The notes below the pieces were generated by a model, which saw only the letters and a program-made list of their open reading frames with translations, was not told the origin of the DNA and did not search any database. DNA of 64,000 nucleotides from Chitinophagaceae bacterium LGM1. GTDB taxonomy: Bacteria > Bacteroidota > Bacteroidia > Chitinophagales > Chitinophagaceae. The stretch is from the NCBI GenBank assembly GCA_018604165.1, contig CP075895.1, positions 310,001 through 374,000 of the forward strand, given 5' to 3'. How positions within the stretch are numbered: the first letter of the stretch is position 1; the number at the start of each line of letters is the position of its first letter. Positions 1 to 64,000 of the stretch are shown one piece after another. The translations under genes and the position numbers were made by a program.

Positions 1-891
1 GGATGTGGTTTTGCCCCAGCATACTTCTACAAAGCGGGTATGAAACTGGATTTATTTACCCCCTATTGTGTGGGTATAGAATATACTTACCGCATCACCA
101 AAACAAAGCCAGTACATTATCTGAAAGAAAAGATAGAAGCGTATTATCAAACAAAAGGACTAAAACACAACACCAAAGTTGTTGGTACTATAGACGAAGA
201 AAGCAAAATGAAAGCTGAAAGTATGGGTGTACAGACCCAACCGCTCCCTATGCTGATGATTTATAACAAAGAACAGGCAGAAGCGGAAGATGATTTCCTG
301 AAAACAACTATCAATACTTTTAAACAACACTACCCTGTTGTTTTCAGTCATGTATCACACTTCCCTAAAGGTAGCCGTACATGGCGGATAAAACGAAATG
401 ATATATTAATAAAAGGGTTTGCCGATTTTGCCAAACAATCGGCAGCCAACTCATTGCTGGTATTATTTAATTATGGCGAAGCAGTCGAGGAATCGAAAAC
501 GCTGATACAAGAATTAGGGATTGCAGATAAAGTACTGTGGCTGCCTGTGATGAGCCGAAAGAAAATAATGCTGCTACTGGAGTATGTACATTTTGGCGGT
601 GGAGAATTTGGTGGAGCCGTATGGGGCGGCACTGGTTGGGAGTTTATGGCAAAAGGAGTGCCGTTTTTTCAGTATGTAGATATGCCAGATACCATATTTG
701 AGGCTAATACAGGTATGCAAATGCCGCCGTTTTTTAATACAAACGATAGTGCGCAAATCTGTACTTTATTGGCACACTATAGTGTAAACAAAGAAGCCCT
801 GCAAAGCAAAGGGCAAGCGCTGCAGGCGTGGTTTAACCAAGAAGCGGGCCAAGACCTTGCCAATAAATATCTACGCATTTTAAAATCTTAG
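1..891 (+). CDS. Glycosyltransferase, 5' end cut by window
   Basis: The reading frame is open from base 1, so the N terminus lies outside the window. The visible 296 residues form the C-terminal, nucleotide-sugar-binding half of a GT-B-like glycosyltransferase. The segment around ELGIADKVLWLPVMSRKK, followed by a GGGEFGG stretch, aligns by eye with ELGIEEYVYWLP-like text and a CGEF stretch in the complete glycosyltransferase at 6758-7981, so the two look like paralogues. It lies 81 bp upstream of the Wzc-like gene and is probably part of the same polysaccharide locus. The sugar transferred cannot be told from the sequence. Confidence 0.75.
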   Translation, partial: GCGFAPAYFYKAGMKLDLFTPYCVGIEYTYRITKTKPVHYLKEKIEAYYQTKGLKHNTKVVGTIDEESKMKAESMGVQTQPLPMLMIYNKEQAEAEDDFLKTTINTFKQHYPVVFSHVSHFPKGSRTWRIKRNDILIKGFADFAKQSAANSLLVLFNYGEAVEESKTLIQELGIADKVLWLPVMSRKKIMLLLEYVHFGGGEFGGAVWGGTGWEFMAKGVPFFQYVDMPDTIFEANTGMQMPPFFNTNDSAQICTLLAHYSVNKEALQSKGQALQAWFNQEAGQDLANKYLRILKS

Positions 892-972
892 TTATCAATA
901 ACGCTTTGATAAGCAACATACTATAATTATTAACACAGCATAATTATCTTTAAAGATTAGAGTATCGCTTAG

Positions 973-3324
973 ATGCAGGAAAGTATAGAGCCAATGTTTG
1001 CCGATAGCAGGCAAACAAGTAATATAAATCTGGAAAAGCTGGTGTCGCGTATTGCCGACTACTGGCCATCCATACTTATATGTGTACTTACAGCTTTGAT
1101 ATTTGCATTTGGCTACCTGCGCTATGTTACACCCCAATACCTTGTTAAAGCAAGGGTGCTTGTAAAAAATGAAAAAACACAGGGAGCAAATGGTGCTTTG
1201 CTGGAAGAATTGGGCATGACACCCGCAGCAAGTAATGTAGAAAACGAAGTAGAAATATTCAAGAGCCGGCTATTGATGCAACGGGTGGTAGAAGATATGG
1301 ACCTACATATACAATACTACATACCGGGTGCGGTTAAGAATACGAGTTTATATAAAGATGTTCCCTTCCGTTTTGTAGCCATACAGCCCGATAGCAACAT
1401 AACATCATATACCGAATATACGGTAAGCATAAAAGGGAATACGCTACAGATTGAATTTAATGATAAAACCATCAAAGCATCATTAGGAGATACTGTAAAC
1501 TTGGTGCAAGGCAGGTTTGTTGTATTGCCTGATGGAAATGGATATAAAGATGTAGATGAATTTCTTGTTACCATAGCACCGGTAGATGCAATGGTGGATA
1601 GCTACCTCGGTTCGCTGGTAGTAGAGATGATTAATAAGCAGGTGAACATCATCAACCTGTCTATAAGAGATGTGATAGCAGAGAGAGGGGAAGATGTGAT
1701 GGAAAAACTAATAGCAGTTTATCAGCAATCGAACATCAGCGATAAAAATGAAATTGCAAATGGCACTATCAGCTTTATTGAAGACAGGCTGGGGCTTGTT
1801 ACTAATGAATTGAGTAATGTAGAAAAACTGATAGAAGATTTTAAGAAAGTAAATAAACTGACGGATGTAGAAGCACAATCGAGGTTGTTGTTAGAAAACA
1901 CAGGCATCAATATACAAGAGCTGACACAAAAAGAAATACAATTGCGTGTGTTAGAGTCGCTGGAAAAATACCTGCAAGACAACAACAACATCCGCCGTAT
2001 AATGCCTGCTACACTGATAGGCGAAGATGTAACATTGGTAACTATTGTCAGCGACTATAATGCCCTGCAACTACAAAGGCAGAAGCTGATGATGACATAC
2101 ACTGAAAATAGCCCGCAGGTAAAAAACATAGATGCACAGCTTGAAGACCTGAGGCTGGGTATGAGAAACTACATAGCGTCTTTGAGAAGGGGCTATCAGG
2201 TGACTGTGAATGAATTGAGGTCGAGGGCGGGTATGATAGATAATGACATCAGACAAGTACCAACAAAAGAAAGGCAATACCTTGAGTTTTCAAGACAACA
2301 ACATATTAAGCAGGAGCTATACCTATTCTTGCTGAAGAAGCGGGAAGAAACGGCCATATCAAAATCTGCAACCGTATCGAATCTGAAAGTTATAGACCCC
2401 GCAAGGAATGCCGGTGCGCCTGTATATCCCAAGCCATCGCGCATGTACTTAATGGCGTTCGTAATCGGGCTGATAGTGCCAGGGGTAAGAATTGTTGTAA
2501 AAGAATTGTTTAACAACAGGGTTTCTTCAAAATCTGATATTGAAGCTGGCACATCTATGCCTATACTGGCAGAGATAGGTACTGCACAAGAAAACCAAAC
2601 CATTATAGTGCGCAAAGAAAGTAAAACTGTTGTGGCAGAGCAGTTCAGAGCATTGCGTACCAACATACAATTTTTGCTGACAGAAGAAGATGAGAAAGTA
2701 ATACTCATCACATCAAGTATGAGTGGTGAGGGCAAATCGTTTGTTTCTATAAACTTAGCTAGTGCTATTGCATTGTCAGGAAAAAAAGTGCTGGTATTGG
2801 AATTGGATTTGCGTAAACCTAAAATAGCGCAACACCTGCATCTCGATAATCAAACAGGATTTACTAATTACGCCATTGGCAAGGCGGATATTAATAGCAT
2901 CATCCTGCCATCGGGGGTTACAGACGGTTTTGATGTGATACCATCCGGGCCTATACCACCTAACCCTGCCGAGCTTATCATGTTGCCCAAAACAAAACAA
3001 CTGATTGCCGAACTGAAATCATCTTACGACTACATTATACTAGATACAGCACCCGTAGGGCTTGTAACAGATGCGCAACTACTAAGTCCGTATGCTGATG
3101 CAACGATATATTTATTGCGTCAGGGCTATACCTTCAAGCAACAATTAGCATCGGCAGACTCGTTATATAAATCGGGCAAGATGAAACGGATGGGGCTTGT
3201 AGTAAACGATGTGGAAATGAAACGGGGTAGCGAATACGCGTATGGCAAATACGGTTCTGGTTATTATGATGATGAGATGCCACAAAATGGATTTAAAATA
3301 AACAAGTTTATCAAACGTAAATAA
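973..3324 (+). CDS. wzc: Wzc-like polysaccharide co-polymerase / tyrosine autokinase
   Basis: An inner-membrane protein of 783 residues that controls chain length and export of capsule or exopolysaccharide. A first membrane segment lies near residues 35-55, followed by a Wzz-type periplasmic region with long coiled-coil stretches, and a second membrane segment near 490-510. The cytoplasmic BY-kinase domain has Walker A (GEGKS, residues 585-589), Walker A' (ELDLRKP) and Walker B (ILDTAP, near 689). A C-terminal tyrosine cluster (Y755, 757, 760, 764, 765) is the expected autophosphorylation site. The fusion of co-polymerase and kinase in one chain is the usual Gram-negative form. No Wza-like outer-membrane gene is in the window; it may lie upstream. 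Confidence 0.93.
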   Translation: MQESIEPMFADSRQTSNINLEKLVSRIADYWPSILICVLTALIFAFGYLRYVTPQYLVKARVLVKNEKTQGANGALLEELGMTPAASNVENEVEIFKSRLLMQRVVEDMDLHIQYYIPGAVKNTSLYKDVPFRFVAIQPDSNITSYTEYTVSIKGNTLQIEFNDKTIKASLGDTVNLVQGRFVVLPDGNGYKDVDEFLVTIAPVDAMVDSYLGSLVVEMINKQVNIINLSIRDVIAERGEDVMEKLIAVYQQSNISDKNEIANGTISFIEDRLGLVTNELSNVEKLIEDFKKVNKLTDVEAQSRLLLENTGINIQELTQKEIQLRVLESLEKYLQDNNNIRRIMPATLIGEDVTLVTIVSDYNALQLQRQKLMMTYTENSPQVKNIDAQLEDLRLGMRNYIASLRRGYQVTVNELRSRAGMIDNDIRQVPTKERQYLEFSRQQHIKQELYLFLLKKREETAISKSATVSNLKVIDPARNAGAPVYPKPSRMYLMAFVIGLIVPGVRIVVKELFNNRVSSKSDIEAGTSMPILAEIGTAQENQTIIVRKESKTVVAEQFRALRTNIQFLLTEEDEKVILITSSMSGEGKSFVSINLASAIALSGKKVLVLELDLRKPKIAQHLHLDNQTGFTNYAIGKADINSIILPSGVTDGFDVIPSGPIPPNPAELIMLPKTKQLIAELKSSYDYIILDTAPVGLVTDAQLLSPYADATIYLLRQGYTFKQQLASADSLYKSGKMKRMGLVVNDVEMKRGSEYAYGKYGSGYYDDEMPQNGFKINKFIKRK

Positions 3325-3344
3325 TATATACTAACAACTGAATC

Positions 3345-4634
3345 ATGAATCAGTCTAAGCAAAGAATTGCAGTAATAGGATTAGGATATGTTGGGATGCC
3401 ATTGGCGGTGGAGTTTGCAAAACACCATGCGGTAATAGGTTTTGACATTAACGCAAAGCGTATTGCAGAATTACAAAGCCATCAAGACCATACACTGGAA
3501 GTAGAAACGGATGCCTTGAAAGAAGTGATAGTGCAAAGTAAGCCGACAGATAAAGGTTTGCTATGCTCAAACAAACTGGAAGATGTGGCTAATTGTAACT
3601 ATTACATCGTTACAGTACCAACACCGGTAGATAAATATAACCGTCCTGACCTGACACCACTATACAAAGCCAGCGAAACAGTAGGTAAGGTATTGAAGAA
3701 AGGGGATGTGGTGGTGTATGAATCTACGGTATATCCCGGTGTAACAGAAGAAGAATGCGTACCCGTACTGGAGCGAGTGTCTGGATTGAAGTATAATGTA
3801 GATTTTTATTGTGGTTATTCTCCTGAGCGTATCAACCCTGGGGATAAACAACATACCGTTACTAAAATCAAAAAGGTTACATCCGGTTCTACACCAGAAA
3901 TAGCTGAGGCTGTTGATAAACTATATGCGTCTATTATTACTGCCGGTACACACAAGGCAAGCAGTATAAAAGTAGCAGAGGCTGCTAAAGTAATTGAGAA
4001 CGCGCAGCGCGATATTAATATCGCTTTCGTAAACGAGCTGGCTAAGATTTTCAATCGCATGGGCATTGATACACATGATGTATTGGAAGCAGCAGGTACT
4101 AAATGGAATTTCTTAAAATTCAAGCCAGGGTTGGTTGGCGGCCACTGTATAGGTGTAGACCCTTACTACCTTGCGCAGAAAGCGCAAGAAGTGGGCTACA
4201 ACCCCGAAATAATTTTGGCAGGGCGCAGAATGAATGACGGCATGGGTGGATATATAGCAAACGAAGTGGTGAAGATGATGATAAAACGCAACCTGACTAT
4301 CAAAAATGCCAACATACTGATGTTGGGTGTTACGTTTAAAGAAAACTGCCCCGATGTAAGGAATACAAGAGTGGTAGATATTATTGCTGAACTGAAGTCG
4401 TACGACATAAACTTGACCGTTTACGACCCATGGGCAAATCCTGCAGAAGTAAAACATGAATACGGCATTGATACAACTAATGATAAGCCAAATGGCAAAT
4501 ATGATGCTGTGGTATTAGCCGTTGCACACAATGAGTTTATTGACACAGATTGGAAGTCTTATCTGAAAGATGGCGGTATCATATACGATGTGAAAGGTTG
4601 TCTTGATAAATCATTAGTTGATCACCGTTTGTAA
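3345..4634 (+). CDS. Nucleotide-sugar 6-dehydrogenase (UDP-GlcNAc / WbpA-WecC-TviB type)
   Basis: A cytoplasmic NAD-dependent enzyme of 429 residues that oxidises the C6 hydroxyl of a UDP-sugar to a carboxylate, giving a UDP-hexosaminuronic acid. It starts with the Rossmann motif [10 protein letters not shown], and has the catalytic cysteine (C268) in [12 protein letters not shown] and a C-terminal UDP-binding domain ([15 protein letters not shown]). Length and motifs match the UDP-GlcNAc or UDP-ManNAc dehydrogenases better than UDP-glucose dehydrogenase. It is 20 bp after the Wzc-like gene and 7 bp before the acetyltransferase. With the oxidoreductase, aminotransferase, acetyltransferase and epimerase in this locus it would be step 1 of a diacetamido-uronic acid pathway. 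Confidence 0.9.
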
Positions 4635-4641
4635 TAGCACT

Positions 4642-5211
4642 ATGAATTATTTTGCACACCCCACGGCTATAATTGATGATGGATGCCAGATAGGCGAAGG
4701 CACTAAAATCTGGCACTTCTCGCACGTTATGTCCGATTGCAGAATAGGCAATGGATGTAACATAGGGCAGAATGTAGTGATAAGCCCTGAAGTAGTTTTG
4801 GGCAACAACGTGAAGGTGCAGAACAATGTATCGTTATATACGGGTGTTACTTGCGATGATGATGTTTTTTTAGGTCCATCTTGTGTATTCACAAACGTCA
4901 TCAACCCGCGAAGCGCAGTAAACAGGCGAAGCCAATATGCAAAAACTCATGTTGGTAAAGGGGCTACTATAGGCGCAAATGCTACCATTGTTTGCGGGCA
5001 CGACATAGGTGCTTACGCTTTTATTGGTGCTGGCGCAGTGATAACAAAAGATGTTCCGCCTTATGCATTAATGATCGGCAACCCTGCCAGACAATCGGGG
5101 TGGATGAGTGAATACGGGCATAAATTGGTGTTTGATAAAGAAGGCAATGCCACCTGCCCGGAAAGCAATGAACAATATACATTGGTGAATGGTGTTGTTA
5201 TTAAACAATAG
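4642..5211 (+). CDS. wbpD: Left-handed beta-helix sugar N-acetyltransferase (WbpD/WlbB-like)
   Basis: A 189-residue protein built almost wholly of hexapeptide repeats ([36 protein letters not shown]), the mark of trimeric acetyl-CoA-dependent acyltransferases. The opening [21 protein letters not shown] is characteristic of UDP-2-acetamido-3-amino-glucuronate N-acetyltransferases. The ATG at 4642 was chosen because this family starts a few residues before the HPTA motif; an upstream TTG at 4618 would overlap the dehydrogenase. It is followed by an intrinsic terminator at 5234-5269, so it probably ends the wzc transcription unit. WbpD is the best match; another sugar N-acetyltransferase is possible. 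Confidence 0.85.
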
Positions 5212-5233
5212 TTTGGATAATCAATATTTTATT

Positions 5234-5269
5234 ACAGCTTCGGTAGATGCCGAAGCTGTTTCTGTTTGT
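5234..5269 (+). terminator. Intrinsic terminator after the acetyltransferase gene
   Basis: A perfect 10-bp stem (ACAGCTTCGG at 5234-5243 with its complement at 5250-5259), a six-base loop, and then a T-rich run interrupted by C and G. It splits the polysaccharide locus into two transcription units or acts as a point of attenuation. Confidence 0.75.
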
Positions 5270-5282
5270 GTAATAGTGTAGC

Positions 5283-6761
5283 GTGAGCATTGCGAAACAA
5301 GCCGGTAAAGGTGTAGTAAGTTATTTGTGGCGAAACGTACTTGAAAAAATCATGGGTTTGATAGCCATGATATTTCTTGCCCGTGAACTAAGCCCATACG
5401 ACTTTGGCTTGGTGAGCATTACAGAAGTGCTGTTATATCTTATCTCTGTATTTGGCACTACTGGCTTGTCTGAGTTTCTGTTAGCATACAGAAAACAGGA
5501 TGATGATGAAATATTTAATGCAGCGTTTTGGTTTAACGTAATTATTAGCATAATCATTACAGCTTTGTTTTTGGTGTGTGTACCACTATGGTCTGCATGG
5601 CAAAAAGACGATAGGATAATAAACATAGGCTTTGTAGCAGCATGTATTTTTATTTTTTCGCAACTGCAAACTATACCCAAAACATGGATGGGTAAAAACT
5701 TGCAATTTGATAAGCAAGTGAAAGTGCAGGCACCATTTATTGTTCTTGTTCCAATAGCAAAAATAGCAGCCGTATTTGCAGGTTGGGGTGTTTACAGCCT
5801 GATAATACCTACGTTGGTTTTTCAACCAATCCTCACTTTTTTGTTGTACAGAAAAACCGACCTGAAAATACGTTTAAATTTACACACCCATCGTTGGAAG
5901 GAAATTTATCATTTCACTAAACACTTGATAGGAGCTACAATATTTACACGCATTACTGACTACGGAGATAAATTTATACTGGCGCGTTTTGTGGGTATAG
6001 ACAAGTTGGGTATATACAACATGGCTTTCCAGTTGGCAGAACTGTTTACAGGCCAGTTGGTGCAGGTTTCTAATAGCGTACTATCATCAGTATTACCAAA
6101 ATATGTGGATGACAAGGAAGTGTTTTATAAACACTATATCAATTTTCTGAAAGCCTTTTCGTTTATCATATTACCAGTATTAGCCATCATGTTTATTGCT
6201 GCTAAACCAATAGTATTGCTGCTGTATGGAGAAAAATGGATAGAGGCGGTATTGCTACTACGGATATTGATAGTTGCAGCTGCTTTCAAAGCATTGTCAA
6301 GCTCTTATGGCTGTGTGATGAACTCGTTTCACCAAAACAAAAAAAGCTTTGTAGTAACGGCCGTATATGGGCCTGTACATTTGGCAGCATCTGCATTTGG
6401 TTCAATGTTTGGTATTAGTGGATTAGCTATTGCTGTAACAGCTGTGAAGATTATATTCATTAACTGGAACATCAAACAAGTGATGGATACAGTATCAAAA
6501 CCATTTGTAAGATGGTATAAAGACATCGTTCCATTTTTCTCTGTTAACTTAATGCTTGGGATAATCGTATTTGTAATAGCAGTATTGTTGCAAAACATGA
6601 ACACATCTCTACAAATAGTAGTTGTTGCATCGCTGTTTTCAATATTATATGTACTATCATTTAGATGGATGATGAAACAACAGACAGCAAATGTTGCTGC
6701 TACAATAGCTAATACATTCCCAAAGCTATCACCATATTTTAATAAAGTATTCGGTATATGA
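5283..6761 (+). CDS. Wzx-like oligosaccharide flippase
   Basis: A 492-residue integral membrane protein with about 12-14 hydrophobic segments spread over its full length. It belongs to the polysaccharide transporter (PST)/MATE-like superfamily, closest by eye to WzxC/RfbX-type flippases; the opening KQAGKGVVSYLWRNVLEKI is typical. It would move lipid-linked repeat units from the cytoplasmic to the periplasmic face of the inner membrane. The start is GTG at 5283, just 3' of the terminator at 5234-5269. It overlaps the next glycosyltransferase by 4 bp (ATGA), the first of a long chain of coupled genes. Confidence 0.88.
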   Translation: MSIAKQAGKGVVSYLWRNVLEKIMGLIAMIFLARELSPYDFGLVSITEVLLYLISVFGTTGLSEFLLAYRKQDDDEIFNAAFWFNVIISIIITALFLVCVPLWSAWQKDDRIINIGFVAACIFIFSQLQTIPKTWMGKNLQFDKQVKVQAPFIVLVPIAKIAAVFAGWGVYSLIIPTLVFQPILTFLLYRKTDLKIRLNLHTHRWKEIYHFTKHLIGATIFTRITDYGDKFILARFVGIDKLGIYNMAFQLAELFTGQLVQVSNSVLSSVLPKYVDDKEVFYKHYINFLKAFSFIILPVLAIMFIAAKPIVLLLYGEKWIEAVLLLRILIVAAAFKALSSSYGCVMNSFHQNKKSFVVTAVYGPVHLAASAFGSMFGISGLAIAVTAVKIIFINWNIKQVMDTVSKPFVRWYKDIVPFFSVNLMLGIIVFVIAVLLQNMNTSLQIVVVASLFSILYVLSFRWMMKQQTANVAATIANTFPKLSPYFNKVFGI

Positions 6762-7981
6762 AGCGCATTGCCCTCGTGGGCAATATGAATAATAATTTTT
6801 TTGCCATCATGCGTTATTTGCGCGATGCTGGTTACGATGCGCATTTGTATTACAGACTGGCAATGGAACACTTTCAACCATTAGCCGACACATATGATAC
6901 TGACCACGAAACTTATTGCCACCAAGTTGATTGGCTGGAGAAGGGGTTTCATAATGTAGATATAGAACAAGTAAGACAGGCGTTGAGTGGTTTTGACTTT
7001 TATATAGGACAGGGAGAGGAAGCAGCCGCTGCTTATAAAGCGGGCTTTAATATGAATGTCTATTACCCTTATGGTTCGGATGTATATAAGTATGCACATT
7101 TGCCACAAGCATATTCGCTGCAAAGCAAGTTGAAATCGCTTGTTACGAGTAATGATAACAGGCCAACTTACAGGCAAATGAAAGATGGTACAATGGCAAA
7201 GTATTTAAAAGCTACCATCACTAATGCTGATAATATACTTGCTGATGCAACGAATGATGCATTTGAAAAGGAGTTGGAATTGCTGAAATGCAAGGGAACT
7301 TACATGAATGTACCGATGCCATTCATTTATTATCCGGAATATGAAAAACTACTTGATGGCTTTGTGCCTGATAGTTTACAAATACGTACGATAAAGGAAA
7401 TAAGAAAGAAGTATGATTTCATTCTCTTATATCATGGCAGACAAGAGTGGGCAACGTATCATAATGTGTTTACAGGTAAAAATACACACCACCTGATAGA
7501 AGGTTTTGCGAAATGCATTCAAAAAAACAGTGGAATAAATGCTTTCCTTGTAATGATAGAGTATGGTACAGATGTACAGGCATCGAAAGATTTGATACAA
7601 TCCCTAGGTATAGAAGAATACGTTTATTGGTTGCCTAAAATGTATCGTAAGGATTTGATGTACGTAATACAGCAAGCGGATGTTTGTTGTGGTGAATTTG
7701 CACATAGCTTTTTGACATTCGGAACGGTGATAGAAGCTATGTTGATGAAAAAACCTGTTATCACTTACAGGGATGATGCTTATTATACTACTTTCTATCG
7801 GGCATTATATCCTTGCTATAATGCGAAGACACCAGATGAAATTTGTGAAGCTATACAATCTGCCGCGAGTAACAGAGAAGAAAGAATTGATAAAGGTTTT
7901 AAAGCACGTGAATGGGTTATGGAGTATTTTATACAAACTCCATTAGATACGCTGGTAAACATCATAGAGCAAAACCATTGA
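6758..7981 (+). CDS. Glycosyltransferase, paralogue of the truncated gene at 1-891
   Basis: A 407-residue protein with an N-terminal Rossmann-like start (KRIALVGNMNNNFFAIMRYL) and a C-terminal half with the GT-B pattern LYHGRQEW near residue 225, then YVYWLPKM and a CGEF stretch, ending with a donor-site-like IEAMLMKKPVITY. It resembles the GT4/GT1-like family. It is coupled to the flippase by ATGA at 6758 and to the next gene by a TTGA overlap. The donor and acceptor are unknown. The shared CGEF/GGEF region suggests that it and the gene at 1-891 arose by duplication. Confidence 0.8.
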   Translation: MKRIALVGNMNNNFFAIMRYLRDAGYDAHLYYRLAMEHFQPLADTYDTDHETYCHQVDWLEKGFHNVDIEQVRQALSGFDFYIGQGEEAAAAYKAGFNMNVYYPYGSDVYKYAHLPQAYSLQSKLKSLVTSNDNRPTYRQMKDGTMAKYLKATITNADNILADATNDAFEKELELLKCKGTYMNVPMPFIYYPEYEKLLDGFVPDSLQIRTIKEIRKKYDFILLYHGRQEWATYHNVFTGKNTHHLIEGFAKCIQKNSGINAFLVMIEYGTDVQASKDLIQSLGIEEYVYWLPKMYRKDLMYVIQQADVCCGEFAHSFLTFGTVIEAMLMKKPVITYRDDAYYTTFYRALYPCYNAKTPDEICEAIQSAASNREERIDKGFKAREWVMEYFIQTPLDTLVNIIEQNH

Positions 7982-9102
7982 TAAAAAAAGTCAGGATATT
8001 ATTTACCATCCCCAACTTCATTACTGCCGGTAGTGGCAGAGAGATGATGAATATTATTGATAGGCTTGATAAAGAACTATTTGAACCTTATATATGTGTA
8101 CAACAAGCCGGCGGAGCATTGTATGATGAAGCAATGGCGAAAGGATATGAAATACTTGTGCAGGATTTCATGGTGCATAATGCAACAGGCATGATTGCTA
8201 TATTGAAAGGTGCTAAAAAAACAGCCAATGCATTTAAGAAATATAGGTTTGATATTTGGCAATCATTCAACTGGTCGTCTGACTATTCAGAGGCATTGAT
8301 TGCCAAGTTTGCAGGTGCAAAATATCTGTACGTCAAAAAAAATATGAATTGGGATAGAGCCGCATGGAAAGTAAAGAGTTTTTTATCGAACCAGATAATT
8401 GCGAGGAACACTACTATGTTCAGAGCTTTCTTCGCACCACCGTATTTAAAGACAAAAACACACTATATACCTGGCGGAGTGGATATTTCATTGTTTAAAA
8501 AACAAACACATACAGGTTTGCGCAATAAATATAATATACCACAAGATGCTTACCTGATAAGCTGTGTCGCGCAATTGGTAAGAATAAAAGACCAGCTAAC
8601 ACTCGTAAAGGCGACAAGTAACACAACGGCCTATGCCATACTGGCTGGTGCAGCAAGAGATGATGAATATGTAGCGGAGTTGTATGCGCTGATAGATACG
8701 CTTGGATTGAAAGAGCGTGTGATATTGGCTGGACCTGTGAAAGACGTATGTGCATTGCTGAATGAGACTGATGTATTTGTGCTGCCAACTACCAATATAG
8801 GCGGACATGAAGAAGGTAGCCCTGTAGCACTGATAGAGGCGATTGCTACAAAAACACCTTGTATTGCAAGCAATGTGGCGGGCAACAGAGATTTGATACA
8901 GACAAATGAAACAGGACTGTTATTTGCGCCAAACAATGTAGAAGAATTGACAGCCTGCATACAGAAGTATATGAATGAGCCCAGCTTTGCAAGTACAATG
9001 GCAGATAAAGCCTATGATTCGGTACTCAAAGAACATACACTGGATATAGAAGCTGCTGCGTTTGAAGCAGTGTATAAAAAAATGATGCGAATAAAGAAGT
9101 GA
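7978..9102 (+). CDS. GT4-family glycosyltransferase
   Basis: A retaining GT-B glycosyltransferase of 374 residues. The N-terminal domain opens IKKVRILFTIPNFITAGSGREMM and the C-terminal domain carries the EX7E donor-site motif (E279 and E287 in EEGSPVALIEA), followed by the usual GNRDLI and TGLLF segments. The start was placed at TTG 7978, which overlaps the stop of the preceding gene (TTGA). A GTG at 7912 would add 22 residues that look like read-through of the previous frame. It is coupled downstream to the asparagine-synthase-like gene by a 4-bp GTGA overlap. Confidence 0.85.
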   Translation: MIKKVRILFTIPNFITAGSGREMMNIIDRLDKELFEPYICVQQAGGALYDEAMAKGYEILVQDFMVHNATGMIAILKGAKKTANAFKKYRFDIWQSFNWSSDYSEALIAKFAGAKYLYVKKNMNWDRAAWKVKSFLSNQIIARNTTMFRAFFAPPYLKTKTHYIPGGVDISLFKKQTHTGLRNKYNIPQDAYLISCVAQLVRIKDQLTLVKATSNTTAYAILAGAARDDEYVAELYALIDTLGLKERVILAGPVKDVCALLNETDVFVLPTTNIGGHEEGSPVALIEAIATKTPCIASNVAGNRDLIQTNETGLLFAPNNVEELTACIQKYMNEPSFASTMADKAYDSVLKEHTLDIEAAAFEAVYKKMMRIKK

Positions 9103-10823
9103 GTGCATTCTACGATATATGGATAAGTAACCGAATGGTAAAACCACAGCACTGCAGATTAGATAATGCTGATTGGATAGCAGATAGTGGCTTGCCTGCA
9201 ACATGGATGAGCTTACCGCACAATGAGGAGTATGTAAAAACCTATTCGACAGAAGATGCTTTTATAAAAGTGATAGGTAGTTTTTATAATGATACCAATA
9301 TTGAAAGGCTACTGACATCTTGTATAGATTATATAGATAACGGTAGGCACTTTGCTGAGCCTGCAGGACATTATATATTATTTGTGTACAGGAAAACTAC
9401 TAAGACGTATCATGTATTTACAAACAGGCTGGGTACGTATCATGTGTATTGGTCTTCGGTAGATGGTATAAATACTATCAGTACTTATTACATGGGGCTT
9501 GCAAAATCTGCTACCACAAAAACACTTGATTGGGAAGGTATAACAGGCTTTATGGCAATGGGCTTCTTCCCAGGTAATACTACTTATCTCGAAGGTATTA
9601 ATATTTTAGAGCCTGCATCGTATTACGTATTTAATGAGCAACTTGATATGGTTGCGCATAAAAGATATTGGGAATGGGAGTATAACCCGACTGAAAGAAA
9701 GCTAAGTGAATTGCAGGATGAGTTTGATTCTATACTAGGTAGCATATTATGCTCTACAACGAATAATATGAAAGTTGCACTGCCTATTTCTGGCGGACTT
9801 GACTCGCGCACCTTAGCGGGTATTTTAAGTAAGCATAGTGCAGCAAAATCAATATGGTCTTATTCATACGGATTTAATAAAGGCTCACAAGAAATAAAGA
9901 TTGCATCGAAAATTGCTGATGCAACAAATTTTGAGTTTAACGGCTACGTAGTTCCACCATATTTATTTGACAAAGCGGACGCCATTACAGATGCAGTAGA
10001 ACTGTTTCAGTATATAGACGGTACAAGGCAGGCGAGCGTATTGCAGCCATTACAGGAACGAGCAGATGTTGCAGTAGGTGGGCATTGGGGCGATGTGTGG
10101 ATGGATGATATGGGTATGAGTGAGATGGATGAATCAACTTTTTTCAACAAAAAAATCATCAAGAAAGGCAGTGAGTGGTTATTAGAAAAAATTTGTAAAC
10201 CACACTATGCTAACTATGATAGTTTTCTGAAGAACTACTTTAATAATTGGACATATAACTATCGTCATATTGCAGATGCAGACTACAGAATGAAGATTTT
10301 TAAGACAGACCAGTGGTCTTTTAGGTGGACAATACCCAGCATCAGAATGTATCAGGCGGCGGTAATGCCTGTATTACCTTTTTATGACAAGCGGATAGTA
10401 GATTTCTTCAGTACTATTCCAACCCATGTATTGAAGAGTAGAGAATTTCAAGTAAAATACCTAAAAACGTATCATCCTAAACTCGCTGCTATTACATGGC
10501 AGGAGTATGATAGTAATTTGTACAATTACAAGCAATTCAATAATAGAAACATTGCATACAGAGCAGTGAAAAAAGTACAATCATTATTATCTGCTAAGAA
10601 ACCAATAACCAGAAACTGGGAATTGTTCTATCTGAGCGAAGAAGGCAGAAAAGGATTGGAAGAAATATTACTACAAAATAAACCACTTTTGGATATAGTG
10701 CCTGAAAATATAATCAGGGAATTATTGAATGATTTATATGATTACCCCAATGCATCAAACGGATATAAAATATCTATGCTGCATACATTGGCGAGGTTTA
10801 TGAAAAACGTATTCGGTGAATGA
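9099..10823 (+). CDS. Asparagine-synthase-like amidotransferase lacking the N-terminal Cys
   Basis: A 574-residue protein with the two-domain plan of class B asparagine synthetases: an N-terminal Ntn-like region to about residue 190 and a C-terminal ATP-pyrophosphatase domain with the PP-loop SGGLDS (residues 231-236). A glutaminase nucleophile Cys2 is absent: the chain starts MSAFYD and no nearby upstream start restores it. It may therefore use free ammonia or only adenylate its substrate. In polysaccharide loci such proteins (for example WbpS in Pseudomonas O6) are linked to uronamide formation, which would fit the uronic acid genes here. The start is GTG, coupled on both sides by 4-bp overlaps. 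Confidence 0.8.
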   Translation: MSAFYDIWISNRMVKPQHCRLDNADWIADSGLPATWMSLPHNEEYVKTYSTEDAFIKVIGSFYNDTNIERLLTSCIDYIDNGRHFAEPAGHYILFVYRKTTKTYHVFTNRLGTYHVYWSSVDGINTISTYYMGLAKSATTKTLDWEGITGFMAMGFFPGNTTYLEGINILEPASYYVFNEQLDMVAHKRYWEWEYNPTERKLSELQDEFDSILGSILCSTTNNMKVALPISGGLDSRTLAGILSKHSAAKSIWSYSYGFNKGSQEIKIASKIADATNFEFNGYVVPPYLFDKADAITDAVELFQYIDGTRQASVLQPLQERADVAVGGHWGDVWMDDMGMSEMDESTFFNKKIIKKGSEWLLEKICKPHYANYDSFLKNYFNNWTYNYRHIADADYRMKIFKTDQWSFRWTIPSIRMYQAAVMPVLPFYDKRIVDFFSTIPTHVLKSREFQVKYLKTYHPKLAAITWQEYDSNLYNYKQFNNRNIAYRAVKKVQSLLSAKKPITRNWELFYLSEEGRKGLEEILLQNKPLLDIVPENIIRELLNDLYDYPNASNGYKISMLHTLARFMKNVFGE

Positions 10824-12022
10824 GCAGTAAGCCCACAATACTATTGGTAATGCACAATGTGCCGCTGGATTCCAGTTTTCTGACAGCAAAATTTATCGGC
10901 TTGTCAGAACATTTGAATGTGCATTTGCTGGTATGGGATGATGTTAGTAATATCAATAAGTTTATACAAGTCAATAAGCTACCACAAGCGTATAAAAGAC
11001 GAATACATAGTGGTTACACAAAGAGTAATGCTGTAGCCAGTATGTTGCAATGGATAGGTTGCTTTTTTACCTCTGTAAAAATGCGCAAGTATATTTTGCA
11101 TAGTAATGGGAGCTTGATAGAGAAAATAAAATATACACTTACTTACCTGCCAGTAATAAATGTACAGCCCGATGTTGTTCATTTTGAATTCGGCACAATA
11201 GCAAAGGCTGGTATTGTGTTGCGCGAGTTTACAGATGCAAAATTGAGTGTTAGTTTCAGGGGGTATGATTTGAACTATGCAGGTATAGACAGCAAGGATT
11301 ATTACAATGACGTTTGGGATAATATAGATGCTTGTCATTTCTTAGGGCAAGACTTGAAAGACAGAGCTATAGCAAGAGGGTATAGAGCAAATAAAATGGA
11401 AACACTGATACCTCCGGCTATTGATACAGTTTTTTTTGAACCTATGTTTGAAGCAAAACCTTATCAAAAATTACAGCTGATAAGCGTTGGTAGATTGGTC
11501 TGGAAGAAAGGATATGAGTATGCAATAAGAGCTGCTACATTACTAAAACAAAAAGGCATTTCTTTTGAATACAAAATAATAGGAGAAGGTAATCATAGAC
11601 AAGCACTGGAGTTTATCATTAAAGAATCTGGTTTGGAGAAAGAAGTAAAGCTATTTGGTGAACAAAGCAGAGAAGAGATAAAAAGTGAATTAGCACAAGC
11701 ACATATATTTATACACCCTGCTATATCAGAGGGCTTTTCAAATGCAGTACTGGAAGCGCAAGCGATGGCATTGCCGGTAATTTGTACAGATGCTGATGGA
11801 TTGACTGAAAATATTGCTGATGGCACAACAGGCTATATTGTGCCAAAGTGGGATGAACAAGCAATAGCAGAGAAAGTTGAAATGCTCTGGAATGACAAAG
11901 CCCACATAGAAGAAATGGGCAAAGCAGGTGCAGAGAGAGTACAAGAGCATTTTACGATTGAAAAACAAATAGCTTCATTTGTAACATTTTATCATCAATT
12001 ATCGGGTGCAGGTAAGGATTGA
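10820..12022 (+). CDS. GT4-family glycosyltransferase
   Basis: A 400-residue GT-B enzyme. The C-terminal domain starts near residue 215 with LQLISVGRLVWKKGYEYAI and carries the EX7E motif (E304, E312) in EGFSNAVLEAQAM. The N-terminal domain has the acceptor-side HFEFGTIAKAG and SFRGYDLNY segments common in exopolysaccharide transferases of the AmsK/colanic-acid WcaL type. It is coupled to the amidotransferase gene by ATGA and overlaps the next gene by 17 bp. Sugar specificity is unknown. Confidence 0.86.
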   Translation: MSSKPTILLVMHNVPLDSSFLTAKFIGLSEHLNVHLLVWDDVSNINKFIQVNKLPQAYKRRIHSGYTKSNAVASMLQWIGCFFTSVKMRKYILHSNGSLIEKIKYTLTYLPVINVQPDVVHFEFGTIAKAGIVLREFTDAKLSVSFRGYDLNYAGIDSKDYYNDVWDNIDACHFLGQDLKDRAIARGYRANKMETLIPPAIDTVFFEPMFEAKPYQKLQLISVGRLVWKKGYEYAIRAATLLKQKGISFEYKIIGEGNHRQALEFIIKESGLEKEVKLFGEQSREEIKSELAQAHIFIHPAISEGFSNAVLEAQAMALPVICTDADGLTENIADGTTGYIVPKWDEQAIAEKVEMLWNDKAHIEEMGKAGAERVQEHFTIEKQIASFVTFYHQLSGAGKD

Positions 12023-13595
12023 TTTGATATACATAGGTGCAGTAAATACTTTGCAATGGCAACATGGCGAAGTGTATTACACAGCAGATAGTGTATCAGA
12101 TATTTATGAATCATTAAATACTGTACGCAAACAATCAACTTCAGAATGGGTGTTGCTATGGCATGAAGACAACGGACTTGCAAATGAAGAATTCGTAAAG
12201 CTGCTGATAACGCAAAAAGTTGATGTATGGCATGCTGGATTGAAAATGGGTATGCAAGGATTGCCGGACGCTATCAATTACATCAATCCCGCTTGGGTAT
12301 ATAATAAAGATGCAAGCCCGGATATAGAAAGTTCGTCATTCAGGTTGAGTATTTATGCTTGCTTGATGAAAAGAGCGTTGCTGCAATATGTATGTGATTT
12401 GCAGTTGGATAAATACATATCTACGCGTATGCTTGGTATTGCCATGGGCTATGCATTGATAAAACAAGGAGCTGTTATGCGGCATCATCCTGGTTTGGTA
12501 CGTACTGTTGCCAAGCCTGTTAATGCGCCTGCTATGGATGAATGGATATTTGTAAAACAATTCTTCCCGAAAAAATGGCAGTGGTGGGTTGCTTATAATA
12601 AAAAAGGAGTAGCACAGAACATCAGGTATTTAATCACAACAAAAAATATTCACTACAAACATCTACAACCCGCTATTCATGCATCTGATAATCATGTAAC
12701 GGCGGAATATAATACAGTATCTGTACTGGCACCTACTTTAGACAGGTATAGCTATCTGCATAATGAGTTGGAGCAGTTATCTGTACAAACTATAAAACCA
12801 ATAGAGGTATTAATAACAGACCAGACGGACAGCGACAGGCGACAGGATATTGACACTGAAAAGTACCCGGAGCTACAAATAAAATGTTTTCCACAATCAG
12901 AAAAAGGCCAGTGTATTGCCTGGAATAAATTGTTGGAAGAAGCAAAAGGGGAGTACGTATTATTTCTTGGTGATGATGCAGACAATATTACAGCTCGATT
13001 TATTGAAAAATTACTAAGTACATCACAACGCTATGATGCTGATATAGTAGCATCAAACGTTGTAGAAATAGGATTACCCGAAAAGAAACTTAATCCATAC
13101 TATTATATGTCAGACACTTTTCCTATTACATTAGCAAAACGTGATGTTGTAGAGAAAGCTGGCAACATGGATATGTTCTTCAATAAAAACATACGCGCAG
13201 ATTACGACCTTGCATTGCGTTGTCATGCAAACGGCGCGTTAATGATATTTGATTCATCAGCCATCATACATCATCACAGAGCACCAGTAGGCGGCTTGCG
13301 AACACACAAAGCAAGGACAATTACAAACAGACTATCTAAAAACTCCATTACACGTTTTGCAGAACCAACCAGTTCTGAATTGTTTTTAGTAAAAAAACAC
13401 TTTGATAAAAAGCAATTCAAGATGTTTGTAAGGATAAAATATTTTGATCAGTTGGTAGTAAGCGGTAGTGTTTTCAGAAAGCTATTGAGGTTATTAGTCT
13501 TTGTATTTAAAATACCTGGATTTATTAAAAGGTATAACAACAACCTTTCGTTGGCCAATAATGAATTAAAGCAGCGGGGCTTGTTCAAATATTAA
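12006..13595 (+). CDS. Two-part glycosyltransferase with C-terminal GT2 domain
   Basis: A 529-residue protein. From about residue 238 (TVSVLAPTLDRYSYLHNEL) it is a GT-A family 2 glycosyltransferase with a DXD-like metal site (GDDAD, D323-D326), a NIRADYDLALRC segment and HHHRAP near the end of the domain. The first 225 residues also have a weak GT2 flavour (SEWVLLWHEDN, ACLMKRALL, HHPGLV) but no clear DXD, so they may be a decayed second GT-A domain. The start is GTG at 12006, overlapping the preceding gene. About 70 C-terminal residues include a basic amphipathic stretch that may touch the membrane. Confidence 0.78.
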   Translation: MQVRIDLIYIGAVNTLQWQHGEVYYTADSVSDIYESLNTVRKQSTSEWVLLWHEDNGLANEEFVKLLITQKVDVWHAGLKMGMQGLPDAINYINPAWVYNKDASPDIESSSFRLSIYACLMKRALLQYVCDLQLDKYISTRMLGIAMGYALIKQGAVMRHHPGLVRTVAKPVNAPAMDEWIFVKQFFPKKWQWWVAYNKKGVAQNIRYLITTKNIHYKHLQPAIHASDNHVTAEYNTVSVLAPTLDRYSYLHNELEQLSVQTIKPIEVLITDQTDSDRRQDIDTEKYPELQIKCFPQSEKGQCIAWNKLLEEAKGEYVLFLGDDADNITARFIEKLLSTSQRYDADIVASNVVEIGLPEKKLNPYYYMSDTFPITLAKRDVVEKAGNMDMFFNKNIRADYDLALRCHANGALMIFDSSAIIHHHRAPVGGLRTHKARTITNRLSKNSITRFAEPTSSELFLVKKHFDKKQFKMFVRIKYFDQLVVSGSVFRKLLRLLVFVFKIPGFIKRYNNNLSLANNELKQRGLFKY

Positions 13596-13596
13596 C

Positions 13597-14694
13597 GTGC
13601 AGTATCTTATTATCAGTTCAGAATTTCCCCCCGGTCCTGGTGGCATAGGTATGCATGCTTATTGTATGGCAAAAGGGTTGTTGCATAATGGTGTAGGTGT
13701 AACAGTAGTTTGCAGTATGGATTATGCAACGGAAGATGAGGTAAATAATTTTTTATCGCAATTACCAAATGGGCTGCAAGTAGAAAGAATTAAACGAAGA
13801 GGCATACTCACCTACACCCATCGGATAAGAACGATATATACACAGTGCCGGACAAATAAATATGATAAGATAATACTTACAGGTCGTTTTTCTTTGTGGA
13901 TGGGTTGGTTGTTGAAAATGATTTTCGCTAAAAGGGTACAAACAATTTGTTTTATACATGGTTCTGAATTGAATATGGGCAGTAGTATGGCGAAGTGGGT
14001 TACAAAGAAATCATTGCAAATGGCTGATGTGTGCTATGCGGTTTCGGGATATACAAAATCACTCATCGAACAATCGGGTATTAAAAGAGAGATACGTGTT
14101 TTGCCAAACGGCTTGGATAAAAACGTATGGCAGGATATGGATAGCGTACAACCATTTGCTTGGCAAGGTAGCCCGAAACTATTGACAGTTGGTAGCATTA
14201 CACAACGCAAGGGGCAGCACAACGTTATTAACGCTTTAGCTGTTGTAAAAGAAAAATATCCTGATGTACATTATCATATTGTTGGTAAGGGCGATAAGAA
14301 GGTATTAGAACCTTTGATTGCCCGATTAGGTTTGGAAGAAAATGTAACATTTCATGGTAAGCTGAATGATGCGGATGTAAAAAGAGCATATCGCTCAGCA
14401 GATATACTATGTATGCTAAGCGAAGCAACAGAAAAAGGTGATGTTGAGGGTTTTGGCATTGCTGTGTTGGAAGCGAATATAGCAGGAGTACCTGCTATTG
14501 GCAGTCTATCATCAGGATTGGAAGATGCTATACAAGATGGAGTAACGGGTACATTAATAAATCCGTACAAACCACAAGAGCTACTTGATGCAATAGGTGA
14601 TTTGTTGAGTAAGGATAAAATTACCTTTGCTGCTAATTGCAAAGCGTGGGCAATGCAACATGATTGGGATGTACTGGCTAAAAAACTATTATGA
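13597..14694 (+). CDS. GT4-family glycosyltransferase
   Basis: A 365-residue GT-B enzyme of the GT4 family. It opens YLIISSEFPPGPGGIGMHAY, the glycine-rich loop expected at the N terminus. The C-terminal domain has SPKLLTVGSITQRKGQ and the EX7E motif (E284, E292) in EGFGIAVLEAN, with a basic residue pattern typical of phosphate contacts. The start is GTG at 13597, one base after the upstream stop. It is coupled to the next gene by ATGA. It resembles mannosyl- or glucosyl-type PimB-like transferases, but the donor cannot be fixed from the sequence. Confidence 0.87.
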   Translation: MQYLIISSEFPPGPGGIGMHAYCMAKGLLHNGVGVTVVCSMDYATEDEVNNFLSQLPNGLQVERIKRRGILTYTHRIRTIYTQCRTNKYDKIILTGRFSLWMGWLLKMIFAKRVQTICFIHGSELNMGSSMAKWVTKKSLQMADVCYAVSGYTKSLIEQSGIKREIRVLPNGLDKNVWQDMDSVQPFAWQGSPKLLTVGSITQRKGQHNVINALAVVKEKYPDVHYHIVGKGDKKVLEPLIARLGLEENVTFHGKLNDADVKRAYRSADILCMLSEATEKGDVEGFGIAVLEANIAGVPAIGSLSSGLEDAIQDGVTGTLINPYKPQELLDAIGDLLSKDKITFAANCKAWAMQHDWDVLAKKLL

Positions 14695-15809
14695 GAATAC
14701 TAGTCATTTCTCATACAGAACATTATACTGATGCAAACGGAAACATTGTTGGCTGGGGGGCTACTGTAAAAGAGCTTAATGCGTTGGCTGATGCTTTTGG
14801 TGAGGTAGTACACATAGCATGTATACACAAAAAAAATGCACCAGCGAGCGCTTTGCCATATCAAGCAAATGTCAGGTTTGTGCCTATACAACCATTTGGT
14901 GGCAAGGGGTTGTTAAATAAGATATCTATTCTTACAACGGCAATAAAAAATCTACGTATTATAAGTAGAGAGTTGAAGAACGCAGATGTTTTTCAGTTTA
15001 GAGCGCCTACTTCAATTGGCTTGTATATTATCCCATTTCTTACATTTTTCTCTAAAAAAAAGGGTTGGTATAAATATGCTGGTAATTGGGTTCATAAAAA
15101 TCCGCCACTATCATATCGCTTGCAAAAATGGATGTTGCTCCGTTTGCAAAAAAGTAAGATAACCATAAATGGTAATTGGCATAATCAACCTGCGCATTGC
15201 GTAAGTTTCGAGAATCCATGTATCACCAATGAGGAAAGGCTAACAGGCAAAGCCATTGCAGAGGGAAGACTTTTTAACAAACCACTCAAATTGTGCTATG
15301 TCGGCAGGCTGGATGCAGAAAAAGGAGTTTATGATATATTAAATGCACTATATAATTGCACAGTTAAAAGCATATTTGATAGTTTAACCATTGTAGGCGA
15401 TGGGTCTGAGTATGAGAAGATACAGCAGGAATCGCAAGCTATTGGAATACCCATAAAATTGCTTGGTGCTTTAAGCCACGACAGTGTGATGGAAATATAT
15501 AAACATTGTGATTTCATTTTGTTGCCGAGTAAATCTGAAGGTTTTCCGAAAGTGATTGCTGAAGCGGCAAATTATGGTTGCATACCCATCGTTTCAGATG
15601 TTTCAGCAATAGGCCAGTATATTAATGATAGCAACGGTTTTTTGTGGAAGCAAGAAAAAGAGTCTTTTACGACATTTTTTAACAAGCTATGTTTTGATGA
15701 TGCGAAGAAATTGCAAGCCTTGTCATTACAAGCATACAAGATGGCAGCCATGTTCACGTATGATGCCTATATTGAAAAGCTACGCAAACATATATTAGTT
15801 GACAACTAA
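14691..15809 (+). CDS. GT4-family glycosyltransferase
   Basis: A 372-residue GT-B enzyme. The N-terminal part (MRILVISHTEHYTDANGNIVG) is less typical, but the C-terminal domain is clear: LKLCYVGRLDAEKGVYDIL near residue 202 and the EX7E motif (E283, E291) in EGFPKVIAEAANYG. A hydrophobic stretch around SIGLYIIPFLTFFSKKKGW could associate with the membrane. It overlaps the gene before it by 4 bp and the polymerase gene after it by 11 bp. Confidence 0.85.
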   Translation: MRILVISHTEHYTDANGNIVGWGATVKELNALADAFGEVVHIACIHKKNAPASALPYQANVRFVPIQPFGGKGLLNKISILTTAIKNLRIISRELKNADVFQFRAPTSIGLYIIPFLTFFSKKKGWYKYAGNWVHKNPPLSYRLQKWMLLRLQKSKITINGNWHNQPAHCVSFENPCITNEERLTGKAIAEGRLFNKPLKLCYVGRLDAEKGVYDILNALYNCTVKSIFDSLTIVGDGSEYEKIQQESQAIGIPIKLLGALSHDSVMEIYKHCDFILLPSKSEGFPKVIAEAANYGCIPIVSDVSAIGQYINDSNGFLWKQEKESFTTFFNKLCFDDAKKLQALSLQAYKMAAMFTYDAYIEKLRKHILVDN

Positions 15810-17178
15810 CCAAACACTATATTACCATACACACATCAACATTGTGCAGTTGATTGGCTTGTTATTAGCTGGGGCAATATCTGTGTATGTTCCTGTATTC
15901 GTCAGCATTGTTTGGCTGCTGGTTATTTTATACGCTATATACGGATTGCTGGTAAATGATAGTAAGTGGATATGGTATGGTATTGTTGCATCGCCTGCAT
16001 TAGAGGTATGGGGACGCATGAGCAGGGCTGCTTTTCTACCGCACGAGTTGGGTAAGTATTATCTGTTATTTGCCATCTTCTTATTATCGATACAACATGC
16101 CAAAAGACAGTCTGCAAGGCCGCTGTATCATGCCGGTGGTATAATGCTGCTGATATTACTGCCAAGTATTATTGTAGGGCTTAGCAGTTTCGATTGGGAA
16201 GCTTGGGTGCTGAATGTTTTTGGCATTATCGAAATGGCACTTTTGCTGATATTTGCATCAAGAGAAAGATGGGAGATAAATAAATTCTGCCGTGTGTTGC
16301 AATTCGGGCTAATGCCCATCATTCCTGTGTTGGTATATCTTATCATTAAAACACCAGACTTTGATAAAATAAATTTCTCACTCAGTTCAAACTTCAAAAC
16401 ATCTGGTGGTTTTGGTAGCAATCAGGTATCTACCATATTGGGTTTAGGTATGGTGTTTACAATGTTGCTGTTATTATTAAAACGCCCATTCTTCAATGTC
16501 AGATGGTTGAATTATGTATTAGTGATTGCATTATTGTTCAGAGGGTTTCTTACGTTTTCGAGAGGTGGTATGTTGGCGGCTGTAATTGGGGTTATCATTA
16601 CCTTTCTGCCCGTGGCATTGTCAAGTTTGCGCGCATTTTTCAGGTTTGCTTTTGTGTTGTTTATATTCGGCGGGTTGAGTGCTGTTATATTTTTAAAAGT
16701 AAATGAACTGACTAAAAATCAGTTGCTGTTACGCTATAAAGGCGAAACAATAGGCACGCTGGCTGGGGATAAAAAAAGAACATTGAACACCATTACATCA
16801 GGTAGGCTGAACATTGCAACAACAGACTGGCAGATATTTAAGGACAATATAGTTTTTGGTGCAGGACCGGGTATGTCAAAAGATTTACGACCACAATATG
16901 GAGTAAGAGCTATTGCTTCTCATACAGAATATACAAGACTATTAAGTGAACATGGCATTGGTGGGGCTATTGCTATCGGTATATTAATACTGTTCCCGTT
17001 TTGGTGGGTACATAAACAACGAAGATTATTTTGGCGAGCCGTTACTACCGCACTTTTCGCCTTTGCATTACTAACGGCACTGCACTCTGCTATGCGCACC
17101 AATACTACAATAGTGTGTTATGTGCTGGCTGCCATACCTGTTTTTTATAAGTACAGAAAATCTGCCATTGCAAAATAG
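15799..17178 (+). CDS. O-antigen polymerase/ligase-like membrane protein (Wzy candidate)
   Basis: A 459-residue protein with about 11-12 membrane segments and a larger periplasmic loop around residues 300-400, the layout of the Wzy/WaaL superfamily (O-antigen ligase domain). The segment FLTFSRGGMLAAVIG contains the conserved SRGG of this domain. With the flippase and Wzc-like protein present it is the best candidate for the block polymerase, though a ligase role cannot be excluded. The start is TTG at 15799 inside the end of the preceding gene; no upstream ATG fits. It overlaps nothing downstream if the next gene starts at 17168. Confidence 0.83.
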   Translation: MTTNQTLYYHTHINIVQLIGLLLAGAISVYVPVFVSIVWLLVILYAIYGLLVNDSKWIWYGIVASPALEVWGRMSRAAFLPHELGKYYLLFAIFLLSIQHAKRQSARPLYHAGGIMLLILLPSIIVGLSSFDWEAWVLNVFGIIEMALLLIFASRERWEINKFCRVLQFGLMPIIPVLVYLIIKTPDFDKINFSLSSNFKTSGGFGSNQVSTILGLGMVFTMLLLLLKRPFFNVRWLNYVLVIALLFRGFLTFSRGGMLAAVIGVIITFLPVALSSLRAFFRFAFVLFIFGGLSAVIFLKVNELTKNQLLLRYKGETIGTLAGDKKRTLNTITSGRLNIATTDWQIFKDNIVFGAGPGMSKDLRPQYGVRAIASHTEYTRLLSEHGIGGAIAIGILILFPFWWVHKQRRLFWRAVTTALFAFALLTALHSAMRTNTTIVCYVLAAIPVFYKYRKSAIAK

Positions 17179-18196
17179 AGTTATCATAGTAGGGTTATTC
17201 AGTAATGCAGATACGGCACCTGTCACACAAGCATCCGTATTAGCAAACTCACTTGATAAGTATGGTGTTGAAGTGATTACAACCTCAAAGCACACAAGCA
17301 AGTGGAAGCGGTTATTGGATGTAATATTTACCATGCTGTTGAAACAAAGTCGTTATGATATTGCGATTGTACAATTTTATTCTGGCAATAGTTTTATATG
17401 GCAATATATAGCAGCACATCTGGCAAAATTGCTTGGTAAAAAGTTGATATTTACAGTACATGGCGGTGCTGTGCAACAAAAACTATCATCGAGCATTGGG
17501 AGTAGGTACAAAAGACTGTTGCTGAAAGCAGATATAATAACAGTACCCTCAGCCTATATGCAGCATGAGTTGAAAAAACATGGATTAACTGCGGTGCTGA
17601 TTGGAAATATCATTGACCTGAAACAATATCATTTTCAAGATAAACAGCAGCTATCGCCCAAGCTTATGTGGATGCGGGCGTTCAGTGATATTTACAACCC
17701 ATTATTGGCAGTGCGTGTAGTAAATGAATTAAAACAAAAATATCCTAATATAAAAATGATGATGGGTGGTCCTGATTTAGGGCTGCTTGATGAAACAAAG
17801 CAACTAATCAGTAAACTGAAACTTGAAAGTAATATAGAGATAGTGGGCTTCATGAATATGGACTTGAAACAATATTATGCTTCGCAATGCGATGTATATA
17901 TATCAACCAATCGTGTAGATAATGCACCCGTTACGTTTCTGGAGATGTGGGCTATGGGGTTGCCGGTTGTAAGTACTGATGTAGGTGGTATAAATAATTT
18001 ATTGGATAATGAAATAACCGGATTAGTTGTGAAAGATAGCGATTATAAAGAAATGGCTTCAGCAGTTGATCGATTGATAGAAGATAATATACTGGCGCAA
18101 AGTATTATCCATCAAGCAAGGTTGAAAGTTAAGAACTATGACGAAGAGGTGGTTGTGCCTAAATGGTCGGAGCTTCTAAATGGCATCAACAAATAA
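17168..18196 (+). CDS. GT4-family glycosyltransferase
   Basis: A 342-residue GT-B enzyme. The N-terminal domain has LIFTVHGGAVQQKL, the usual HGG loop, and the C-terminal domain has LMWMRAFSDIYNPLLAV and DNAPVTFLEMWAMGLPVVSTDVGG at the donor site, where one glutamate of the EX7E motif is replaced. The start was set at TTG 17168, overlapping the stop of the polymerase gene, because an ATG at 17120 would add residues that are read-through of another frame. It overlaps the next gene by one base (TAATG). Confidence 0.83.
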   Translation: MQNRVIIVGLFSNADTAPVTQASVLANSLDKYGVEVITTSKHTSKWKRLLDVIFTMLLKQSRYDIAIVQFYSGNSFIWQYIAAHLAKLLGKKLIFTVHGGAVQQKLSSSIGSRYKRLLLKADIITVPSAYMQHELKKHGLTAVLIGNIIDLKQYHFQDKQQLSPKLMWMRAFSDIYNPLLAVRVVNELKQKYPNIKMMMGGPDLGLLDETKQLISKLKLESNIEIVGFMNMDLKQYYASQCDVYISTNRVDNAPVTFLEMWAMGLPVVSTDVGGINNLLDNEITGLVVKDSDYKEMASAVDRLIEDNILAQSIIHQARLKVKNYDEEVVVPKWSELLNGINK

Positions 18197-19590
18197 TGTC
18201 TTTATACAATAAAATATACAATGCTTCGCCTGTATGGTTGCAAAATGTACTGGTGAGTCTATATGGCTGGTGGTGGAATAAAAGACGCTTTGGCGGTGTA
18301 TTTGATAATGAGTTGGCAGCATATAAAGAACGCGAAAGCTATTCGTATGAACAATGGAAAGCGTATGCCAATGAGCAATTAAACCGTATGTTGTTGAACG
18401 CTTACCAGCATGTGTCATACTATAAAGAAAAATGGAATGCAAAGGGTATATCTGAAGAAACGTTAAGACAAATAACAATGGATAATCTACACCATCTTCC
18501 ATTGCTTGAAAAAGATGATGTGCGAAAGTTTGGTAAAACAAGTTTGCTATCTGATATAAAAGAACGGGGTAGTTTTTTTCAATCAAGCGGCACAACAGGT
18601 ACGCCTACAGCAATATTATTTTCAAAAACGATGCACCAAAAGTGGAGTGCAGCGTATGAAGCAAGGGTTAGAAACTGGGCAGGCGTTGACAGGCACATGA
18701 GCAGAGCAATGATTGGCGGCAGGCGGGTAGTACCAAAAGCAAATGCCGCTCCACCATTTTTCAGATACAATCAGGTTGAAAAGCAAATCTATTTTTCAGC
18801 ATACCACATAGCGCCCGATACGGTGCAAGGCTATGTAACAGGCATACATAAGCACCAACCAGCCTATTTAGTAGGCTATGCCATGAGCCATTATTTTCTG
18901 GCAAGATTTATTAAAGAAAAAGGATTAGTAGTACCTGCCATGCGCGCCGTCATAACATCTAGCGAAAAACTGACACAAGACATGCGCGATGTATTGGAAC
19001 AGGTATATCAGTGCAAAACATACGACGGGTGGAGTGGTGTAGAAGCCTGTGGTTTGGTGAGCGAGTGCGAGCATGGCAGCATGCATATAAGCCCTGATGT
19101 TGGTTATATTGAATTGCTAAACGAAAAAGGCAAACCCGTACAGCATGGTGAAATAGGCGAAGTGGTGTGTACAGGTTTTCTGAATGATGACCAACCACTA
19201 ATAAGATATAGAATTGGCGACTATATGCGCCTCAGCAATAAGCAATGCGCTTGTGGCAGGCAGATGCCAGTAGTAGAAGAAATAACAGGCAGAATGGAAG
19301 ACGTGATTATTGGCAAAGATGGTCGGGAGATGGTGCGCTTTCATGGCATATTTACAGGCATTGACAAAATACAGAAAGGGCAGATAGTGCAGGAAACATT
19401 AAATGATATTATCATAAATGTACAAGTTGACGAAGTCTTAACACTGGCAGAAAAAGAAGTATTAACCAAGCGTATATATTCTCAACTTGACGGCGTAAAT
19501 GTTCAAATTTTTGAAATGAAAGAAATACCTTGTGGCGCAAACGGAAAATTCAGAGCAGTAGTTTCGAAAGTAAAAAGAGTAAGCCTGTAA
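18196..19590 (+). CDS. PaaK/CapK-like adenylate-forming enzyme
   Basis: A 464-residue member of the phenylacetate-CoA ligase-like family. It has the phosphate-binding loop FQSSGTTGTPT near residue 125, the YDGWSGVEACGLVSECEHG substrate/AMP region, the RYRIGDY motif and a C-terminal GRMEDVIIGKDGREM segment. CapK-like members are frequent in polysaccharide loci, where they may activate an acid that is attached to a sugar; the actual substrate here is unknown. The ATG at 18196 overlaps the upstream stop (TAATG), and the epimerase gene starts directly after its stop. Confidence 0.83.
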   Translation: MSLYNKIYNASPVWLQNVLVSLYGWWWNKRRFGGVFDNELAAYKERESYSYEQWKAYANEQLNRMLLNAYQHVSYYKEKWNAKGISEETLRQITMDNLHHLPLLEKDDVRKFGKTSLLSDIKERGSFFQSSGTTGTPTAILFSKTMHQKWSAAYEARVRNWAGVDRHMSRAMIGGRRVVPKANAAPPFFRYNQVEKQIYFSAYHIAPDTVQGYVTGIHKHQPAYLVGYAMSHYFLARFIKEKGLVVPAMRAVITSSEKLTQDMRDVLEQVYQCKTYDGWSGVEACGLVSECEHGSMHISPDVGYIELLNEKGKPVQHGEIGEVVCTGFLNDDQPLIRYRIGDYMRLSNKQCACGRQMPVVEEITGRMEDVIIGKDGREMVRFHGIFTGIDKIQKGQIVQETLNDIIINVQVDEVLTLAEKEVLTKRIYSQLDGVNVQIFEMKEIPCGANGKFRAVVSKVKRVSL

Positions 19591-20667
19591 ATGACCAAGG
19601 TATTAACAGTAATAGGTACACGTCCGCAATTTATTAAAGCTGCTGCCGTGTCAAGAGCCATAAATGAACACGGAGGTATAAAAGAAATATTGCTGCACAC
19701 AGGCCAGCACTACGACGATGTGATGTCGGATATTTTCTTTCGCGAAATGGACATTCCAAAGCCCGATTATCATTTCAGCATTAATACCAGTACACATGCC
19801 ACTATGACGGCACAAATGCTGGAAGGTATTGAGCAGGCTATCATAAAAGAAAAGCCAGATAAAATATTAGTGTACGGCGATACCAATTCTACATTAGCTG
19901 GTGCATTGGCAGCATCTAAATTACATATGCCTGTATCGCATGTTGAGGCTGGGTTGCGTAGCTTTAATATGGATATGCCCGAAGAGGTAAATCGCATCCT
20001 CACGGATAGGGTAAGTACACAATTGTTTTGCCCGACGGAAGCAGCCATGCAAAACCTGCAAAATGAAGGTTTGGCAACTACTGATAAAACAGTTGTAAAT
20101 ACTGGGGATGTGATGTATGACGCAGCGTTGTATTATGCGAAACAAGCATCACAGCGTTCTACGATATTGCAGCAATTGGGTATTTCTCATGACAAGTATT
20201 TGCTGGCTACTGTACACAGGGCAGAGAATGCAGACGATAAAGAAAGGCTGACAAAAATTGTAAATGCCATCAATACGTTGGCTAAACAATATACTGTTGT
20301 ATTACCACTACACCCGCGTACCAAAAAAATGATAGAGCAATACCATCTTTCACTGAGTTGTATGGTTATCAATCCTGTTGGTTATATTGATATGTTGTCG
20401 CTATTGCAAAACTGCCATCTGGTATTGACTGACAGTGGTGGCTTGCAAAAAGAGGCGTACTTTTTTCATAAATACTGCATCACATTGCGCGACCAGACAG
20501 AGTGGGTAGAGTTGACAAAAGCAGGGTGCAGCACCATAACAGGTGCTGACGAACCCAAAATATTGCAAGCGGTAGCCGACATGTACGATAAGCCTTTCCG
20601 AAACGGTAGCGTATTTTATGGCGATGGACATGCCGCTACTATCATAGCGAAACATCTTGCTACATAG
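19591..20667 (+). CDS. wbpI: UDP-GlcNAc(3NAcA)-type non-hydrolysing 2-epimerase
   Basis: A 358-residue cytoplasmic enzyme of the WecB/WbpI family that inverts C2 of a UDP-sugar through a UDP-bound intermediate. It opens TKVLTVIGTRPQFIKAAAVSRAI; GTRPQFIK is closer to the WbpI/WlbD branch than to the GTRPEAIK form common in WecB. Other family segments are LVYGDTNSTLAGALAA, HVEAGLRSFNMDMPEEVNR and LTDSGGLQKEAYFF. It would convert UDP-GlcNAc3NAcA to UDP-ManNAc3NAcA, the last step of the pathway encoded in this locus. It starts at an ATG right after the previous stop and overlaps the next GTG start by one base. Confidence 0.86.
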   Translation: MTKVLTVIGTRPQFIKAAAVSRAINEHGGIKEILLHTGQHYDDVMSDIFFREMDIPKPDYHFSINTSTHATMTAQMLEGIEQAIIKEKPDKILVYGDTNSTLAGALAASKLHMPVSHVEAGLRSFNMDMPEEVNRILTDRVSTQLFCPTEAAMQNLQNEGLATTDKTVVNTGDVMYDAALYYAKQASQRSTILQQLGISHDKYLLATVHRAENADDKERLTKIVNAINTLAKQYTVVLPLHPRTKKMIEQYHLSLSCMVINPVGYIDMLSLLQNCHLVLTDSGGLQKEAYFFHKYCITLRDQTEWVELTKAGCSTITGADEPKILQAVADMYDKPFRNGSVFYGDGHAATIIAKHLAT

Positions 20668-21890
20668 TGCATAGTGTACTAATTCTTACACAGTATTATC
20701 CCCCCGAAACAGGTGCCCCGCAAAACAGGCTGAGCAGCCTTGCAAAACACCTAAAGACATTGGGCATGGAAGTAGCCGTGCTGACGGCTATGCCAAATTA
20801 TCCGGCTATGCAAATAAGGCAAGGTTATGAAGGTAAATGGTATGTGAAGGAAGAAACAGATAGGATAACAATACACCGCTCTTGGATATTTGTACGCAAG
20901 ACTAATAGCATAGTATTACGGTTACTTAATTATTTCTCATTCGTATTCAGTGCTATGTTTGTTGGGCTATTCAGAGTAAAGAGATACGATGTGATTATAT
21001 GTGAATCACCACCATTATTTTTAGGTATTACCGCATTAACGCTGAAATTATTTAAGCGTTCTGTATTAGTATTCAATGTATCAGACCTATGGCCTGAAAG
21101 TGCTGAAAAGTTAGGATTAGTGCACAACAAACTATTTCTAAAAGCTGCTTATTGGCTGGAAGCATGGATATATAAACGTGCTGCTTTGGTAAGCGGGCAA
21201 ACACAAGGGATAGTGCAAAGCATCAATACTCGCTACCCGAATGTAAAAACACACTGGTTGCCTAATGGTGTGGATGCAGAAAAACTGAATGCGAATAGTG
21301 TTACATACGATTGGCGTACTGCAAACGGATATGATAAAGCAGACTTTATAGTACTGTATGCAGGTATATTAGGACACGCCCAAGCACTTGAAGTAATACT
21401 GAAAGCAGCAACATTATTAAAGGATGAACACAGCCTGCAATTTGTATTAGTAGGCGATGGGCCGCAAAAAGAGTATCTGCAACAGTTGAAAGAAACAATA
21501 CAATTAAATAATCTCATCATACTCCCCAATCAGCCACAACACGAGATGCCTAACATCATACATGCAGTTGATGCAGCTATAATACCGTTAAAGAATATCC
21601 CTTTATTCAAAGGGGCGATACCGTCTAAGATTTTTGAGAATCTGGCTTTTGGCAAGCCTATCCTGTTAGGTGTAGATGGTGAAGCCAAAACATTATTTGT
21701 TGATGAGGGTAAATGCGGATTATTTTTCACTCCTGAAAATGAGCATGAATTGGCAGCAGGTATTATCAAGTTGAAGACAGATAGCACACTTTATACGGAG
21801 TTGAGTAGTAATGGTAAGAAATTTGTCAATATGCACTTTGACAGAAAGAAAATTGCATCAACTTTTTATCAGCAATTACAACAACTATAA
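20667..21890 (+). CDS. WbuB-like GT4 glycosyltransferase
   Basis: A 407-residue GT-B enzyme. The opening HSVLILTQYYPPETGAPQNRLSS and the segment ITALTLKLFKRSVLVFNVSDLWPESAEKLGL are typical of the WbuB (N-acetyl-fucosaminyltransferase-like) branch of GT4. The donor site reads GAIPSKIFENLAFGKPILL. WbuB-type enzymes usually transfer an N-acetylated 6-deoxy- or diamino-sugar early in repeat-unit assembly, often to the first lipid-linked sugar. The start is GTG at 20667; the methyltransferase gene begins at a TTG right after its stop. Confidence 0.87.
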   Translation: MHSVLILTQYYPPETGAPQNRLSSLAKHLKTLGMEVAVLTAMPNYPAMQIRQGYEGKWYVKEETDRITIHRSWIFVRKTNSIVLRLLNYFSFVFSAMFVGLFRVKRYDVIICESPPLFLGITALTLKLFKRSVLVFNVSDLWPESAEKLGLVHNKLFLKAAYWLEAWIYKRAALVSGQTQGIVQSINTRYPNVKTHWLPNGVDAEKLNANSVTYDWRTANGYDKADFIVLYAGILGHAQALEVILKAATLLKDEHSLQFVLVGDGPQKEYLQQLKETIQLNNLIILPNQPQHEMPNIIHAVDAAIIPLKNIPLFKGAIPSKIFENLAFGKPILLGVDGEAKTLFVDEGKCGLFFTPENEHELAAGIIKLKTDSTLYTELSSNGKKFVNMHFDRKKIASTFYQQLQQL

Positions 21891-22592
21891 TTGCAAAAGG
21901 AATTACTGAACGATATTATAGAGTGGGATGTATATAATTGGTCTTATGCATTAAAAATATGGCAACCGATAATAGATAAACTACCCCGCGATAGCAAAGT
22001 GCTGGCAATTGGTGAGCGAAACGGGGGCTTATCACTTTGGTTGGCATTGCAGGGTTTTCAAGTAGTTTGTACAGACAGGCAGGGTATAACAGACAAAGCC
22101 AAAGAGATACACAGGCAATATGGTGTAGCAGATAAAATACAATATGCTTCTTTAGATATTGTAAATGATATGCCAGTTGAAGAACAATATGATGTTATCA
22201 TTATGAAGTCTGTATTGGGGGGTGTGAAAGAAACATATAATGATGCCCATACCCGTACCGATAATACAAGACAAAAAGCAGTTGCTCATATATATACTAT
22301 GCTGAAACCAAATGGCTTTTTGCTGACTGCGGACAATCTGCAAGGTAGTAGCCTGATGCAAGCTGCAAGGGCAAAAGCTGGTAAAACAGACAACTGGTAT
22401 TATTTCAGCATCAATGATATAAAGACATTACTGGCAAATTTTTCAAATACAGATATATACAGTTTCGGCATAATTCCTACCCGTTTTTCATGGCCGATAT
22501 GTAATACAGCCGCGTATGTGTTAAACACCATTCTGAAGCGGCTTTTACCCTCCAGTTTCAATTACATTTCCATTGCAGTAGCGCACAAGTAG
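21891..22592 (+). CDS. Class I SAM-dependent methyltransferase
   Basis: A 233-residue protein with a Rossmann-fold SAM-binding core: motif I around SKVLAIGERNGGLSLWLA, the acidic VVCTDRQG after strand 2, and YDVIIMKSVLGGV at strand 4. GER replaces the more usual GxG start of motif I. It is coupled to the WbuB-like gene at TTG 21891 with no gap. In this setting it may methylate a sugar or cap the chain end, but the acceptor is unknown. A 52-bp gap after it is the longest break in the gene chain from 5283 to 25449. Confidence 0.78.
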   Translation: MQKELLNDIIEWDVYNWSYALKIWQPIIDKLPRDSKVLAIGERNGGLSLWLALQGFQVVCTDRQGITDKAKEIHRQYGVADKIQYASLDIVNDMPVEEQYDVIIMKSVLGGVKETYNDAHTRTDNTRQKAVAHIYTMLKPNGFLLTADNLQGSSLMQAARAKAGKTDNWYYFSINDIKTLLANFSNTDIYSFGIIPTRFSWPICNTAAYVLNTILKRLLPSSFNYISIAVAHK

Positions 22593-22644
22593 TCAGGCTT
22601 TAGCATAAGTGAAATAATTTTCTGATATTGCTGCCTTAATTCCT

Positions 22645-23655
22645 ATGAAGAATATACGGTTTGCAGTAGTTGGTTATGGGCATATCGGCAAACGCCATGC
22701 GGCTATGATACAGCAGCATAGCGAATGCGAGTTGGTGGCTGTGTGTGATATTAATGCAGCAGTAAAAGACGAGCTACCGACAGACGTTCAATATTTTGAT
22801 TCTATTAATAGTTTATTACAATCAGTTGATGATATTGATGTGGTAACCATTGCTACACCTAACGGTTTACATGCGCAACAGGCACTGCAAGCAATCAATG
22901 CAGGGCATCATGTGGTGGTTGAAAAACCTATGGGGCTGCATAAAAAAGAATGTGAAGAAGTAATACATACGGCACTTACCAAAGCAAGGCACCTTTTTTG
23001 TGTAATGCAAAACAGGTATTCGCCACCATCAGAATGGCTGAAACAGATTGTTGCTGATGGTGTATTAGGTGATGTTTATATGGTGCAGGTTAATTCTTAT
23101 TGGAACAGGGATGAGCGTTATTATAAGCAAGGCTCTTGGCATGGAACAAAGGAGTTAGACGGCGGTACACTTTTCACACAATTCAGCCATTTTGTAGATT
23201 TATTATATTGGGTGTTCGGCGATATTGAAGATATCAAAGCAAGCTTTTCAAGTTTCAATCATCAGCATATTACGGAGTTTGAAGATTCAGGTGTGATTAA
23301 TTTCAGGTTTGTGAAAGGGGGTATGGGAAGCATTAATTTTTCAACCTCTGTATGGGATAAAAACCTTGAAAGCAGCATGACGGTAATTGGCGCGAATGGC
23401 AGCGTAAAGGTAGGTGGGCAGTATATGGATAAGGTAGAGTATTGCCATATAAAAAACTATACTATGCCCGAATTGAGGCCTACTAATCCACCAAACGATT
23501 ATGGTCCTTACAAAGGCAGTGCAGCTAACCACCATTATGTAATACAAAACGTGGCAGATGTATTGAATGGCAGGGCATCCATCACAACCAATGCACTGGA
23601 AGGCCTGAAAGTAGTTGATATAATAGAAAGAATTTACGACTGTAAAAATAAGTAA
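22645..23655 (+). CDS. Gfo/Idh/MocA oxidoreductase (candidate UDP-sugar 3-dehydrogenase)
   Basis: A 336-residue NAD(P)-dependent enzyme. The N-terminal Rossmann fold starts FAVVGYGHIGKRHAAMI, the family's EKP signature is at residues 93-95 (VVEKPMG), and a C-terminal alpha/beta domain contains GGTLFTQFSHFVDLLYWVFG with the likely catalytic histidine region. In WbpB/WlbA this fold oxidises C3 of UDP-GlcNAcA before transamination. The aminotransferase gene follows by one base, which supports a dehydrogenase-transaminase pair. Specificity is inferred from context, as the protein is not close to WlbA by eye over its full length. Confidence 0.8.
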   Translation: MKNIRFAVVGYGHIGKRHAAMIQQHSECELVAVCDINAAVKDELPTDVQYFDSINSLLQSVDDIDVVTIATPNGLHAQQALQAINAGHHVVVEKPMGLHKKECEEVIHTALTKARHLFCVMQNRYSPPSEWLKQIVADGVLGDVYMVQVNSYWNRDERYYKQGSWHGTKELDGGTLFTQFSHFVDLLYWVFGDIEDIKASFSSFNHQHITEFEDSGVINFRFVKGGMGSINFSTSVWDKNLESSMTVIGANGSVKVGGQYMDKVEYCHIKNYTMPELRPTNPPNDYGPYKGSAANHHYVIQNVADVLNGRASITTNALEGLKVVDIIERIYDCKNK

Positions 23656-23656
23656 A

Positions 23657-24865
23657 GTGAATATTCCTTTTTCACCCCCATATATTGATAAAGATGTGCT
23701 TGACGAAGTGCTGGATACGCTGCAGTCGGGGTGGATAACCACCGGCCCTAAAGTAAAAGCCCTTGAAAAACTATCGGCAGAAATAGCAGGTGTGCAACAA
23801 GCACTCTGCATCAACTCGTGGACATCGGGTGCCATGCTTGTAATGAAGTGGCTCGGGATAAAAGAGGGCGATGAAGTAATAATGCCTGCATATACGTATG
23901 CTGCAACAGCGCTGGCTGTATTGCATGCAGGTGCAAAACCTGTAATGGTAGATGTGCTGGATGATTTTACTATAAACCCCGAAGCTGTAAGAAAGGCCAT
24001 CACCCCCGCAACTAAAGCTGTGATAACCGTAGATATAGCAGGGTGGCCATGCGACTACAACAGCATCAAGAAAGTATTAAAAGAAGAGGTGGATAAGTTT
24101 GTGCCTGCCAATGAAGTGCAGCAAAAACTTGAAAGACCATTACTAATGGCAGATGCTGCACATTCTTTCGGGGCTGTATATTACAACAAACCAGCATCGC
24201 TGGCGGCAGATATAACTGTGTTCTCGTTACATGCCGTAAAAAACATCACTACTGCCGAAGGTGGTGTAATAGCGCTGAATCTGTCAACTCCTTTTGATAA
24301 TGAAGCTGTGTATAAATGGATGCGCCTGAATGCCATGAACGGACAAACGGCAGACGCGCTCACCAAAACACAGAAGGGTAACTGGCGATATGATATAGTA
24401 AGTGATGGACTAAAAATAAACCTAACGGATGTATGCGCTGCAATAGGATTGGCGCAAATGCGCAAGTACAAGACAAAACTACTACCAGACAGGAAGCGGA
24501 TTTTTAATCATTACAGTAGGTTTTTTGCTACTAAAGATTGGGCTATAGTACCACCGGCCATCAATACTGAAAGAGAATCTTCCTACCACTTATATCTATT
24601 ACGTATAAGAGGCGTAACAGAAGTACAGCGCGATAAAATAATACAGTTGGTAGCCGATGCAGGTGCTGCTGTGAATGTACATTTTGTGCCGTTGCCAATG
24701 CTTACATTGTTCAGAGAGATGGGGTATGAAATAGCAAACTATCCTGTGGCATTTGATAATTACCATAATGAAATTTCGCTGCCTATATACTCGCAATTAA
24801 CGGATGAACAATGTACTTTTATAGAAGAACAAATTGAAAAGGCATATAATGCCGTAGTGAAATGA
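23657..24865 (+). CDS. DegT/DnrJ/EryC1 sugar aminotransferase
   Basis: A 402-residue PLP-dependent enzyme that transaminates a keto-sugar nucleotide. The PLP lysine is K195 in FSLHAVKNITTAEGG, with DAAHSFGA upstream as the cofactor-stacking and pyridine-binding region, and PAYTYAATALAVLHAGA near residue 80. It could act on C3 after the oxidoreductase (WbpE role) or on C4 of a 4-keto-6-deoxy sugar made by the dehydratase at 25450-27366 (PglE role). The SLHAVKN motif does not decide between them, and no second aminotransferase was seen. The start is GTG at 23657, overlapping the sugar transferase downstream by 4 bp. Confidence 0.85.
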   Translation: MNIPFSPPYIDKDVLDEVLDTLQSGWITTGPKVKALEKLSAEIAGVQQALCINSWTSGAMLVMKWLGIKEGDEVIMPAYTYAATALAVLHAGAKPVMVDVLDDFTINPEAVRKAITPATKAVITVDIAGWPCDYNSIKKVLKEEVDKFVPANEVQQKLERPLLMADAAHSFGAVYYNKPASLAADITVFSLHAVKNITTAEGGVIALNLSTPFDNEAVYKWMRLNAMNGQTADALTKTQKGNWRYDIVSDGLKINLTDVCAAIGLAQMRKYKTKLLPDRKRIFNHYSRFFATKDWAIVPPAINTERESSYHLYLLRIRGVTEVQRDKIIQLVADAGAAVNVHFVPLPMLTLFREMGYEIANYPVAFDNYHNEISLPIYSQLTDEQCTFIEEQIEKAYNAVVK

Positions 24866-25449
24866 CCCGCTTTTTAGATATACTGCTTGCCCTTATTGCC
24901 ATTCTTATTTTCAGCCCTGTTTTCATACTGCTTGCCATCCGCATCAAGCTCGATACGAAAGGAAATATATTTTATAAGCAGAAACGTGTTGGCAGGTACG
25001 GCAAAGAGTTTTACCTCTATAAATTTCGGTCTATGCGTACCGATGCCGATAAAGAAAGTCTGCTCACGTTCAGCGATGCAGATACACGCATTACACCATC
25101 AGGTACTTTTATGCGCAAGTACAAATTAGACGAGTTGCCGCAACTTTTTAATGTACTGATGGGGCAGATGAGCATGGTAGGCCCTCGCCCTGAAGTAAAA
25201 AAATATACCGACTTATATACCGCCGAACAAAGAGCCGTGCTCAACGTTCGCCCGGGTATTACAGACATAGCATCTGTGACATACTATAATGAGAACAGCC
25301 TGCTTGAAAAACAAGACAACCCCGAGCAATATTATATTGAGCACATCATGCCTCATAAAATAAAGCTGAACATGGTGTATATCAATACCCCAAGCGTCTA
25401 TAATTATTTCAGGATTATTCTGCTGACAGTAAAAGCAGCATTTAAGTAA
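24862..25449 (+). CDS. Initiating sugar-phosphate transferase (PglC-like)
   Basis: A 195-residue polyprenyl-phosphate phosphoglycosyltransferase of the small monotopic type. One N-terminal membrane segment (residues 4-27) is followed by the catalytic domain with [36 protein letters not shown]-like text and MVGPRPEV. This enzyme starts repeat-unit synthesis by moving a sugar phosphate onto undecaprenyl phosphate. Being of the small PglC size and near a PglF-type dehydratase and a DegT aminotransferase, it may use a diamino-trideoxy sugar. Its TAA abuts the stop of the convergent dehydratase gene with no spacer. Confidence 0.9.
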
Positions 25450-27366
25450 TTACTTTGCCTTTACAGACTCGTAGGTCAGGTTGTTGCTAACAAACTCTGG
25501 TACTAATTCTTTCATAATACCTACTGTTTCCAGTGTATAGTGTTTTTCGGCACTGGCAATCAATTTATCTACCTTTCCTTTGATGGCTGAATAGTCGTAC
25601 TCTGGCACTTTGGCTATCATTATTTTATCGTGGTAGGTGGGTACAACGTTTTCGCTGTTGTTAAGCAGTTCTTCATACAGTTTTTCGCCGGGGCGTAGGC
25701 CTGTGTAAACTATCTTGATGTCAACATCGGGTTCTTTGCCTGCAAGGCGTATTATCTTTTTAGCAAGGTCAACAATCTTTACAGGCTGCCCCATGTCAAA
25801 AACAAATATCTCGCTGCCTTGACCCATCACGCCTGCTTCTATCACCAACTGGCAGGCCTCAGGTATGGTCATAAAGTATCTTGTGATTTCAGGATGTGTA
25901 ACCGTTATCGGGCCGCCTTTTTCAAGCTGCTGTTTGAAGATGGGTATTACAGAACCATTAGAGCCCAGTACATTACCAAAACGTGTGGTAACAAATTTTG
26001 TCAGCTTACCATCCTGTGGCAATGCGGTGTTGTTACTAAGCAGGTACTTGTAGTAGCTCTGTGTAAAAATCTCTGCAATGCGTTTAGATGCACCCATGAT
26101 GTTGGTTGGGTTTACTGCTTTGTCGGTAGATACCATTACAAATTTCTCTACACCATTTGCTACAGATAATTCTGCCAGCAGCTTCGTACCTACAACATTA
26201 TTCAGTACTGCGACAGATGGGTTGTCTTCCATCAATGGTACATGCTTGTATGCGGCAGCGTGAAATACTACTTCGGGATTGTAGATTTCAAACAAATGCT
26301 CCATCCTCACCCTATCACATATATCACCAATATATGCTTTGGTGTTTACACCATGATTGGTTTCACGAAGCTCCAGTATCATATTGTGCATTGGTGTTTC
26401 GGCATTATCACACATCACTATCAGCGATGGTTTGTACTTTAATAATTGCCTCACCAACTCACTACCTATAGAGCCTGCAGCACCTGTTACCAGTATCTTT
26501 TTACCCTTTAGCTCAAAATGTATTTTGTCATTGTCAATACGGATGACTTCACGCTCCAGCAGGTCTTCAATGTTGATGTCTTTCAGGCTATCAGTATCAA
26601 TCTTCCCATCCAACCATTGCTGTACTGGCGGTACTTGTTGCACTTTTATGCCATATTGAAGACATTTATCTACCAGCAGGTTCAGCTTATTTTTTGGAAT
26701 GCTTCTGTTGGCTATGATGAGTAGCTCTACATTATCGTTTTTCAGTTTTTCAAAACTGGTATCGTCTGTATTGAAGATAGGGATGCCTTCCATCAACTTA
26801 CCTGTTTTGCCAAGCACATCATCCATAAAAGCCACTACCTGCAGGTTGCTGTTGGGGAAATCGTTGATAACTTTTTTAGTTTGCTGCCCGTTTTCGCTTG
26901 CATCATACACAGCCGCTTTTACTTTGTTACGGTCAACATTATGTTGCTGATAATATTTGAAAATATACCTGACAAGCAACCTGTAAGTAATGAGTGAGAA
27001 ATTGGTGATGAAGAAATTGATAACCACTACCGATATTGGAAACAGATAAATGCCCGCTGCCGATTGTGTAACGATAAAATTGATTGAGAAATAAAATACA
27101 GAAGCGATAGAGTTGACTATCAGCAACCTGAACGTATCTTCAATATTGGTATAGCGGATGATGCCAGCATAACTTTTCAGCAAGTAAAATAATACTGTAT
27201 TGAGCCCCAAAGACAAGCCCAATATCATAGACATATCATAGCGGGCTACATCTTCCAGATTGAAGTTAAAGCGGAGCAGGAATGAGAAAAACAGGCAAAG
27301 TTGTACGCATATCAGGTCTAATATAAATATCAGCCAACGGGGTAGAATGCGTATCCTGTAGTGCAT
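25450..27366 (-). CDS. PglF/CapD-type nucleotide-sugar 4,6-dehydratase
   Basis: A 638-residue inner-membrane enzyme. Four N-terminal membrane segments (residues about 10-130) are followed by a CoA-binding-like domain and an SDR domain that begins with GAAGSIGSEL near residue 300. The active site reads STDKAVNPTNIMGASK: methionine takes the place of the SDR tyrosine in the YxxxK pattern, as in the PglF/WbpM group. These enzymes turn UDP-GlcNAc into its 4-keto-6-deoxy form. The gene runs against the rest of the locus, has its own -7 box at 27433-27440, and meets the sugar transferase gene tail to tail. Confidence 0.9.
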   Translation of the reverse strand: MHYRIRILPRWLIFILDLICVQLCLFFSFLLRFNFNLEDVARYDMSMILGLSLGLNTVLFYLLKSYAGIIRYTNIEDTFRLLIVNSIASVFYFSINFIVTQSAAGIYLFPISVVVINFFITNFSLITYRLLVRYIFKYYQQHNVDRNKVKAAVYDASENGQQTKKVINDFPNSNLQVVAFMDDVLGKTGKLMEGIPIFNTDDTSFEKLKNDNVELLIIANRSIPKNKLNLLVDKCLQYGIKVQQVPPVQQWLDGKIDTDSLKDINIEDLLEREVIRIDNDKIHFELKGKKILVTGAAGSIGSELVRQLLKYKPSLIVMCDNAETPMHNMILELRETNHGVNTKAYIGDICDRVRMEHLFEIYNPEVVFHAAAYKHVPLMEDNPSVAVLNNVVGTKLLAELSVANGVEKFVMVSTDKAVNPTNIMGASKRIAEIFTQSYYKYLLSNNTALPQDGKLTKFVTTRFGNVLGSNGSVIPIFKQQLEKGGPITVTHPEITRYFMTIPEACQLVIEAGVMGQGSEIFVFDMGQPVKIVDLAKKIIRLAGKEPDVDIKIVYTGLRPGEKLYEELLNNSENVVPTYHDKIMIAKVPEYDYSAIKGKVDKLIASAEKHYTLETVGIMKELVPEFVSNNLTYESVKAK

Positions 27367-27432
27367 AGTAAAATTATTTTTTCATGGATTATCACTAAAT
27401 ATTATTGATAATCAGCAATTAAAGGGTGTGGA

Positions 27433-27440
27433 CAAAAATA
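27433..27440 (-). promoter_or_regulatory. Bacteroidota -7 box for the dehydratase gene
   Basis: TATTTTTG on the minus strand fits TAnnTTTG, about 67 bp upstream of the dehydratase ATG at 27366. The matching -33 element is weak. Confidence 0.4.
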
Positions 27441-27534
27441 GTAAAGAAATACCGCAATACTTAATAAAAGCAATGTTTTATTAGTATTATTTTGATGTGA
27501 ATGGCAGATTATGGTATTTATACTGTATTGGCTA

Positions 27535-28944
27535 TCAGCGTGCTATCCAGACTTCAGGGTTAAGCTTGGTTCCGCTTTTCCATATTTGAAAGTTAAGGAT
27601 GCTTTCGCCGTCATCATTCATCCTTACATTGCCTATCATTTGTTTAGTGCTTACTTTCTGCCCCGCTTTCACATTTGTCTTGCTCAAATGGTTGTAAACA
27701 GTAAAGTATGCACCATGCGATACAATAATATTCCACTCTTTACCATCTATGGAAAACACCTTACTAACCTCACCTTCAAAAACAGCTCTTGCAATAGCAC
27801 CATGCGCTGTGCTGATGTCTATTCCATAGTTTTCCATTTCCACTTTCTGTGCTATAGCATGTCTATATCGTCCGAAACCTTGTGAAATAAATCCTTTTTC
27901 AACAGGCCATGGCAATCTGCCCCTGTTTGTTTCAAAGCTATTTGATAAGGCGTTGGCCTCTGGTGTCAGTGAATAGTCGTAGTTTTTTGGTACTACGGTT
28001 TTGGCTACCGGTGGTGGCGTGCTAGTTGTAGTTCTTGGCTGCGTATTATTATTTACAACGGGTTTATTGCCTTGTGTAGCAGGCGCGTTTGTTGTTGTAG
28101 CAGGTTTGTTGGCAGGGTTACCGCCTGCTGCTGCAAGCATATTAGCTTTCTTGGCTTCCTCTTGTTTTCTGCGCTCTTCCTCGGCACGTTTGCGGGCTTC
28201 TTCTTCCGCTTTCTTACGTGCTATTTCCATTTCGCGGCGTATCACGTCTTCAATGGCTTTATTCAGTTGTTTGGCGGCGCGCTTGTCTTTATCTATTTGC
28301 GCCATCAGTTGCTTCTCACGGCCTTTCAGGTCTTTTACTATCGCATTTGTTTCATTGGTTTCTTTCTGTATTTCCTGTTTTTGTTTTTCTTCCGTGCTTA
28401 ATAGCATGTCCTTTTCAGACTTCTCTGCATTCAGCACATTTATTTTTTTAACGATTATGCCCTGTGTTTCGCGTATTTTATTGGCTTGCTGCTTACGGTA
28501 TTCCCTGTATTTTTTCAGGTATTTTATTCTGCGTAGTGCTTCGTTAAAGTCGTTTGAAGAAAACAGAAACGCCATCATATCGTACGAGCTGCGGCTGCGG
28601 TAGGCATAGCGTACAGACTGCGCATAGCGCATTTTCAATACTTCAAGGTTTCTTTTCAGCGTATTTACCTCTTGGGTAGAGTTTTGGATATTGTTATTTA
28701 TCTGTCCTATTTCTTCGTTGATATTCCTGATGAGGCGTTGACGTTCTGCCAGTTTGCTTTGTAATGCACGCAACTGTCCCATCGTGGCGTTTTTATCATT
28801 CTTGGTAGCTTCCAGTTGTGCCTCTGTCTGTTTGATGGATTCCAGTATGTTTTGCCTGCGCTTCACAAGGTCGTCGCGCGATGGCTGTTGCGCCATAGCG
28901 TATATAGGGAAGAAGAAAATAAATAGAATGGCAACAATGCGCAT
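27535..28944 (-). CDS. EnvC-like LytM-domain protein with long coiled coil
   Basis: A 469-residue secreted protein. A signal peptide (residues 1-18, ending AMAQQ) is followed by coiled coil to about residue 270 with an R/E/K-rich run, a low-complexity T/N/P linker (about 270-320), and a C-terminal M23/LytM domain. The first zinc ligand is lost: the usual HxGxD is ENYGID here, as in EnvC, which activates amidases rather than cutting peptidoglycan itself. The end LNFQIWKSGTKLNPEVWI is typical for EnvC. It would act in the periplasm at cell separation. A -7 box (TATTTTTG) lies at 28974-28981. Confidence 0.85.
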   Translation of the reverse strand: MRIVAILFIFFFPIYAMAQQPSRDDLVKRRQNILESIKQTEAQLEATKNDKNATMGQLRALQSKLAERQRLIRNINEEIGQINNNIQNSTQEVNTLKRNLEVLKMRYAQSVRYAYRSRSSYDMMAFLFSSNDFNEALRRIKYLKKYREYRKQQANKIRETQGIIVKKINVLNAEKSEKDMLLSTEEKQKQEIQKETNETNAIVKDLKGREKQLMAQIDKDKRAAKQLNKAIEDVIRREMEIARKKAEEEARKRAEEERRKQEEAKKANMLAAAGGNPANKPATTTNAPATQGNKPVVNNNTQPRTTTSTPPPVAKTVVPKNYDYSLTPEANALSNSFETNRGRLPWPVEKGFISQGFGRYRHAIAQKVEMENYGIDISTAHGAIARAVFEGEVSKVFSIDGKEWNIIVSHGAYFTVYNHLSKTNVKAGQKVSTKQMIGNVRMNDDGESILNFQIWKSGTKLNPEVWIAR

Positions 28945-28973
28945 GCTGAAAAAATGCGTTTAAGCTAAAGCAA

Positions 28974-28981
28974 CAAAAATA
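28974..28981 (-). promoter_or_regulatory. Bacteroidota -7 box for the EnvC-like gene
   Basis: TATTTTTG on the minus strand matches TAnnTTTG exactly and lies 30 bp upstream of the ATG at 28944. Confidence 0.45.
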
Positions 28982-29099
28982 ACCAAATATCGCTGCCATC
29001 CGAACCTTGCACCATGTTTTAAGTTGATTTTAGCCTTTTTTATTATAAAAAGGTTGCTTTCACTTTTTTATATTTTCTTTGTTTATCAAATAACAGGGT

Positions 29100-29975
29100 A
29101 TGCTGTATTCAATGACGGGCTTTGGCCGTGCGGAAGCGACAATCAATGGCAGGCAGGTAGTAGTAGAAATGAAATCGTTGAACGGTAAACAATTTGATAT
29201 TGTTACCAAACTGCCGCCTATCCTCAGGTCGTACGAGTTGGACATCAGGAATATGCTGAACAGCACGCTGATGCGCGGCACAATAGACCTGACCATCGCC
29301 ATCAAACAAGAGGGTGCAACTAAGCCGATGGTGGTGAATACAGGTCTGGCAAAGTTTTACTACCAGAGTATGCAGCAAATTGCTACTGACCTGAATATAC
29401 CTCAAGAGAATATTTTGGCAACGTTGATGCGTATGCCCGAAGTGGTAGCTGCCGATCAGGATGTAATTGCCGAAGAGGAATGGCTGCAATTGAAACAAGT
29501 GATAGAAACGGCTGCCAAACACCTGATGGAGCATCGCAAAAACGAGGGTAATGCGTTGCACAAAGATTTACATGCGCGCATACAACATATAGAGTCTTTA
29601 TTACAAGACGTGCTACCTCTTGAGGCTGCACGTACCGAAAAAATACGTGGTCGCATATCACAGTCGTTGCAAGAAATGGTAGGTACTGAAAACGTTGACC
29701 CCAACCGTTTTGAGCAGGAAATGATTTATTATCTGGAACGTATTGATATATCTGAAGAAAAAACAAGACTGAAACAACACTGTATTTATTTTCATGAAAC
29801 GGTAGAGAAGCAAGGCACATCAAAAGGTAAGGTGCTTGGTTTTATATTGCAGGAGATAGGCAGGGAAATCAATACACTCGGCTCAAAAGCTAACTATGCA
29901 GAGATACAACAAATAGTCATCAACATGAAAGATGAACTGGAGAAAGCAAAGGAGCAGGTGTTGAATATATTATAA
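29100..29975 (+). CDS. yicC: YicC/YloC-family endoribonuclease
   Basis: A 291-residue cytoplasmic protein. The start LYSMTGFGRAEATINGRQVVVEMKSLNGKQFD is the signature of the YicC N-terminal domain, and the last 90 residues (PNRFEQEMIYYLERIDISEEKTRLKQH, then GFILQEIGREINTLGSKA) form the conserved C-terminal domain. Members of the family are RNases that degrade or process some small RNAs. The length agrees with the family. It leads a run of three same-strand genes (yicC, gldH, histidine kinase) with spacers of 25 and 6 bp. No rpoZ or gmk gene, its frequent partners, follows here. Confidence 0.93.
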   Translation: MLYSMTGFGRAEATINGRQVVVEMKSLNGKQFDIVTKLPPILRSYELDIRNMLNSTLMRGTIDLTIAIKQEGATKPMVVNTGLAKFYYQSMQQIATDLNIPQENILATLMRMPEVVAADQDVIAEEEWLQLKQVIETAAKHLMEHRKNEGNALHKDLHARIQHIESLLQDVLPLEAARTEKIRGRISQSLQEMVGTENVDPNRFEQEMIYYLERIDISEEKTRLKQHCIYFHETVEKQGTSKGKVLGFILQEIGREINTLGSKANYAEIQQIVINMKDELEKAKEQVLNIL

Positions 29976-30000
29976 GTAAAAACAGCAGATTAGTTTATTC

Positions 30001-30501
30001 ATGTTTCGCATATACATTACCATTATTTTCATTGTCAGTATGGCAATAAGTGGCTGCACACCATCGCCGCTTTATCAAAAAGAATACGCCATTCCGCAAA
30101 ATGCATGGTCATACAATTTCAGGCCGTCTTTTACTTTCGATATAACAGATACAAATGCCAGATACAATCTGTTTTTCCTCATCAGGCATACAGAGGCTTA
30201 CCCCAACTCCAACATTTGGCTATGGGTATATACCAAACAACCGGGCGACAGCATATTTCAAAAAACAAGGCTTGAAATACCACTTGCAGAGCCTGGTGGC
30301 AAATGGATGGGGCGTGGTATGGGAGCTATATGGGAGCAGCGTATGCCTATTTCAAATGATGGCGATACGGTAATGCTACGCAAAAAAGGCAGATGGGAAA
30401 TACGCATAGAACAAAATATGCGCGTTAATCCGCTACCCGAAGTGCTGCAAGTTGGCTTGCGTGTAGAAAAGCATCCGTTGCGTACCTTTAGTACACAATA
30501 A
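30001..30501 (+). CDS. gldH: GldH-like gliding motility lipoprotein
   Basis: A 166-residue lipoprotein with a lipobox ending at C19 (MAISGC). The body has the family features of GldH: YSFRPSFTFDITDT-like text near residue 38, LFFLIRHTEAYPNSNIWLWV, and GKWMGRGMGAIWEQRMPI. GldH is an outer-membrane-associated component needed for gliding and for stability of the type IX secretion machinery in flavobacteria. Presence of gldH alone does not show that the cell glides, as non-motile relatives also have it. It is 25 bp after yicC and 6 bp before the histidine kinase gene. Confidence 0.88.
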   Translation: MFRIYITIIFIVSMAISGCTPSPLYQKEYAIPQNAWSYNFRPSFTFDITDTNARYNLFFLIRHTEAYPNSNIWLWVYTKQPGDSIFQKTRLEIPLAEPGGKWMGRGMGAIWEQRMPISNDGDTVMLRKKGRWEIRIEQNMRVNPLPEVLQVGLRVEKHPLRTFSTQ

Positions 30502-30507
30502 CTACCG

Positions 30508-31479
30508 ATGCGCTTTTTTACTACCGTACATTTACTATTGCTTACCTATGTTGTAGCAGCATTGGTATTCTGGGGTTTCAGCCTGAATGAAAAAAGCCAC
30601 GAGATATATAAACAGGGCGTAACTATCCTGAAAACAGAGGTGGATAGTACCATGTACCCCGAAATGTACAATGCAAGGACACAACAATTACAATCGCAAT
30701 TAGAAACACGTAAGAAACAATACATCGGCGAGGGCTCTACTTTTTTATTGGTCATATTGATTGGTGCGGCTGTAGTATATAGTTCATTCAGAAGAAGCAT
30801 ACGTTTGTCAAGACAGCAAAACAATTTTATGCTGTCCGTAACGCACGAGTTGAAATCGCCCATAGCAGCCATGAAGCTGAACCTGCAAACGTTGGAAAGG
30901 CATCAGCTTGACGAAGAAAAGAAAAACCTGCTGATAGACAGGTGTGTAAAGGAAGCCAACAGGCTGAACGACCTGTGCAACAATATGCTCATCGCATCGC
31001 AAATGGAAGGCAGGCAATATGTACCAGCCAGAGAAGAATTACAGTTTGACGAACTGGTGAAAGCATCTGTAAAAGATTATACTTCAAGATACCCTAACAG
31101 ATTTACAGAAACAGCTGCAGATAATTGCAGGCTGTCGGGCGATAAACTGTTGCTGCAAATGGCCATCAATAATTTGCTGGAAAATGCCGTGAAATATACA
31201 CCTGCTGATACAATAGTGTCCATCAGCCTGAAAGCAAAAGGCAGCAGTTGCATATTGCAGATAGCAGACAACGGACCAGGCATACCCGATGCAGAAAAGG
31301 CTAAAATCTTCAATAAGTTTTACCGTATTGGTAATGAAGAAACAAGAAAGTCGAAAGGCACCGGGCTTGGCTTATACCTTACATCCAAAATCGTAAAACA
31401 ACACAACGGCAAAATCACCGTTACGGACAATACCCCTGCAGGGTCTGTATTCGAGATAACATTGCCTTTGCTTGCCTAA
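30508..31479 (+). CDS. Sensor histidine kinase, two membrane segments
   Basis: A 323-residue inner-membrane kinase. Membrane segments near residues 5-25 and 76-93 enclose a short periplasmic part of about 50 residues. No HAMP domain is apparent. The H-box reads [20 protein letters not shown] with the phospho-accepting His near residue 113, and the ATPase domain has [11 protein letters not shown] (N box), DNGPGIP (G1) and GTGLGLYL (G2). No response regulator gene is adjacent. It shares a strand and a 6-bp spacer with gldH, and its stop overlaps that of convergent rnhB by 4 bp. Confidence 0.9.
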
Positions 31480-32060
31480 TCCTGTTTATCCCACTTAAAC
31501 GTTTTGCGGTGATGTCTGCACATGCCTATTTTCCGTAGTTTCGATACATGTTTGGCTGTGCCATAACCTTTATTTTCTTTCCAACCGTAAGCGGGAAATT
31601 CTGCATCAATCATCAGCATATATTCGTCGCGGTGTGTTTTGGCAAGAATGCTGGCAGCAGCTATTGATGCATATTTACCATCGCCACCTACAATACATTG
31701 ATGTGCTATACCCATGTAGGGTGAAAATCTGTTGCCATCAATCAACAACAATTCAGGTTTTATTGAAAGGTTGTCTATTGCCAAGTGCATTGCTTTGAAA
31801 GATGCTTTCAGGATGTTGATGGTATCAATCTCTGCTTCGCTTACTTGCGCTACTGCCCATGCTATAGCTTCTGTTTCTATTATGGGGCGGAGTGTATCAC
31901 GGTCTTGTTCTGTTAGTTTTTTACTATCGTTCAGCAAGGGGTGGTAAAACCCATCGGGTAATATTACGGCGGCTGCAAATACCGGCCCTGCAAGGCAGCC
32001 CCTGCCTGCTTCATCGCACCCCGCCTCTGTGATGCCTTGTTGAAAATATGCTTTGAGCAT
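31476..32060 (-). CDS. rnhB: Ribonuclease HII
   Basis: A cytoplasmic endonuclease of 194 residues that removes ribonucleotides and RNA primers from RNA-DNA hybrids. The signature [23 protein letters not shown] near residue 15 holds the catalytic DEAGRG, followed by LLIDGNRF and [13 protein letters not shown]. The ATG at 32060 is preferred: a longer frame from TTG at 32090 would start inside the T-run of the terminator at 32096-32119, which is unlikely. The gene overlaps the histidine kinase gene by 4 bp at its 3' end. Confidence 0.93.
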
Positions 32061-32090
32061 TGCAGGTGTAAAAGTAGGCACTAAATACAA

Positions 32091-32125
32091 AAAGAAAAGC
32101 GTCCTTACGGGGACGCTTTCTCTTT
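32091..32125 (-). terminator. Intrinsic terminator of the secreted-protein gene
   Basis: Stem AAAGCGTCC (32096-32104) with its complement at 32111-32119 and a six-base loop. On the minus strand it is followed by a T-rich tail (TTTTCTTTTT), so it ends the transcript of the gene at 32147-32698 just before rnhB. Confidence 0.8.
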
Positions 32126-32146
32126 ATAATATAATTAGTTATTTGA

Positions 32147-32698
32147 TTACAGTTGTGTAGCAGTATAAACTACATCTACAGTATAAGTACCTGCAGGGTA
32201 AGCGAAACCAGGTTCAGCTTCATAACGTACACCGAAAGTTTGGTTGCCACCGTTTGCAGCGTTTGTTATCAGGTTTTGTGCAGCTGAAGTCAAACCTGCA
32301 TAAGCAGTGTTGCTGAATGGTGAAGCGATAGCACCACCTGTGCTGTTAGCAGATACCATCAGGCCTAAAACACCACTTACAGGCATAACAGGAGCAGGAG
32401 ATACAGAACCCGTATAAGTAAAGTTTGCATTGTTGGTACGAACTGTAACACCGAAGCGGCGGTTTGAACGTACACGCAACATTTGTTCAGAAGAAGTAAC
32501 ACCGTTTGCATAATCGTTTACAGTGTTGAAAGCTAGGTTAACAGCAGCACCTGTAGCAGTACCAGACCCTGTGAATGTCAATTCGATCGCGTTGCTTAGA
32601 TTCAGGTTAACTGTCTGTGTAGCAGTAGAAGATGGAGCTTGTGCGTTAGCAGCAAAACCAGTGATACCCAGAGCGATGATTGCGATTACTTTTTTCAT
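32147..32698 (-). CDS. Secreted beta-rich protein, DUF4402/WxL-like
   Basis: A 183-residue protein with a clear signal peptide (residues 1-20, cut likely after NAQ). The mature part is rich in S, T, A, N and V and has alternating hydrophobic strands, as in immunoglobulin-like surface or fimbrial proteins. The ending FAYPAGTYTVDVVYTATQL is like the last strand of DUF4402 or spore-coat-U type domains. Only two or three lysines occur in the mature chain. It has its own terminator (32091-32125) and is likely monocistronic. The function is unknown; an extracellular or outer-membrane adhesin or filament role is only a guess. Confidence 0.7.
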   Translation of the reverse strand: MKKVIAIIALGITGFAANAQAPSSTATQTVNLNLSNAIELTFTGSGTATGAAVNLAFNTVNDYANGVTSSEQMLRVRSNRRFGVTVRTNNANFTYTGSVSPAPVMPVSGVLGLMVSANSTGGAIASPFSNTAYAGLTSAAQNLITNAANGGNQTFGVRYEAEPGFAYPAGTYTVDVVYTATQL

Positions 32699-32856
32699 TT
32701 TAATTCGTTTTTGTTTGTTAGTTGTTTGATTTAGTTATTTGCTTTTGATGACACAAAGGTGCTATCATCAGCGCCCGATGACCAAATAAACAAGCCTTGT
32801 TAACCCCGTATTGACAAGTGGTTAACCAGCTATTAACAAACCAACGGTATTTACGC

Positions 32857-33618
32857 TTATTCTACTGTAGAAGTAGCGGCTTTTGAGGCTTGTGCCAAAT
32901 CGCGGATGAGCATGGGGTCGCGCTCTATAGCATTGCCAACCACTACTATGTTGGCACCTGCTTTGCAATTTTCGTACACTTTTTCGGGGGTATGTATGCC
33001 GCCACCTATAAATAACGGTATTTCAATACGGCTGCTTACCGTATGTATCATTTCTCTGCTGATGGGGTTTTTAGCACCACTGCCTGCATCCATATATATA
33101 ATATGCTTGCCCTGCAATTCGCCTGCCCAAGCTGTGCAAAGGGCTATATCGGGCTTGTTAGCAGGAACGGGTGTGGCATGGCTCATGTACGAAACCGTAG
33201 TTGCAGTGCCGCCATCTACTACTATATAGCCAGTAGATATTACTTCCAGACCGCTGGCTTTTACGGCAGGGGCAGAAACTACGTGCTGACCTATCAGCAA
33301 TTCGGGGTTGCGACCCGATATGAGTGATAAATAAAGTAAAGCATCTGCGTACGGTGTTACCTGTGCAGGACTGCCGGGGAAAAGGATAACAGGAATATCA
33401 CTTTCTGCCTTAAAACGTTGTATACAAGATTCCAGATTATCGGCTACCACAAGGCTGCCACCCATCAGTACATAATCAACCGCAGCATCGTTGCATAGCT
33501 TTGCGAGGTATTTCATATCGGCAGGAGCTACCTTATCAGGGTCTATCAATACGGCAAAGCCACTGCGGTTTTGCCGTTTCATAGTAACCAGATTCTGATA
33601 TATTTTGCCTGTAGCCAT
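32857..33618 (-). CDS. Geranylgeranylglyceryl-phosphate synthase-family protein (PcrB/GGGPS)
   Basis: A 253-residue TIM-barrel prenyltransferase that joins sn-glycerol-1-phosphate to a polyprenyl diphosphate with an ether bond. Family elements are FAVLIDPDK near residue 22, YVLMGGSL, LFPGSPAQV, HIIYMDAGSGA, FIGGGIHTPEKV and VVVGNAIE, the last two being phosphate-binding loops. Several Bacteroidota carry this enzyme, otherwise typical of archaeal lipid synthesis. The ATG at 33618 is used; a TTG two codons upstream is possible. No glycerol-1-phosphate dehydrogenase gene is nearby, so the source of the substrate is not visible here. Confidence 0.9.
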   Translation of the reverse strand: MATGKIYQNLVTMKRQNRSGFAVLIDPDKVAPADMKYLAKLCNDAAVDYVLMGGSLVVADNLESCIQRFKAESDIPVILFPGSPAQVTPYADALLYLSLISGRNPELLIGQHVVSAPAVKASGLEVISTGYIVVDGGTATTVSYMSHATPVPANKPDIALCTAWAGELQGKHIIYMDAGSGAKNPISREMIHTVSSRIEIPLFIGGGIHTPEKVYENCKAGANIVVVGNAIERDPMLIRDLAQASKAATSTVE

Positions 33619-33695
33619 AAACAAATGCCGAGCTATGACACAAAAATGCGGAATTAATCGCTTTTATGCCACAAAAACTTTCAACAAACAGATAC

Positions 33696-34127
33696 TTATT
33701 TCTTTAAAGCATCGCGTATTTCCATCAACAACTTGTCTGTAGATGATGGTTGTGCCGGCGCAGCAGGTGCTTCTTCCTGCTTCTTTTGCATACGTGCCAT
33801 AGCCCTTACCACCATAAATATGCAGAATGCAATAATCAGGAAATCTACTATAGTTTGTATAAAATGACCGTATGCAAATACGTTGGCACCCGCTTCTTTG
33901 GCTTGTGCCAGCGATGCATATACATCGCCATCTTTAGCCGCTTTCAGAACCATGAATTTGTCGTCAAACTTTTGGCCGCCTGTAGCCATACCGATAATCG
34001 GCATCAGAATATCGTCCACCATCGCGGTAACGATTTTGCCGAAAGCCCCGCCTATAACAACACCCACGGCAAGGTCCATCACATTGCCACGCATGGCAAA
34101 AGCTTTAAAATCCTGAAAGAAACCCAT
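33696..34127 (-). CDS. mscL: Large-conductance mechanosensitive channel
   Basis: A 143-residue inner-membrane channel that opens on hypo-osmotic shock. It has the MscL N-terminal helix and first membrane segment (FKAFAMRGNVMDLAVGVVIGGAFGKIV), the constriction and TM1 with GxAFG, a periplasmic loop (about residues 45-80) and TM2 (FIQTIVDFLIIAFCIFMVV). A charged cytoplasmic helix follows an A/P-rich linker (EEAPAAPAQPSS). The length is usual for the family. It is separated from the divergent TetR gene by a 180-bp regulatory region. Confidence 0.96.
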   Translation of the reverse strand: MGFFQDFKAFAMRGNVMDLAVGVVIGGAFGKIVTAMVDDILMPIIGMATGGQKFDDKFMVLKAAKDGDVYASLAQAKEAGANVFAYGHFIQTIVDFLIIAFCIFMVVRAMARMQKKQEEAPAAPAQPSSTDKLLMEIRDALKK

Positions 34128-34261
34128 AAATAAAGATTTTACTTAAAGCTAAAAAATATTAACCGAAACGAAAATATTAGTGGTTAATGAGCAATATGTT
34201 ATGGTAAAATAAGTACACTATCTATTTTTTTGATAGTAGGTATAGATACAAAATATACTAC

Positions 34262-34289
34262 GGAAACATTTTTTATACAAAACGTTTCC
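34262..34289. promoter_or_regulatory. Operator-like palindrome before the TetR gene
   Basis: An inverted repeat with 11-bp arms (GGAAACATTTT at 34262-34272; complement of GGAAACGTTTT at 34279-34289), 10 of 11 positions matching, around a 6-bp centre. It directly precedes the -7 box at 34291-34298 and so covers the spacer of the core promoter, a good place for autorepression by the TetR-family protein. Confidence 0.65.
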
Positions 34290-34290
34290 A

Positions 34291-34298
34291 TAGTTTTG
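34291..34298 (+). promoter_or_regulatory. Bacteroidota -7 box for the efflux operon
   Basis: TAGTTTTG matches TAnnTTTG exactly, 10 bp before the ATG at 34308, implying a very short or absent 5' leader. It directly follows the operator-like palindrome. Confidence 0.55.
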
Positions 34299-34307
34299 CC
34301 CCCGATT

Positions 34308-34934
34308 ATGGAACCACTAACAAAAATACTCAGTGCGTCCGCGGAATTGTTCAGGCAATATGGCTTCAAAACAATTACCATGGATGATATAGCGAGAAGG
34401 GCGGGTATTTCTAAAAAAACCCTCTACCAGCATTTTGCCAACAAAAACGAGGTAGTAAACGAAGCCATTACCTGGTTTCAGTGCAGCGTATCAGAAAGTT
34501 GCATCAGCATACTGGAGCAGTCGGAAAACGCCATTGAGGGTTTTGTGCGCATCATGGGTATGTTCGATCAGGTATTGAGCAATATGAACCCGCTTGGTAT
34601 GTTGGAGTTGGAACGTTACTACCCTGAAGCCTTTAAAAAGTTTAAAGCCAATATGCTGGAAAAAGACATTGAGGCCATTAAAAACAACATCCTCAGGGGT
34701 ATGGAAGAAGGCTTGTACCGTGAGGGGCTGAATGCAGACTTCATGGCGCGCTACCGTATGGAAATAAGTATGCTGGTGCTACACCCCAACCTGATGATAA
34801 ACACCCGCAACGACCTGCAATTTGTAATGCACGAGGTGAGCGAACACTTTCTGTATGGCATTATGACACCCAAAGGAGAAAAACTATACCATAAATACAA
34901 AGAACAATACTTAAAGCAAGTTTCTAAATTATGA
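34308..34934 (+). CDS. TetR-family regulator of the RND efflux operon
   Basis: A 208-residue repressor-like protein. The helix-turn-helix is at about residues 22-46 (FKTITMDDIARRAGISKKTLYQHFANK), and the rest is the variable ligand-binding helical domain. The ATG at 34308 follows the -7 box by 10 bp; an earlier ATG frame from 34230 would read through the operator and promoter and is rejected. It overlaps the TolC-like gene by 4 bp (ATGA), so regulator and pump are in one operon. Likely it binds the palindrome at 34262-34289 and represses its own operon until a ligand is present. Confidence 0.92.
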   Translation: MEPLTKILSASAELFRQYGFKTITMDDIARRAGISKKTLYQHFANKNEVVNEAITWFQCSVSESCISILEQSENAIEGFVRIMGMFDQVLSNMNPLGMLELERYYPEAFKKFKANMLEKDIEAIKNNILRGMEEGLYREGLNADFMARYRMEISMLVLHPNLMINTRNDLQFVMHEVSEHFLYGIMTPKGEKLYHKYKEQYLKQVSKL

Positions 34935-36292
34935 GGCGATTATTATACAGTACTACATTAGCACTTTGCCTGTCACCACTTACCATGTTCGGGCAAGAAA
35001 CAACATCTCAGGAGCCTGTACCCCTGAGCCTTGAAGACGCATTGAAATATGCCGTAAAGCACAATGTAAAAGCCAAGAATGCAAGATTAGACATTAAAAA
35101 ACAACAGGCAATAAATGCAGAAGTAACAGGTATCGCATTGCCCAATCTACGTACTGAGGGGCAATATAATGATTTCCTCAACCCGCAGAAATCATTCGTG
35201 CCTGGTGAGTTTATCGGTATGCCTGGCACTTTTGTACCGGTACAGTTTACGCCCAAATATGGTGTAACAGCAAGTGGTACAGCATCGCAAATACTGTTTG
35301 ATGGAAGTGTAATGGTTGCATTGCAAGCACGTAACGGATTACTGAAGCTATACCAACAAGCTGCATTGCTAAGTGAAGAAACTGTACGTTATGAAGTACA
35401 GAAATCATATTACGGGTTCGTTATTTCAAAAAAGCAGTATGAAATACTTAAAACCAATATGAGCAACCTGCGCAGGGTAGCTTACGAGATGGGGGCTATG
35501 TATGAAACTGGGTTTATTGAAAAAATTGAGGTTGATAGGATAAACGTACAGGTGAATAATCTCATTACCGATAGTTTACGTATTGGTGCATTAATTGATG
35601 TGACAGAACAACTGTTGAAATATCAAATGGGTATGGATATAGCACAGCAAATAATACTAACGGATACAGCTGTAGATAATAATATTGCTGAAGCTGCTGC
35701 ATTAGTAATAAATACAAACGCAGATTACGATGACAGGACTGAGTTTAACCTATTAAACACGCAATTGAATCTGCAAAAATACGACCTGAAAAGGCATCGC
35801 CTTTCCGGGCTTCCTACATTAGCCGCTTTCGCAAGCGCAGGTTATAACTATGCTACTAATGATTTTGACGAGGTCTTCAAGTTTTATAATAACTATCAAT
35901 TCTATTCTCTTTGGGGGTTAAAGCTATCAGTTCCATTATTTGATGGTATGCAACGTTACAACAGGGTAAAGCAATCAAAAATTAATGTAAAACAAGCGGA
36001 AAATAATCTTGATGATTTGAAAAGAGGTATTGACCTGCAAACCGCATCTGCAAAAACTAATTTGAAAAATGCTTTACTAAACCTTAAAAATCAGGAGCAA
36101 AATTTAAAACTGGCAGAGAATGTACTTGATATAGCCAATAAAAAATACAAAGCAGGTGTTGGTAGTAATATAGAAATAGTACAAGCGCAATCAGACTTAG
36201 CACAAACACAAACAAAATATTTCAGTGCTATGATGGATGTTGTAACTGCAAAATCTGATTTACAAAAAGCAACAGGACAATTTAAAAAATAA
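34931..36292 (+). CDS. TolC-like outer-membrane efflux protein
   Basis: A 453-residue outer-membrane channel of a tripartite pump. The signal peptide ends near residue 20 (TMFGQE). Two repeats of the outer membrane efflux domain follow, with long coiled-coil helices (LSLEDALKYAVKHNVKAKNARLDIKKQQ at the first, and AENVLDIANKKYKAGVGSNIEIVQAQSDLAQ at the last), the latter being the typical TolC motif. It overlaps the TetR gene and precedes the adaptor by 40 bp. Confidence 0.93.
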   Translation: MRRLLYSTTLALCLSPLTMFGQETTSQEPVPLSLEDALKYAVKHNVKAKNARLDIKKQQAINAEVTGIALPNLRTEGQYNDFLNPQKSFVPGEFIGMPGTFVPVQFTPKYGVTASGTASQILFDGSVMVALQARNGLLKLYQQAALLSEETVRYEVQKSYYGFVISKKQYEILKTNMSNLRRVAYEMGAMYETGFIEKIEVDRINVQVNNLITDSLRIGALIDVTEQLLKYQMGMDIAQQIILTDTAVDNNIAEAAALVINTNADYDDRTEFNLLNTQLNLQKYDLKRHRLSGLPTLAAFASAGYNYATNDFDEVFKFYNNYQFYSLWGLKLSVPLFDGMQRYNRVKQSKINVKQAENNLDDLKRGIDLQTASAKTNLKNALLNLKNQEQNLKLAENVLDIANKKYKAGVGSNIEIVQAQSDLAQTQTKYFSAMMDVVTAKSDLQKATGQFKK

Positions 36293-36332
36293 TCAAACAA
36301 CCATTTAATCAACTTATTATAAAATAAATAGC

Positions 36333-37436
36333 ATGAAACGCTCACTTTATCTAATATTAATATCAACAAGCCTGCTGGCTGCATGTGGCGGAGACGACAA
36401 AAGCGGCAAAGGCGAAGCAGAACTGTCTAAACTGAAGAAAGAACGTGCTGCTCTGGACGAAAAAATTGTAAAACTGGAAGCAGAAGTAAACAAAAACAAA
36501 CCCGCCAAAGCTACAGCAGTATCTGTAATGGCTGCTACAGCGCAAGCATTCAGTGCGTATGTAGAGGTGCAGGCGAATGTAAACGGTGAACAAAGCGTAT
36601 TAGCAACGCCACAAGCTGCAGGAATTGTGGAAAGAATACTTGTAAAGCCCGGGCAAAAAGTAGGTAAAGGCCAGACATTGGCAATACTTGATGCGGCAGC
36701 AGTAGAACAACAGATAAAATCTTTAGATGCACAACTGACGCTCGTTAAAGCATTGTATGAAAAACAACAAAAGCTTTGGGCACAAAATATAGGGTCTGAA
36801 GTACAGCTAATGTCTGCAAAAGCGCAATACGAAGCAACAGCAAAACAAAAAGCAGCCTTACAGGCACAAAGAGATATGTATTCTATCAAATCTCCTATTA
36901 ATGGTACGGTTGATGGAATAAACATTAAAGAAGGTGAAATGGCAGCTATTGGTATGTTAGGTATAAGGGTAGTAAATGCTGAAGCTTTGAAAGTGCAAGC
37001 AAATCTTGGTGAAAACTATTTAGGGCAAGTTAAAGAAGGAGATCCTGTTAATCTAATTTTCACATCATCATCAGATACTATAAAATCAAAACTTACGTAT
37101 GTTTCAAAAGCTGTAGATGCTATATCTCGCGCATTTCAGGTGGAGGTTAGGCTGGGTAGCAACAGCAAGCTGCACCCCAACATGAGTTGCAAAATGCAGA
37201 TAGCTAATTATCAGAACAGCAAAGCCATCGTAGTGCCGGTATCTGTAATACAAAATACAGCAGCAGGTGAAGTGTTGTTTGTGGCTGATGGCAACAAGGC
37301 AAAATCTGTGACAGTAAAAACAGGGCGTAACTCAAACGGGATGGTAGAAATACTTGACGGACTGAAAGAAGGCGATAGGGTTATTACAGCAGGTTATGCA
37401 GACCTTGATAACGGCGATCTTGTAAACGTAGAATAG
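36333..37436 (+). CDS. RND periplasmic adaptor (membrane fusion) lipoprotein
   Basis: A 367-residue adaptor. The lipobox is LLAAC with C18. A coiled-coil region (about residues 28-55) precedes the barrel-sandwich hybrid domain: GIVERILVKPGQKVGKGQTLAILD first half, ATAKQKAALQAQ hairpin, then YSIKSPINGTVDGINIKEGEM second half. A beta-barrel and a membrane-proximal domain (VKTGRNSNGMVEILDGLKEGDRVITAGYADL) follow. It links the TolC-like protein to the pump. Confidence 0.94.
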   Translation: MKRSLYLILISTSLLAACGGDDKSGKGEAELSKLKKERAALDEKIVKLEAEVNKNKPAKATAVSVMAATAQAFSAYVEVQANVNGEQSVLATPQAAGIVERILVKPGQKVGKGQTLAILDAAAVEQQIKSLDAQLTLVKALYEKQQKLWAQNIGSEVQLMSAKAQYEATAKQKAALQAQRDMYSIKSPINGTVDGINIKEGEMAAIGMLGIRVVNAEALKVQANLGENYLGQVKEGDPVNLIFTSSSDTIKSKLTYVSKAVDAISRAFQVEVRLGSNSKLHPNMSCKMQIANYQNSKAIVVPVSVIQNTAAGEVLFVADGNKAKSVTVKTGRNSNGMVEILDGLKEGDRVITAGYADLDNGDLVNVE

Positions 37437-37469
37437 GACAATTCATCACCAACAGTAAAAAAAGTTCTA

Positions 37470-40400
37470 ATGAAAGATTCATTCAAAGAGTTTAAGCCAT
37501 CCAGTTGGGCGATAGACAATCGCACAGCCATATATATACTGACGGTTATCATTACCCTTGCGGGCTTAATGACCTATCTGAACCTGCCCAAAGAGCAGTT
37601 CCCGGAAATAAAAATGCCGCAGATAATTGTGCAGACAATTTATCCCGGTACTTCTCCCGAAAACATGGAGAACCTGGTAACTAAGCCTATTGAAAAGCAG
37701 GTAAAAAACATTACGGGTGTAAAGAAAGTTACCAGCAACTCGTTTCAGGATTTCTCGGTTGTGATGATTGAATTCAACACCGATGTAAAGATTAATGAAG
37801 CAAAACGCGAGGTAAAGGACGCGGTTGATAAAGCAAAAGTAGATTTGCCCAACAACCTGCCGAATGAGCCCGAGGTAAATGATATTGACTTTTCTGAATT
37901 CCCGATTCTGTATGTGAATATATCGGGCAATTACGACCTGAACAGGCTGAAAAAATATGCGGATAAGGTAAAGGATAATATAGAAGACCTGAAGCAAATA
38001 AAGCGTGCAGACATGGTGGGTGCACTGGAGCGTGAGATACAGATAAATGTGGACATGTATAAGATGGCAGCATCAGGCTTCACATTCGGTGATATTGAAA
38101 ATGCGGTAGCGTACGAAAACATTACATCTACACCCGGCCAGGTATCCATGAACAATCAAAAAAGGATATTGACGGTACGCAACGAGTTTAAGAGTGCAGA
38201 GCAGATAGGCAACCTGATAGTAAAAAACCAGCACGGCAAGGCACTGTATCTTAAAGACATTGCCGATGTGGTAGATAATTTTGAAGAGCAGATAAGCTAT
38301 GCACGTCTTGACAATAAGAATGTAATAACGCTGAATGTAATCAAAGCCAAAGGACAAAACCTGATTGAAGCTTCGGACAATATTCAAGAGCTGATAACCA
38401 AAATGAAGGCTGATGAATTACCTAAAGATTTGGATATCGTTATTACAGGCGACCAGTCAGACCAGACACGTCATACACTCGAAGATCTGATAAATACCAT
38501 CATCATTGGTTTTATATTAGTTACCATCATCCTGATGTTCTTCATGGGTGTTACCAATGCCTTGTTTGTGGCTATGTCAGTACCGCTATCATGTGCGGTG
38601 GCATTCTTGGTGTTGCCGGGTATAGATTTCACACTCAATATGATTGTGCTGTTCTCATTCCTGCTGGCATTGGGTATAGTGGTGGATGATGCGATTGTGG
38701 TAATAGAAAATACGCACCGAATATTTGACAATGGTAAAATGGACATTAAGAAAGCAGCCAAAGTAGCAACGGGAGAAGTCTTTCTGCCAGTGCTATCGGG
38801 TACTGCCACTACATTGATGCCATTTATTCCATTAGCATTCTGGGATGGCCTGATAGGTTCATTCATGTTCTTCTTGCCGGTTACGCTTATCATTACGTTG
38901 GTCGCCTCTTTATTGGTAGCCTATATCATCAACCCGGTGTTTGCTGTTGACTTTATGAAACCGCATAAACCAAACGACGATGGTAAACGCAAGTGGAGCA
39001 AGCGCGATAAAGTAGTGATGATAATATTCCTGTCGCTGGCTGCACTTTGTTATACAGCACAGGCATGGGGCATGGGCAACTTTATTATCTTCATTTACCT
39101 CTTTATACTATTGGAAAAATTTGTTCTGGAAAAATGGATACAGAAATTCCAAAATAAAACATGGCCTGCATTTAAAGAGTGGTATTTAAGATGGTTGAAA
39201 CGTGCACTCAACAAACCGCACCAAACGTTTTGGGGTTCAATAGTTATTGTTGTTTTTTCTTTTGTGGTTTTCGGAATATGGGGGCCATCGCCGGTATTCT
39301 TCCCGAGTGGCGAACCAAACTTTGCGTACGTGTACCTGAATATGCCCGTAGGTACAGATCAGGCATATACCAATACAGTATTAATGAACCTTGAAGACAG
39401 AGTTAACAAGGCGTTGGATATAGACCTTGCAAAAGGTAAAAAGAACCCGATTGTAAAATCTGTTATTGCAAACGTAACAGTAGGGGCGGTTGACCCAACA
39501 AGTGGTGAAGTAGGTAACTTTCCTAATAAAGGACGTATTACGGTAGCGTTTGTAAAATTTGCAGACAGGAAAGGCATCTCATCATCAATGTATCTTGATA
39601 AAATAAGGGCATCTGTAAAAGGTGTACCGGGTGCAGAGGTAACGGTGGATAAAGAACAAGGTGGACCGCCACAGCAAAAACCTGTATTGATAGAAATAAA
39701 AGGCGATAACCTCGACTCGTTGGTAGCAACTTCTGAAAGACTGAATAAGTATTTGTCTAAAAAGCAGATACCGGGTGTTGAAGCACTGCAAAGCGACTTT
39801 CAGGCCAATAAACCGGAAATAGTTTTCGACCTCGACCGCGAGCGTATGAACAGCGAAGGTATATCTACCGGACAAGTGGTAATGAATTTGCGTACCGCTG
39901 TATTCGGTAAAGAAATATCACGTTTCCGCGATGCGAATGACGATTACCCCATAACGCTGAGGCTGAAGAAAGACCAGCGCGAGGATATAGATGCGGTACG
40001 TAATATGCCGATGATATTCCGGGATATGGGTATGGGTGGTGTTATACGTGAAGTGCCTGTGAGTTCTTTTGCAGATATCAGATACGACAATACGTATGGT
40101 GGTATCAAACGCAAAGACCAGAAGCGCATCATATCGCTGTCATCAAACGTATTGACGGATTATAATCCTAATGAAGTGGTAGCTGCCGTGCAGCGCGAGA
40201 TTGATAACTTCAACGCTCCATCAGGTGTAACCATCAAAATGGGTGGGCAGCAAGAAGACCAGGCAGAAACGATGGGCTTCCTCGGCAAGGCAATGCTCAT
40301 ATCAGTTGGCTTGATATTCCTGACACTGATAATTCAGTTCAACTCATTCAGCCGTACCATTGTAATTATGAGTGAAATTATACTGAGTTGGGCAGGTGTA

Positions 40401-40871
40401 TTCTTAATGACTACCATCGTTCGCAACGACTTCTCTATCGTAATGAGCGGTATAGGTTTGGTCGCATTGGCGGGTATAGTCGTCCGAAATGGTATCTTAT
40501 TAATAGAGTTTATGGATTTGATGCTGAAAGACGGCATGCAGCCTTATGATGCTATCGTAGAAGCAGGTCGTACACGTATGACACCCGTAATACTGACAGC
40601 TACAGCAGCAATACTTGGTCTTATTCCCCTCGGAGTGGGGCTGAACATAGACTTTGCATCATTCTTTACAACACTCAACCCACATATTTACTTCGGTGGC
40701 GATAGTGTAGCATTCTGGGGACCATTGGCATGGACAATGATATATGGCCTTAGCTTCGCTACATTCCTAACGCTGATATTAGTACCTGTGATGATGTTGT
40801 TGAGTTTCCGTTTTAAAGCACGTATCAAACGCTGGAGAGAAAAATTCAGTGCGTCTATTCAGGAAAAATAA
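37470..40871 (+). CDS. RND-family efflux permease (AcrB superfamily)
   Basis: An inner-membrane proton-driven exporter of 1133 residues with 12 membrane segments and two large periplasmic loops. The opening WAIDNRTAIYILTVIITLAGLMTYLNLPKEQFPEIKMP and the proton-relay Asp pair in LGIVVDDAIVVIENTHRIF (TM4) are diagnostic, and EAGRTRMTPVILTATAAILGLIPL is the second-half signature. It is about 100 residues longer than AcrB; the extra length falls partly around residues 500-590, between the two halves, where additional hydrophobic stretches (VVMIIFLSLAALCYTA and FIIFIYLFILLEKF) occur. The substrate is unknown. Confidence 0.94.
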   Translation: MKDSFKEFKPSSWAIDNRTAIYILTVIITLAGLMTYLNLPKEQFPEIKMPQIIVQTIYPGTSPENMENLVTKPIEKQVKNITGVKKVTSNSFQDFSVVMIEFNTDVKINEAKREVKDAVDKAKVDLPNNLPNEPEVNDIDFSEFPILYVNISGNYDLNRLKKYADKVKDNIEDLKQIKRADMVGALEREIQINVDMYKMAASGFTFGDIENAVAYENITSTPGQVSMNNQKRILTVRNEFKSAEQIGNLIVKNQHGKALYLKDIADVVDNFEEQISYARLDNKNVITLNVIKAKGQNLIEASDNIQELITKMKADELPKDLDIVITGDQSDQTRHTLEDLINTIIIGFILVTIILMFFMGVTNALFVAMSVPLSCAVAFLVLPGIDFTLNMIVLFSFLLALGIVVDDAIVVIENTHRIFDNGKMDIKKAAKVATGEVFLPVLSGTATTLMPFIPLAFWDGLIGSFMFFLPVTLIITLVASLLVAYIINPVFAVDFMKPHKPNDDGKRKWSKRDKVVMIIFLSLAALCYTAQAWGMGNFIIFIYLFILLEKFVLEKWIQKFQNKTWPAFKEWYLRWLKRALNKPHQTFWGSIVIVVFSFVVFGIWGPSPVFFPSGEPNFAYVYLNMPVGTDQAYTNTVLMNLEDRVNKALDIDLAKGKKNPIVKSVIANVTVGAVDPTSGEVGNFPNKGRITVAFVKFADRKGISSSMYLDKIRASVKGVPGAEVTVDKEQGGPPQQKPVLIEIKGDNLDSLVATSERLNKYLSKKQIPGVEALQSDFQANKPEIVFDLDRERMNSEGISTGQVVMNLRTAVFGKEISRFRDANDDYPITLRLKKDQREDIDAVRNMPMIFRDMGMGGVIREVPVSSFADIRYDNTYGGIKRKDQKRIISLSSNVLTDYNPNEVVAAVQREIDNFNAPSGVTIKMGGQQEDQAETMGFLGKAMLISVGLIFLTLIIQFNSFSRTIVIMSEIILSWAGVFLMTTIVRNDFSIVMSGIGLVALAGIVVRNGILLIEFMDLMLKDGMQPYDAIVEAGRTRMTPVILTATAAILGLIPLGVGLNIDFASFFTTLNPHIYFGGDSVAFWGPLAWTMIYGLSFATFLTLILVPVMMLLSFRFKARIKRWREKFSASIQEK

Positions 40872-40929
40872 ACAGAAACATAGATTTCATAGATTGGCAT
40901 AGGGTTTTATTGGTTGGTTGAAAAAAGAA

Positions 40930-40951
40930 GGGGCGTTATATAACGCCCCTT
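40930..40951 (+). terminator. Intrinsic terminator of the efflux operon
   Basis: GGGGCGTT and its complement around an ATAT loop (40930-40949), flanked by AAG/CTT that lengthen the stem and followed by a short T-rich run (TTTGTTATTT). It lies 59 bp past the pump stop. Confidence 0.8.
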
Positions 40952-41001
40952 TGTTATTTGTCCATGTTTACATACGGCTCTGAAAACAGCTATATCTTAT
41001 G

Positions 41002-41009
41002 TATTTTTG
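41002..41009 (+). promoter_or_regulatory. Bacteroidota -7 box before the ketosynthase cluster
   Basis: TATTTTTG fits TAnnTTTG and lies 20 bp before the methyltransferase ATG at 41029. Confidence 0.5.
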
Positions 41010-41028
41010 AAACCTGAACAACAGATAT

Positions 41029-42120
41029 ATGACTGGCTCCCCGACAACAAAACCAAAAATGTTTGAAACGGAAAAAAAATCAGCACTCGATGCTATTTCG
41101 CAGGCGCAATTCATCGCTTTTGCACCTTATATTTTTCAGGCATCAGTAATATTAAGAGATAGTGGCATTCTGCATAAAGTACAGGATAGCCGCAACAATG
41201 GCATTTCGCTGGATGAGATAGCTGCAACTACAAATATGATCCGCTATGGCATTCGTATATTATTGGAAGCAGGATTAGGCATTGGGCTGGTATTACGCAA
41301 AGAGGATAAATATTATTTATCAAAAACAGGCCACTTCTTTTTGAACGACCCGATGACACGCGTGAATACAGATTTTATGCACGATGTGTGTTACGAGGGT
41401 GCGAAAGAGCTAAAATCATCTATTGAGCAAAGCAAACCTAACGGACTTCAATACCTCGGTAATTGGGAAACTATCTATCAGGGATTATCTATATTGCCAG
41501 AGCCTGCTAAAACAAGCTGGTTCAATTTCGACCACTACTATTCAGACAATGCATTCCCCGAAGCACTGCCGATGGTGTTTGCGAGTAATCCTAAGAAGGT
41601 TATGGATATTGGAGCGAATACAGGTAAGTTTACATTGGCTTGTTTAGAACATAACAAAGAGGTAGAAGTAGGGCTGGTGGATTTGCAGGTGCAATTAAAC
41701 GTAGCAAAGCAAAATATAGAAGAGGCAGGTTTCGGCAATAGAGTGCAGTATCATGAAAGAAATGTATTGCACAAAGACAGCGAATTGCCAACAGGCTATG
41801 ACGTGATATGGATGAGCCAGTTTTTAGATTGTTTTGCTGATGATGAAATTGTTTTTATACTTGAAAAATGCCACCGTGCATTGGGCGCAGATGGTAGGGT
41901 GTTTATTAACGAAACATTCTGGGACAGGCAACGTTTTGAAGCATCAGCCCTTAGCTTGCAAATGACATCGCTCTACTTTACCACAATGGCAAATGGCAAC
42001 AGCCAGATGTATGATAGTAAGGTGTTTTTAGAATTGATTGGCAAAGCAGGTTTTGAAGTGGTGGCAGATACTGATAACATAGGCCTCAGCCATACCATTC
42101 TCGAATTGCGTAAAAAGTGA
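41029..42120 (+). CDS. O-methyltransferase-like SAM-dependent methyltransferase
   Basis: A 363-residue protein of the plant-type O-methyltransferase shape. A helical dimerisation/winged-helix part (residues 10-110: ISQAQFIAFAPYIFQASVILRDSGI, and ISLDEIAATTNMIRYGIRILLEAGLGI) precedes the SAM domain with motif I KVMDIGANTGKFTLACL near residue 187, the acidic VGLVDLQ after strand 2, and WMSQFLDCFADDEI. It lies first in a pigment-type cluster and could methylate an aryl or polyene intermediate. A -7 box lies 20 bp upstream. The next gene follows after 70 bp. Confidence 0.85.
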   Translation: MTGSPTTKPKMFETEKKSALDAISQAQFIAFAPYIFQASVILRDSGILHKVQDSRNNGISLDEIAATTNMIRYGIRILLEAGLGIGLVLRKEDKYYLSKTGHFFLNDPMTRVNTDFMHDVCYEGAKELKSSIEQSKPNGLQYLGNWETIYQGLSILPEPAKTSWFNFDHYYSDNAFPEALPMVFASNPKKVMDIGANTGKFTLACLEHNKEVEVGLVDLQVQLNVAKQNIEEAGFGNRVQYHERNVLHKDSELPTGYDVIWMSQFLDCFADDEIVFILEKCHRALGADGRVFINETFWDRQRFEASALSLQMTSLYFTTMANGNSQMYDSKVFLELIGKAGFEVVADTDNIGLSHTILELRKK

Positions 42121-42190
42121 TGCAAGTCATTTTCTTATAAAAAGTATCATTGTATTTTTCACTCAAGTTTTTAAAATCTCATTCCCCCTC

Positions 42191-43432
42191 ATGAGTACGC
42201 AAAAGCAAACAGATGTACTGGTAATTGGTGCAGGCCCGTCCGGCACTATTGCTGCATCCATCATTAAGCAGGCAGGTTTGTCTGTGCAGATTGTAGAAAA
42301 AATGCAGTTCCCTCGTTTTGTAATTGGCGAAAGCCTGTTGCCACGCTGTATGGAAGCATTGGAAGAAGCAAAATTTCTGGATGCAGTAAAAGCAAAAGGC
42401 TTTCAACAGAAAGACGGCGCCAAGTTTGTAAAGAATGGCGAAATATGTGATTTTACATTCGCGCAACAACACGCCGATGGCTGGCGGTGGACATGGCAGG
42501 TGCCGCGTGCGGATTTTGATACTACACTGGCCGATGAATGTGTGAAGATGGGAATCCCCGTTGCTTATCAAACAGAAGTCACTGACATAAAAATTGACGA
42601 TAACGGACATTCTGTTACCACCATCAAAACAGCAGATGGTGCAGAGCAAACTATACACGCCAAGTTTATTATTGACGGCAGTGGTTATGGCAGAGTAATC
42701 CCACGTCTATTTGGTTTGGATAAGCCATCTACACAGTATCCACGCAAAACGCTTTTCTGTCACATGACAGACCCTAAGCGCAGCGAAGCAGTAGAGCCCA
42801 ACCGCATTACTGTATATGTACACAATGAAAGAACATGGATATGGGTAATACCTTTTTCCAATGGCAATACATCGGTAGGTTATGTCGGAGACCCTGATTT
42901 TTTTGACAAGTTTGCTGGCAATGCTGAAGAGCAGTTTCGGGCATTGATAATGGCACAACAAGAGCTGGCAGTACGTTTTGGTGAATCTGATATGTTGTGG
43001 GAGCCGCGTACACTGCAAAGCTGGAGTGCTACTACAGACACATTTTACGGAAAAGGCTTTGTACTGACAGGTAATGTTACCGAGTTTCTCGACCCGATAT
43101 TTTCTTCCGGTGTAACACTTGCTTCCGTATCGGCTCAGTTGGCTGCAAATTTGGTAGTGCGCCACTTCAAAGGTGAAGAACTGGATTGGGAGAATGATTA
43201 TATGAAGAAGATGATGCAGGGTGTAGATGTGTTTCGCACGTATGTAAACAGTTGGTACGATGGTACGCTGTTTAATATCTTCTTCGCACCCAATCGTAGC
43301 CCCGAAATCATGTCGCAGATATGCTCTGTATTGGCTGGTTATGTATGGGATGATACAAATCCTTTTGTAAAACATCACGAGAAAAATGTGCGTACATTAG
43401 GGCGCTATTTGGCAAATAATGCTACATCTTAA
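42191..43432 (+). CDS. Tryptophan-halogenase-like flavoprotein
   Basis: A 413-residue FAD-dependent enzyme. The N-terminal dinucleotide fold is VLVIGAGPSGTIAASIIKQAG, followed by FPRFVIGESLLPRC, the GES-containing pattern of halogenase-type oxidoreductases. The segment TWIWVIPF at residues 215-222 contains a full WxWxIP motif, which is used to tell flavin halogenases from monooxygenases. In flexirubin-type clusters similar enzymes are found and some products are chlorinated, but halogenation here is not proved. It overlaps the next gene by 14 bp. Confidence 0.85.
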   Translation: MSTQKQTDVLVIGAGPSGTIAASIIKQAGLSVQIVEKMQFPRFVIGESLLPRCMEALEEAKFLDAVKAKGFQQKDGAKFVKNGEICDFTFAQQHADGWRWTWQVPRADFDTTLADECVKMGIPVAYQTEVTDIKIDDNGHSVTTIKTADGAEQTIHAKFIIDGSGYGRVIPRLFGLDKPSTQYPRKTLFCHMTDPKRSEAVEPNRITVYVHNERTWIWVIPFSNGNTSVGYVGDPDFFDKFAGNAEEQFRALIMAQQELAVRFGESDMLWEPRTLQSWSATTDTFYGKGFVLTGNVTEFLDPIFSSGVTLASVSAQLAANLVVRHFKGEELDWENDYMKKMMQGVDVFRTYVNSWYDGTLFNIFFAPNRSPEIMSQICSVLAGYVWDDTNPFVKHHEKNVRTLGRYLANNATS

Positions 43433-44051
43433 TATCCATACAAAACCCGCAATCAGCAACTGGTTGCGTGTCAACAAACATTCGGTGATAAAGGACGGCA
43501 GTCCTTTATTGTCGTTTAATGAGCCTATAGATAGCAATGCCCCTGATGTGCTGTATCGCGCATTACAATGCAATTATCCCAAGTTTTTTAAAATGGATTT
43601 GATAAGCAAATGGGTATGGTTGGGGGCAGAAGTATTGTTGAAACAGGCAGCAGGCGTTGTGTATGATGGTATAGATAAAACAAAAATAGCTATCGTACTG
43701 CAAACCAATCATGGTTGCCTGGATGTAGATAAAAAGTACAGTGAAACGCTGGCAACAATTCCAAGCCCTGCATTGTTTGTATATACATTGCCCAACATCA
43801 TGCTCGGCGAAATATGCATCAGGCATGGTTTTAAAGGAGAGCAGGCTTGTGTGGTGAGCGATGGGTTTGACGCGAAAGAAATGGAATTTTGGGTGAATGA
43901 TTTGTTGAATAACCGGGGTATGGAAGCCTGTCTTTGCGGATGGGTAGATGCAACTGCAAACAATCACGAACTGTCGTTGTATTGGGTATCAAAACAAAAC
44001 GGGCAATTAAATTTCACAGCAGATGCGATGCTGGAAATACATAGTAAATAA
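43419..44051 (+). CDS. Truncated ketosynthase-like protein
   Basis: A 210-residue protein similar in layout to the N-terminal half of beta-ketoacyl synthases (KIAIVLQTNHGCLDVDKKYSETL, then SPALFVYTLPNIMLGEICIRHGFKGEQACVV). The nucleophile segment lacks the usual TACSS; ACVVSDGFD stands there, and there are no HGTGT or GH histidines because the second half is absent. It is thus a stand-alone, catalytically unlikely KS-like protein, a type that also occurs in flexirubin or aryl-polyene clusters. It overlaps the halogenase-like gene and abuts the KS gene by TAATG, so the three are coupled. Confidence 0.7.
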   Translation: MLHLNIHTKPAISNWLRVNKHSVIKDGSPLLSFNEPIDSNAPDVLYRALQCNYPKFFKMDLISKWVWLGAEVLLKQAAGVVYDGIDKTKIAIVLQTNHGCLDVDKKYSETLATIPSPALFVYTLPNIMLGEICIRHGFKGEQACVVSDGFDAKEMEFWVNDLLNNRGMEACLCGWVDATANNHELSLYWVSKQNGQLNFTADAMLEIHSK

Positions 44052-45247
44052 TGAAACAGGCAGCATATATCATAAACACAGGCATCATTACTGCAATAGG
44101 TAATGATACGGCTGCATGTTTGGATGCATTGTTAAATGGTCGGTCTGGCATAGGCAAAGCAAACCATCTGAAAACCCATTGGGCTGATGAACTGCCTGTT
44201 GCAGAAGTAAAACTGAGCAATGAAGAGATGGCTGCTATAGCAGGCGTGGATGCTCGCTGGCCGCGTACTGCATTGTTGAGTGCCATAGCTGTAAAAGAAG
44301 CATGGCAACCATTTGCTGATAAAGTAAAAGGATTAAAAACAGGTTTCTTTTCTGCTACTACAGTTGGTGGTATGGATTTGACAGAAAATGTGTACAAGGC
44401 ATTTAAAGAAGATAGTGGAACAGTAGATTTCAACAATATCAAAAATCACGAGTGTGGTGCTATTACAGAATTAGTTGCCAATCATTTTTGCATCAGCGAT
44501 TTTGTTACAACCATCAGTACAGCTTGCTCATCTTCTGCCAACAGCATTATGATGGCAGCACAGATGATTGGTAATGGTATGCTGGATGTTGCCATTGCAG
44601 GCGGTGCAGATAGCCTTTCACGCTTTACACTCAACGGGTTTAACACCCTGATGATACTGGATAAGCAACCTTGTCAACCATTTGACAATAACAGGCGTGG
44701 ACTGAACTTGGGCGAGGGTGCAGGGTATGTATTACTGATGAGTGAAAAAGCTATGCAGCAGTGCGGAGCAACAGCATCGTGCATTGTAAGCGGTTATGCC
44801 AATGCCAACGATGCCTATCATCAAACAGCATCATCGCCCGATGGTACGGGTAATAAACTGGCTATGGGCAATGCGCTGAAAGTAGCCAATCTGCAACCTG
44901 CTGATATTGATTACATAAACCTGCATGGTACGGGTACAGCCAACAACGATAGCTCTGAAGGTAAAGCGATTGAAGCCTTGTTTGCCGATAAAGTACCAAT
45001 GGCATCTTCTACCAAAGCATATACTGGGCATACATTGGGTGCGGCTGGTGGTGTAGAGGCAGTGTTTGGGGTATTAAGCATCAGGCACGGCATCGTATAT
45101 CCCAACTTGCGTTGGCAAACACAAATGGGAGATCTAAACTTTAAGCCTGTTACTACTTTACAGCAGGGGTTAGCTATTCGCCATGTATTATCCAACTCAT
45201 TCGGGTTTGGCGGTAATTGTTCATCGCTTGTTTTCAGTAAATGCTAA
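44051..45247 (+). CDS. Beta-ketoacyl-ACP synthase (FabF type), active form
   Basis: A 398-residue condensing enzyme. It has the full Cys-His-His triad: C159 in TISTACSSSAN, H292 in NLHGTGTANND and H327 in AYTGHTLGAAGG, and the KS core segments AIAGGADSLSRFT and GEGAGYVLLM. It would extend an acyl or polyene chain by decarboxylative Claisen condensation with an ACP-bound malonyl unit. No ACP gene is in the cluster, so a distant ACP must serve it. It is coupled to the genes on both sides and is probably paired with the KS-like protein that follows. Confidence 0.93.
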   Translation: MKQAAYIINTGIITAIGNDTAACLDALLNGRSGIGKANHLKTHWADELPVAEVKLSNEEMAAIAGVDARWPRTALLSAIAVKEAWQPFADKVKGLKTGFFSATTVGGMDLTENVYKAFKEDSGTVDFNNIKNHECGAITELVANHFCISDFVTTISTACSSSANSIMMAAQMIGNGMLDVAIAGGADSLSRFTLNGFNTLMILDKQPCQPFDNNRRGLNLGEGAGYVLLMSEKAMQQCGATASCIVSGYANANDAYHQTASSPDGTGNKLAMGNALKVANLQPADIDYINLHGTGTANNDSSEGKAIEALFADKVPMASSTKAYTGHTLGAAGGVEAVFGVLSIRHGIVYPNLRWQTQMGDLNFKPVTTLQQGLAIRHVLSNSFGFGGNCSSLVFSKC

Positions 45248-46299
45248 GTATGGAATTGTACATAACAGGCACGGGTATAGTAAGTGGCGCAGGCAATAGC
45301 GGCGATGATAGTTTTTTGAAAGAAGCACCTGCCTACGATACTGATAAGCTATTGTGCGTAGAGCCTAACTATACAGCTTATATACCGCCCATGCAATTGC
45401 GCCGTATGAGCAAAGCAGTACGTATAGGCATCGGTGCATCTAAAATGTGCATGGCATCTGCAGGTATAGAAAAACCAGATGCCATATCAGTAGGTACCGC
45501 TATGGGCTGTCTGGCAGATACGGAAGTGTTTCTTGGTAAGATGATAGCACAAGATGAGCAGATGCTGACACCTACTGCATTCATCCAATCTACTCACAAT
45601 ACCGTTAGCGGGCAGATAGCTTTACTGGCTGGCTGCTACGGACACAACCTTACTTTCGTACAACGAGGGCATTCGTTTGAACACGCTGTAATGAATACGC
45701 AACTCTATCTGGCAGATAATCCGTATGAACAAATGCTGGTAGGTGGTATTGATGAACTGACAGAGGGTAGTTTGGAAGCTTTGAAAATTGGTGGTATCAA
45801 CAATAAGCAAAACAGCATACCAGCCGATGTGCTGAATGGCAATAACGTGGGTTGCATAGCAGGCGAGGCAGCATCGTTTTTTATAATGACGGATAAGAAG
45901 CCCGCTAATGCTGCTTTGTGTATTAAAGATGTGTACTGCTTTGCCGATAAGGATAATGCAACTGCTGTTAAGAAAATAGAATCGTATATCACCAAACACC
46001 AACAAAAGATTGACGTAACCGTATTAGGACAAAGTGGTGATGCTGCATCAAACCCTATTTACCAATCCTTATGTTCAGGTCTATTGAAAGATATACCTCA
46101 GTATGCTTTCAAACATTTGTGTGGCGAATATGCCACTGCGTCTGCATTTGCATTAGGTATGTTGGCAAATTCGGTTTTGAAAAACAAACCCTTACCAGCA
46201 CATTGTATGCTGAATAAAGAAGTGGGTGAAATGAAAAATATCTTATTGATAAACCACTACATGCATTACTATAGTTGCTGGTGGCTGCAGGTAGTTTAG
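45241..46299 (+). CDS. KS-like chain-length-factor-type protein without catalytic residues
   Basis: A 352-residue thiolase-fold protein that begins LYITGTGIVSGAG like a ketosynthase. All three catalytic positions are changed: Cys to Gln141 (TFVQRGHSF), the HGTGT His to Gln (LGQSGD), and the second His to Glu (CGEYATASA). This is the pattern of chain-length factors and of KS-partner subunits in aryl-polyene and type II PKS systems, where a Gln also replaces Cys. It likely forms a heterodimer with the KS at 44051. The ATG at 45241 overlaps the previous stop; ATG 45250 would also fit. It ends in 4-bp overlap with the reductase gene. Confidence 0.85.
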   Translation: MLSMELYITGTGIVSGAGNSGDDSFLKEAPAYDTDKLLCVEPNYTAYIPPMQLRRMSKAVRIGIGASKMCMASAGIEKPDAISVGTAMGCLADTEVFLGKMIAQDEQMLTPTAFIQSTHNTVSGQIALLAGCYGHNLTFVQRGHSFEHAVMNTQLYLADNPYEQMLVGGIDELTEGSLEALKIGGINNKQNSIPADVLNGNNVGCIAGEAASFFIMTDKKPANAALCIKDVYCFADKDNATAVKKIESYITKHQQKIDVTVLGQSGDAASNPIYQSLCSGLLKDIPQYAFKHLCGEYATASAFALGMLANSVLKNKPLPAHCMLNKEVGEMKNILLINHYMHYYSCWWLQVV

Positions 46300-47015
46300 C
46301 CGTATAGCTCCAGATGTATGGCTTTTTTATCGTAGCCCATCTCAAGCAGGCGTTTCTTTGCTTCGTCCACCATCATCTTCCATCCGCAGAGCATAAAATG
46401 CGCGTTCGGGTTGCCGGCACATAGTTTTTCATACACACCATGTACATAGCCTTTATCATATCCCTCAATATCTTCTCTTGATAATACAGGATGGTATTTA
46501 AAATTTGGTAAAGCAGTTTCTAGCTGGCTTAGTTCATCTTCGTACAATAAATCTGCCTTTGTGCGTGTGCCGAATATCAGGTGTAGTTGATGATGCGGTA
46601 AGTTGTGGTGCTTTATATGGTTTACCATGCTGCGGAACGGGGCGATGCCTGTACCAGTGCATATCATGTATATATCATGTTCAATGTTTTCGGGTAGGGT
46701 AAAGACTCCTTGTGGTCCGCGTACCACCAACTCGCTACCTTCTTTTACTTCATTAAAGAAATAAGTAGTACCTAACCCACCTTCCAGATACACTATTACT
46801 AATTCTATTACGTTACCACTATCAGGCGATGAGGCGATGCTGTAGCTACGCCAACGTTTGTTGCGCTGCTCATGTATCGGTAAGTCGAGTGTTACAAATT
46901 GTCCGGGCTTAAAATCAAATACAGGTGTTTCAGGCAATTCAATCCAATAGCGGCGTGTGTTTTCAGTTGCCTGCTCTACACGTTGTACTATGCCTTTTTG
47001 CCATTGGGGTATCAT
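46296..47015 (-). CDS. FNR-like ferredoxin/flavodoxin reductase
   Basis: A 239-residue oxidoreductase of the ferredoxin-NADP reductase fold. The FAD-binding domain contains WRSYSIASSPD near residue 54 and the NAD(P) domain contains ICTGTGIAPFRSM and FGTRTKADLLYEDEL, with the terminal FMLCGWKMMVDEAKKRL. It moves electrons between NAD(P)H and a small carrier. The family contains both electron carriers and oxygenase reductases, so the partner cannot be named. It is convergent with the ketosynthase cluster and may or may not be related to it. Confidence 0.9.
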   Translation of the reverse strand: MIPQWQKGIVQRVEQATENTRRYWIELPETPVFDFKPGQFVTLDLPIHEQRNKRWRSYSIASSPDSGNVIELVIVYLEGGLGTTYFFNEVKEGSELVVRGPQGVFTLPENIEHDIYMICTGTGIAPFRSMVNHIKHHNLPHHQLHLIFGTRTKADLLYEDELSQLETALPNFKYHPVLSREDIEGYDKGYVHGVYEKLCAGNPNAHFMLCGWKMMVDEAKKRLLEMGYDKKAIHLELYG

Positions 47016-47060
47016 ACATTAAAGTTAGTTAATTAATAACTTGTTGTATGCAATTACTTA

Positions 47061-47783
47061 TTATTTATCTGCCTGTATTTGCAGAGAGTCAACAGCAGGT
47101 ATTACAGGGTTTTTCATCCATAGCTTGTAATGATGGCGTATCCACATTTTCAGTTCTAGCTCTGTTGCGTTGCGGGCATAGTCATATTCCATAGGGTAGG
47201 CATTCATAAAATGTCCGAGGCTGTCGCCTGTAAGTCCTGTCAGCGAACTTACCAAGTCGGGCGTATAGCGGGTGTCTATAAATCGGTTGCTTTCCCATTT
47301 TACAAAATTCCGCTGAAAAGCAAGCCTTGTTCTGCTTTTCTTAGAAATCCTGTCTGCAACAAAAGATACCGGGCTCATGATAGAATTGCTACGCTCCCAT
47401 GCCAATGCGCGCTTATAAGTAGAACGCCGCCTGATAGAGTCTAGCTGATAGGGAGTGTATTTTGGGCGTAATACAAATTCTTCCAACTCAAAACGTTTGA
47501 TGGCTAAAGCTATCCTGATACCGTTTTGCATCAATTCCCCGCTTATGTATTTACGCTGCTCTGCATAGCCCACCATACTGAACACAAGCTGTTGCCCTTC
47601 GTAGGCGGGTATAGTAAATGCTCCTGTCGAGCTCGTATAGACAGTTTGTTGGGTGCTTACATTTATCACACTTACAGGGTACAGTGGCTTGCCTGTTTGC
47701 GCCTCTGTTACCAGCCCCGAAATGCTCTGTGCAGATGCTGTATTGCTGATTAATAAAAGATATATGAATAAAAACTGCCTCAC
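47061..47783 (-). CDS. Secreted CarboxypepD_reg-like domain protein
   Basis: A 240-residue protein with a signal peptide (residues 1-18, ending ASAQ). Residues 19-95 (ISGLVTEAQTGKPLYPVSVINVSTQQTVYTSSTGAFTIPAYEGQQLVFSM-type strands) form a carboxypeptidase-like regulatory beta-sandwich, as found at the start of many TonB-dependent receptors. The rest is helical and charged and does not look like a barrel or plug. Such stand-alone proteins are common in Bacteroidota and of unknown role. The start is GTG at 47783; an alternative was not found. Confidence 0.75.
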   Translation of the reverse strand: MRQFLFIYLLLISNTASAQSISGLVTEAQTGKPLYPVSVINVSTQQTVYTSSTGAFTIPAYEGQQLVFSMVGYAEQRKYISGELMQNGIRIALAIKRFELEEFVLRPKYTPYQLDSIRRRSTYKRALAWERSNSIMSPVSFVADRISKKSRTRLAFQRNFVKWESNRFIDTRYTPDLVSSLTGLTGDSLGHFMNAYPMEYDYARNATELELKMWIRHHYKLWMKNPVIPAVDSLQIQADK

Positions 47784-47929
47784 GTGGTGTAAAAGTAAAT
47801 AGCCACAGCCAATAACAAAGCCGTAAGCTTCTATTTGACAATACTTTAAGAAAATAACAACCAGATACGCTTTTGTGTTGGGCTATTGAGGCATTATTAA
47901 TTATTTTCGCCATCTAAATTGAACAACAA

Positions 47930-49120
47930 ATGTCCAGTCCTTCTTTTTATACGCGCATACAACAAGAGCTGAAAGAGATACAAGATGCAGGCTTGTTTAA
48001 AAACGAACGCTTTATTGCTTCTGAACAAGGTGCCGAAATAACCGTCAATGGCAAACAGGTACTTAATTTTTGTGCTAACAACTACCTCGGGCTTTCTTCT
48101 CACCCTAAAGTGATAGAAGCAGCGCATAAAACGATTGATAGTCGCGGTTATGGTATGAGTTCCGTACGTTTTATATGCGGCACACAGGATATTCATAAAG
48201 AACTGGAAGCAAAGCTGTCAAAGTTTTTGGGCATGGAAGATACTATACTGTATGTAGCGTGCTTCGATGCCAATGGCGGTGTGTTTGAACCATTGCTGGG
48301 CGACCAGGACGTGATTATATCAGACGAGTTGAACCATGCTTCCATTATAGACGGTGTACGTCTTTGTAAAGCGCAGCGAGCACGTTATAAACATAATGAC
48401 ATGGCCGACCTTGAAGCACAGTTACAAGCTTTTGCAGGTGCGCGCACACGTATGATAGTTACCGATTCTGTATTTTCTATGGACGGCACAATTGCTCAAT
48501 TAGATAAAATATGCGACCTCGCAGATAAATACGATGCTATCATTATGATAGACGAAAGCCACTCATCTGGCTTTATGGGTAAAACAGGTCGTGGTGTACA
48601 TGAGCTTTGTGGTGTGATGGACAGGATAGATATTATCACCGGCACGTTAGGCAAGGCATTGGGTGGTGCATCAGGTGGTTTTACAAGCGGCAAAAAAGAA
48701 ATCGTTGATATACTTCGCCAACGAAGCCGCCCTTATTTGTTCAGCAATACAGTAGCCCCTGCTGTGGTAGGTGCTTCCATTGCCGTGTTGGATATGCTGA
48801 GCGAAACAACTGCCCTGCGCGATAGGCTGGAAGAAAACACCATGTACTTCCGTGAAAAAATGACAGCGGCAGGTTTTGACATCAAAACAGGTACGCACCC
48901 GATATGCCCTGTAATGCTCTACGACCCTGTACTGGCACAAAAATTTGCAGCCCGTATGTTGGAAGAGGGTATCTATGTAATAGGCTTCTTCTACCCAGTA
49001 GTGCCAAAAGGCAAAGACCGCATACGTGTACAAATATCAGCCGCGCACAGCCGCGAGCATCTTGACAAAGCCATCGCTGCATTTACTAAAGTAGGTAAAG
49101 AATTGGGGGTGATAAAGTAA
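47930..49120 (+). CDS. kbl: Glycine C-acetyltransferase (2-amino-3-ketobutyrate CoA ligase)
   Basis: A 396-residue PLP enzyme that makes glycine and acetyl-CoA from 2-amino-3-ketobutyrate and CoA, the second step of threonine breakdown, or runs in reverse. The match to Kbl is extensive by memory of the family: [50 protein letters not shown], and the PLP lysine in [14 protein letters not shown]. In the alpha-oxoamine synthase family these distinguish Kbl from serine palmitoyltransferase. No threonine dehydrogenase gene is nearby, so its partner must lie elsewhere. Confidence 0.95.
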
Positions 49121-49143
49121 TCTATTGTATTCTCTAAAAATCT

Positions 49144-49171
49144 CAAAGGCGTAGATTATTCTACGCCTTTG
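49144..49171. terminator. Bidirectional terminator between kbl and the cytochrome gene
   Basis: A 12-bp stem (CAAAGGCGTAGA at 49144-49155 and complement at 49160-49171) around a TTAT loop. It serves kbl and, on the minus strand, the cytochrome gene, whose stop codon at 49156-49158 falls in the loop. Confidence 0.75.
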
Positions 49172-49539
49172 TTTATATAGTCTATCAACGCGTTAATGTC
49201 ATTATCTGTAAGATGGGGCATGGGTGGCATGGGGCTTTTGTTGTTTTCTTCATACACTTGTTTGGCGCGTGGGTCGCCCAATGATATACACTCTTGCGAA
49301 TTGCGGATGAACTTAGAAATGCGGCTTGTATCATTATCCCATCGCTGCATACTGCCTACCAGCGCAGGGCCTATTGATTTGTCGTTCATCTTATGGCATT
49401 GCATACAGTTGGCTACAAATATCGCTTTGCCCTTGCTCATGCCGGGGTGGTTACTTTCCTGTGTTGTTTGCTGATTGCCGTTACCACCACAAGCTGTAAG
49501 TGCTAATGTACTGATGAAAAGTATAGACTGTAGTTTCAT
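49156..49539 (-). CDS. Small lipoprotein cytochrome c
   Basis: A 127-residue protein with a lipobox cysteine (C17 in LALTAC) and one haem-binding CMQCH motif (C45, C48, H49). SPMPPMPHLTDND further on provides the likely axial methionine, followed by the C-terminal helix INALIDYINKGV of class I cytochromes. It would be anchored at the periplasmic or outer-membrane leaflet and shuttle electrons. Its stop codon is inside the terminator loop. It lies downstream of lepB, which has its own terminator in between. Confidence 0.9.
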   Translation of the reverse strand: MKLQSILFISTLALTACGGNGNQQTTQESNHPGMSKGKAIFVANCMQCHKMNDKSIGPALVGSMQRWDNDTSRISKFIRNSQECISLGDPRAKQVYEENNKSPMPPMPHLTDNDINALIDYINKGVE

Positions 49540-49557
49540 AATCCTATCTAAAAAAAT

Positions 49558-49578
49558 GCCCCTGCTGGTTGCAGGGGC
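49558..49578 (-). terminator. Intrinsic terminator of lepB
   Basis: An 8-bp GC-rich stem (GCCCCTGC and complement) with a five-base loop; on the minus strand it is followed by a run of seven T after an A. It lies just past the lepB stop. Confidence 0.85.
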
Positions 49579-49586
49579 GAAGTTAG

Positions 49587-50771
49587 TTATTTACTCAATG
49601 AACTCACGCTATGGAACAATCGTTTCCAACGTAGGTTGAAGAGTGAGTTTTTGTGGCTCAGCCATACAAAAGATGCCTTACCTACAATATGGTCTTCGGG
49701 TACAAAACCCCAATATCTTGAGTCGAGCGAATTGTGCCTGTTATCACCCATCATCCAGTAATAGTCCATTTTAAAAGTATAGCTGGTAGCTTCTTGTCCG
49801 TTGATGAAGAATTTGCCATCACGTTCTTCCAGTTTATTGCCCTCGTATTTGTAAATAATACGGCGGTAGAAAGCAATGTTCTGCTTATTAAGCTGAACTG
49901 TTGCACCTTTTTTAGGTATCACAAACGGGCCGTAATTATCCCTGTTCCATTTATAGTTAGTAGGGTCGTGCGGAAAGGCATCATCCAGTGTACTACCCGC
50001 CGGTATTACATAAGGTTGTACGTCTACCACACCCGGCAACTGTTTTACAAATGCTACCTTATCATTAGGCACTTCCAGCAGATAGCCCCCACCTTCCGAC
50101 TTTTGTACCACCACATCATTATCCGCCAATATTTCTTCATCCAGCAGGTTGCCGTTTGTACGAACGATATAAGAAATTTTTGAGTGCGGGAATACTTTGG
50201 CGGGTTTGTCGTTTACATATACAATACCATTCACTATTTGCAGCTTATCGCCCGGTATACCCATACATCGTTTAATGTAATTATCCTTTTTATCTATAGG
50301 GCGGGTAATGATGTTATATGAACCTAGAATTACATCACGACCTCTTGCCCTGCACGCCTGATAGTAATCTTCATTCGGGGCTTCTTCTATTACCGTATCA
50401 CCATTCGGGAAGTTGAATACTACCACATCATACCTCTCCACTTTCCCAAACCCCGGCCAGCGATGGTATTTCCACTGCACCGCATTTGTATAAGACTCGC
50501 CGCCTACCAATGGCATGGTATTATGCACTAAGGGTACAGCAAGTGGTGTCATAGGGGTACGTGGACCATACGCCATTTTGCTTACAAACAGGTAGTCATT
50601 CACCAGCAAGCTGCCTTCCATAGAGCCTGTAGGGATGGTGTAGGCTTCTATAAAAAAAGTACGGATGATGGTCGCTGCCACTACGGCAAACACAAGGGCA
50701 TCGAGCCACTCTCGCCACCATACTTTTTTCTTTTTGTTTTCGTCTTTCTTTTTCCAGAATGCAAGTCGCAT
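49587..50771 (-). CDS. lepB: Signal peptidase I
   Basis: A 394-residue membrane serine protease that removes signal peptides. One membrane segment (residues about 23-43) precedes the nucleophile S50 in YTIPTGSMEGSLL, and the general base lysine lies in DNYIKRCMGIPGDKLQI. The last conserved box is YYWMMGDNRHNSLDSRYWGFVPEDHIVGKA. The catalytic domain has an insertion of about 120 residues between boxes, usual for Bacteroidota enzymes. A -7 box (TAGTTTTG) is at 50794-50801. Confidence 0.95.
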   Translation of the reverse strand: MRLAFWKKKDENKKKKVWWREWLDALVFAVVAATIIRTFFIEAYTIPTGSMEGSLLVNDYLFVSKMAYGPRTPMTPLAVPLVHNTMPLVGGESYTNAVQWKYHRWPGFGKVERYDVVVFNFPNGDTVIEEAPNEDYYQACRARGRDVILGSYNIITRPIDKKDNYIKRCMGIPGDKLQIVNGIVYVNDKPAKVFPHSKISYIVRTNGNLLDEEILADNDVVVQKSEGGGYLLEVPNDKVAFVKQLPGVVDVQPYVIPAGSTLDDAFPHDPTNYKWNRDNYGPFVIPKKGATVQLNKQNIAFYRRIIYKYEGNKLEERDGKFFINGQEATSYTFKMDYYWMMGDNRHNSLDSRYWGFVPEDHIVGKASFVWLSHKNSLFNLRWKRLFHSVSSLSK

Positions 50772-50793
50772 GAGGTGTATGTATTAATGGCAA

Positions 50794-50801
50794 CAAAACT
50801 A
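50794..50801 (-). promoter_or_regulatory. Bacteroidota -7 box for lepB
   Basis: TAGTTTTG on the minus strand fits TAnnTTTG, 23 bp upstream of the ATG at 50771. The rest of the 237-bp divergent region to 51008 shows no gene. Confidence 0.5.
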
Positions 50802-51008
50802 AGAACTTCCACTACATTTTAAAGAATAATAGATAACGCTTTAAGAAATCTTTACAATAAAAATATTTAACACGTATTCCTGTGATTTTTTGATGGTTAT
50901 TGATACGCAAACCAATTATTATTAAACGAAATCTGCTTTACTGATTTTCGTTCTTCACTTGTTCTGCCATTTTGAGTAAATTGCCCGCCTAACGATAATT
51001 ACAGATAC

Positions 51009-52388
51009 ATGGCACGTTCGGTTACCATATTAGGTGCAGGCTTGGTAGGTTCTTTGCTGGCAGTTTTGTTGCGCAAACGCGGGTATGAAGTAACGGTGTA
51101 TGAACGCCGCCCCGATATGCGCAAAGCATCCATGAGTGCGGGCAAGTCCATCAACCTGGCCATGAGTGCGCGCGGATGGAAAGCATTGGATATGGCCGGC
51201 TTGCGAAAAGATATTGAAGAACTGGCAATACCTATGCCCGGCAGGTTTATGCATCAGCCCGATGGCACAGGGGTGTTTCAGCCTTATGGCAAAAACAATG
51301 AAGCAATCTACTCCGTGAGCCGTGGCGAGTTGAACAAAAAACTGATGACACTTGCCGAACAGGTAGGCGCTACCATACATTTCGGTCAGCGATGCAACAG
51401 GGTAGATGTACCGAATAATAGGGTGTATCTGGAAGATGCAGATGGTAAAGAAAAAATAGTAGATGCTGATTTGCTCTTTGGTTCAGATGGTGCATTTTCC
51501 GCATTACGCAATGGTTATCAGTTTCTAGACAGGGCAAACCTGACACAGCATTATATAGAGCATGGCTACAAAGAGCTATCTATACCACCAGACGAAAACG
51601 GCAATCTTCGCATGGAGAAAAACGCCTTGCACATCTGGCCGCGCAAAAACTTTATGCTCATTGCTCTGCCAAATACTGATGGTACGTTTACCTGCACATT
51701 GTTTTTACCATTTGAGGGAGATATATCTTTTGAAAAACTAAAAACAGAGGCTGATGTTAAAGCATTCTTCAACGAGCACTTCCCTGATGCTGTACCGATG
51801 ATGCCTACATTGGTAGAAGATTTCTTTGGCAATCCTACATCTTCATTGGTTACCATCCGTATATCGCCCTGGCATTACAAAGACAAGAGTGCGTTGATAG
51901 GCGATGCGGCACATGCCATTGTTCCGTTTTACGGGCAAGGCATGAATGCCGGTTTTGAAGATTGCACGATACTGGCATCGCTGATAGATAAACATGGTGA
52001 TGACTGGGCAACGATACTGAATGAGTACGATCAGAAACGCAAACCCAATGGAGATGCTGTGTTGGAACTGGCATTGATGAACTTCGTAGAAATGCGCGAT
52101 AAAGTAGCAGAGCCGTCATTCTTAGAGCGTAAGAAAATAGAAAAAGAACTAGGTAAGCGATACCCCGAAAAATTTGTGTCGGTGTACGAGATGGTATCAT
52201 TCACCCACACACCTTACAACACAGCATGGAGTTGTATAAAAGCACAGGATAAACTGCTGGGTACCATTATGGGCAGTGGCGATTTCTTTATAAATATCAA
52301 CGATACCGCATTTTGCAGCAAGCTCGATAACTGGGTAAGCGACTATCACCAAGAAGTAAAACAATTGGATTTCGGACATGAAGCCTGA
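51009..52388 (+). CDS. kmo: Kynurenine 3-monooxygenase
   Basis: A 459-residue FAD-dependent hydroxylase that turns L-kynurenine into 3-hydroxykynurenine, using NADPH and O2. The GxGxxG fold is VTILGAGLVGSLLAVLLRKRGYEV, followed by the family's SINLAMSARGWKAL (residues about 43-58) and the FAD-binding ALIGDAAHAIVPFYGQGMNAGFEDC. A hydrophobic C-terminal segment is weaker than in the mitochondrial enzyme. Other tryptophan-to-NAD genes are not in the window. The recJ gene starts 11 bp before its stop. Confidence 0.94.
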   Translation: MARSVTILGAGLVGSLLAVLLRKRGYEVTVYERRPDMRKASMSAGKSINLAMSARGWKALDMAGLRKDIEELAIPMPGRFMHQPDGTGVFQPYGKNNEAIYSVSRGELNKKLMTLAEQVGATIHFGQRCNRVDVPNNRVYLEDADGKEKIVDADLLFGSDGAFSALRNGYQFLDRANLTQHYIEHGYKELSIPPDENGNLRMEKNALHIWPRKNFMLIALPNTDGTFTCTLFLPFEGDISFEKLKTEADVKAFFNEHFPDAVPMMPTLVEDFFGNPTSSLVTIRISPWHYKDKSALIGDAAHAIVPFYGQGMNAGFEDCTILASLIDKHGDDWATILNEYDQKRKPNGDAVLELALMNFVEMRDKVAEPSFLERKKIEKELGKRYPEKFVSVYEMVSFTHTPYNTAWSCIKAQDKLLGTIMGSGDFFININDTAFCSKLDNWVSDYHQEVKQLDFGHEA

Positions 52389-54078
52389 GAAGCGTTGGAC
52401 ACTAAAGCCTGCTGAACAGGACATAATCAATAACATATACAAAGCACTGAGCATACACCCTGCCCTGTGTCGTGTGCTGGCACTACGCGGCATTCAGGAT
52501 TTTGATACTTCCAAAGCATTTTTTCGCCCGGAGTTATCGCACCTGCACGACCCCTTTCTGATGAAAGGCATGGATAAAGCCGTGAAACGCATCAGCGAGG
52601 CAATAGAATGGAATGAACGTGTGTTGATATACGGCGATTACGATGTAGATGGCACTACATCCGTCGCGGTGGTCTATTCTTTTCTTCGTAAGCAATACAA
52701 AGGGCAGCTTGAATATTATATACCACACCGTTACCGAGAGGGATATGGTGTTTCTAAAGCAGGCATAGACTATGCACATGCCAATGGGTTTACATTACTC
52801 ATCACGCTCGACTGTGGTATCAAGTCGGTAGAGTTGATAGCGTATGCACAATCGCTGGGTATAGATGTGATAGTATGCGACCACCACACGCCAGACGATG
52901 CGTTGCCGCCAGCATTGGCCATACTCAATCCAAAACAAACAGACTGTCCTTATCCGTACAAAGAATTGAGTGGTTGCGGTATTGGTTTCAAACTGATAAG
53001 TGCTTTGGCACAACACTGGAATTTGCCCGATGAAGAAGTGTTTCAATACCTCGACTTAGTAGCCACCAGCATAGCGGCAGATATAGTACCGATAGATGGT
53101 GAAAATCGAGTATTGGCATACTATGGTGTGAAGAAAGTAAATGAAAACCCATCGCTCGGCATCAAAGTATTGAAAGAAATGGCAGGGGTTACCCGCACAC
53201 TGTCTGTGTCAGACTTGGTATTTGTGATTGGCCCGCGCGTAAATGCAGCAGGCCGTATGGACGATGCTCGCAAAGCTGTAGAACTGTTTATAGAACCCGA
53301 CCCTGAAAAAATCCATGCATTGGCAGATGCTTTGCAATCTGATAATAGCGATAGGAAAGAAGTAGATAAAAACATAACCGAAGAAGCACTGTCTATGATA
53401 CAGGGCGATGATACGATGACGACTCGTAAGTCAACCGTACTGTATCAGGAGCATTGGCATAAAGGCGTTGTAGGTATCGTAGCATCGCGCCTGATAGATT
53501 ATTACTACCGCCCCACCATCGTCCTCACCAAAAGCAACGACAAAGTAACAGGCTCTGCACGTTCTGTAAGCGGCTTTAATATTTATGAGGCAATACATGC
53601 TTGCAGAGATTTGCTCGAAAACTATGGCGGGCACTTCTACGCAGCGGGTATGACGATGCACCCCGATAATGTAAATGAGTTTGTAGCTAAGTTTGAAGAA
53701 GTAGTAGCCCAATCCATACCACCCGAACTACTGATACCCGAAATAGAAATTGATGCGGAGATATTGCTGTCAGACATCAAGCCTGCGTTTTACAATCTCA
53801 TAAAACAGTTTGAACCTTTTGGGCCAACTAACCTGCGCCCTGTGTTCATCACCAAAGGTGTATACGATTATCAGGGACATAGCCGCATTGTAAAAGAGCA
53901 GCACATCAAATTTGTAGTACACCAGCACAAAGGTGTGATAATAGACGGCATAGGGTTTAATATGGCCGACAAGTATGAAATACTGCAACGTGGCGCTTTT
54001 GATATAGTCTATACCATAGACGAAAACGAATTTAACGGCACCACCAAGCTGCAAATGAAAGTGATAGACATAAGGTAG
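52378..54078 (+). CDS. recJ: Single-strand-specific DNA exonuclease RecJ
   Basis: A 566-residue 5'-3' exonuclease of recombination and repair. The DHH-phosphoesterase motifs are visible: YGDYDVDGTTSVAVV near residue 84, DCGIKS near 145, and CDHHTPDD near 168; a second domain (ARSVSGFNIYEAI, then GGHFYAAGMTM) is the DHHA1 RNA/DNA-binding part. The C-terminal OB-like domain ends VYTIDENEFNGTTKLQMKVIDI. It overlaps kmo by 11 bp and is followed by a terminator-bearing palindrome. Confidence 0.94.
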   Translation: MKPEKRWTLKPAEQDIINNIYKALSIHPALCRVLALRGIQDFDTSKAFFRPELSHLHDPFLMKGMDKAVKRISEAIEWNERVLIYGDYDVDGTTSVAVVYSFLRKQYKGQLEYYIPHRYREGYGVSKAGIDYAHANGFTLLITLDCGIKSVELIAYAQSLGIDVIVCDHHTPDDALPPALAILNPKQTDCPYPYKELSGCGIGFKLISALAQHWNLPDEEVFQYLDLVATSIAADIVPIDGENRVLAYYGVKKVNENPSLGIKVLKEMAGVTRTLSVSDLVFVIGPRVNAAGRMDDARKAVELFIEPDPEKIHALADALQSDNSDRKEVDKNITEEALSMIQGDDTMTTRKSTVLYQEHWHKGVVGIVASRLIDYYYRPTIVLTKSNDKVTGSARSVSGFNIYEAIHACRDLLENYGGHFYAAGMTMHPDNVNEFVAKFEEVVAQSIPPELLIPEIEIDAEILLSDIKPAFYNLIKQFEPFGPTNLRPVFITKGVYDYQGHSRIVKEQHIKFVVHQHKGVIIDGIGFNMADKYEILQRGAFDIVYTIDENEFNGTTKLQMKVIDIR

Positions 54079-54178
54079 AACCTGTATTTACTGGATTAAC
54101 CACGATATATAAAAAGAGGAGTGAATTATCACTCCTCTTTTATTCCAGGCAAATCCATTAATCTAATAAATCCAGGTT
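54079..54178. repeat. Nested palindrome filling the recJ-kinase spacer
   Basis: An outer imperfect inverted repeat (54079-54099 and 54158-54178, 18 of 21 positions matching) surrounds an inner perfect 13-bp hairpin at 54112-54141. The element occupies exactly the space between the two convergent stop codons, and its right arm includes the stop of the kinase gene. Confidence 0.65.
54112..54141. terminator. Bidirectional terminator between recJ and the PfkB kinase
   Basis: A perfect 13-bp stem (AAAAGAGGAGTGA and complement) with a four-base loop; A-run and T-run on opposite sides allow it to work for both convergent transcripts. Confidence 0.85.
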
Positions 54179-55100
54179 ACCCAATCTTTATCTCAAAATT
54201 CACCAACTCTACAAACTCATCTATACGTGCCTCTATCTCATCCTGTGTCAGTTCTTTCAGCCTGTTAGGACCAAATTTTTCAACACAGAAAGATGCCATT
54301 GCAGAACCAACGATGATGCCTGTTTTCATATTGTTGAAAGAGATGTCTTTAGTACGTGCTATATGCCCGATGAAGCCGCCCGCAAACGTATCGCCCGCGC
54401 CTGTGGGGTCAAATACTTCTTCCAGCGGCAGTGCAGGAGCAAAAAATACCTGCTTGCCGTGAAACAGCAATGCACCATGCTCGCCTTTTTTGATGATGAG
54501 GAACTTAGGCCCCATCGCCTGTATTTTCGCTGCCGCTTTCACTAACGAATATTCACCACTCAATTGGCGCGCTTCGCTATCATTTACCATCAGCACATCT
54601 ACCATGCTGATAGCCTGCTTCAATTCATCCAATGCAATCTCCATCCAGAAGTTCATCGTATCCATGATGATGAGCTTCGGGCGGTTTTGCAGTTGGTTGA
54701 TGACGCTTATCTGTACAGCTGGTGCCAGATTGCCCAACATCAGAAATTCACAATCCTGATAGCTGGCAGGCAGTTGCGGGTTGAATTGTCCCAATACGTT
54801 CAACTCAGTTACCAGTGTGTCGCGTGTGTTCATATCCATGTGATACCGGCCACTCCAGAAGAAGCTCTTGCCGTCTTTCACCACTTCTACACCCGCCATA
54901 TCCACACCACGCGCGCTCAACGAGTCCATTTCGTCTTGCGGAAAATCGCCACCCACAATAGATACCTGTTTGATAGGTTTTGTAAAATTGGACGCTGCCC
55001 AAGCGGCGTATGTTGCAGAGCCACCTATTATACGGTCAACCTTACCAAATGGCGTTTCCAGTGCATCAAAGGCCATAGAGCCTACTATCATTAAAGACAT
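54177..55100 (-). CDS. PfkB-family carbohydrate/nucleoside kinase
   Basis: A 307-residue ribokinase-like enzyme. The N-terminal GSMAFDALETPFGKVDRIIGGSATYAAWAASNF holds the substrate-side GG motif, and the C-terminal DPTGAGDTFAGGF (D237 as catalytic base) is the PfkB signature 2. It phosphorylates the hydroxymethyl of a sugar or nucleoside with ATP. Members with this GSATYAA start are usually listed as sugar or adenosine-like kinases, and the substrate is open. It is the only gene of its transcription unit visible here. Confidence 0.88.
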   Translation of the reverse strand: MSLMIVGSMAFDALETPFGKVDRIIGGSATYAAWAASNFTKPIKQVSIVGGDFPQDEMDSLSARGVDMAGVEVVKDGKSFFWSGRYHMDMNTRDTLVTELNVLGQFNPQLPASYQDCEFLMLGNLAPAVQISVINQLQNRPKLIIMDTMNFWMEIALDELKQAISMVDVLMVNDSEARQLSGEYSLVKAAAKIQAMGPKFLIIKKGEHGALLFHGKQVFFAPALPLEEVFDPTGAGDTFAGGFIGHIARTKDISFNNMKTGIIVGSAMASFCVEKFGPNRLKELTQDEIEARIDEFVELVNFEIKIG

Positions 55101-55146
55101 ATTCAGATTTTTTTGCGCTGCAAAGGTATGTTTATTTGTGATGTAT

Positions 55147-55205
55147 GATTTAGGATTTGCGATTTATATGTATAATATTATTCCCCCTTTAGGGGGCGTA
55201 GGGGG
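55147..55205. repeat. GATTT heptad repeat and C5/G5 palindrome
   Basis: Three 7-bp units (GATTTAG, GATTTGC, GATTTAT at 55147-55167), then CCCCCTTTAGGGGG (55183-55196) and a further GGGGG at 55201. Short elements of this look are frequent between genes in Bacteroidota genomes. The palindrome ends 20 bp before the next start codon. Confidence 0.6.
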
Positions 55206-55224
55206 TTTTACTTAATTTCACCCA

Positions 55225-55938
55225 ATGAAAGCAATGCTTTTCGCTGCGGGGCTGGGTACACGCCTCAAGCCTTTTACAGACAAACACCCCAAAGCACTGG
55301 CAGAGGTGAACGGTAAAACCCTGCTGGAGCTCAACATACGCTACCTGCAACGTTTTGGTATAGAAGATGTAATAGTAAACGTTCACCACTTTGCAGAGCA
55401 GATAGAGCAGGTAATACAAGACAACAGCGGATTTGGCAGTTGGGTAACCATATCAGACGAGCGTGATGAAGTATTGGAAACGGGTGGTGGTTTGAAAAAA
55501 GCAGCACCTTATTTTGAACATGAAGAGCATTTTGTGGTGATGAATGTGGATGTGCTTACCAATCTTGATTTGGGTAACATGATATATGCCCACAAAAAAA
55601 GCGATGCGATGGCTACGCTGGCGGTAATGAAGCGAGCATCATCCCGTCAATTACTTTTTGATGAACACCTGCTGCTTTGCGGGTGGACAAACAATAACAC
55701 AGGCGAACAAAAAATAGTGCGAGAAGTACTGGAAATGCAGCCACTCGCATTCAGTGGCATACAGGTATTATCCAACCGTATGCTTGATATTCCTTTCAAA
55801 GGCAAATTTTCTATCATAGACCTGTACCTGCACAACGCAAGAGAAAACATGATACGCGGCTACGACCATACAGGTAATATATTTATAGACGTAGGCAAGC
55901 CAGAAAGCTTAGAGCAAGCGGCTTATTTGTTTGAGTAA
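55225..55938 (+). CDS. Sugar nucleotidyltransferase (MurU/RmlA-like fold)
   Basis: A 237-residue enzyme of the NTP-transferase family. The signature AAGLGTRLKPFTDKHPKAL is at residues 7-25, with NVDVLTNLDL (metal-binding Asp) near 110 and DVGKPESLEQA near the end. The short form without a beta-helix domain is like MurU (MurNAc-1-phosphate uridylyltransferase) of the peptidoglycan recycling route or a mannose-1-phosphate guanylyltransferase. No anmK or amgK kinase is next to it, although the PfkB kinase lies upstream on the other strand. Confidence 0.86.
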   Translation: MKAMLFAAGLGTRLKPFTDKHPKALAEVNGKTLLELNIRYLQRFGIEDVIVNVHHFAEQIEQVIQDNSGFGSWVTISDERDEVLETGGGLKKAAPYFEHEEHFVVMNVDVLTNLDLGNMIYAHKKSDAMATLAVMKRASSRQLLFDEHLLLCGWTNNNTGEQKIVREVLEMQPLAFSGIQVLSNRMLDIPFKGKFSIIDLYLHNARENMIRGYDHTGNIFIDVGKPESLEQAAYLFE

Positions 55939-55992
55939 AGTAGTTATTACTCATCAATTAGTAAAAAAATAAAGGAAGTATGTGAACTAATC

Positions 55993-56190
55993 TTAAACTT
56001 TGTTATTCATCAGATAAAATCCCCTTCCAATAGTATCGGCTGGCGGCTTTGTGTATTCAGGCTTTTTAGTAACGCCTAGTTTGTCTAATACTTCCTCAAG
56101 TTTTTTTACTGCTTCAGCTAAATTCTTGAGGTCATTATTACTGAAATCAATATTTTGGATTTCCTCCACTTTATTAGTAACTGACTCCAT
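55993..56190 (-). CDS. Small helical protein next to a ClpP-fold protease
   Basis: A 65-residue protein, not recognised as any family. Residues 4-40 are rich in E, K, N and L with a heptad-like spacing (NLAEAVKKLEEVLDKLGV), suggesting a helix or short coiled coil, and a P/K-rich tail follows. It starts 9 bp after the stop of the protease gene on the same strand, so both are probably one transcript. It could be an adaptor, an inhibitor or unrelated. Both genes are clearly richer in A+T than their neighbours. Confidence 0.55.
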   Translation of the reverse strand: MESVTNKVEEIQNIDFSNNDLKNLAEAVKKLEEVLDKLGVTKKPEYTKPPADTIGRGFYLMNNKV

Positions 56191-56199
56191 AATGCAAAA

Positions 56200-57075
56200 C
56201 TATATAAATTTTCTTGAATGAAGGAATGCTTCTGAGTTATTTCTGACAATGTATTGACATATCAAGTCGTTATAATCACGGATATGCTTTTTTAATTCAG
56301 TATTATTAGAGTAGTCTTCTATTTTCAATCTAAGTAATTGCGTGAGTTCTGTAATGCCAATTGATCTTCCATGCGAATGCCATATAGTATTATTACTTAA
56401 GTCTTTAGCAATCTTTTCAGCACGTTCTATTTTTTCTGCTGTAGTAACTGGTTGTCCTATTTTTATAGGGTCTGTTTCATGAGTAGACCAGTCTTTAAAC
56501 TTATATTTTACCAGCCATTCTTTTAATAATGCAATTGTTAAATCTCTAGCTTGTTCAAAACTTCTTAACATTGCTAAATCTTGATCCTTTACAAGCATTA
56601 CTTCTACTGGAGAAATCAAATTATTATTTGATTTTTGTATCAGTTCATTTATTTTATCTAAATAACCTAAAGCTGGTACCCATGTTTTGCCATTATGAAC
56701 TTGTGGGTCAATTGGACCTAATGAAGAAGAATAATCCATGTATATCCTATCTCCCGACATGCAAAATATTGTACCTGCAGAATATGCAGCATCAGGTACA
56801 ATAAAGTAAACTTCATTATAGTGATGTCGAATTATTTCAACTAATTTTTCTACCGTTTCAGCACTGCCTCCTGGAGTATTTAAAAATATACATAATCTAT
56901 GTTGTGGAGCAGATACATCTTCTTTTAAATTTTCAATAAAATCTCTAAAAGGTTTTTCTATGTAATCACCAATAGGACCGTAGAAAAATATTACATCAGC
57001 ATTAAAATAAGTTTCTAATTTTTCAAGTCGCTCATTTAATATATCATGTACGGTTTTGTCAAAAATTGGTTTCAT
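56200..57075 (-). CDS. ClpP-fold (SDH_sah/SppA-like) serine protease-like protein
   Basis: A 291-residue protein of the serine dehydrogenase proteinase family, related in fold to SppA and ClpP. Visible elements are LNTPGGSAETVEKL (residues 65-78), the nucleophile region DAAYSAGTIFCMSGDRIYMD with Ser99, and SSSLGPIDPQ (117-125), the typical order of that family. About 120 C-terminal residues are helical and charged. No signal peptide or membrane segment is seen, so it is probably cytoplasmic. Such genes occur scattered in bacteria, often in accessory DNA, with substrates unknown. Confidence 0.8.
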   Translation of the reverse strand: MKPIFDKTVHDILNERLEKLETYFNADVIFFYGPIGDYIEKPFRDFIENLKEDVSAPQHRLCIFLNTPGGSAETVEKLVEIIRHHYNEVYFIVPDAAYSAGTIFCMSGDRIYMDYSSSLGPIDPQVHNGKTWVPALGYLDKINELIQKSNNNLISPVEVMLVKDQDLAMLRSFEQARDLTIALLKEWLVKYKFKDWSTHETDPIKIGQPVTTAEKIERAEKIAKDLSNNTIWHSHGRSIGITELTQLLRLKIEDYSNNTELKKHIRDYNDLICQYIVRNNSEAFLHSRKFI

Positions 57076-57140
57076 GAAGTTAGCTAAGTTTTATTTTGTA
57101 ATATTAATGATAACACTGGGATTTACAATATAGTACACAT

Positions 57141-57200
57141 CTAATTAACATGTTCTAGTTGCTGCTTATTGAGCCATTCTGCTATTAAGCTATTTACCAT
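57141..57200 (-). pseudogene. 19-codon ORF coupled to the oligoendopeptidase gene, possible remnant
   Basis: The stop of the oligoendopeptidase gene overlaps an ATG (TAATG) that opens a 19-residue frame MVNSLIAEWLNKQQLEHVN. It ends where the AT-rich cassette begins. It may be the start of a gene cut off by insertion of that DNA, or a chance frame. Confidence 0.25.
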
Positions 57201-58927
57201 TACACCCCCATCTCCACCAATCTTTCTTTCACAAAGCTGCCAAGCTCTGCTACGTAGGCTGGTGAAAAATCGAAACGGATGCCTGCTGTGGCATACAATT
57301 CTTTGAGTGTTTTGGTATAGCCAAGTGCCAATGCTGCTTTATAGTTTTCCAAAGCCTGCTCTTTGTTTTCGCGGTATTGTCGCCACATGGCTATGGCTCC
57401 TAGTTGTGCTATGCCATATTCAATATAGTAGAAAGGTACTTCGTAGAGGTGCAGTTGTTTCTGCCAGAAGTTAGCACGGTATTCATCAAACCCCGTCCAG
57501 TCTGTAACACCTGTGCCAAACTCGCTTAGTATTTTCATCCATTCCGCTTCGCGCTGTTCGTTGGTATGGTCGGGGTTGGTATATAGCCAGTGTTGGTATT
57601 TATCTATCGTAGCTATCCACGGCAGTACACTTATCACACGTTCCAGTTCTTCTATCTGTGCCCGTTGCAGTTCTGCTGTATCGCTGAAGAAAATATCCCA
57701 ATGCTCCATAGAGAACAGTTCCATGCTCATGCTCGCCAGTTCGGCAATCTCCATCGGGTATTCTTTAAAAGAAGACAACGGCAAGTTATGCGACAAGAAA
57801 GAATGTACAGCGTGTCCGCCCTCGTGCATCATCGTTATCACATCATTCACCGTACCTGCCGCGTTCATAAATATAAACGGCACACCCGTTTCTGCCAACG
57901 GACAGTTATAGCCACCCGGTGCTTTGCCTACACGGCTCTCTAAGTCCATGCGCTTCATATCCGTCATAGTGTTCAGGCAGCCACTGAAATAGCTACCCAA
58001 CCTATCGAATACAGCTATCGCCTTGTCAGATAACTCCTGGCCTGTTTCAAAAGGGTGCAGCGGTTCTGTGCCTATCGGTTCTGCATCACCATCCCAGGGG
58101 CGCATTACATCCAGCCCCAGTTTTTTCTTGCGGCGCTCTACCAGCATTTTGTGCAATGGCAATATATGCTCCCGCACCGCATCATGAAATGCAAAGCAAT
58201 CGGCAGGCGTATAGTCAAACCTGCCCAACTCGCGGAATTTGTAATCCCTATAGTTTTCAAATCCTGCATTAACGGCTACCTGTTGGCGTTTCTCTAACAG
58301 TTTGTTGAATAGTGTATTTAGTTCTTCTTTATCCTGCAAGCGGCGTGCTGCTATTTTGCGGAAGATGGCTTCGCGCAATTCCCTGTCAGGGTTTTGCAAA
58401 AAGCGTGCTGCTTGTTGCAGTGTGTATTCTTTACCCTCGTGCGTTATCGTCATCTTGCCCGACACCACACCGTATTGCTGTGCCAGCAGGTTCATCTCTG
58501 CCTGTATCGCAACATTTTCTTCACGATACAAATCAACAGCATTGCGCACGCTACGCAAGTACGGATAGTATTGTGCTTCGTCCAGTTCTTTTACAAACGG
58601 CGATGCCAATAGTTTTTTATTCATCTCAAAGAAGTAAGGTTTCATCTTCGGCTCTATCTCCATGCAGAAGTAAGTGAACGCTTCTTCGTATGTTTTATTG
58701 GTCGTGTCGCACGTCATATTTATTTGTCGCCAACATGCATCTTCACTTATCACTGCTTCCAGTTCGCTTACGTTGTGCAGCCAGTTTTCCAATTCAGTTT
58801 TATTGTTGATGGTGGTGTTTATCAACGTATCAAAGTAGGGTTGTAGTGCATCCCATGTAGTAACAGTAAAATCTTCGGGCAAAAAATTCCTTTTCAGTTT
58901 CTCTATGCGTGTGTAGCTGCTGCTCAT
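57200..58927 (-). CDS. M3-family oligoendopeptidase (PepF-like)
   Basis: A 575-residue cytoplasmic zinc metallopeptidase that cuts oligopeptides. The HEXXH site is H368-E-G-G-H372 in MMHEGGHAVHSF, followed about 25 residues later by PMEIAELASMSMELFS, whose glutamate is the third zinc ligand. The helical N-terminal domain of oligoendopeptidase F is present (residues 1-190), and the length fits M3B. No export signal is seen. It appears monocistronic; the start ATG follows a weak -7-like sequence. Confidence 0.93.
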   Translation of the reverse strand: MSSSYTRIEKLKRNFLPEDFTVTTWDALQPYFDTLINTTINNKTELENWLHNVSELEAVISEDACWRQINMTCDTTNKTYEEAFTYFCMEIEPKMKPYFFEMNKKLLASPFVKELDEAQYYPYLRSVRNAVDLYREENVAIQAEMNLLAQQYGVVSGKMTITHEGKEYTLQQAARFLQNPDRELREAIFRKIAARRLQDKEELNTLFNKLLEKRQQVAVNAGFENYRDYKFRELGRFDYTPADCFAFHDAVREHILPLHKMLVERRKKKLGLDVMRPWDGDAEPIGTEPLHPFETGQELSDKAIAVFDRLGSYFSGCLNTMTDMKRMDLESRVGKAPGGYNCPLAETGVPFIFMNAAGTVNDVITMMHEGGHAVHSFLSHNLPLSSFKEYPMEIAELASMSMELFSMEHWDIFFSDTAELQRAQIEELERVISVLPWIATIDKYQHWLYTNPDHTNEQREAEWMKILSEFGTGVTDWTGFDEYRANFWQKQLHLYEVPFYYIEYGIAQLGAIAMWRQYRENKEQALENYKAALALGYTKTLKELYATAGIRFDFSPAYVAELGSFVKERLVEMGV

Positions 58928-59231
58928 CTTGTTTCAGATATTTATTACTGCAAAATACGTTGTACTATGCATATAAAAAGTGAATAACGCTTTTGTTGAT
59001 ATGTAGTGAAAATGGCTATTGAATATTAATAATATAATATGTAAATAATAAATTTATAAATAAATATTAAATTAATAGTTCATGAATAATAAATGTAAAA
59101 ATATTTAATAATAAGCCAAAATACTGCAAATCAATAAATAGCAGTTATTGTTGAATGTGTATAGATTTTAATATTTAAAAAACTTGCAAGTGATTAACAG
59201 AAAACCATTTTTTTACTGTCAGAGAGAATAC
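58928..59231. other. AT-rich intergenic stretch without a gene
   Basis: No plausible coding frame or tRNA was seen. From about 58990 to 59175 the sequence is nearly all A and T with many TAAT and AATA runs. It includes the promoter side of the oligoendopeptidase gene and leads to the small promoter-terminator unit at 59232-59309. Confidence 0.6.
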
Positions 59232-59239
59232 TACATTTG
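59232..59239 (+). promoter_or_regulatory. Bacteroidota -7 box upstream of the radA leader hairpin
   Basis: TACATTTG matches TAnnTTTG exactly. A T-run ending 17 bp upstream (59214) could serve as a weak -33 element. A transcript would begin near 59245. Confidence 0.5.
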
Positions 59240-59244
59240 TATCA

Positions 59245-59309
59245 AGTTGTGAATTTAATGGGTTAGTAAGTAAGAGCCGCGGATTCTTCCGACGGCTCTT
59301 TTTCTTTTC
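59245..59309 (+). ncRNA. Candidate very small RNA or attenuated leader before radA
   Basis: The predicted transcript would start about 6 bp after the -7 box and stop at the strong terminator 35 bp further, giving roughly 60 nt. No start codon with a useful frame lies in it. Either it is a small RNA or a leader whose hairpin limits radA expression. Boundaries are inferred. Confidence 0.35.
59272..59309 (+). terminator. Strong intrinsic terminator 20 bp before radA
   Basis: A stem of 8 bp (AAGAGCCG, 59272-59279, with 59293-59300) continues with 4 bp (CGGA/TCCG) around a TTCT loop, with one bulged A at 59292. The T-rich tail TTTTTCTTTT follows. Confidence 0.85.
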
Positions 59310-59327
59310 ATTTATCTTTAGCCAACC

Positions 59328-60698
59328 ATGGCAAAAATCAAATCAGCTTTCTTCTGTCAGCAATGTGGTTACGAATCTCCGAAGTGGGCGGGCAAATGTC
59401 CTTCATGCGGTTCATGGAATTCTTTTGTAGAAGAAGTGATACAGCGCGATGATAAACAAAAACCAATTGCAGGCTGGGAAGAAGAGAGTAAAGAACAGCG
59501 CAAAGCACACAAGCTGGATGAACTGACAATACAAAAAGAAATACGCCTGCAAACACCCGATTCAGAACTAAACCGCGTGTTGGGTGGTGGATTAGTACCC
59601 GGCTCTGTAATATTAGTAGCGGGTGAGCCGGGCATTGGTAAGTCAACTTTGTTTTTGCAATGTGCCTTGCAATGGAAAAACATTACAACACTCTATGTGT
59701 CGGGCGAGGAAAGTGCGCAACAAATAAAACTACGTGCCGACAGGGTAGGAGTTGACAACCCCAATTTGTATTTGCTGACGGCAACAGATACCAACACCCT
59801 CTTTCAGGAAGTAAAGAAAGTGCGCCCGCAAATGCTGATAATAGATTCTATACAAACGCTGGAATCACCTTATGTAGAAAGTGCAGCGGGTAGTGTATCG
59901 CAAGTGCGGGAGTGTGCTGCAGAATTACAACGCTTTGCTAAAGCAACTAACATTCCCATCTTCATCATAGGGCATATAACCAAAGACGGTGCCATAGCAG
60001 GGCCGAAAGTGCTGGAGCACATGGTAGATACCGTATTGCAGTTTGAGGGCGACAGACATTATGCCTACCGCATACTCCGCACCATCAAAAACCGTTTCGG
60101 CAGTACATCAGAATTGGGCATCTACGAAATGGTAACCAACGGTATGCGCCCCGTCAGCAATCCGTCTGAAATATTATTATCGCAACACGACGAACCACTA
60201 AGCGGCATAGCCATCGCCAGTACAATGGAAGGAGCGCGCCCGCTGATGATTGAAGTACAGGCATTGGTAACGCAGGCAGTATATGGTACACCACAACGTA
60301 CTGTAAGCGGGTTAGACTTACGCAGGTTACAATTATTATTAGCAGTGTTGGAAAAACGTGGCGGCTTCCATTTTGGTACACGTGATGTGTTTGTAAACAT
60401 TGCCGGCGGGCTGAAGATAGAAGACCCGAGTATAGAGCTGGCTGTGGTATGTGCATTACTATCGTCTTACGAAGATAAAGCCCTGCCAAGTAATATATGC
60501 CTTGTGGGCGAGATTGGCTTATCCGGCGAAATACGCGCAGTAAACCGAATAGACCAACGCATAGCCGAAGCAGAGAAACTGGGTATGGATGCAATCTTCA
60601 TTCCCAAAGCCAACGCAAAGGGCTTGGATAAAAAGAATTATAAAATAGAAATAAAGACCGTGAATAAGGTGGAAGATGTGTATAGGGGGTTGTTTTAA
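59328..60698 (+). CDS. radA: DNA repair protein RadA
   Basis: A 456-residue RecA-like branch-migration helicase. The N-terminal zinc finger has C10, C13, C24 and C27 (FFCQQCGYESPKWAGKCPSCGSW). Walker A is GEPGIGKST near residue 100, Walker B LIIDSIQTL, and the RadA-specific KNRFG motif is in TIKNRFGSTSELGIYEM; the C-terminal Lon-like domain includes VGEIGLSGEIRAV. Length is as expected. A weak -7 box (TATCTTTA, 59313-59320) lies between the terminator and the ATG, so radA may be transcribed with almost no leader. Confidence 0.96.
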   Translation: MAKIKSAFFCQQCGYESPKWAGKCPSCGSWNSFVEEVIQRDDKQKPIAGWEEESKEQRKAHKLDELTIQKEIRLQTPDSELNRVLGGGLVPGSVILVAGEPGIGKSTLFLQCALQWKNITTLYVSGEESAQQIKLRADRVGVDNPNLYLLTATDTNTLFQEVKKVRPQMLIIDSIQTLESPYVESAAGSVSQVRECAAELQRFAKATNIPIFIIGHITKDGAIAGPKVLEHMVDTVLQFEGDRHYAYRILRTIKNRFGSTSELGIYEMVTNGMRPVSNPSEILLSQHDEPLSGIAIASTMEGARPLMIEVQALVTQAVYGTPQRTVSGLDLRRLQLLLAVLEKRGGFHFGTRDVFVNIAGGLKIEDPSIELAVVCALLSSYEDKALPSNICLVGEIGLSGEIRAVNRIDQRIAEAEKLGMDAIFIPKANAKGLDKKNYKIEIKTVNKVEDVYRGLF

Positions 60699-60709
60699 TT
60701 CGTAAACGT

Positions 60710-61420
60710 GTGAGCCTTTCAGACAATATAAAAGATTTAGGGCACGGCCTCTCCCACCTCTTCTACCCCCGCCTGTGCGAGGGTTGCAGCAAGCCCTTGC
60801 TGGCAGAGGAAGAAGTGCTTTGTTTGAACTGTAATGTCTTTAATCTACCGCGTACTGCCTACCATCATATAGCCGAGAACGAAACTTGTATGCGGTTTAC
60901 CGGGCGTGTATCCGTTGTAAGGGCTACATCGTTTGCCTACTTTACGGCAGATGGGTTGTTACAATACCTGCTGCACCAACTGAAGTATAACGATAAAAAA
61001 GAAGTAGGCACATACCTGGGCAAGCAACTTGGTTATGATTTGCAACAGGTCAACTGGCACAAAGGTATAGATGGCATTGTACCAGTACCCCTGCACCCTG
61101 CCAAAGAAGCACAGCGTGGCTACAACCAAACCCAACTGATAGCCGAAGGCATGTGCGATGTATTGCAACTGCCCGTTATTAATAACCTGCTGTATCGTAC
61201 CCGACATACCGAAAGCCAAACCCAGAAAACCCGCGAAGAACGTATTAATAATATGGCAGGCGCATTTGCTGTAAAGAATACTACAGATTATCAAAGCAAG
61301 CATTTCCTGCTGATAGATGATGTGCTTACAACAGGTGCTACCCTCGAAGCCTGTGCACAGGCATTGCTTACCATCCCGCAAACAAGCATCAGTATTGCCA
61401 CCATAGGGGTAGCCAACTAA
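60710..61420 (+). CDS. ComF-family phosphoribosyltransferase-like protein
   Basis: A 236-residue protein. It has an N-terminal zinc-finger-like CEGCSKPLLAEEEVLCLNC and the C-terminal phosphoribosyltransferase fold with the PRPP-binding loop LLIDDVLTTGATLEAC. RGYNQTQLIAEGM and TESQTQKTREERINNMAGAF are the usual ComF segments. In naturally competent bacteria ComF helps DNA uptake into the cytoplasm; competence here is not shown. The start is GTG at 60710, 11 bp after radA, suggesting co-transcription of two DNA-handling genes. Confidence 0.92.
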   Translation: MSLSDNIKDLGHGLSHLFYPRLCEGCSKPLLAEEEVLCLNCNVFNLPRTAYHHIAENETCMRFTGRVSVVRATSFAYFTADGLLQYLLHQLKYNDKKEVGTYLGKQLGYDLQQVNWHKGIDGIVPVPLHPAKEAQRGYNQTQLIAEGMCDVLQLPVINNLLYRTRHTESQTQKTREERINNMAGAFAVKNTTDYQSKHFLLIDDVLTTGATLEACAQALLTIPQTSISIATIGVAN

Positions 61421-61515
61421 AATTTAACACCATATTGCATATTCGCATTATAAGAGCTATCTTAATGCCAATTTTATAATAGTCAGCCTATTACAATTAT
61501 TCCAAAACATTCTGT

Positions 61516-62748
61516 ATGAAGAAACAAATTTTACTGATGGGCACGCTGCTATTGTCGTCTGCAATGGCTTTTGGTGCCGCATTTCAGCTAAACCTGCAAG
61601 GGGTTAGGCAGTTGGCCATGGGCGGTACAGGTACTGCAGTACCGTGGGATGCCGCTACCATATTCTACAACCCCGGCGGCCTTAGTGCGCTGAAGCACGT
61701 GCAGGCTTACGGCAGCGTTCAGTTTTTGTCTGCCAACACCCGCTATGTAGAAACGCCAACGGGTAATTATTCTGCCAACAGTAGGGAAAAGCTATACACA
61801 CCATTTAATTTTTATGTAGGCGGCCCTGTACGTTATAAAAGCAAATTGAGCCTCGGCTTAGGTGTGTACACACCATTCGGCACCGGTATCCGTTGGGATG
61901 ATAACTGGCGTGGTAGGTACGTGGTACAAGACATCCAACTGCAAAGTGTTTTCTTCCAGCCAACTGCAAGCTTCCGCATCAATGATGTAGTATCTATTGG
62001 CGCAGGTTTTGTAATAGCTACTGGCCATGTAAGCATACAACGTGCGGTGCCTATACAAAATATGAACGGGCAGGACGGTAAGGCAGAGTTATCTGGTAAT
62101 GCCAACGGGTTTGGTTATAATATAGGTGTACACTTGCGTGCCAACGACCGTGTACAGTTTGGTATAAGTTATCGCTCTAGCGTTAAGATGAAAGTAAAAA
62201 GAGGCTATGCTACATTTACGGTGCCTACGGCTCTTTCTTCATCATTCCCTTATACGGCTTTCAAGTCAGACATCAACCTGCCGCAGGTAGTATCTGTGGG
62301 TGTAGGTATCAAAGCCACAGAGAGGCTTACAATAACTGCCGATGCTAACTACGTAGGCTGGAGCAGCTATGATAGCCTGATATTTGATTACGAAAACAAT
62401 ACTGCATCTCTGCAAGACACACGCTCTGCACGTCGCTACAAAAACACTGTAATAGCAAGAGTGGGTGCAAGCTATGCCATCAGCCGCAAATTTACAGGTA
62501 TGCTTGGTGCAGCTTACGATCCGTCTCCTGTTCGCGATGGTTACTTGTCTCCAGACTTGCCGGATAACGACCACGTGATGGCAACAGCAGGTTTGGTATT
62601 CAAACCAAACAAGCGTTTGAGCATCATGGGTGTATTTGAATATGTATTTACTCCAAAACGCGATGGTTCATTTGACGAAGCAAATTTTTCAGGACGCTAC
62701 CAGACAAGGATAGTTAACCCGGGCTTAGGTATCAGTTACGATTTCTAA
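61516..62748 (+). CDS. OmpP1/FadL-like outer-membrane transporter
   Basis: A 410-residue outer-membrane beta-barrel for hydrophobic compounds such as long-chain fatty acids. The signal peptide is residues 1-21 (AMAFGA), then AFQLNLQGVRQLAMGGTGTAVPWDAATIFYNPGGLSAL, which includes the NPA-like hatch region of FadL (here YNPGGL). Alternating strands fill the rest and the chain ends GLGISYDF with a terminal aromatic, as barrels do. It is followed after 27 bp by the SGNH lipoprotein gene, a pair that suggests uptake and hydrolysis of a lipid substrate. Confidence 0.9.
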   Translation: MKKQILLMGTLLLSSAMAFGAAFQLNLQGVRQLAMGGTGTAVPWDAATIFYNPGGLSALKHVQAYGSVQFLSANTRYVETPTGNYSANSREKLYTPFNFYVGGPVRYKSKLSLGLGVYTPFGTGIRWDDNWRGRYVVQDIQLQSVFFQPTASFRINDVVSIGAGFVIATGHVSIQRAVPIQNMNGQDGKAELSGNANGFGYNIGVHLRANDRVQFGISYRSSVKMKVKRGYATFTVPTALSSSFPYTAFKSDINLPQVVSVGVGIKATERLTITADANYVGWSSYDSLIFDYENNTASLQDTRSARRYKNTVIARVGASYAISRKFTGMLGAAYDPSPVRDGYLSPDLPDNDHVMATAGLVFKPNKRLSIMGVFEYVFTPKRDGSFDEANFSGRYQTRIVNPGLGISYDF

Positions 62749-62775
62749 TTTATCCCAACAAAAAACATCAGAACA

Positions 62776-64000
62776 ATGAAGAAGTTATATATACTCGGTT
62801 TGATGGGCCTTATGATGGCATCGTGCAAACCTAACATAGAACCAGCCGCACCTTCAGGTGGAGAAGGGGTAGATTTTACAAGATACGTTGCAGTGGGTAA
62901 TTCGCTTACTGCAGGTTATGCAGATGGTACGTTATACAGGTCAGGACAAAAAAGTTCTTATCCTGCAATTCTGGCTGAACAGTTAAAAACTGTAGGGGGA
63001 GCTAAGGAATTTCGCCAACCTTTATTACCTGGTGAATATGGATATCCTGAACCTAAGTTCATGCTGATGATGAATCAAGGTTTGTGCGATACAGTTGCAT
63101 CGCTAGGGCCAATGCGTTATAAAGGTGCATTGGATAGCATAGGTTCTTCACTTAATATCTATACTCAAGACGGGCCTTTTCATAATATGGGTATCCCCGG
63201 CATACGTTGTATAGACTTTTTGTTACCAGGCTATGGAGCCATTAACCCTTATGCACGCCGTATGTTTGTATCACCAGCAGGCTCAAGGCCTGTTGATGAA
63301 ACAGTTATCATGAAACCTTCCTTTTTTACTTTGTGGATAGGTAGTAATGATGTGTTGGGCTATGCAACTGCTGGAGGAGATCAAGCACCTGCAGCAATAG
63401 GAAGCACAAATCAAATATCTAACGTAGATCTTTTTAACGCTGCATATGATACGGTATTGTCAAATCTTCGCCGTAACGGTGCGCAAGGTGTATTGTTGAA
63501 TATACCAGATATTACAAGCACACCGTTCTTTACTACCATACAAGCAAAAGGCCTGATGCTGACTAAGAATGATGCTAATTTGTTGAATAATGCATATAAC
63601 TCTCTTGGCGGGCTTATCCGATTTAATGAAGGTGCAAACTACTTTATTATAGAAGATAGCAGCTCTCCTGTAAAATTCAGGCATATAAAAGAAGGCGAAT
63701 ATATTTTGTTGAGTACACCACAAGACTCTTTGAAATGTGCAGGTTGGGGTACTAAAAAGCCAATACCAGGCAGGTATGTACTTACTGCAAATGAAGTATC
63801 AAAAATCAGGAGTGCTACAGCTTCTTTCAACAACATCATATACCTGATGGCAAAAAGAGAAAATATACCTATGGTAGATGTAAATGCATATATGAGAACA
63901 ATACAAGCCGGTATTGTTTTCAATGGTGCAATGTTCAATACAACATTTATTAGTGGTGGTGCTTTCTCGTTAGATGGTATTCATCTGACACCTAGGGGTT
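62776..64000 (+). CDS. SGNH-hydrolase lipoprotein, 3' end cut by window
   Basis: An open frame from ATG 62776 that runs off the window (408 complete codons). The lipobox is MMASC with C17. The nucleophile block is VAVGNSLTAGY with S43 (GNSL in place of GDS), block III is WIGSNDVLG, and SLDGIHLTPRG near the cut end holds the Asp-His pair. It is thus a complete-looking GDSL/SGNH esterase apart from its last residues. It follows the FadL-like gene closely, probably in one operon, and would act on a lipid or ester at the outer membrane. Confidence 0.88.
   Translation, partial: MKKLYILGLMGLMMASCKPNIEPAAPSGGEGVDFTRYVAVGNSLTAGYADGTLYRSGQKSSYPAILAEQLKTVGGAKEFRQPLLPGEYGYPEPKFMLMMNQGLCDTVASLGPMRYKGALDSIGSSLNIYTQDGPFHNMGIPGIRCIDFLLPGYGAINPYARRMFVSPAGSRPVDETVIMKPSFFTLWIGSNDVLGYATAGGDQAPAAIGSTNQISNVDLFNAAYDTVLSNLRRNGAQGVLLNIPDITSTPFFTTIQAKGLMLTKNDANLLNNAYNSLGGLIRFNEGANYFIIEDSSSPVKFRHIKEGEYILLSTPQDSLKCAGWGTKKPIPGRYVLTANEVSKIRSATASFNNIIYLMAKRENIPMVDVNAYMRTIQAGIVFNGAMFNTTFISGGAFSLDGIHLTPRG

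Follow-up and report, generated by a model that had tools for sequence, protein, structure and literature searches.

The stretch of DNA analysed here (the window) covers 64,000 nucleotides of the genome of Chitinophagaceae bacterium LGM1 (contig CP075895.1, positions 310,001 to 374,000). According to the list of its open reading frames with translations, positions 41029-46299 hold five coupled plus-strand frames, here named flxJ, flxK, flxL, flxN and flxO (Table 1), exactly at the coordinates given in an initial annotation of the same DNA. The first two genes are separated by a gap of 70 bases, genes 2-5 overlap by 14, 1 and 7 bases, and no ACP gene is encoded within 41029-46299. The surroundings are also as initially described, with an RND efflux operon upstream and, downstream, a convergent reductase gene on the minus strand (46296-47015) that abuts the 3' end of the operon. 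Together with the T-rich run behind it, the perfect palindrome GGGGCGTTATATAACGCCCC is likely the terminator of the upstream RND operon and as such sets the five-gene operon apart. The -7 promoter element of Bacteroidota is TAnnTTTG, and the octamer TATTTTTG, which conforms to it, is likely the promoter of the five genes; the same octamer occurs about 30-40 bases upstream of flxA, of darB and of an ACP-KS-CLF trio elsewhere in the genome. In tblastn gene-order maps the five-gene order recurs in 17 other genomes, so that the arrangement is not a product of chance, and the five proteins are 74-91% identical to those of the nearest genomes (L021, L022).

Table 1. Features of the five-gene operon (positions in the window) and of the related loci elsewhere in the genome (positions on contig C1, in kb).
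Feature	Position	Strand	Description
Palindrome GGGGCGTTATATAACGCCCC	40930..40949	.	perfect, 20 bases, then T-rich run; read from sequence
Promoter-like octamer TATTTTTG	41002..41009	+	5' of first ATG (flxJ)
flxJ	41029..42120	+	SAM-dependent methyltransferase, 363 aa; likely ring methyltransferase
flxK	42191..43432	+	halogenase-like FAD enzyme, 413 aa
flxL	43419..44051	+	half-size KS-like, 210 aa; ApeC-like single thiolase-fold CLF
Missing flxM site	44051..44051	+	one-base overlap of flxL and flxN
flxN	44051..45247	+	ketosynthase with C159/H292/H327, 398 aa; predicted active
flxO	45241..46299	+	chain-length-factor-like inactive KS homologue, 352 aa
flxA-B-C	C1:189.6-193.8k		tyrosine ammonia-lyase, SDR ketoreductase, FabB-like KS
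flxD-E-F-G-H-I in order	C1:1218.6-1222.4k		ACP, LpxL-type acyltransferase, FabZ-like dehydratase, Lol-position protein, 4HBT thioesterase, KS
flxU	C1:1662.7k		exporter (MMPL-type), 46%
darB	C1:1738.6k		NF053539, 570.2 bits (cut-off 550)
flxT	C1:1910.2k		glycosyltransferase, 53%, intact 390 aa
flxP-R-S-dehydratase in order	C1:1979.1-1981.5k
flxV	C1:2068.4k		46%
Paralogous ACP-KS-CLF trio (L015)	C1:2270.6-2273.2k		ACP at C1:2270.6k beside KS and CLF-like gene

The first two enzymes are candidates for the modification of an aromatic ring. FlxJ carries Dimerisation2-like and Methyltransf_2 domains in Pfam, matches PDB 3dp7 (1.3e-105) and has as its top NCBIfam model NF053543, FlxJ_fam_MTase, aligned over the full length (1.8e-147), although its 490.9 bits fall short of the equivalog cut-off of 560. 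The description of this protein as O-methyltransferase-like holds for its fold, but O-methylation appears the less likely reaction and ring methylation the likelier one, because the methionine-derived methyl group of flexirubin is borne by the polyene's aromatic ring (PMC3992019). FlxK had been recognised as a halogenase-like flavoenzyme, in agreement with its Trp_halogenase/FAD_binding_3 domains in Pfam; among solved chains it is closest to PDB 3nix (4.6e-161), followed by the halogenase CmlS (3.1e-40, 141 bits), and can be regarded as a putative ring-modifying enzyme, either oxidising or halogenating. The 3nix entry is itself uncharacterised, being annotated only as a flavoprotein/dehydrogenase. 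Ring methylation and chlorination differ among flexirubins (PMC3992019), and this variety would agree with ring methylation by FlxJ and ring modification by FlxK.

The remaining three proteins belong to the ketosynthase world. FlxL has no match in Pfam, and a profile of its 22 members weakly matches KS/CLF chains (6kxd_B, E 0.004). In fold, its AlphaFold model (pLDDT 85.9, from an alignment of 22 sequences) comes closest to chains of the same two kinds, among them the ishigamide CLF and ApeC, the half-size CLF of 6QSP/7F28 (6qsp_B, Foldseek E 5.1e-6, TM 0.53/0.48; 7f28_C, TM 0.50/0.52), and both the profile and the model bear out its initial reading as a half-size KS-like protein. The type II polyketide synthases of aryl polyenes (APE) have, besides a KS paired with a half-size, one-thiolase-fold CLF, another KS that is FabB-like and two distinct ACPs, and FlxL, as modelled, fits the definition of such a CLF (PMC8358021). 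Its partner may be either FlxI, whose best solved match is ApeO, or FlxN, to which FlxL is fused in four Mucilaginibacter loci. FlxN possesses the N and C ketoacyl-synt domains in Pfam and the triad Cys159, His292 and His327, with the motifs kept in 80/80 relatives, while in FlxO (Ketoacyl-synt_2) and its relatives all three Cys/His/His positions are replaced; a search with the profile of FlxO finds chains of both KS and CLF type, 6qsp_B and 7f28_A among them. These residues agree with the earlier assignment of an active KS, as predicted from its triad, and of a CLF-like partner.

The family context of the operon was obtained from 80 relatives of the FlxN ketosynthase, whose neighbourhoods (80 loci) were mapped by tblastn. 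Where the contig is long enough (e.g., L038, L050), the intact order is A-B-C-D-E-F-G-H-I-J-K-L-M-N-O-P-R-S-DH, DH being a dehydratase gene, and in the intact Chitinophaga cluster (L088) T-U-V come after DH; intact clusters are found in Chitinophaga, Ferruginibacter, Terrimonas, Pinibacter and Niabella, as well as in several MAGs. The genes flxA-flxY and their roles have been described in C. pinensis, and the letters used here follow colinearity with that description, the clusters compared being Chitinophaga L088 and those of the other genera, in which the intact gene order agrees with the described roles (PMC3992019). The five-gene order matches J-K-L-(M)-N-O of the intact clusters, and by this colinearity the five genes are flxJ-K-L-N-O of the pathway for flexirubin, an aryl-polyene/dialkylresorcinol pigment. 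Order and orientation of J-K-L-N-O are the same as in the flexirubin clusters of C. pinensis (Cpin_1853-1877, MIBiG BGC0000839) and F. johnsoniae (MIBiG BGC0000838), and the LGM1 genome also holds the tyrosine ammonia-lyase, SDR, ACP, acyltransferase, dehydratases, LolA-like protein, glycosyltransferase, exporter and DarB of these clusters. However, C. pinensis and F. johnsoniae have one cluster plus a dar locus, whereas the genes of LGM1 are distributed over about nine places and include neither flxM nor a clear flxY. No paper on a dispersed flexirubin cluster was found in the open literature, subscription literature being outside the scope. In comparison with the APE systems of Xenorhabdus doucetiae (6QSP) and Acinetobacter baumannii (7F28), composed of ApeO-ApeC/ApeR and the ACPs ApeE/ApeF, FlxL shares the size class and fold of ApeC, and FlxC is FabB-like as is the second KS of APE. 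In contrast to APE, flexirubin has a tyrosine-derived 4-coumarate starter and a dialkylresorcinol ester and adds two KS-type proteins, FlxN and FlxO; of the two pathway ACPs, against the two of APE, one is left here in a recognised flx block.

The genome consists of a single 3.32 Mb contig (C1), 99.99% complete, which was covered by targeted searches and selected stretches, and pieces of the flx set lie at C1:189k, 351k, 1218k, 1662k, 1738k, 1910k, 1979k and 2068k. The ACP, dehydratase and tyrosine ammonia-lyase genes, which the initial annotation had suggested seeking, were all found elsewhere on the chromosome. FlxA (C1:189557-191116) reaches 810.3 bits with the tyrosine ammonia-lyase model NF053541 (cut-off 700), and the adjoining FlxB, a FabG-type SDR, 388.3 bits with NF053542 (cut-off 340). 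A 309-aa frame in the DarA position beside darB is a candidate darA, matched by no NCBIfam or Pfam model. All located flx genes are open and full length. A dedicated 4-coumarate-CoA ligase, FlxY, was not found in a whole-genome search with PF00501, the AMP-binding proteins of the genome being two only, one acetyl-CoA-synthetase-like by its size and the other FadD-like.

A further gap in this set concerns an ACP. Intact clusters have flxM, which encodes an ACP of 87 aa, placed between flxL and flxN (31 loci), and it is absent from this position in the window and in all 17 closest J-K-L-N-O loci; the want of an ACP in the segment, already pointed out in the initial annotation, is real and most likely a lineage-specific loss of flxM. 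A hidden, unannotated ACP gene in the L-N gap of the relatives was considered and discarded, the gaps of L028, L030, L031, L034, L035, L036 and L086 being ACP-free. The whole genome encodes three ACPs (PF00550), none of which falls in the FlxM group, and a flxM relocated elsewhere was likewise rejected, as the FlxM-like one among the three belongs to a second ACP class. In a survey of 79 family genomes, 21 had a flxN relative (identity of at least 54%), and their ACPs were sorted by us using identity and adjacency. On this sorting, flxM is directly upstream of flxN in 10 of the 21 genomes and absent in 11, and all 21 encode one more FlxM-like ACP at another place, in most cases immediately preceding a second KS; three genomes (G054, G064, G070) have the second-class ACP and KS without flxN. 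In LGM1 the ACP of the paralogous trio, with mean identities of 61% to the second class, 53% to FlxM and 25% to FlxD, is the most FlxM-like ACP left in the genome, and its placement in the second class (99% SH-aLRT) marks it as a paralogue rather than a relocated flxM. As the order ACP-KS-CLF is common to both gene sets, the ancestral flxN unit probably had its own ACP and flxM was later lost. In a quick tree of flxN, flxM is missing throughout a 21-row clade (99%) to which the window belongs, and three flxM changes account for all loci, Mucilaginibacter being a separate case.

The loss of flxM and the break-up of the cluster coincide in the family. In the six flxM-bearing genomes tested, flxI invariably lies no more than 5 kb from flxN, and in all six flxM-less genomes tested it is on a different contig or 111 kb off. 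These flxM-less, broken-up genomes may represent one clade and so one event. Among the cultured relatives, Taibaiella soli (L032) shares the arrangement of LGM1. The flx loci of Mucilaginibacter (L048, L060, L089 and others) have flxI-L-N-O without flxM and with a second-class ACP nearby, and flxJ and flxK are absent from the cluster; unlike in LGM1, the cluster is contiguous, so that flxM loss does not require break-up. With flxM absent from these clusters too, the gene does not strictly define the pathway, and a single cluster is likewise the customary layout of flx genes but no prerequisite.

Taken as a whole, the operon very probably belongs to a flexirubin pathway that is complete or close to it, the cluster of which has been split into about nine pieces in the Taibaiella/Flavipsychrobacter group of the Chitinophagaceae, with the ACP of FlxN-FlxO presumably supplied in trans. 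As predicted from the gene content, FlxA would deaminate tyrosine to 4-coumarate, which would then be activated and extended to an aryl polyene by a type II system comprising the ketosynthases FlxC, FlxI and FlxN and their non-catalytic partners FlxL and FlxO, with the ketoreductase FlxB and the FabZ-like dehydratases acting in the extension. FlxJ would methylate the ring and FlxK oxidise or halogenate it, DarB with DarA would form a dialkylresorcinol to be esterified with the polyene, and FlxP/R/T/U would export the product. Since FlxM has been lost, FlxN-FlxO (and/or FlxL) would have to obtain an ACP in trans, the one at C1:2270.6k being the most likely source and FlxD at C1:1218.6k the alternative. 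Such a substitution is suggested by the absence of the one ACP and the co-occurrence of the other; the trio ACP may serve another product, as another KS-CLF sits with it.

A rival view concerns the source of the ACP. FlxD, as the sole ACP inside a recognised flx block, could by itself serve every ketosynthase, FlxN-FlxO included; we consider this rather unlikely, though well worth keeping in mind, as FlxD has a mean identity of 25% to FlxM, against 53% for the trio ACP, whose class is present in all 21 flxN genomes of the survey, among them the 11 without flxM. Far less probable is that the flexirubin pathway is dead, a decaying remnant left after break-up and the loss of flxM and perhaps flxY. 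The absence of flxM, the failure to find a dedicated CoA ligase and the dispersal of the cluster would all suit decay, but the uninterrupted frames of the located genes, the conservation of the FlxN catalytic motifs, the internal order retained by the dispersed pieces, the close identity of the five proteins to those of L021 and L022 and the retention of flxI in all six other flxM-less genomes tested speak against it.

For this minimal, isolated set, the initial annotation had named two options, a fragment split off from a larger pathway and a small system distinct from it. In the second case, the five enzymes would make their own short methylated or halogenated polyene. In its favour are the likely promoter and terminator-isolated start that the operon has to itself, and the stable inheritance of the five genes together across 17 other genomes. 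Yet it is the least credible of the readings considered here and highly improbable: the operon follows the central part of intact flx clusters gene by gene, FlxJ matches its flexirubin family, other flx pieces occur in canonical order in the same genome, and the operon itself encodes neither an ACP nor a reductase or dehydratase. The split part stands and the minimal isolated system falls, with the rest of the flexirubin pathway located elsewhere and the segment a known part of it.

The enzymes of the operon are thus ordinary for flexirubin and their arrangement is unusual, the unusual elements being the break-up and the flxM loss in the lineage. Cluster-finding programs would present this part of a known pigment pathway as a small, orphan KS locus, with the consequence that the flexirubin capacity of the group would be undercounted or mistaken for new chemistry. 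Somewhat more tentatively than an even chance would warrant, we suggest that the whole clade makes flexirubin from about nine loci, with FlxN-FlxO borrowing the ACP of the paralogous trio after the loss of FlxM; if true, two type II polyketide systems would share a single carrier protein. Whether the two ACPs of APE have separate and replaceable roles has been left open by the APE literature (PMC8358021), and the repeated absence of flxM offers a natural test of this question for aryl-polyene-type pathways.

The half-size ketosynthase-like gene flxL is fused to the ketosynthase gene flxN in four Mucilaginibacter loci, each a single open frame of about 610 aa, and this arrangement of the sequence suggests that FlxL acts together with FlxN. 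In Taibaiella lutea, a MAG and Edaphocola flava (L041, L053 and L063), flxL and flxN, or flxN, occur without adjoining flxJ and flxK, a separation that is dispersal one step further.

Feature coordinates (C1, LGM1 chromosome; L, fetched locus stretches)
Feature	Position	Strand	Remark
TetR-like regulator with TolC-, membrane-fusion- and RND-type efflux operon	window 34230-40871		immediately upstream of flxJ-K-L-N-O
FAD/NAD reductase domain gene	window 46296-47015	-	convergent with flxO
Putative insertion-sequence transposase ORF	L010:16397-17350 = C1:196.4k		zinc-ribbon start
Second ACP-KS-CLF trio	L015:6625-9184 = C1:2270.6-2273.2k		paralogous to flxM-N-O
flxL-flxN fusion	L048:9353-11185		Mucilaginibacter
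flxL-flxN fusion	L089:9368-11188		Mucilaginibacter
flxL-flxN fusion	L093:257-2095		Mucilaginibacter
flxL-flxN fusion	L096:3452-5287		Mucilaginibacter

An efflux operon of this type adjoins the flx piece in several near relatives too, and the reductase gene, which could be a source of reduced flavin for FlxK or just a conserved neighbour, stays close to the operon in most near relatives having sufficient flank. Downstream of flxA-B-C, at a distance of 2.6 kb, lies the putative transposase ORF.

Each of the 21 family genomes that have flxN also carries the ACP class of the second trio. Because three further genomes (G054, G064 and G070) hold the trio-type ACP and KS with flxN absent, this trio may make a separate product of its own.
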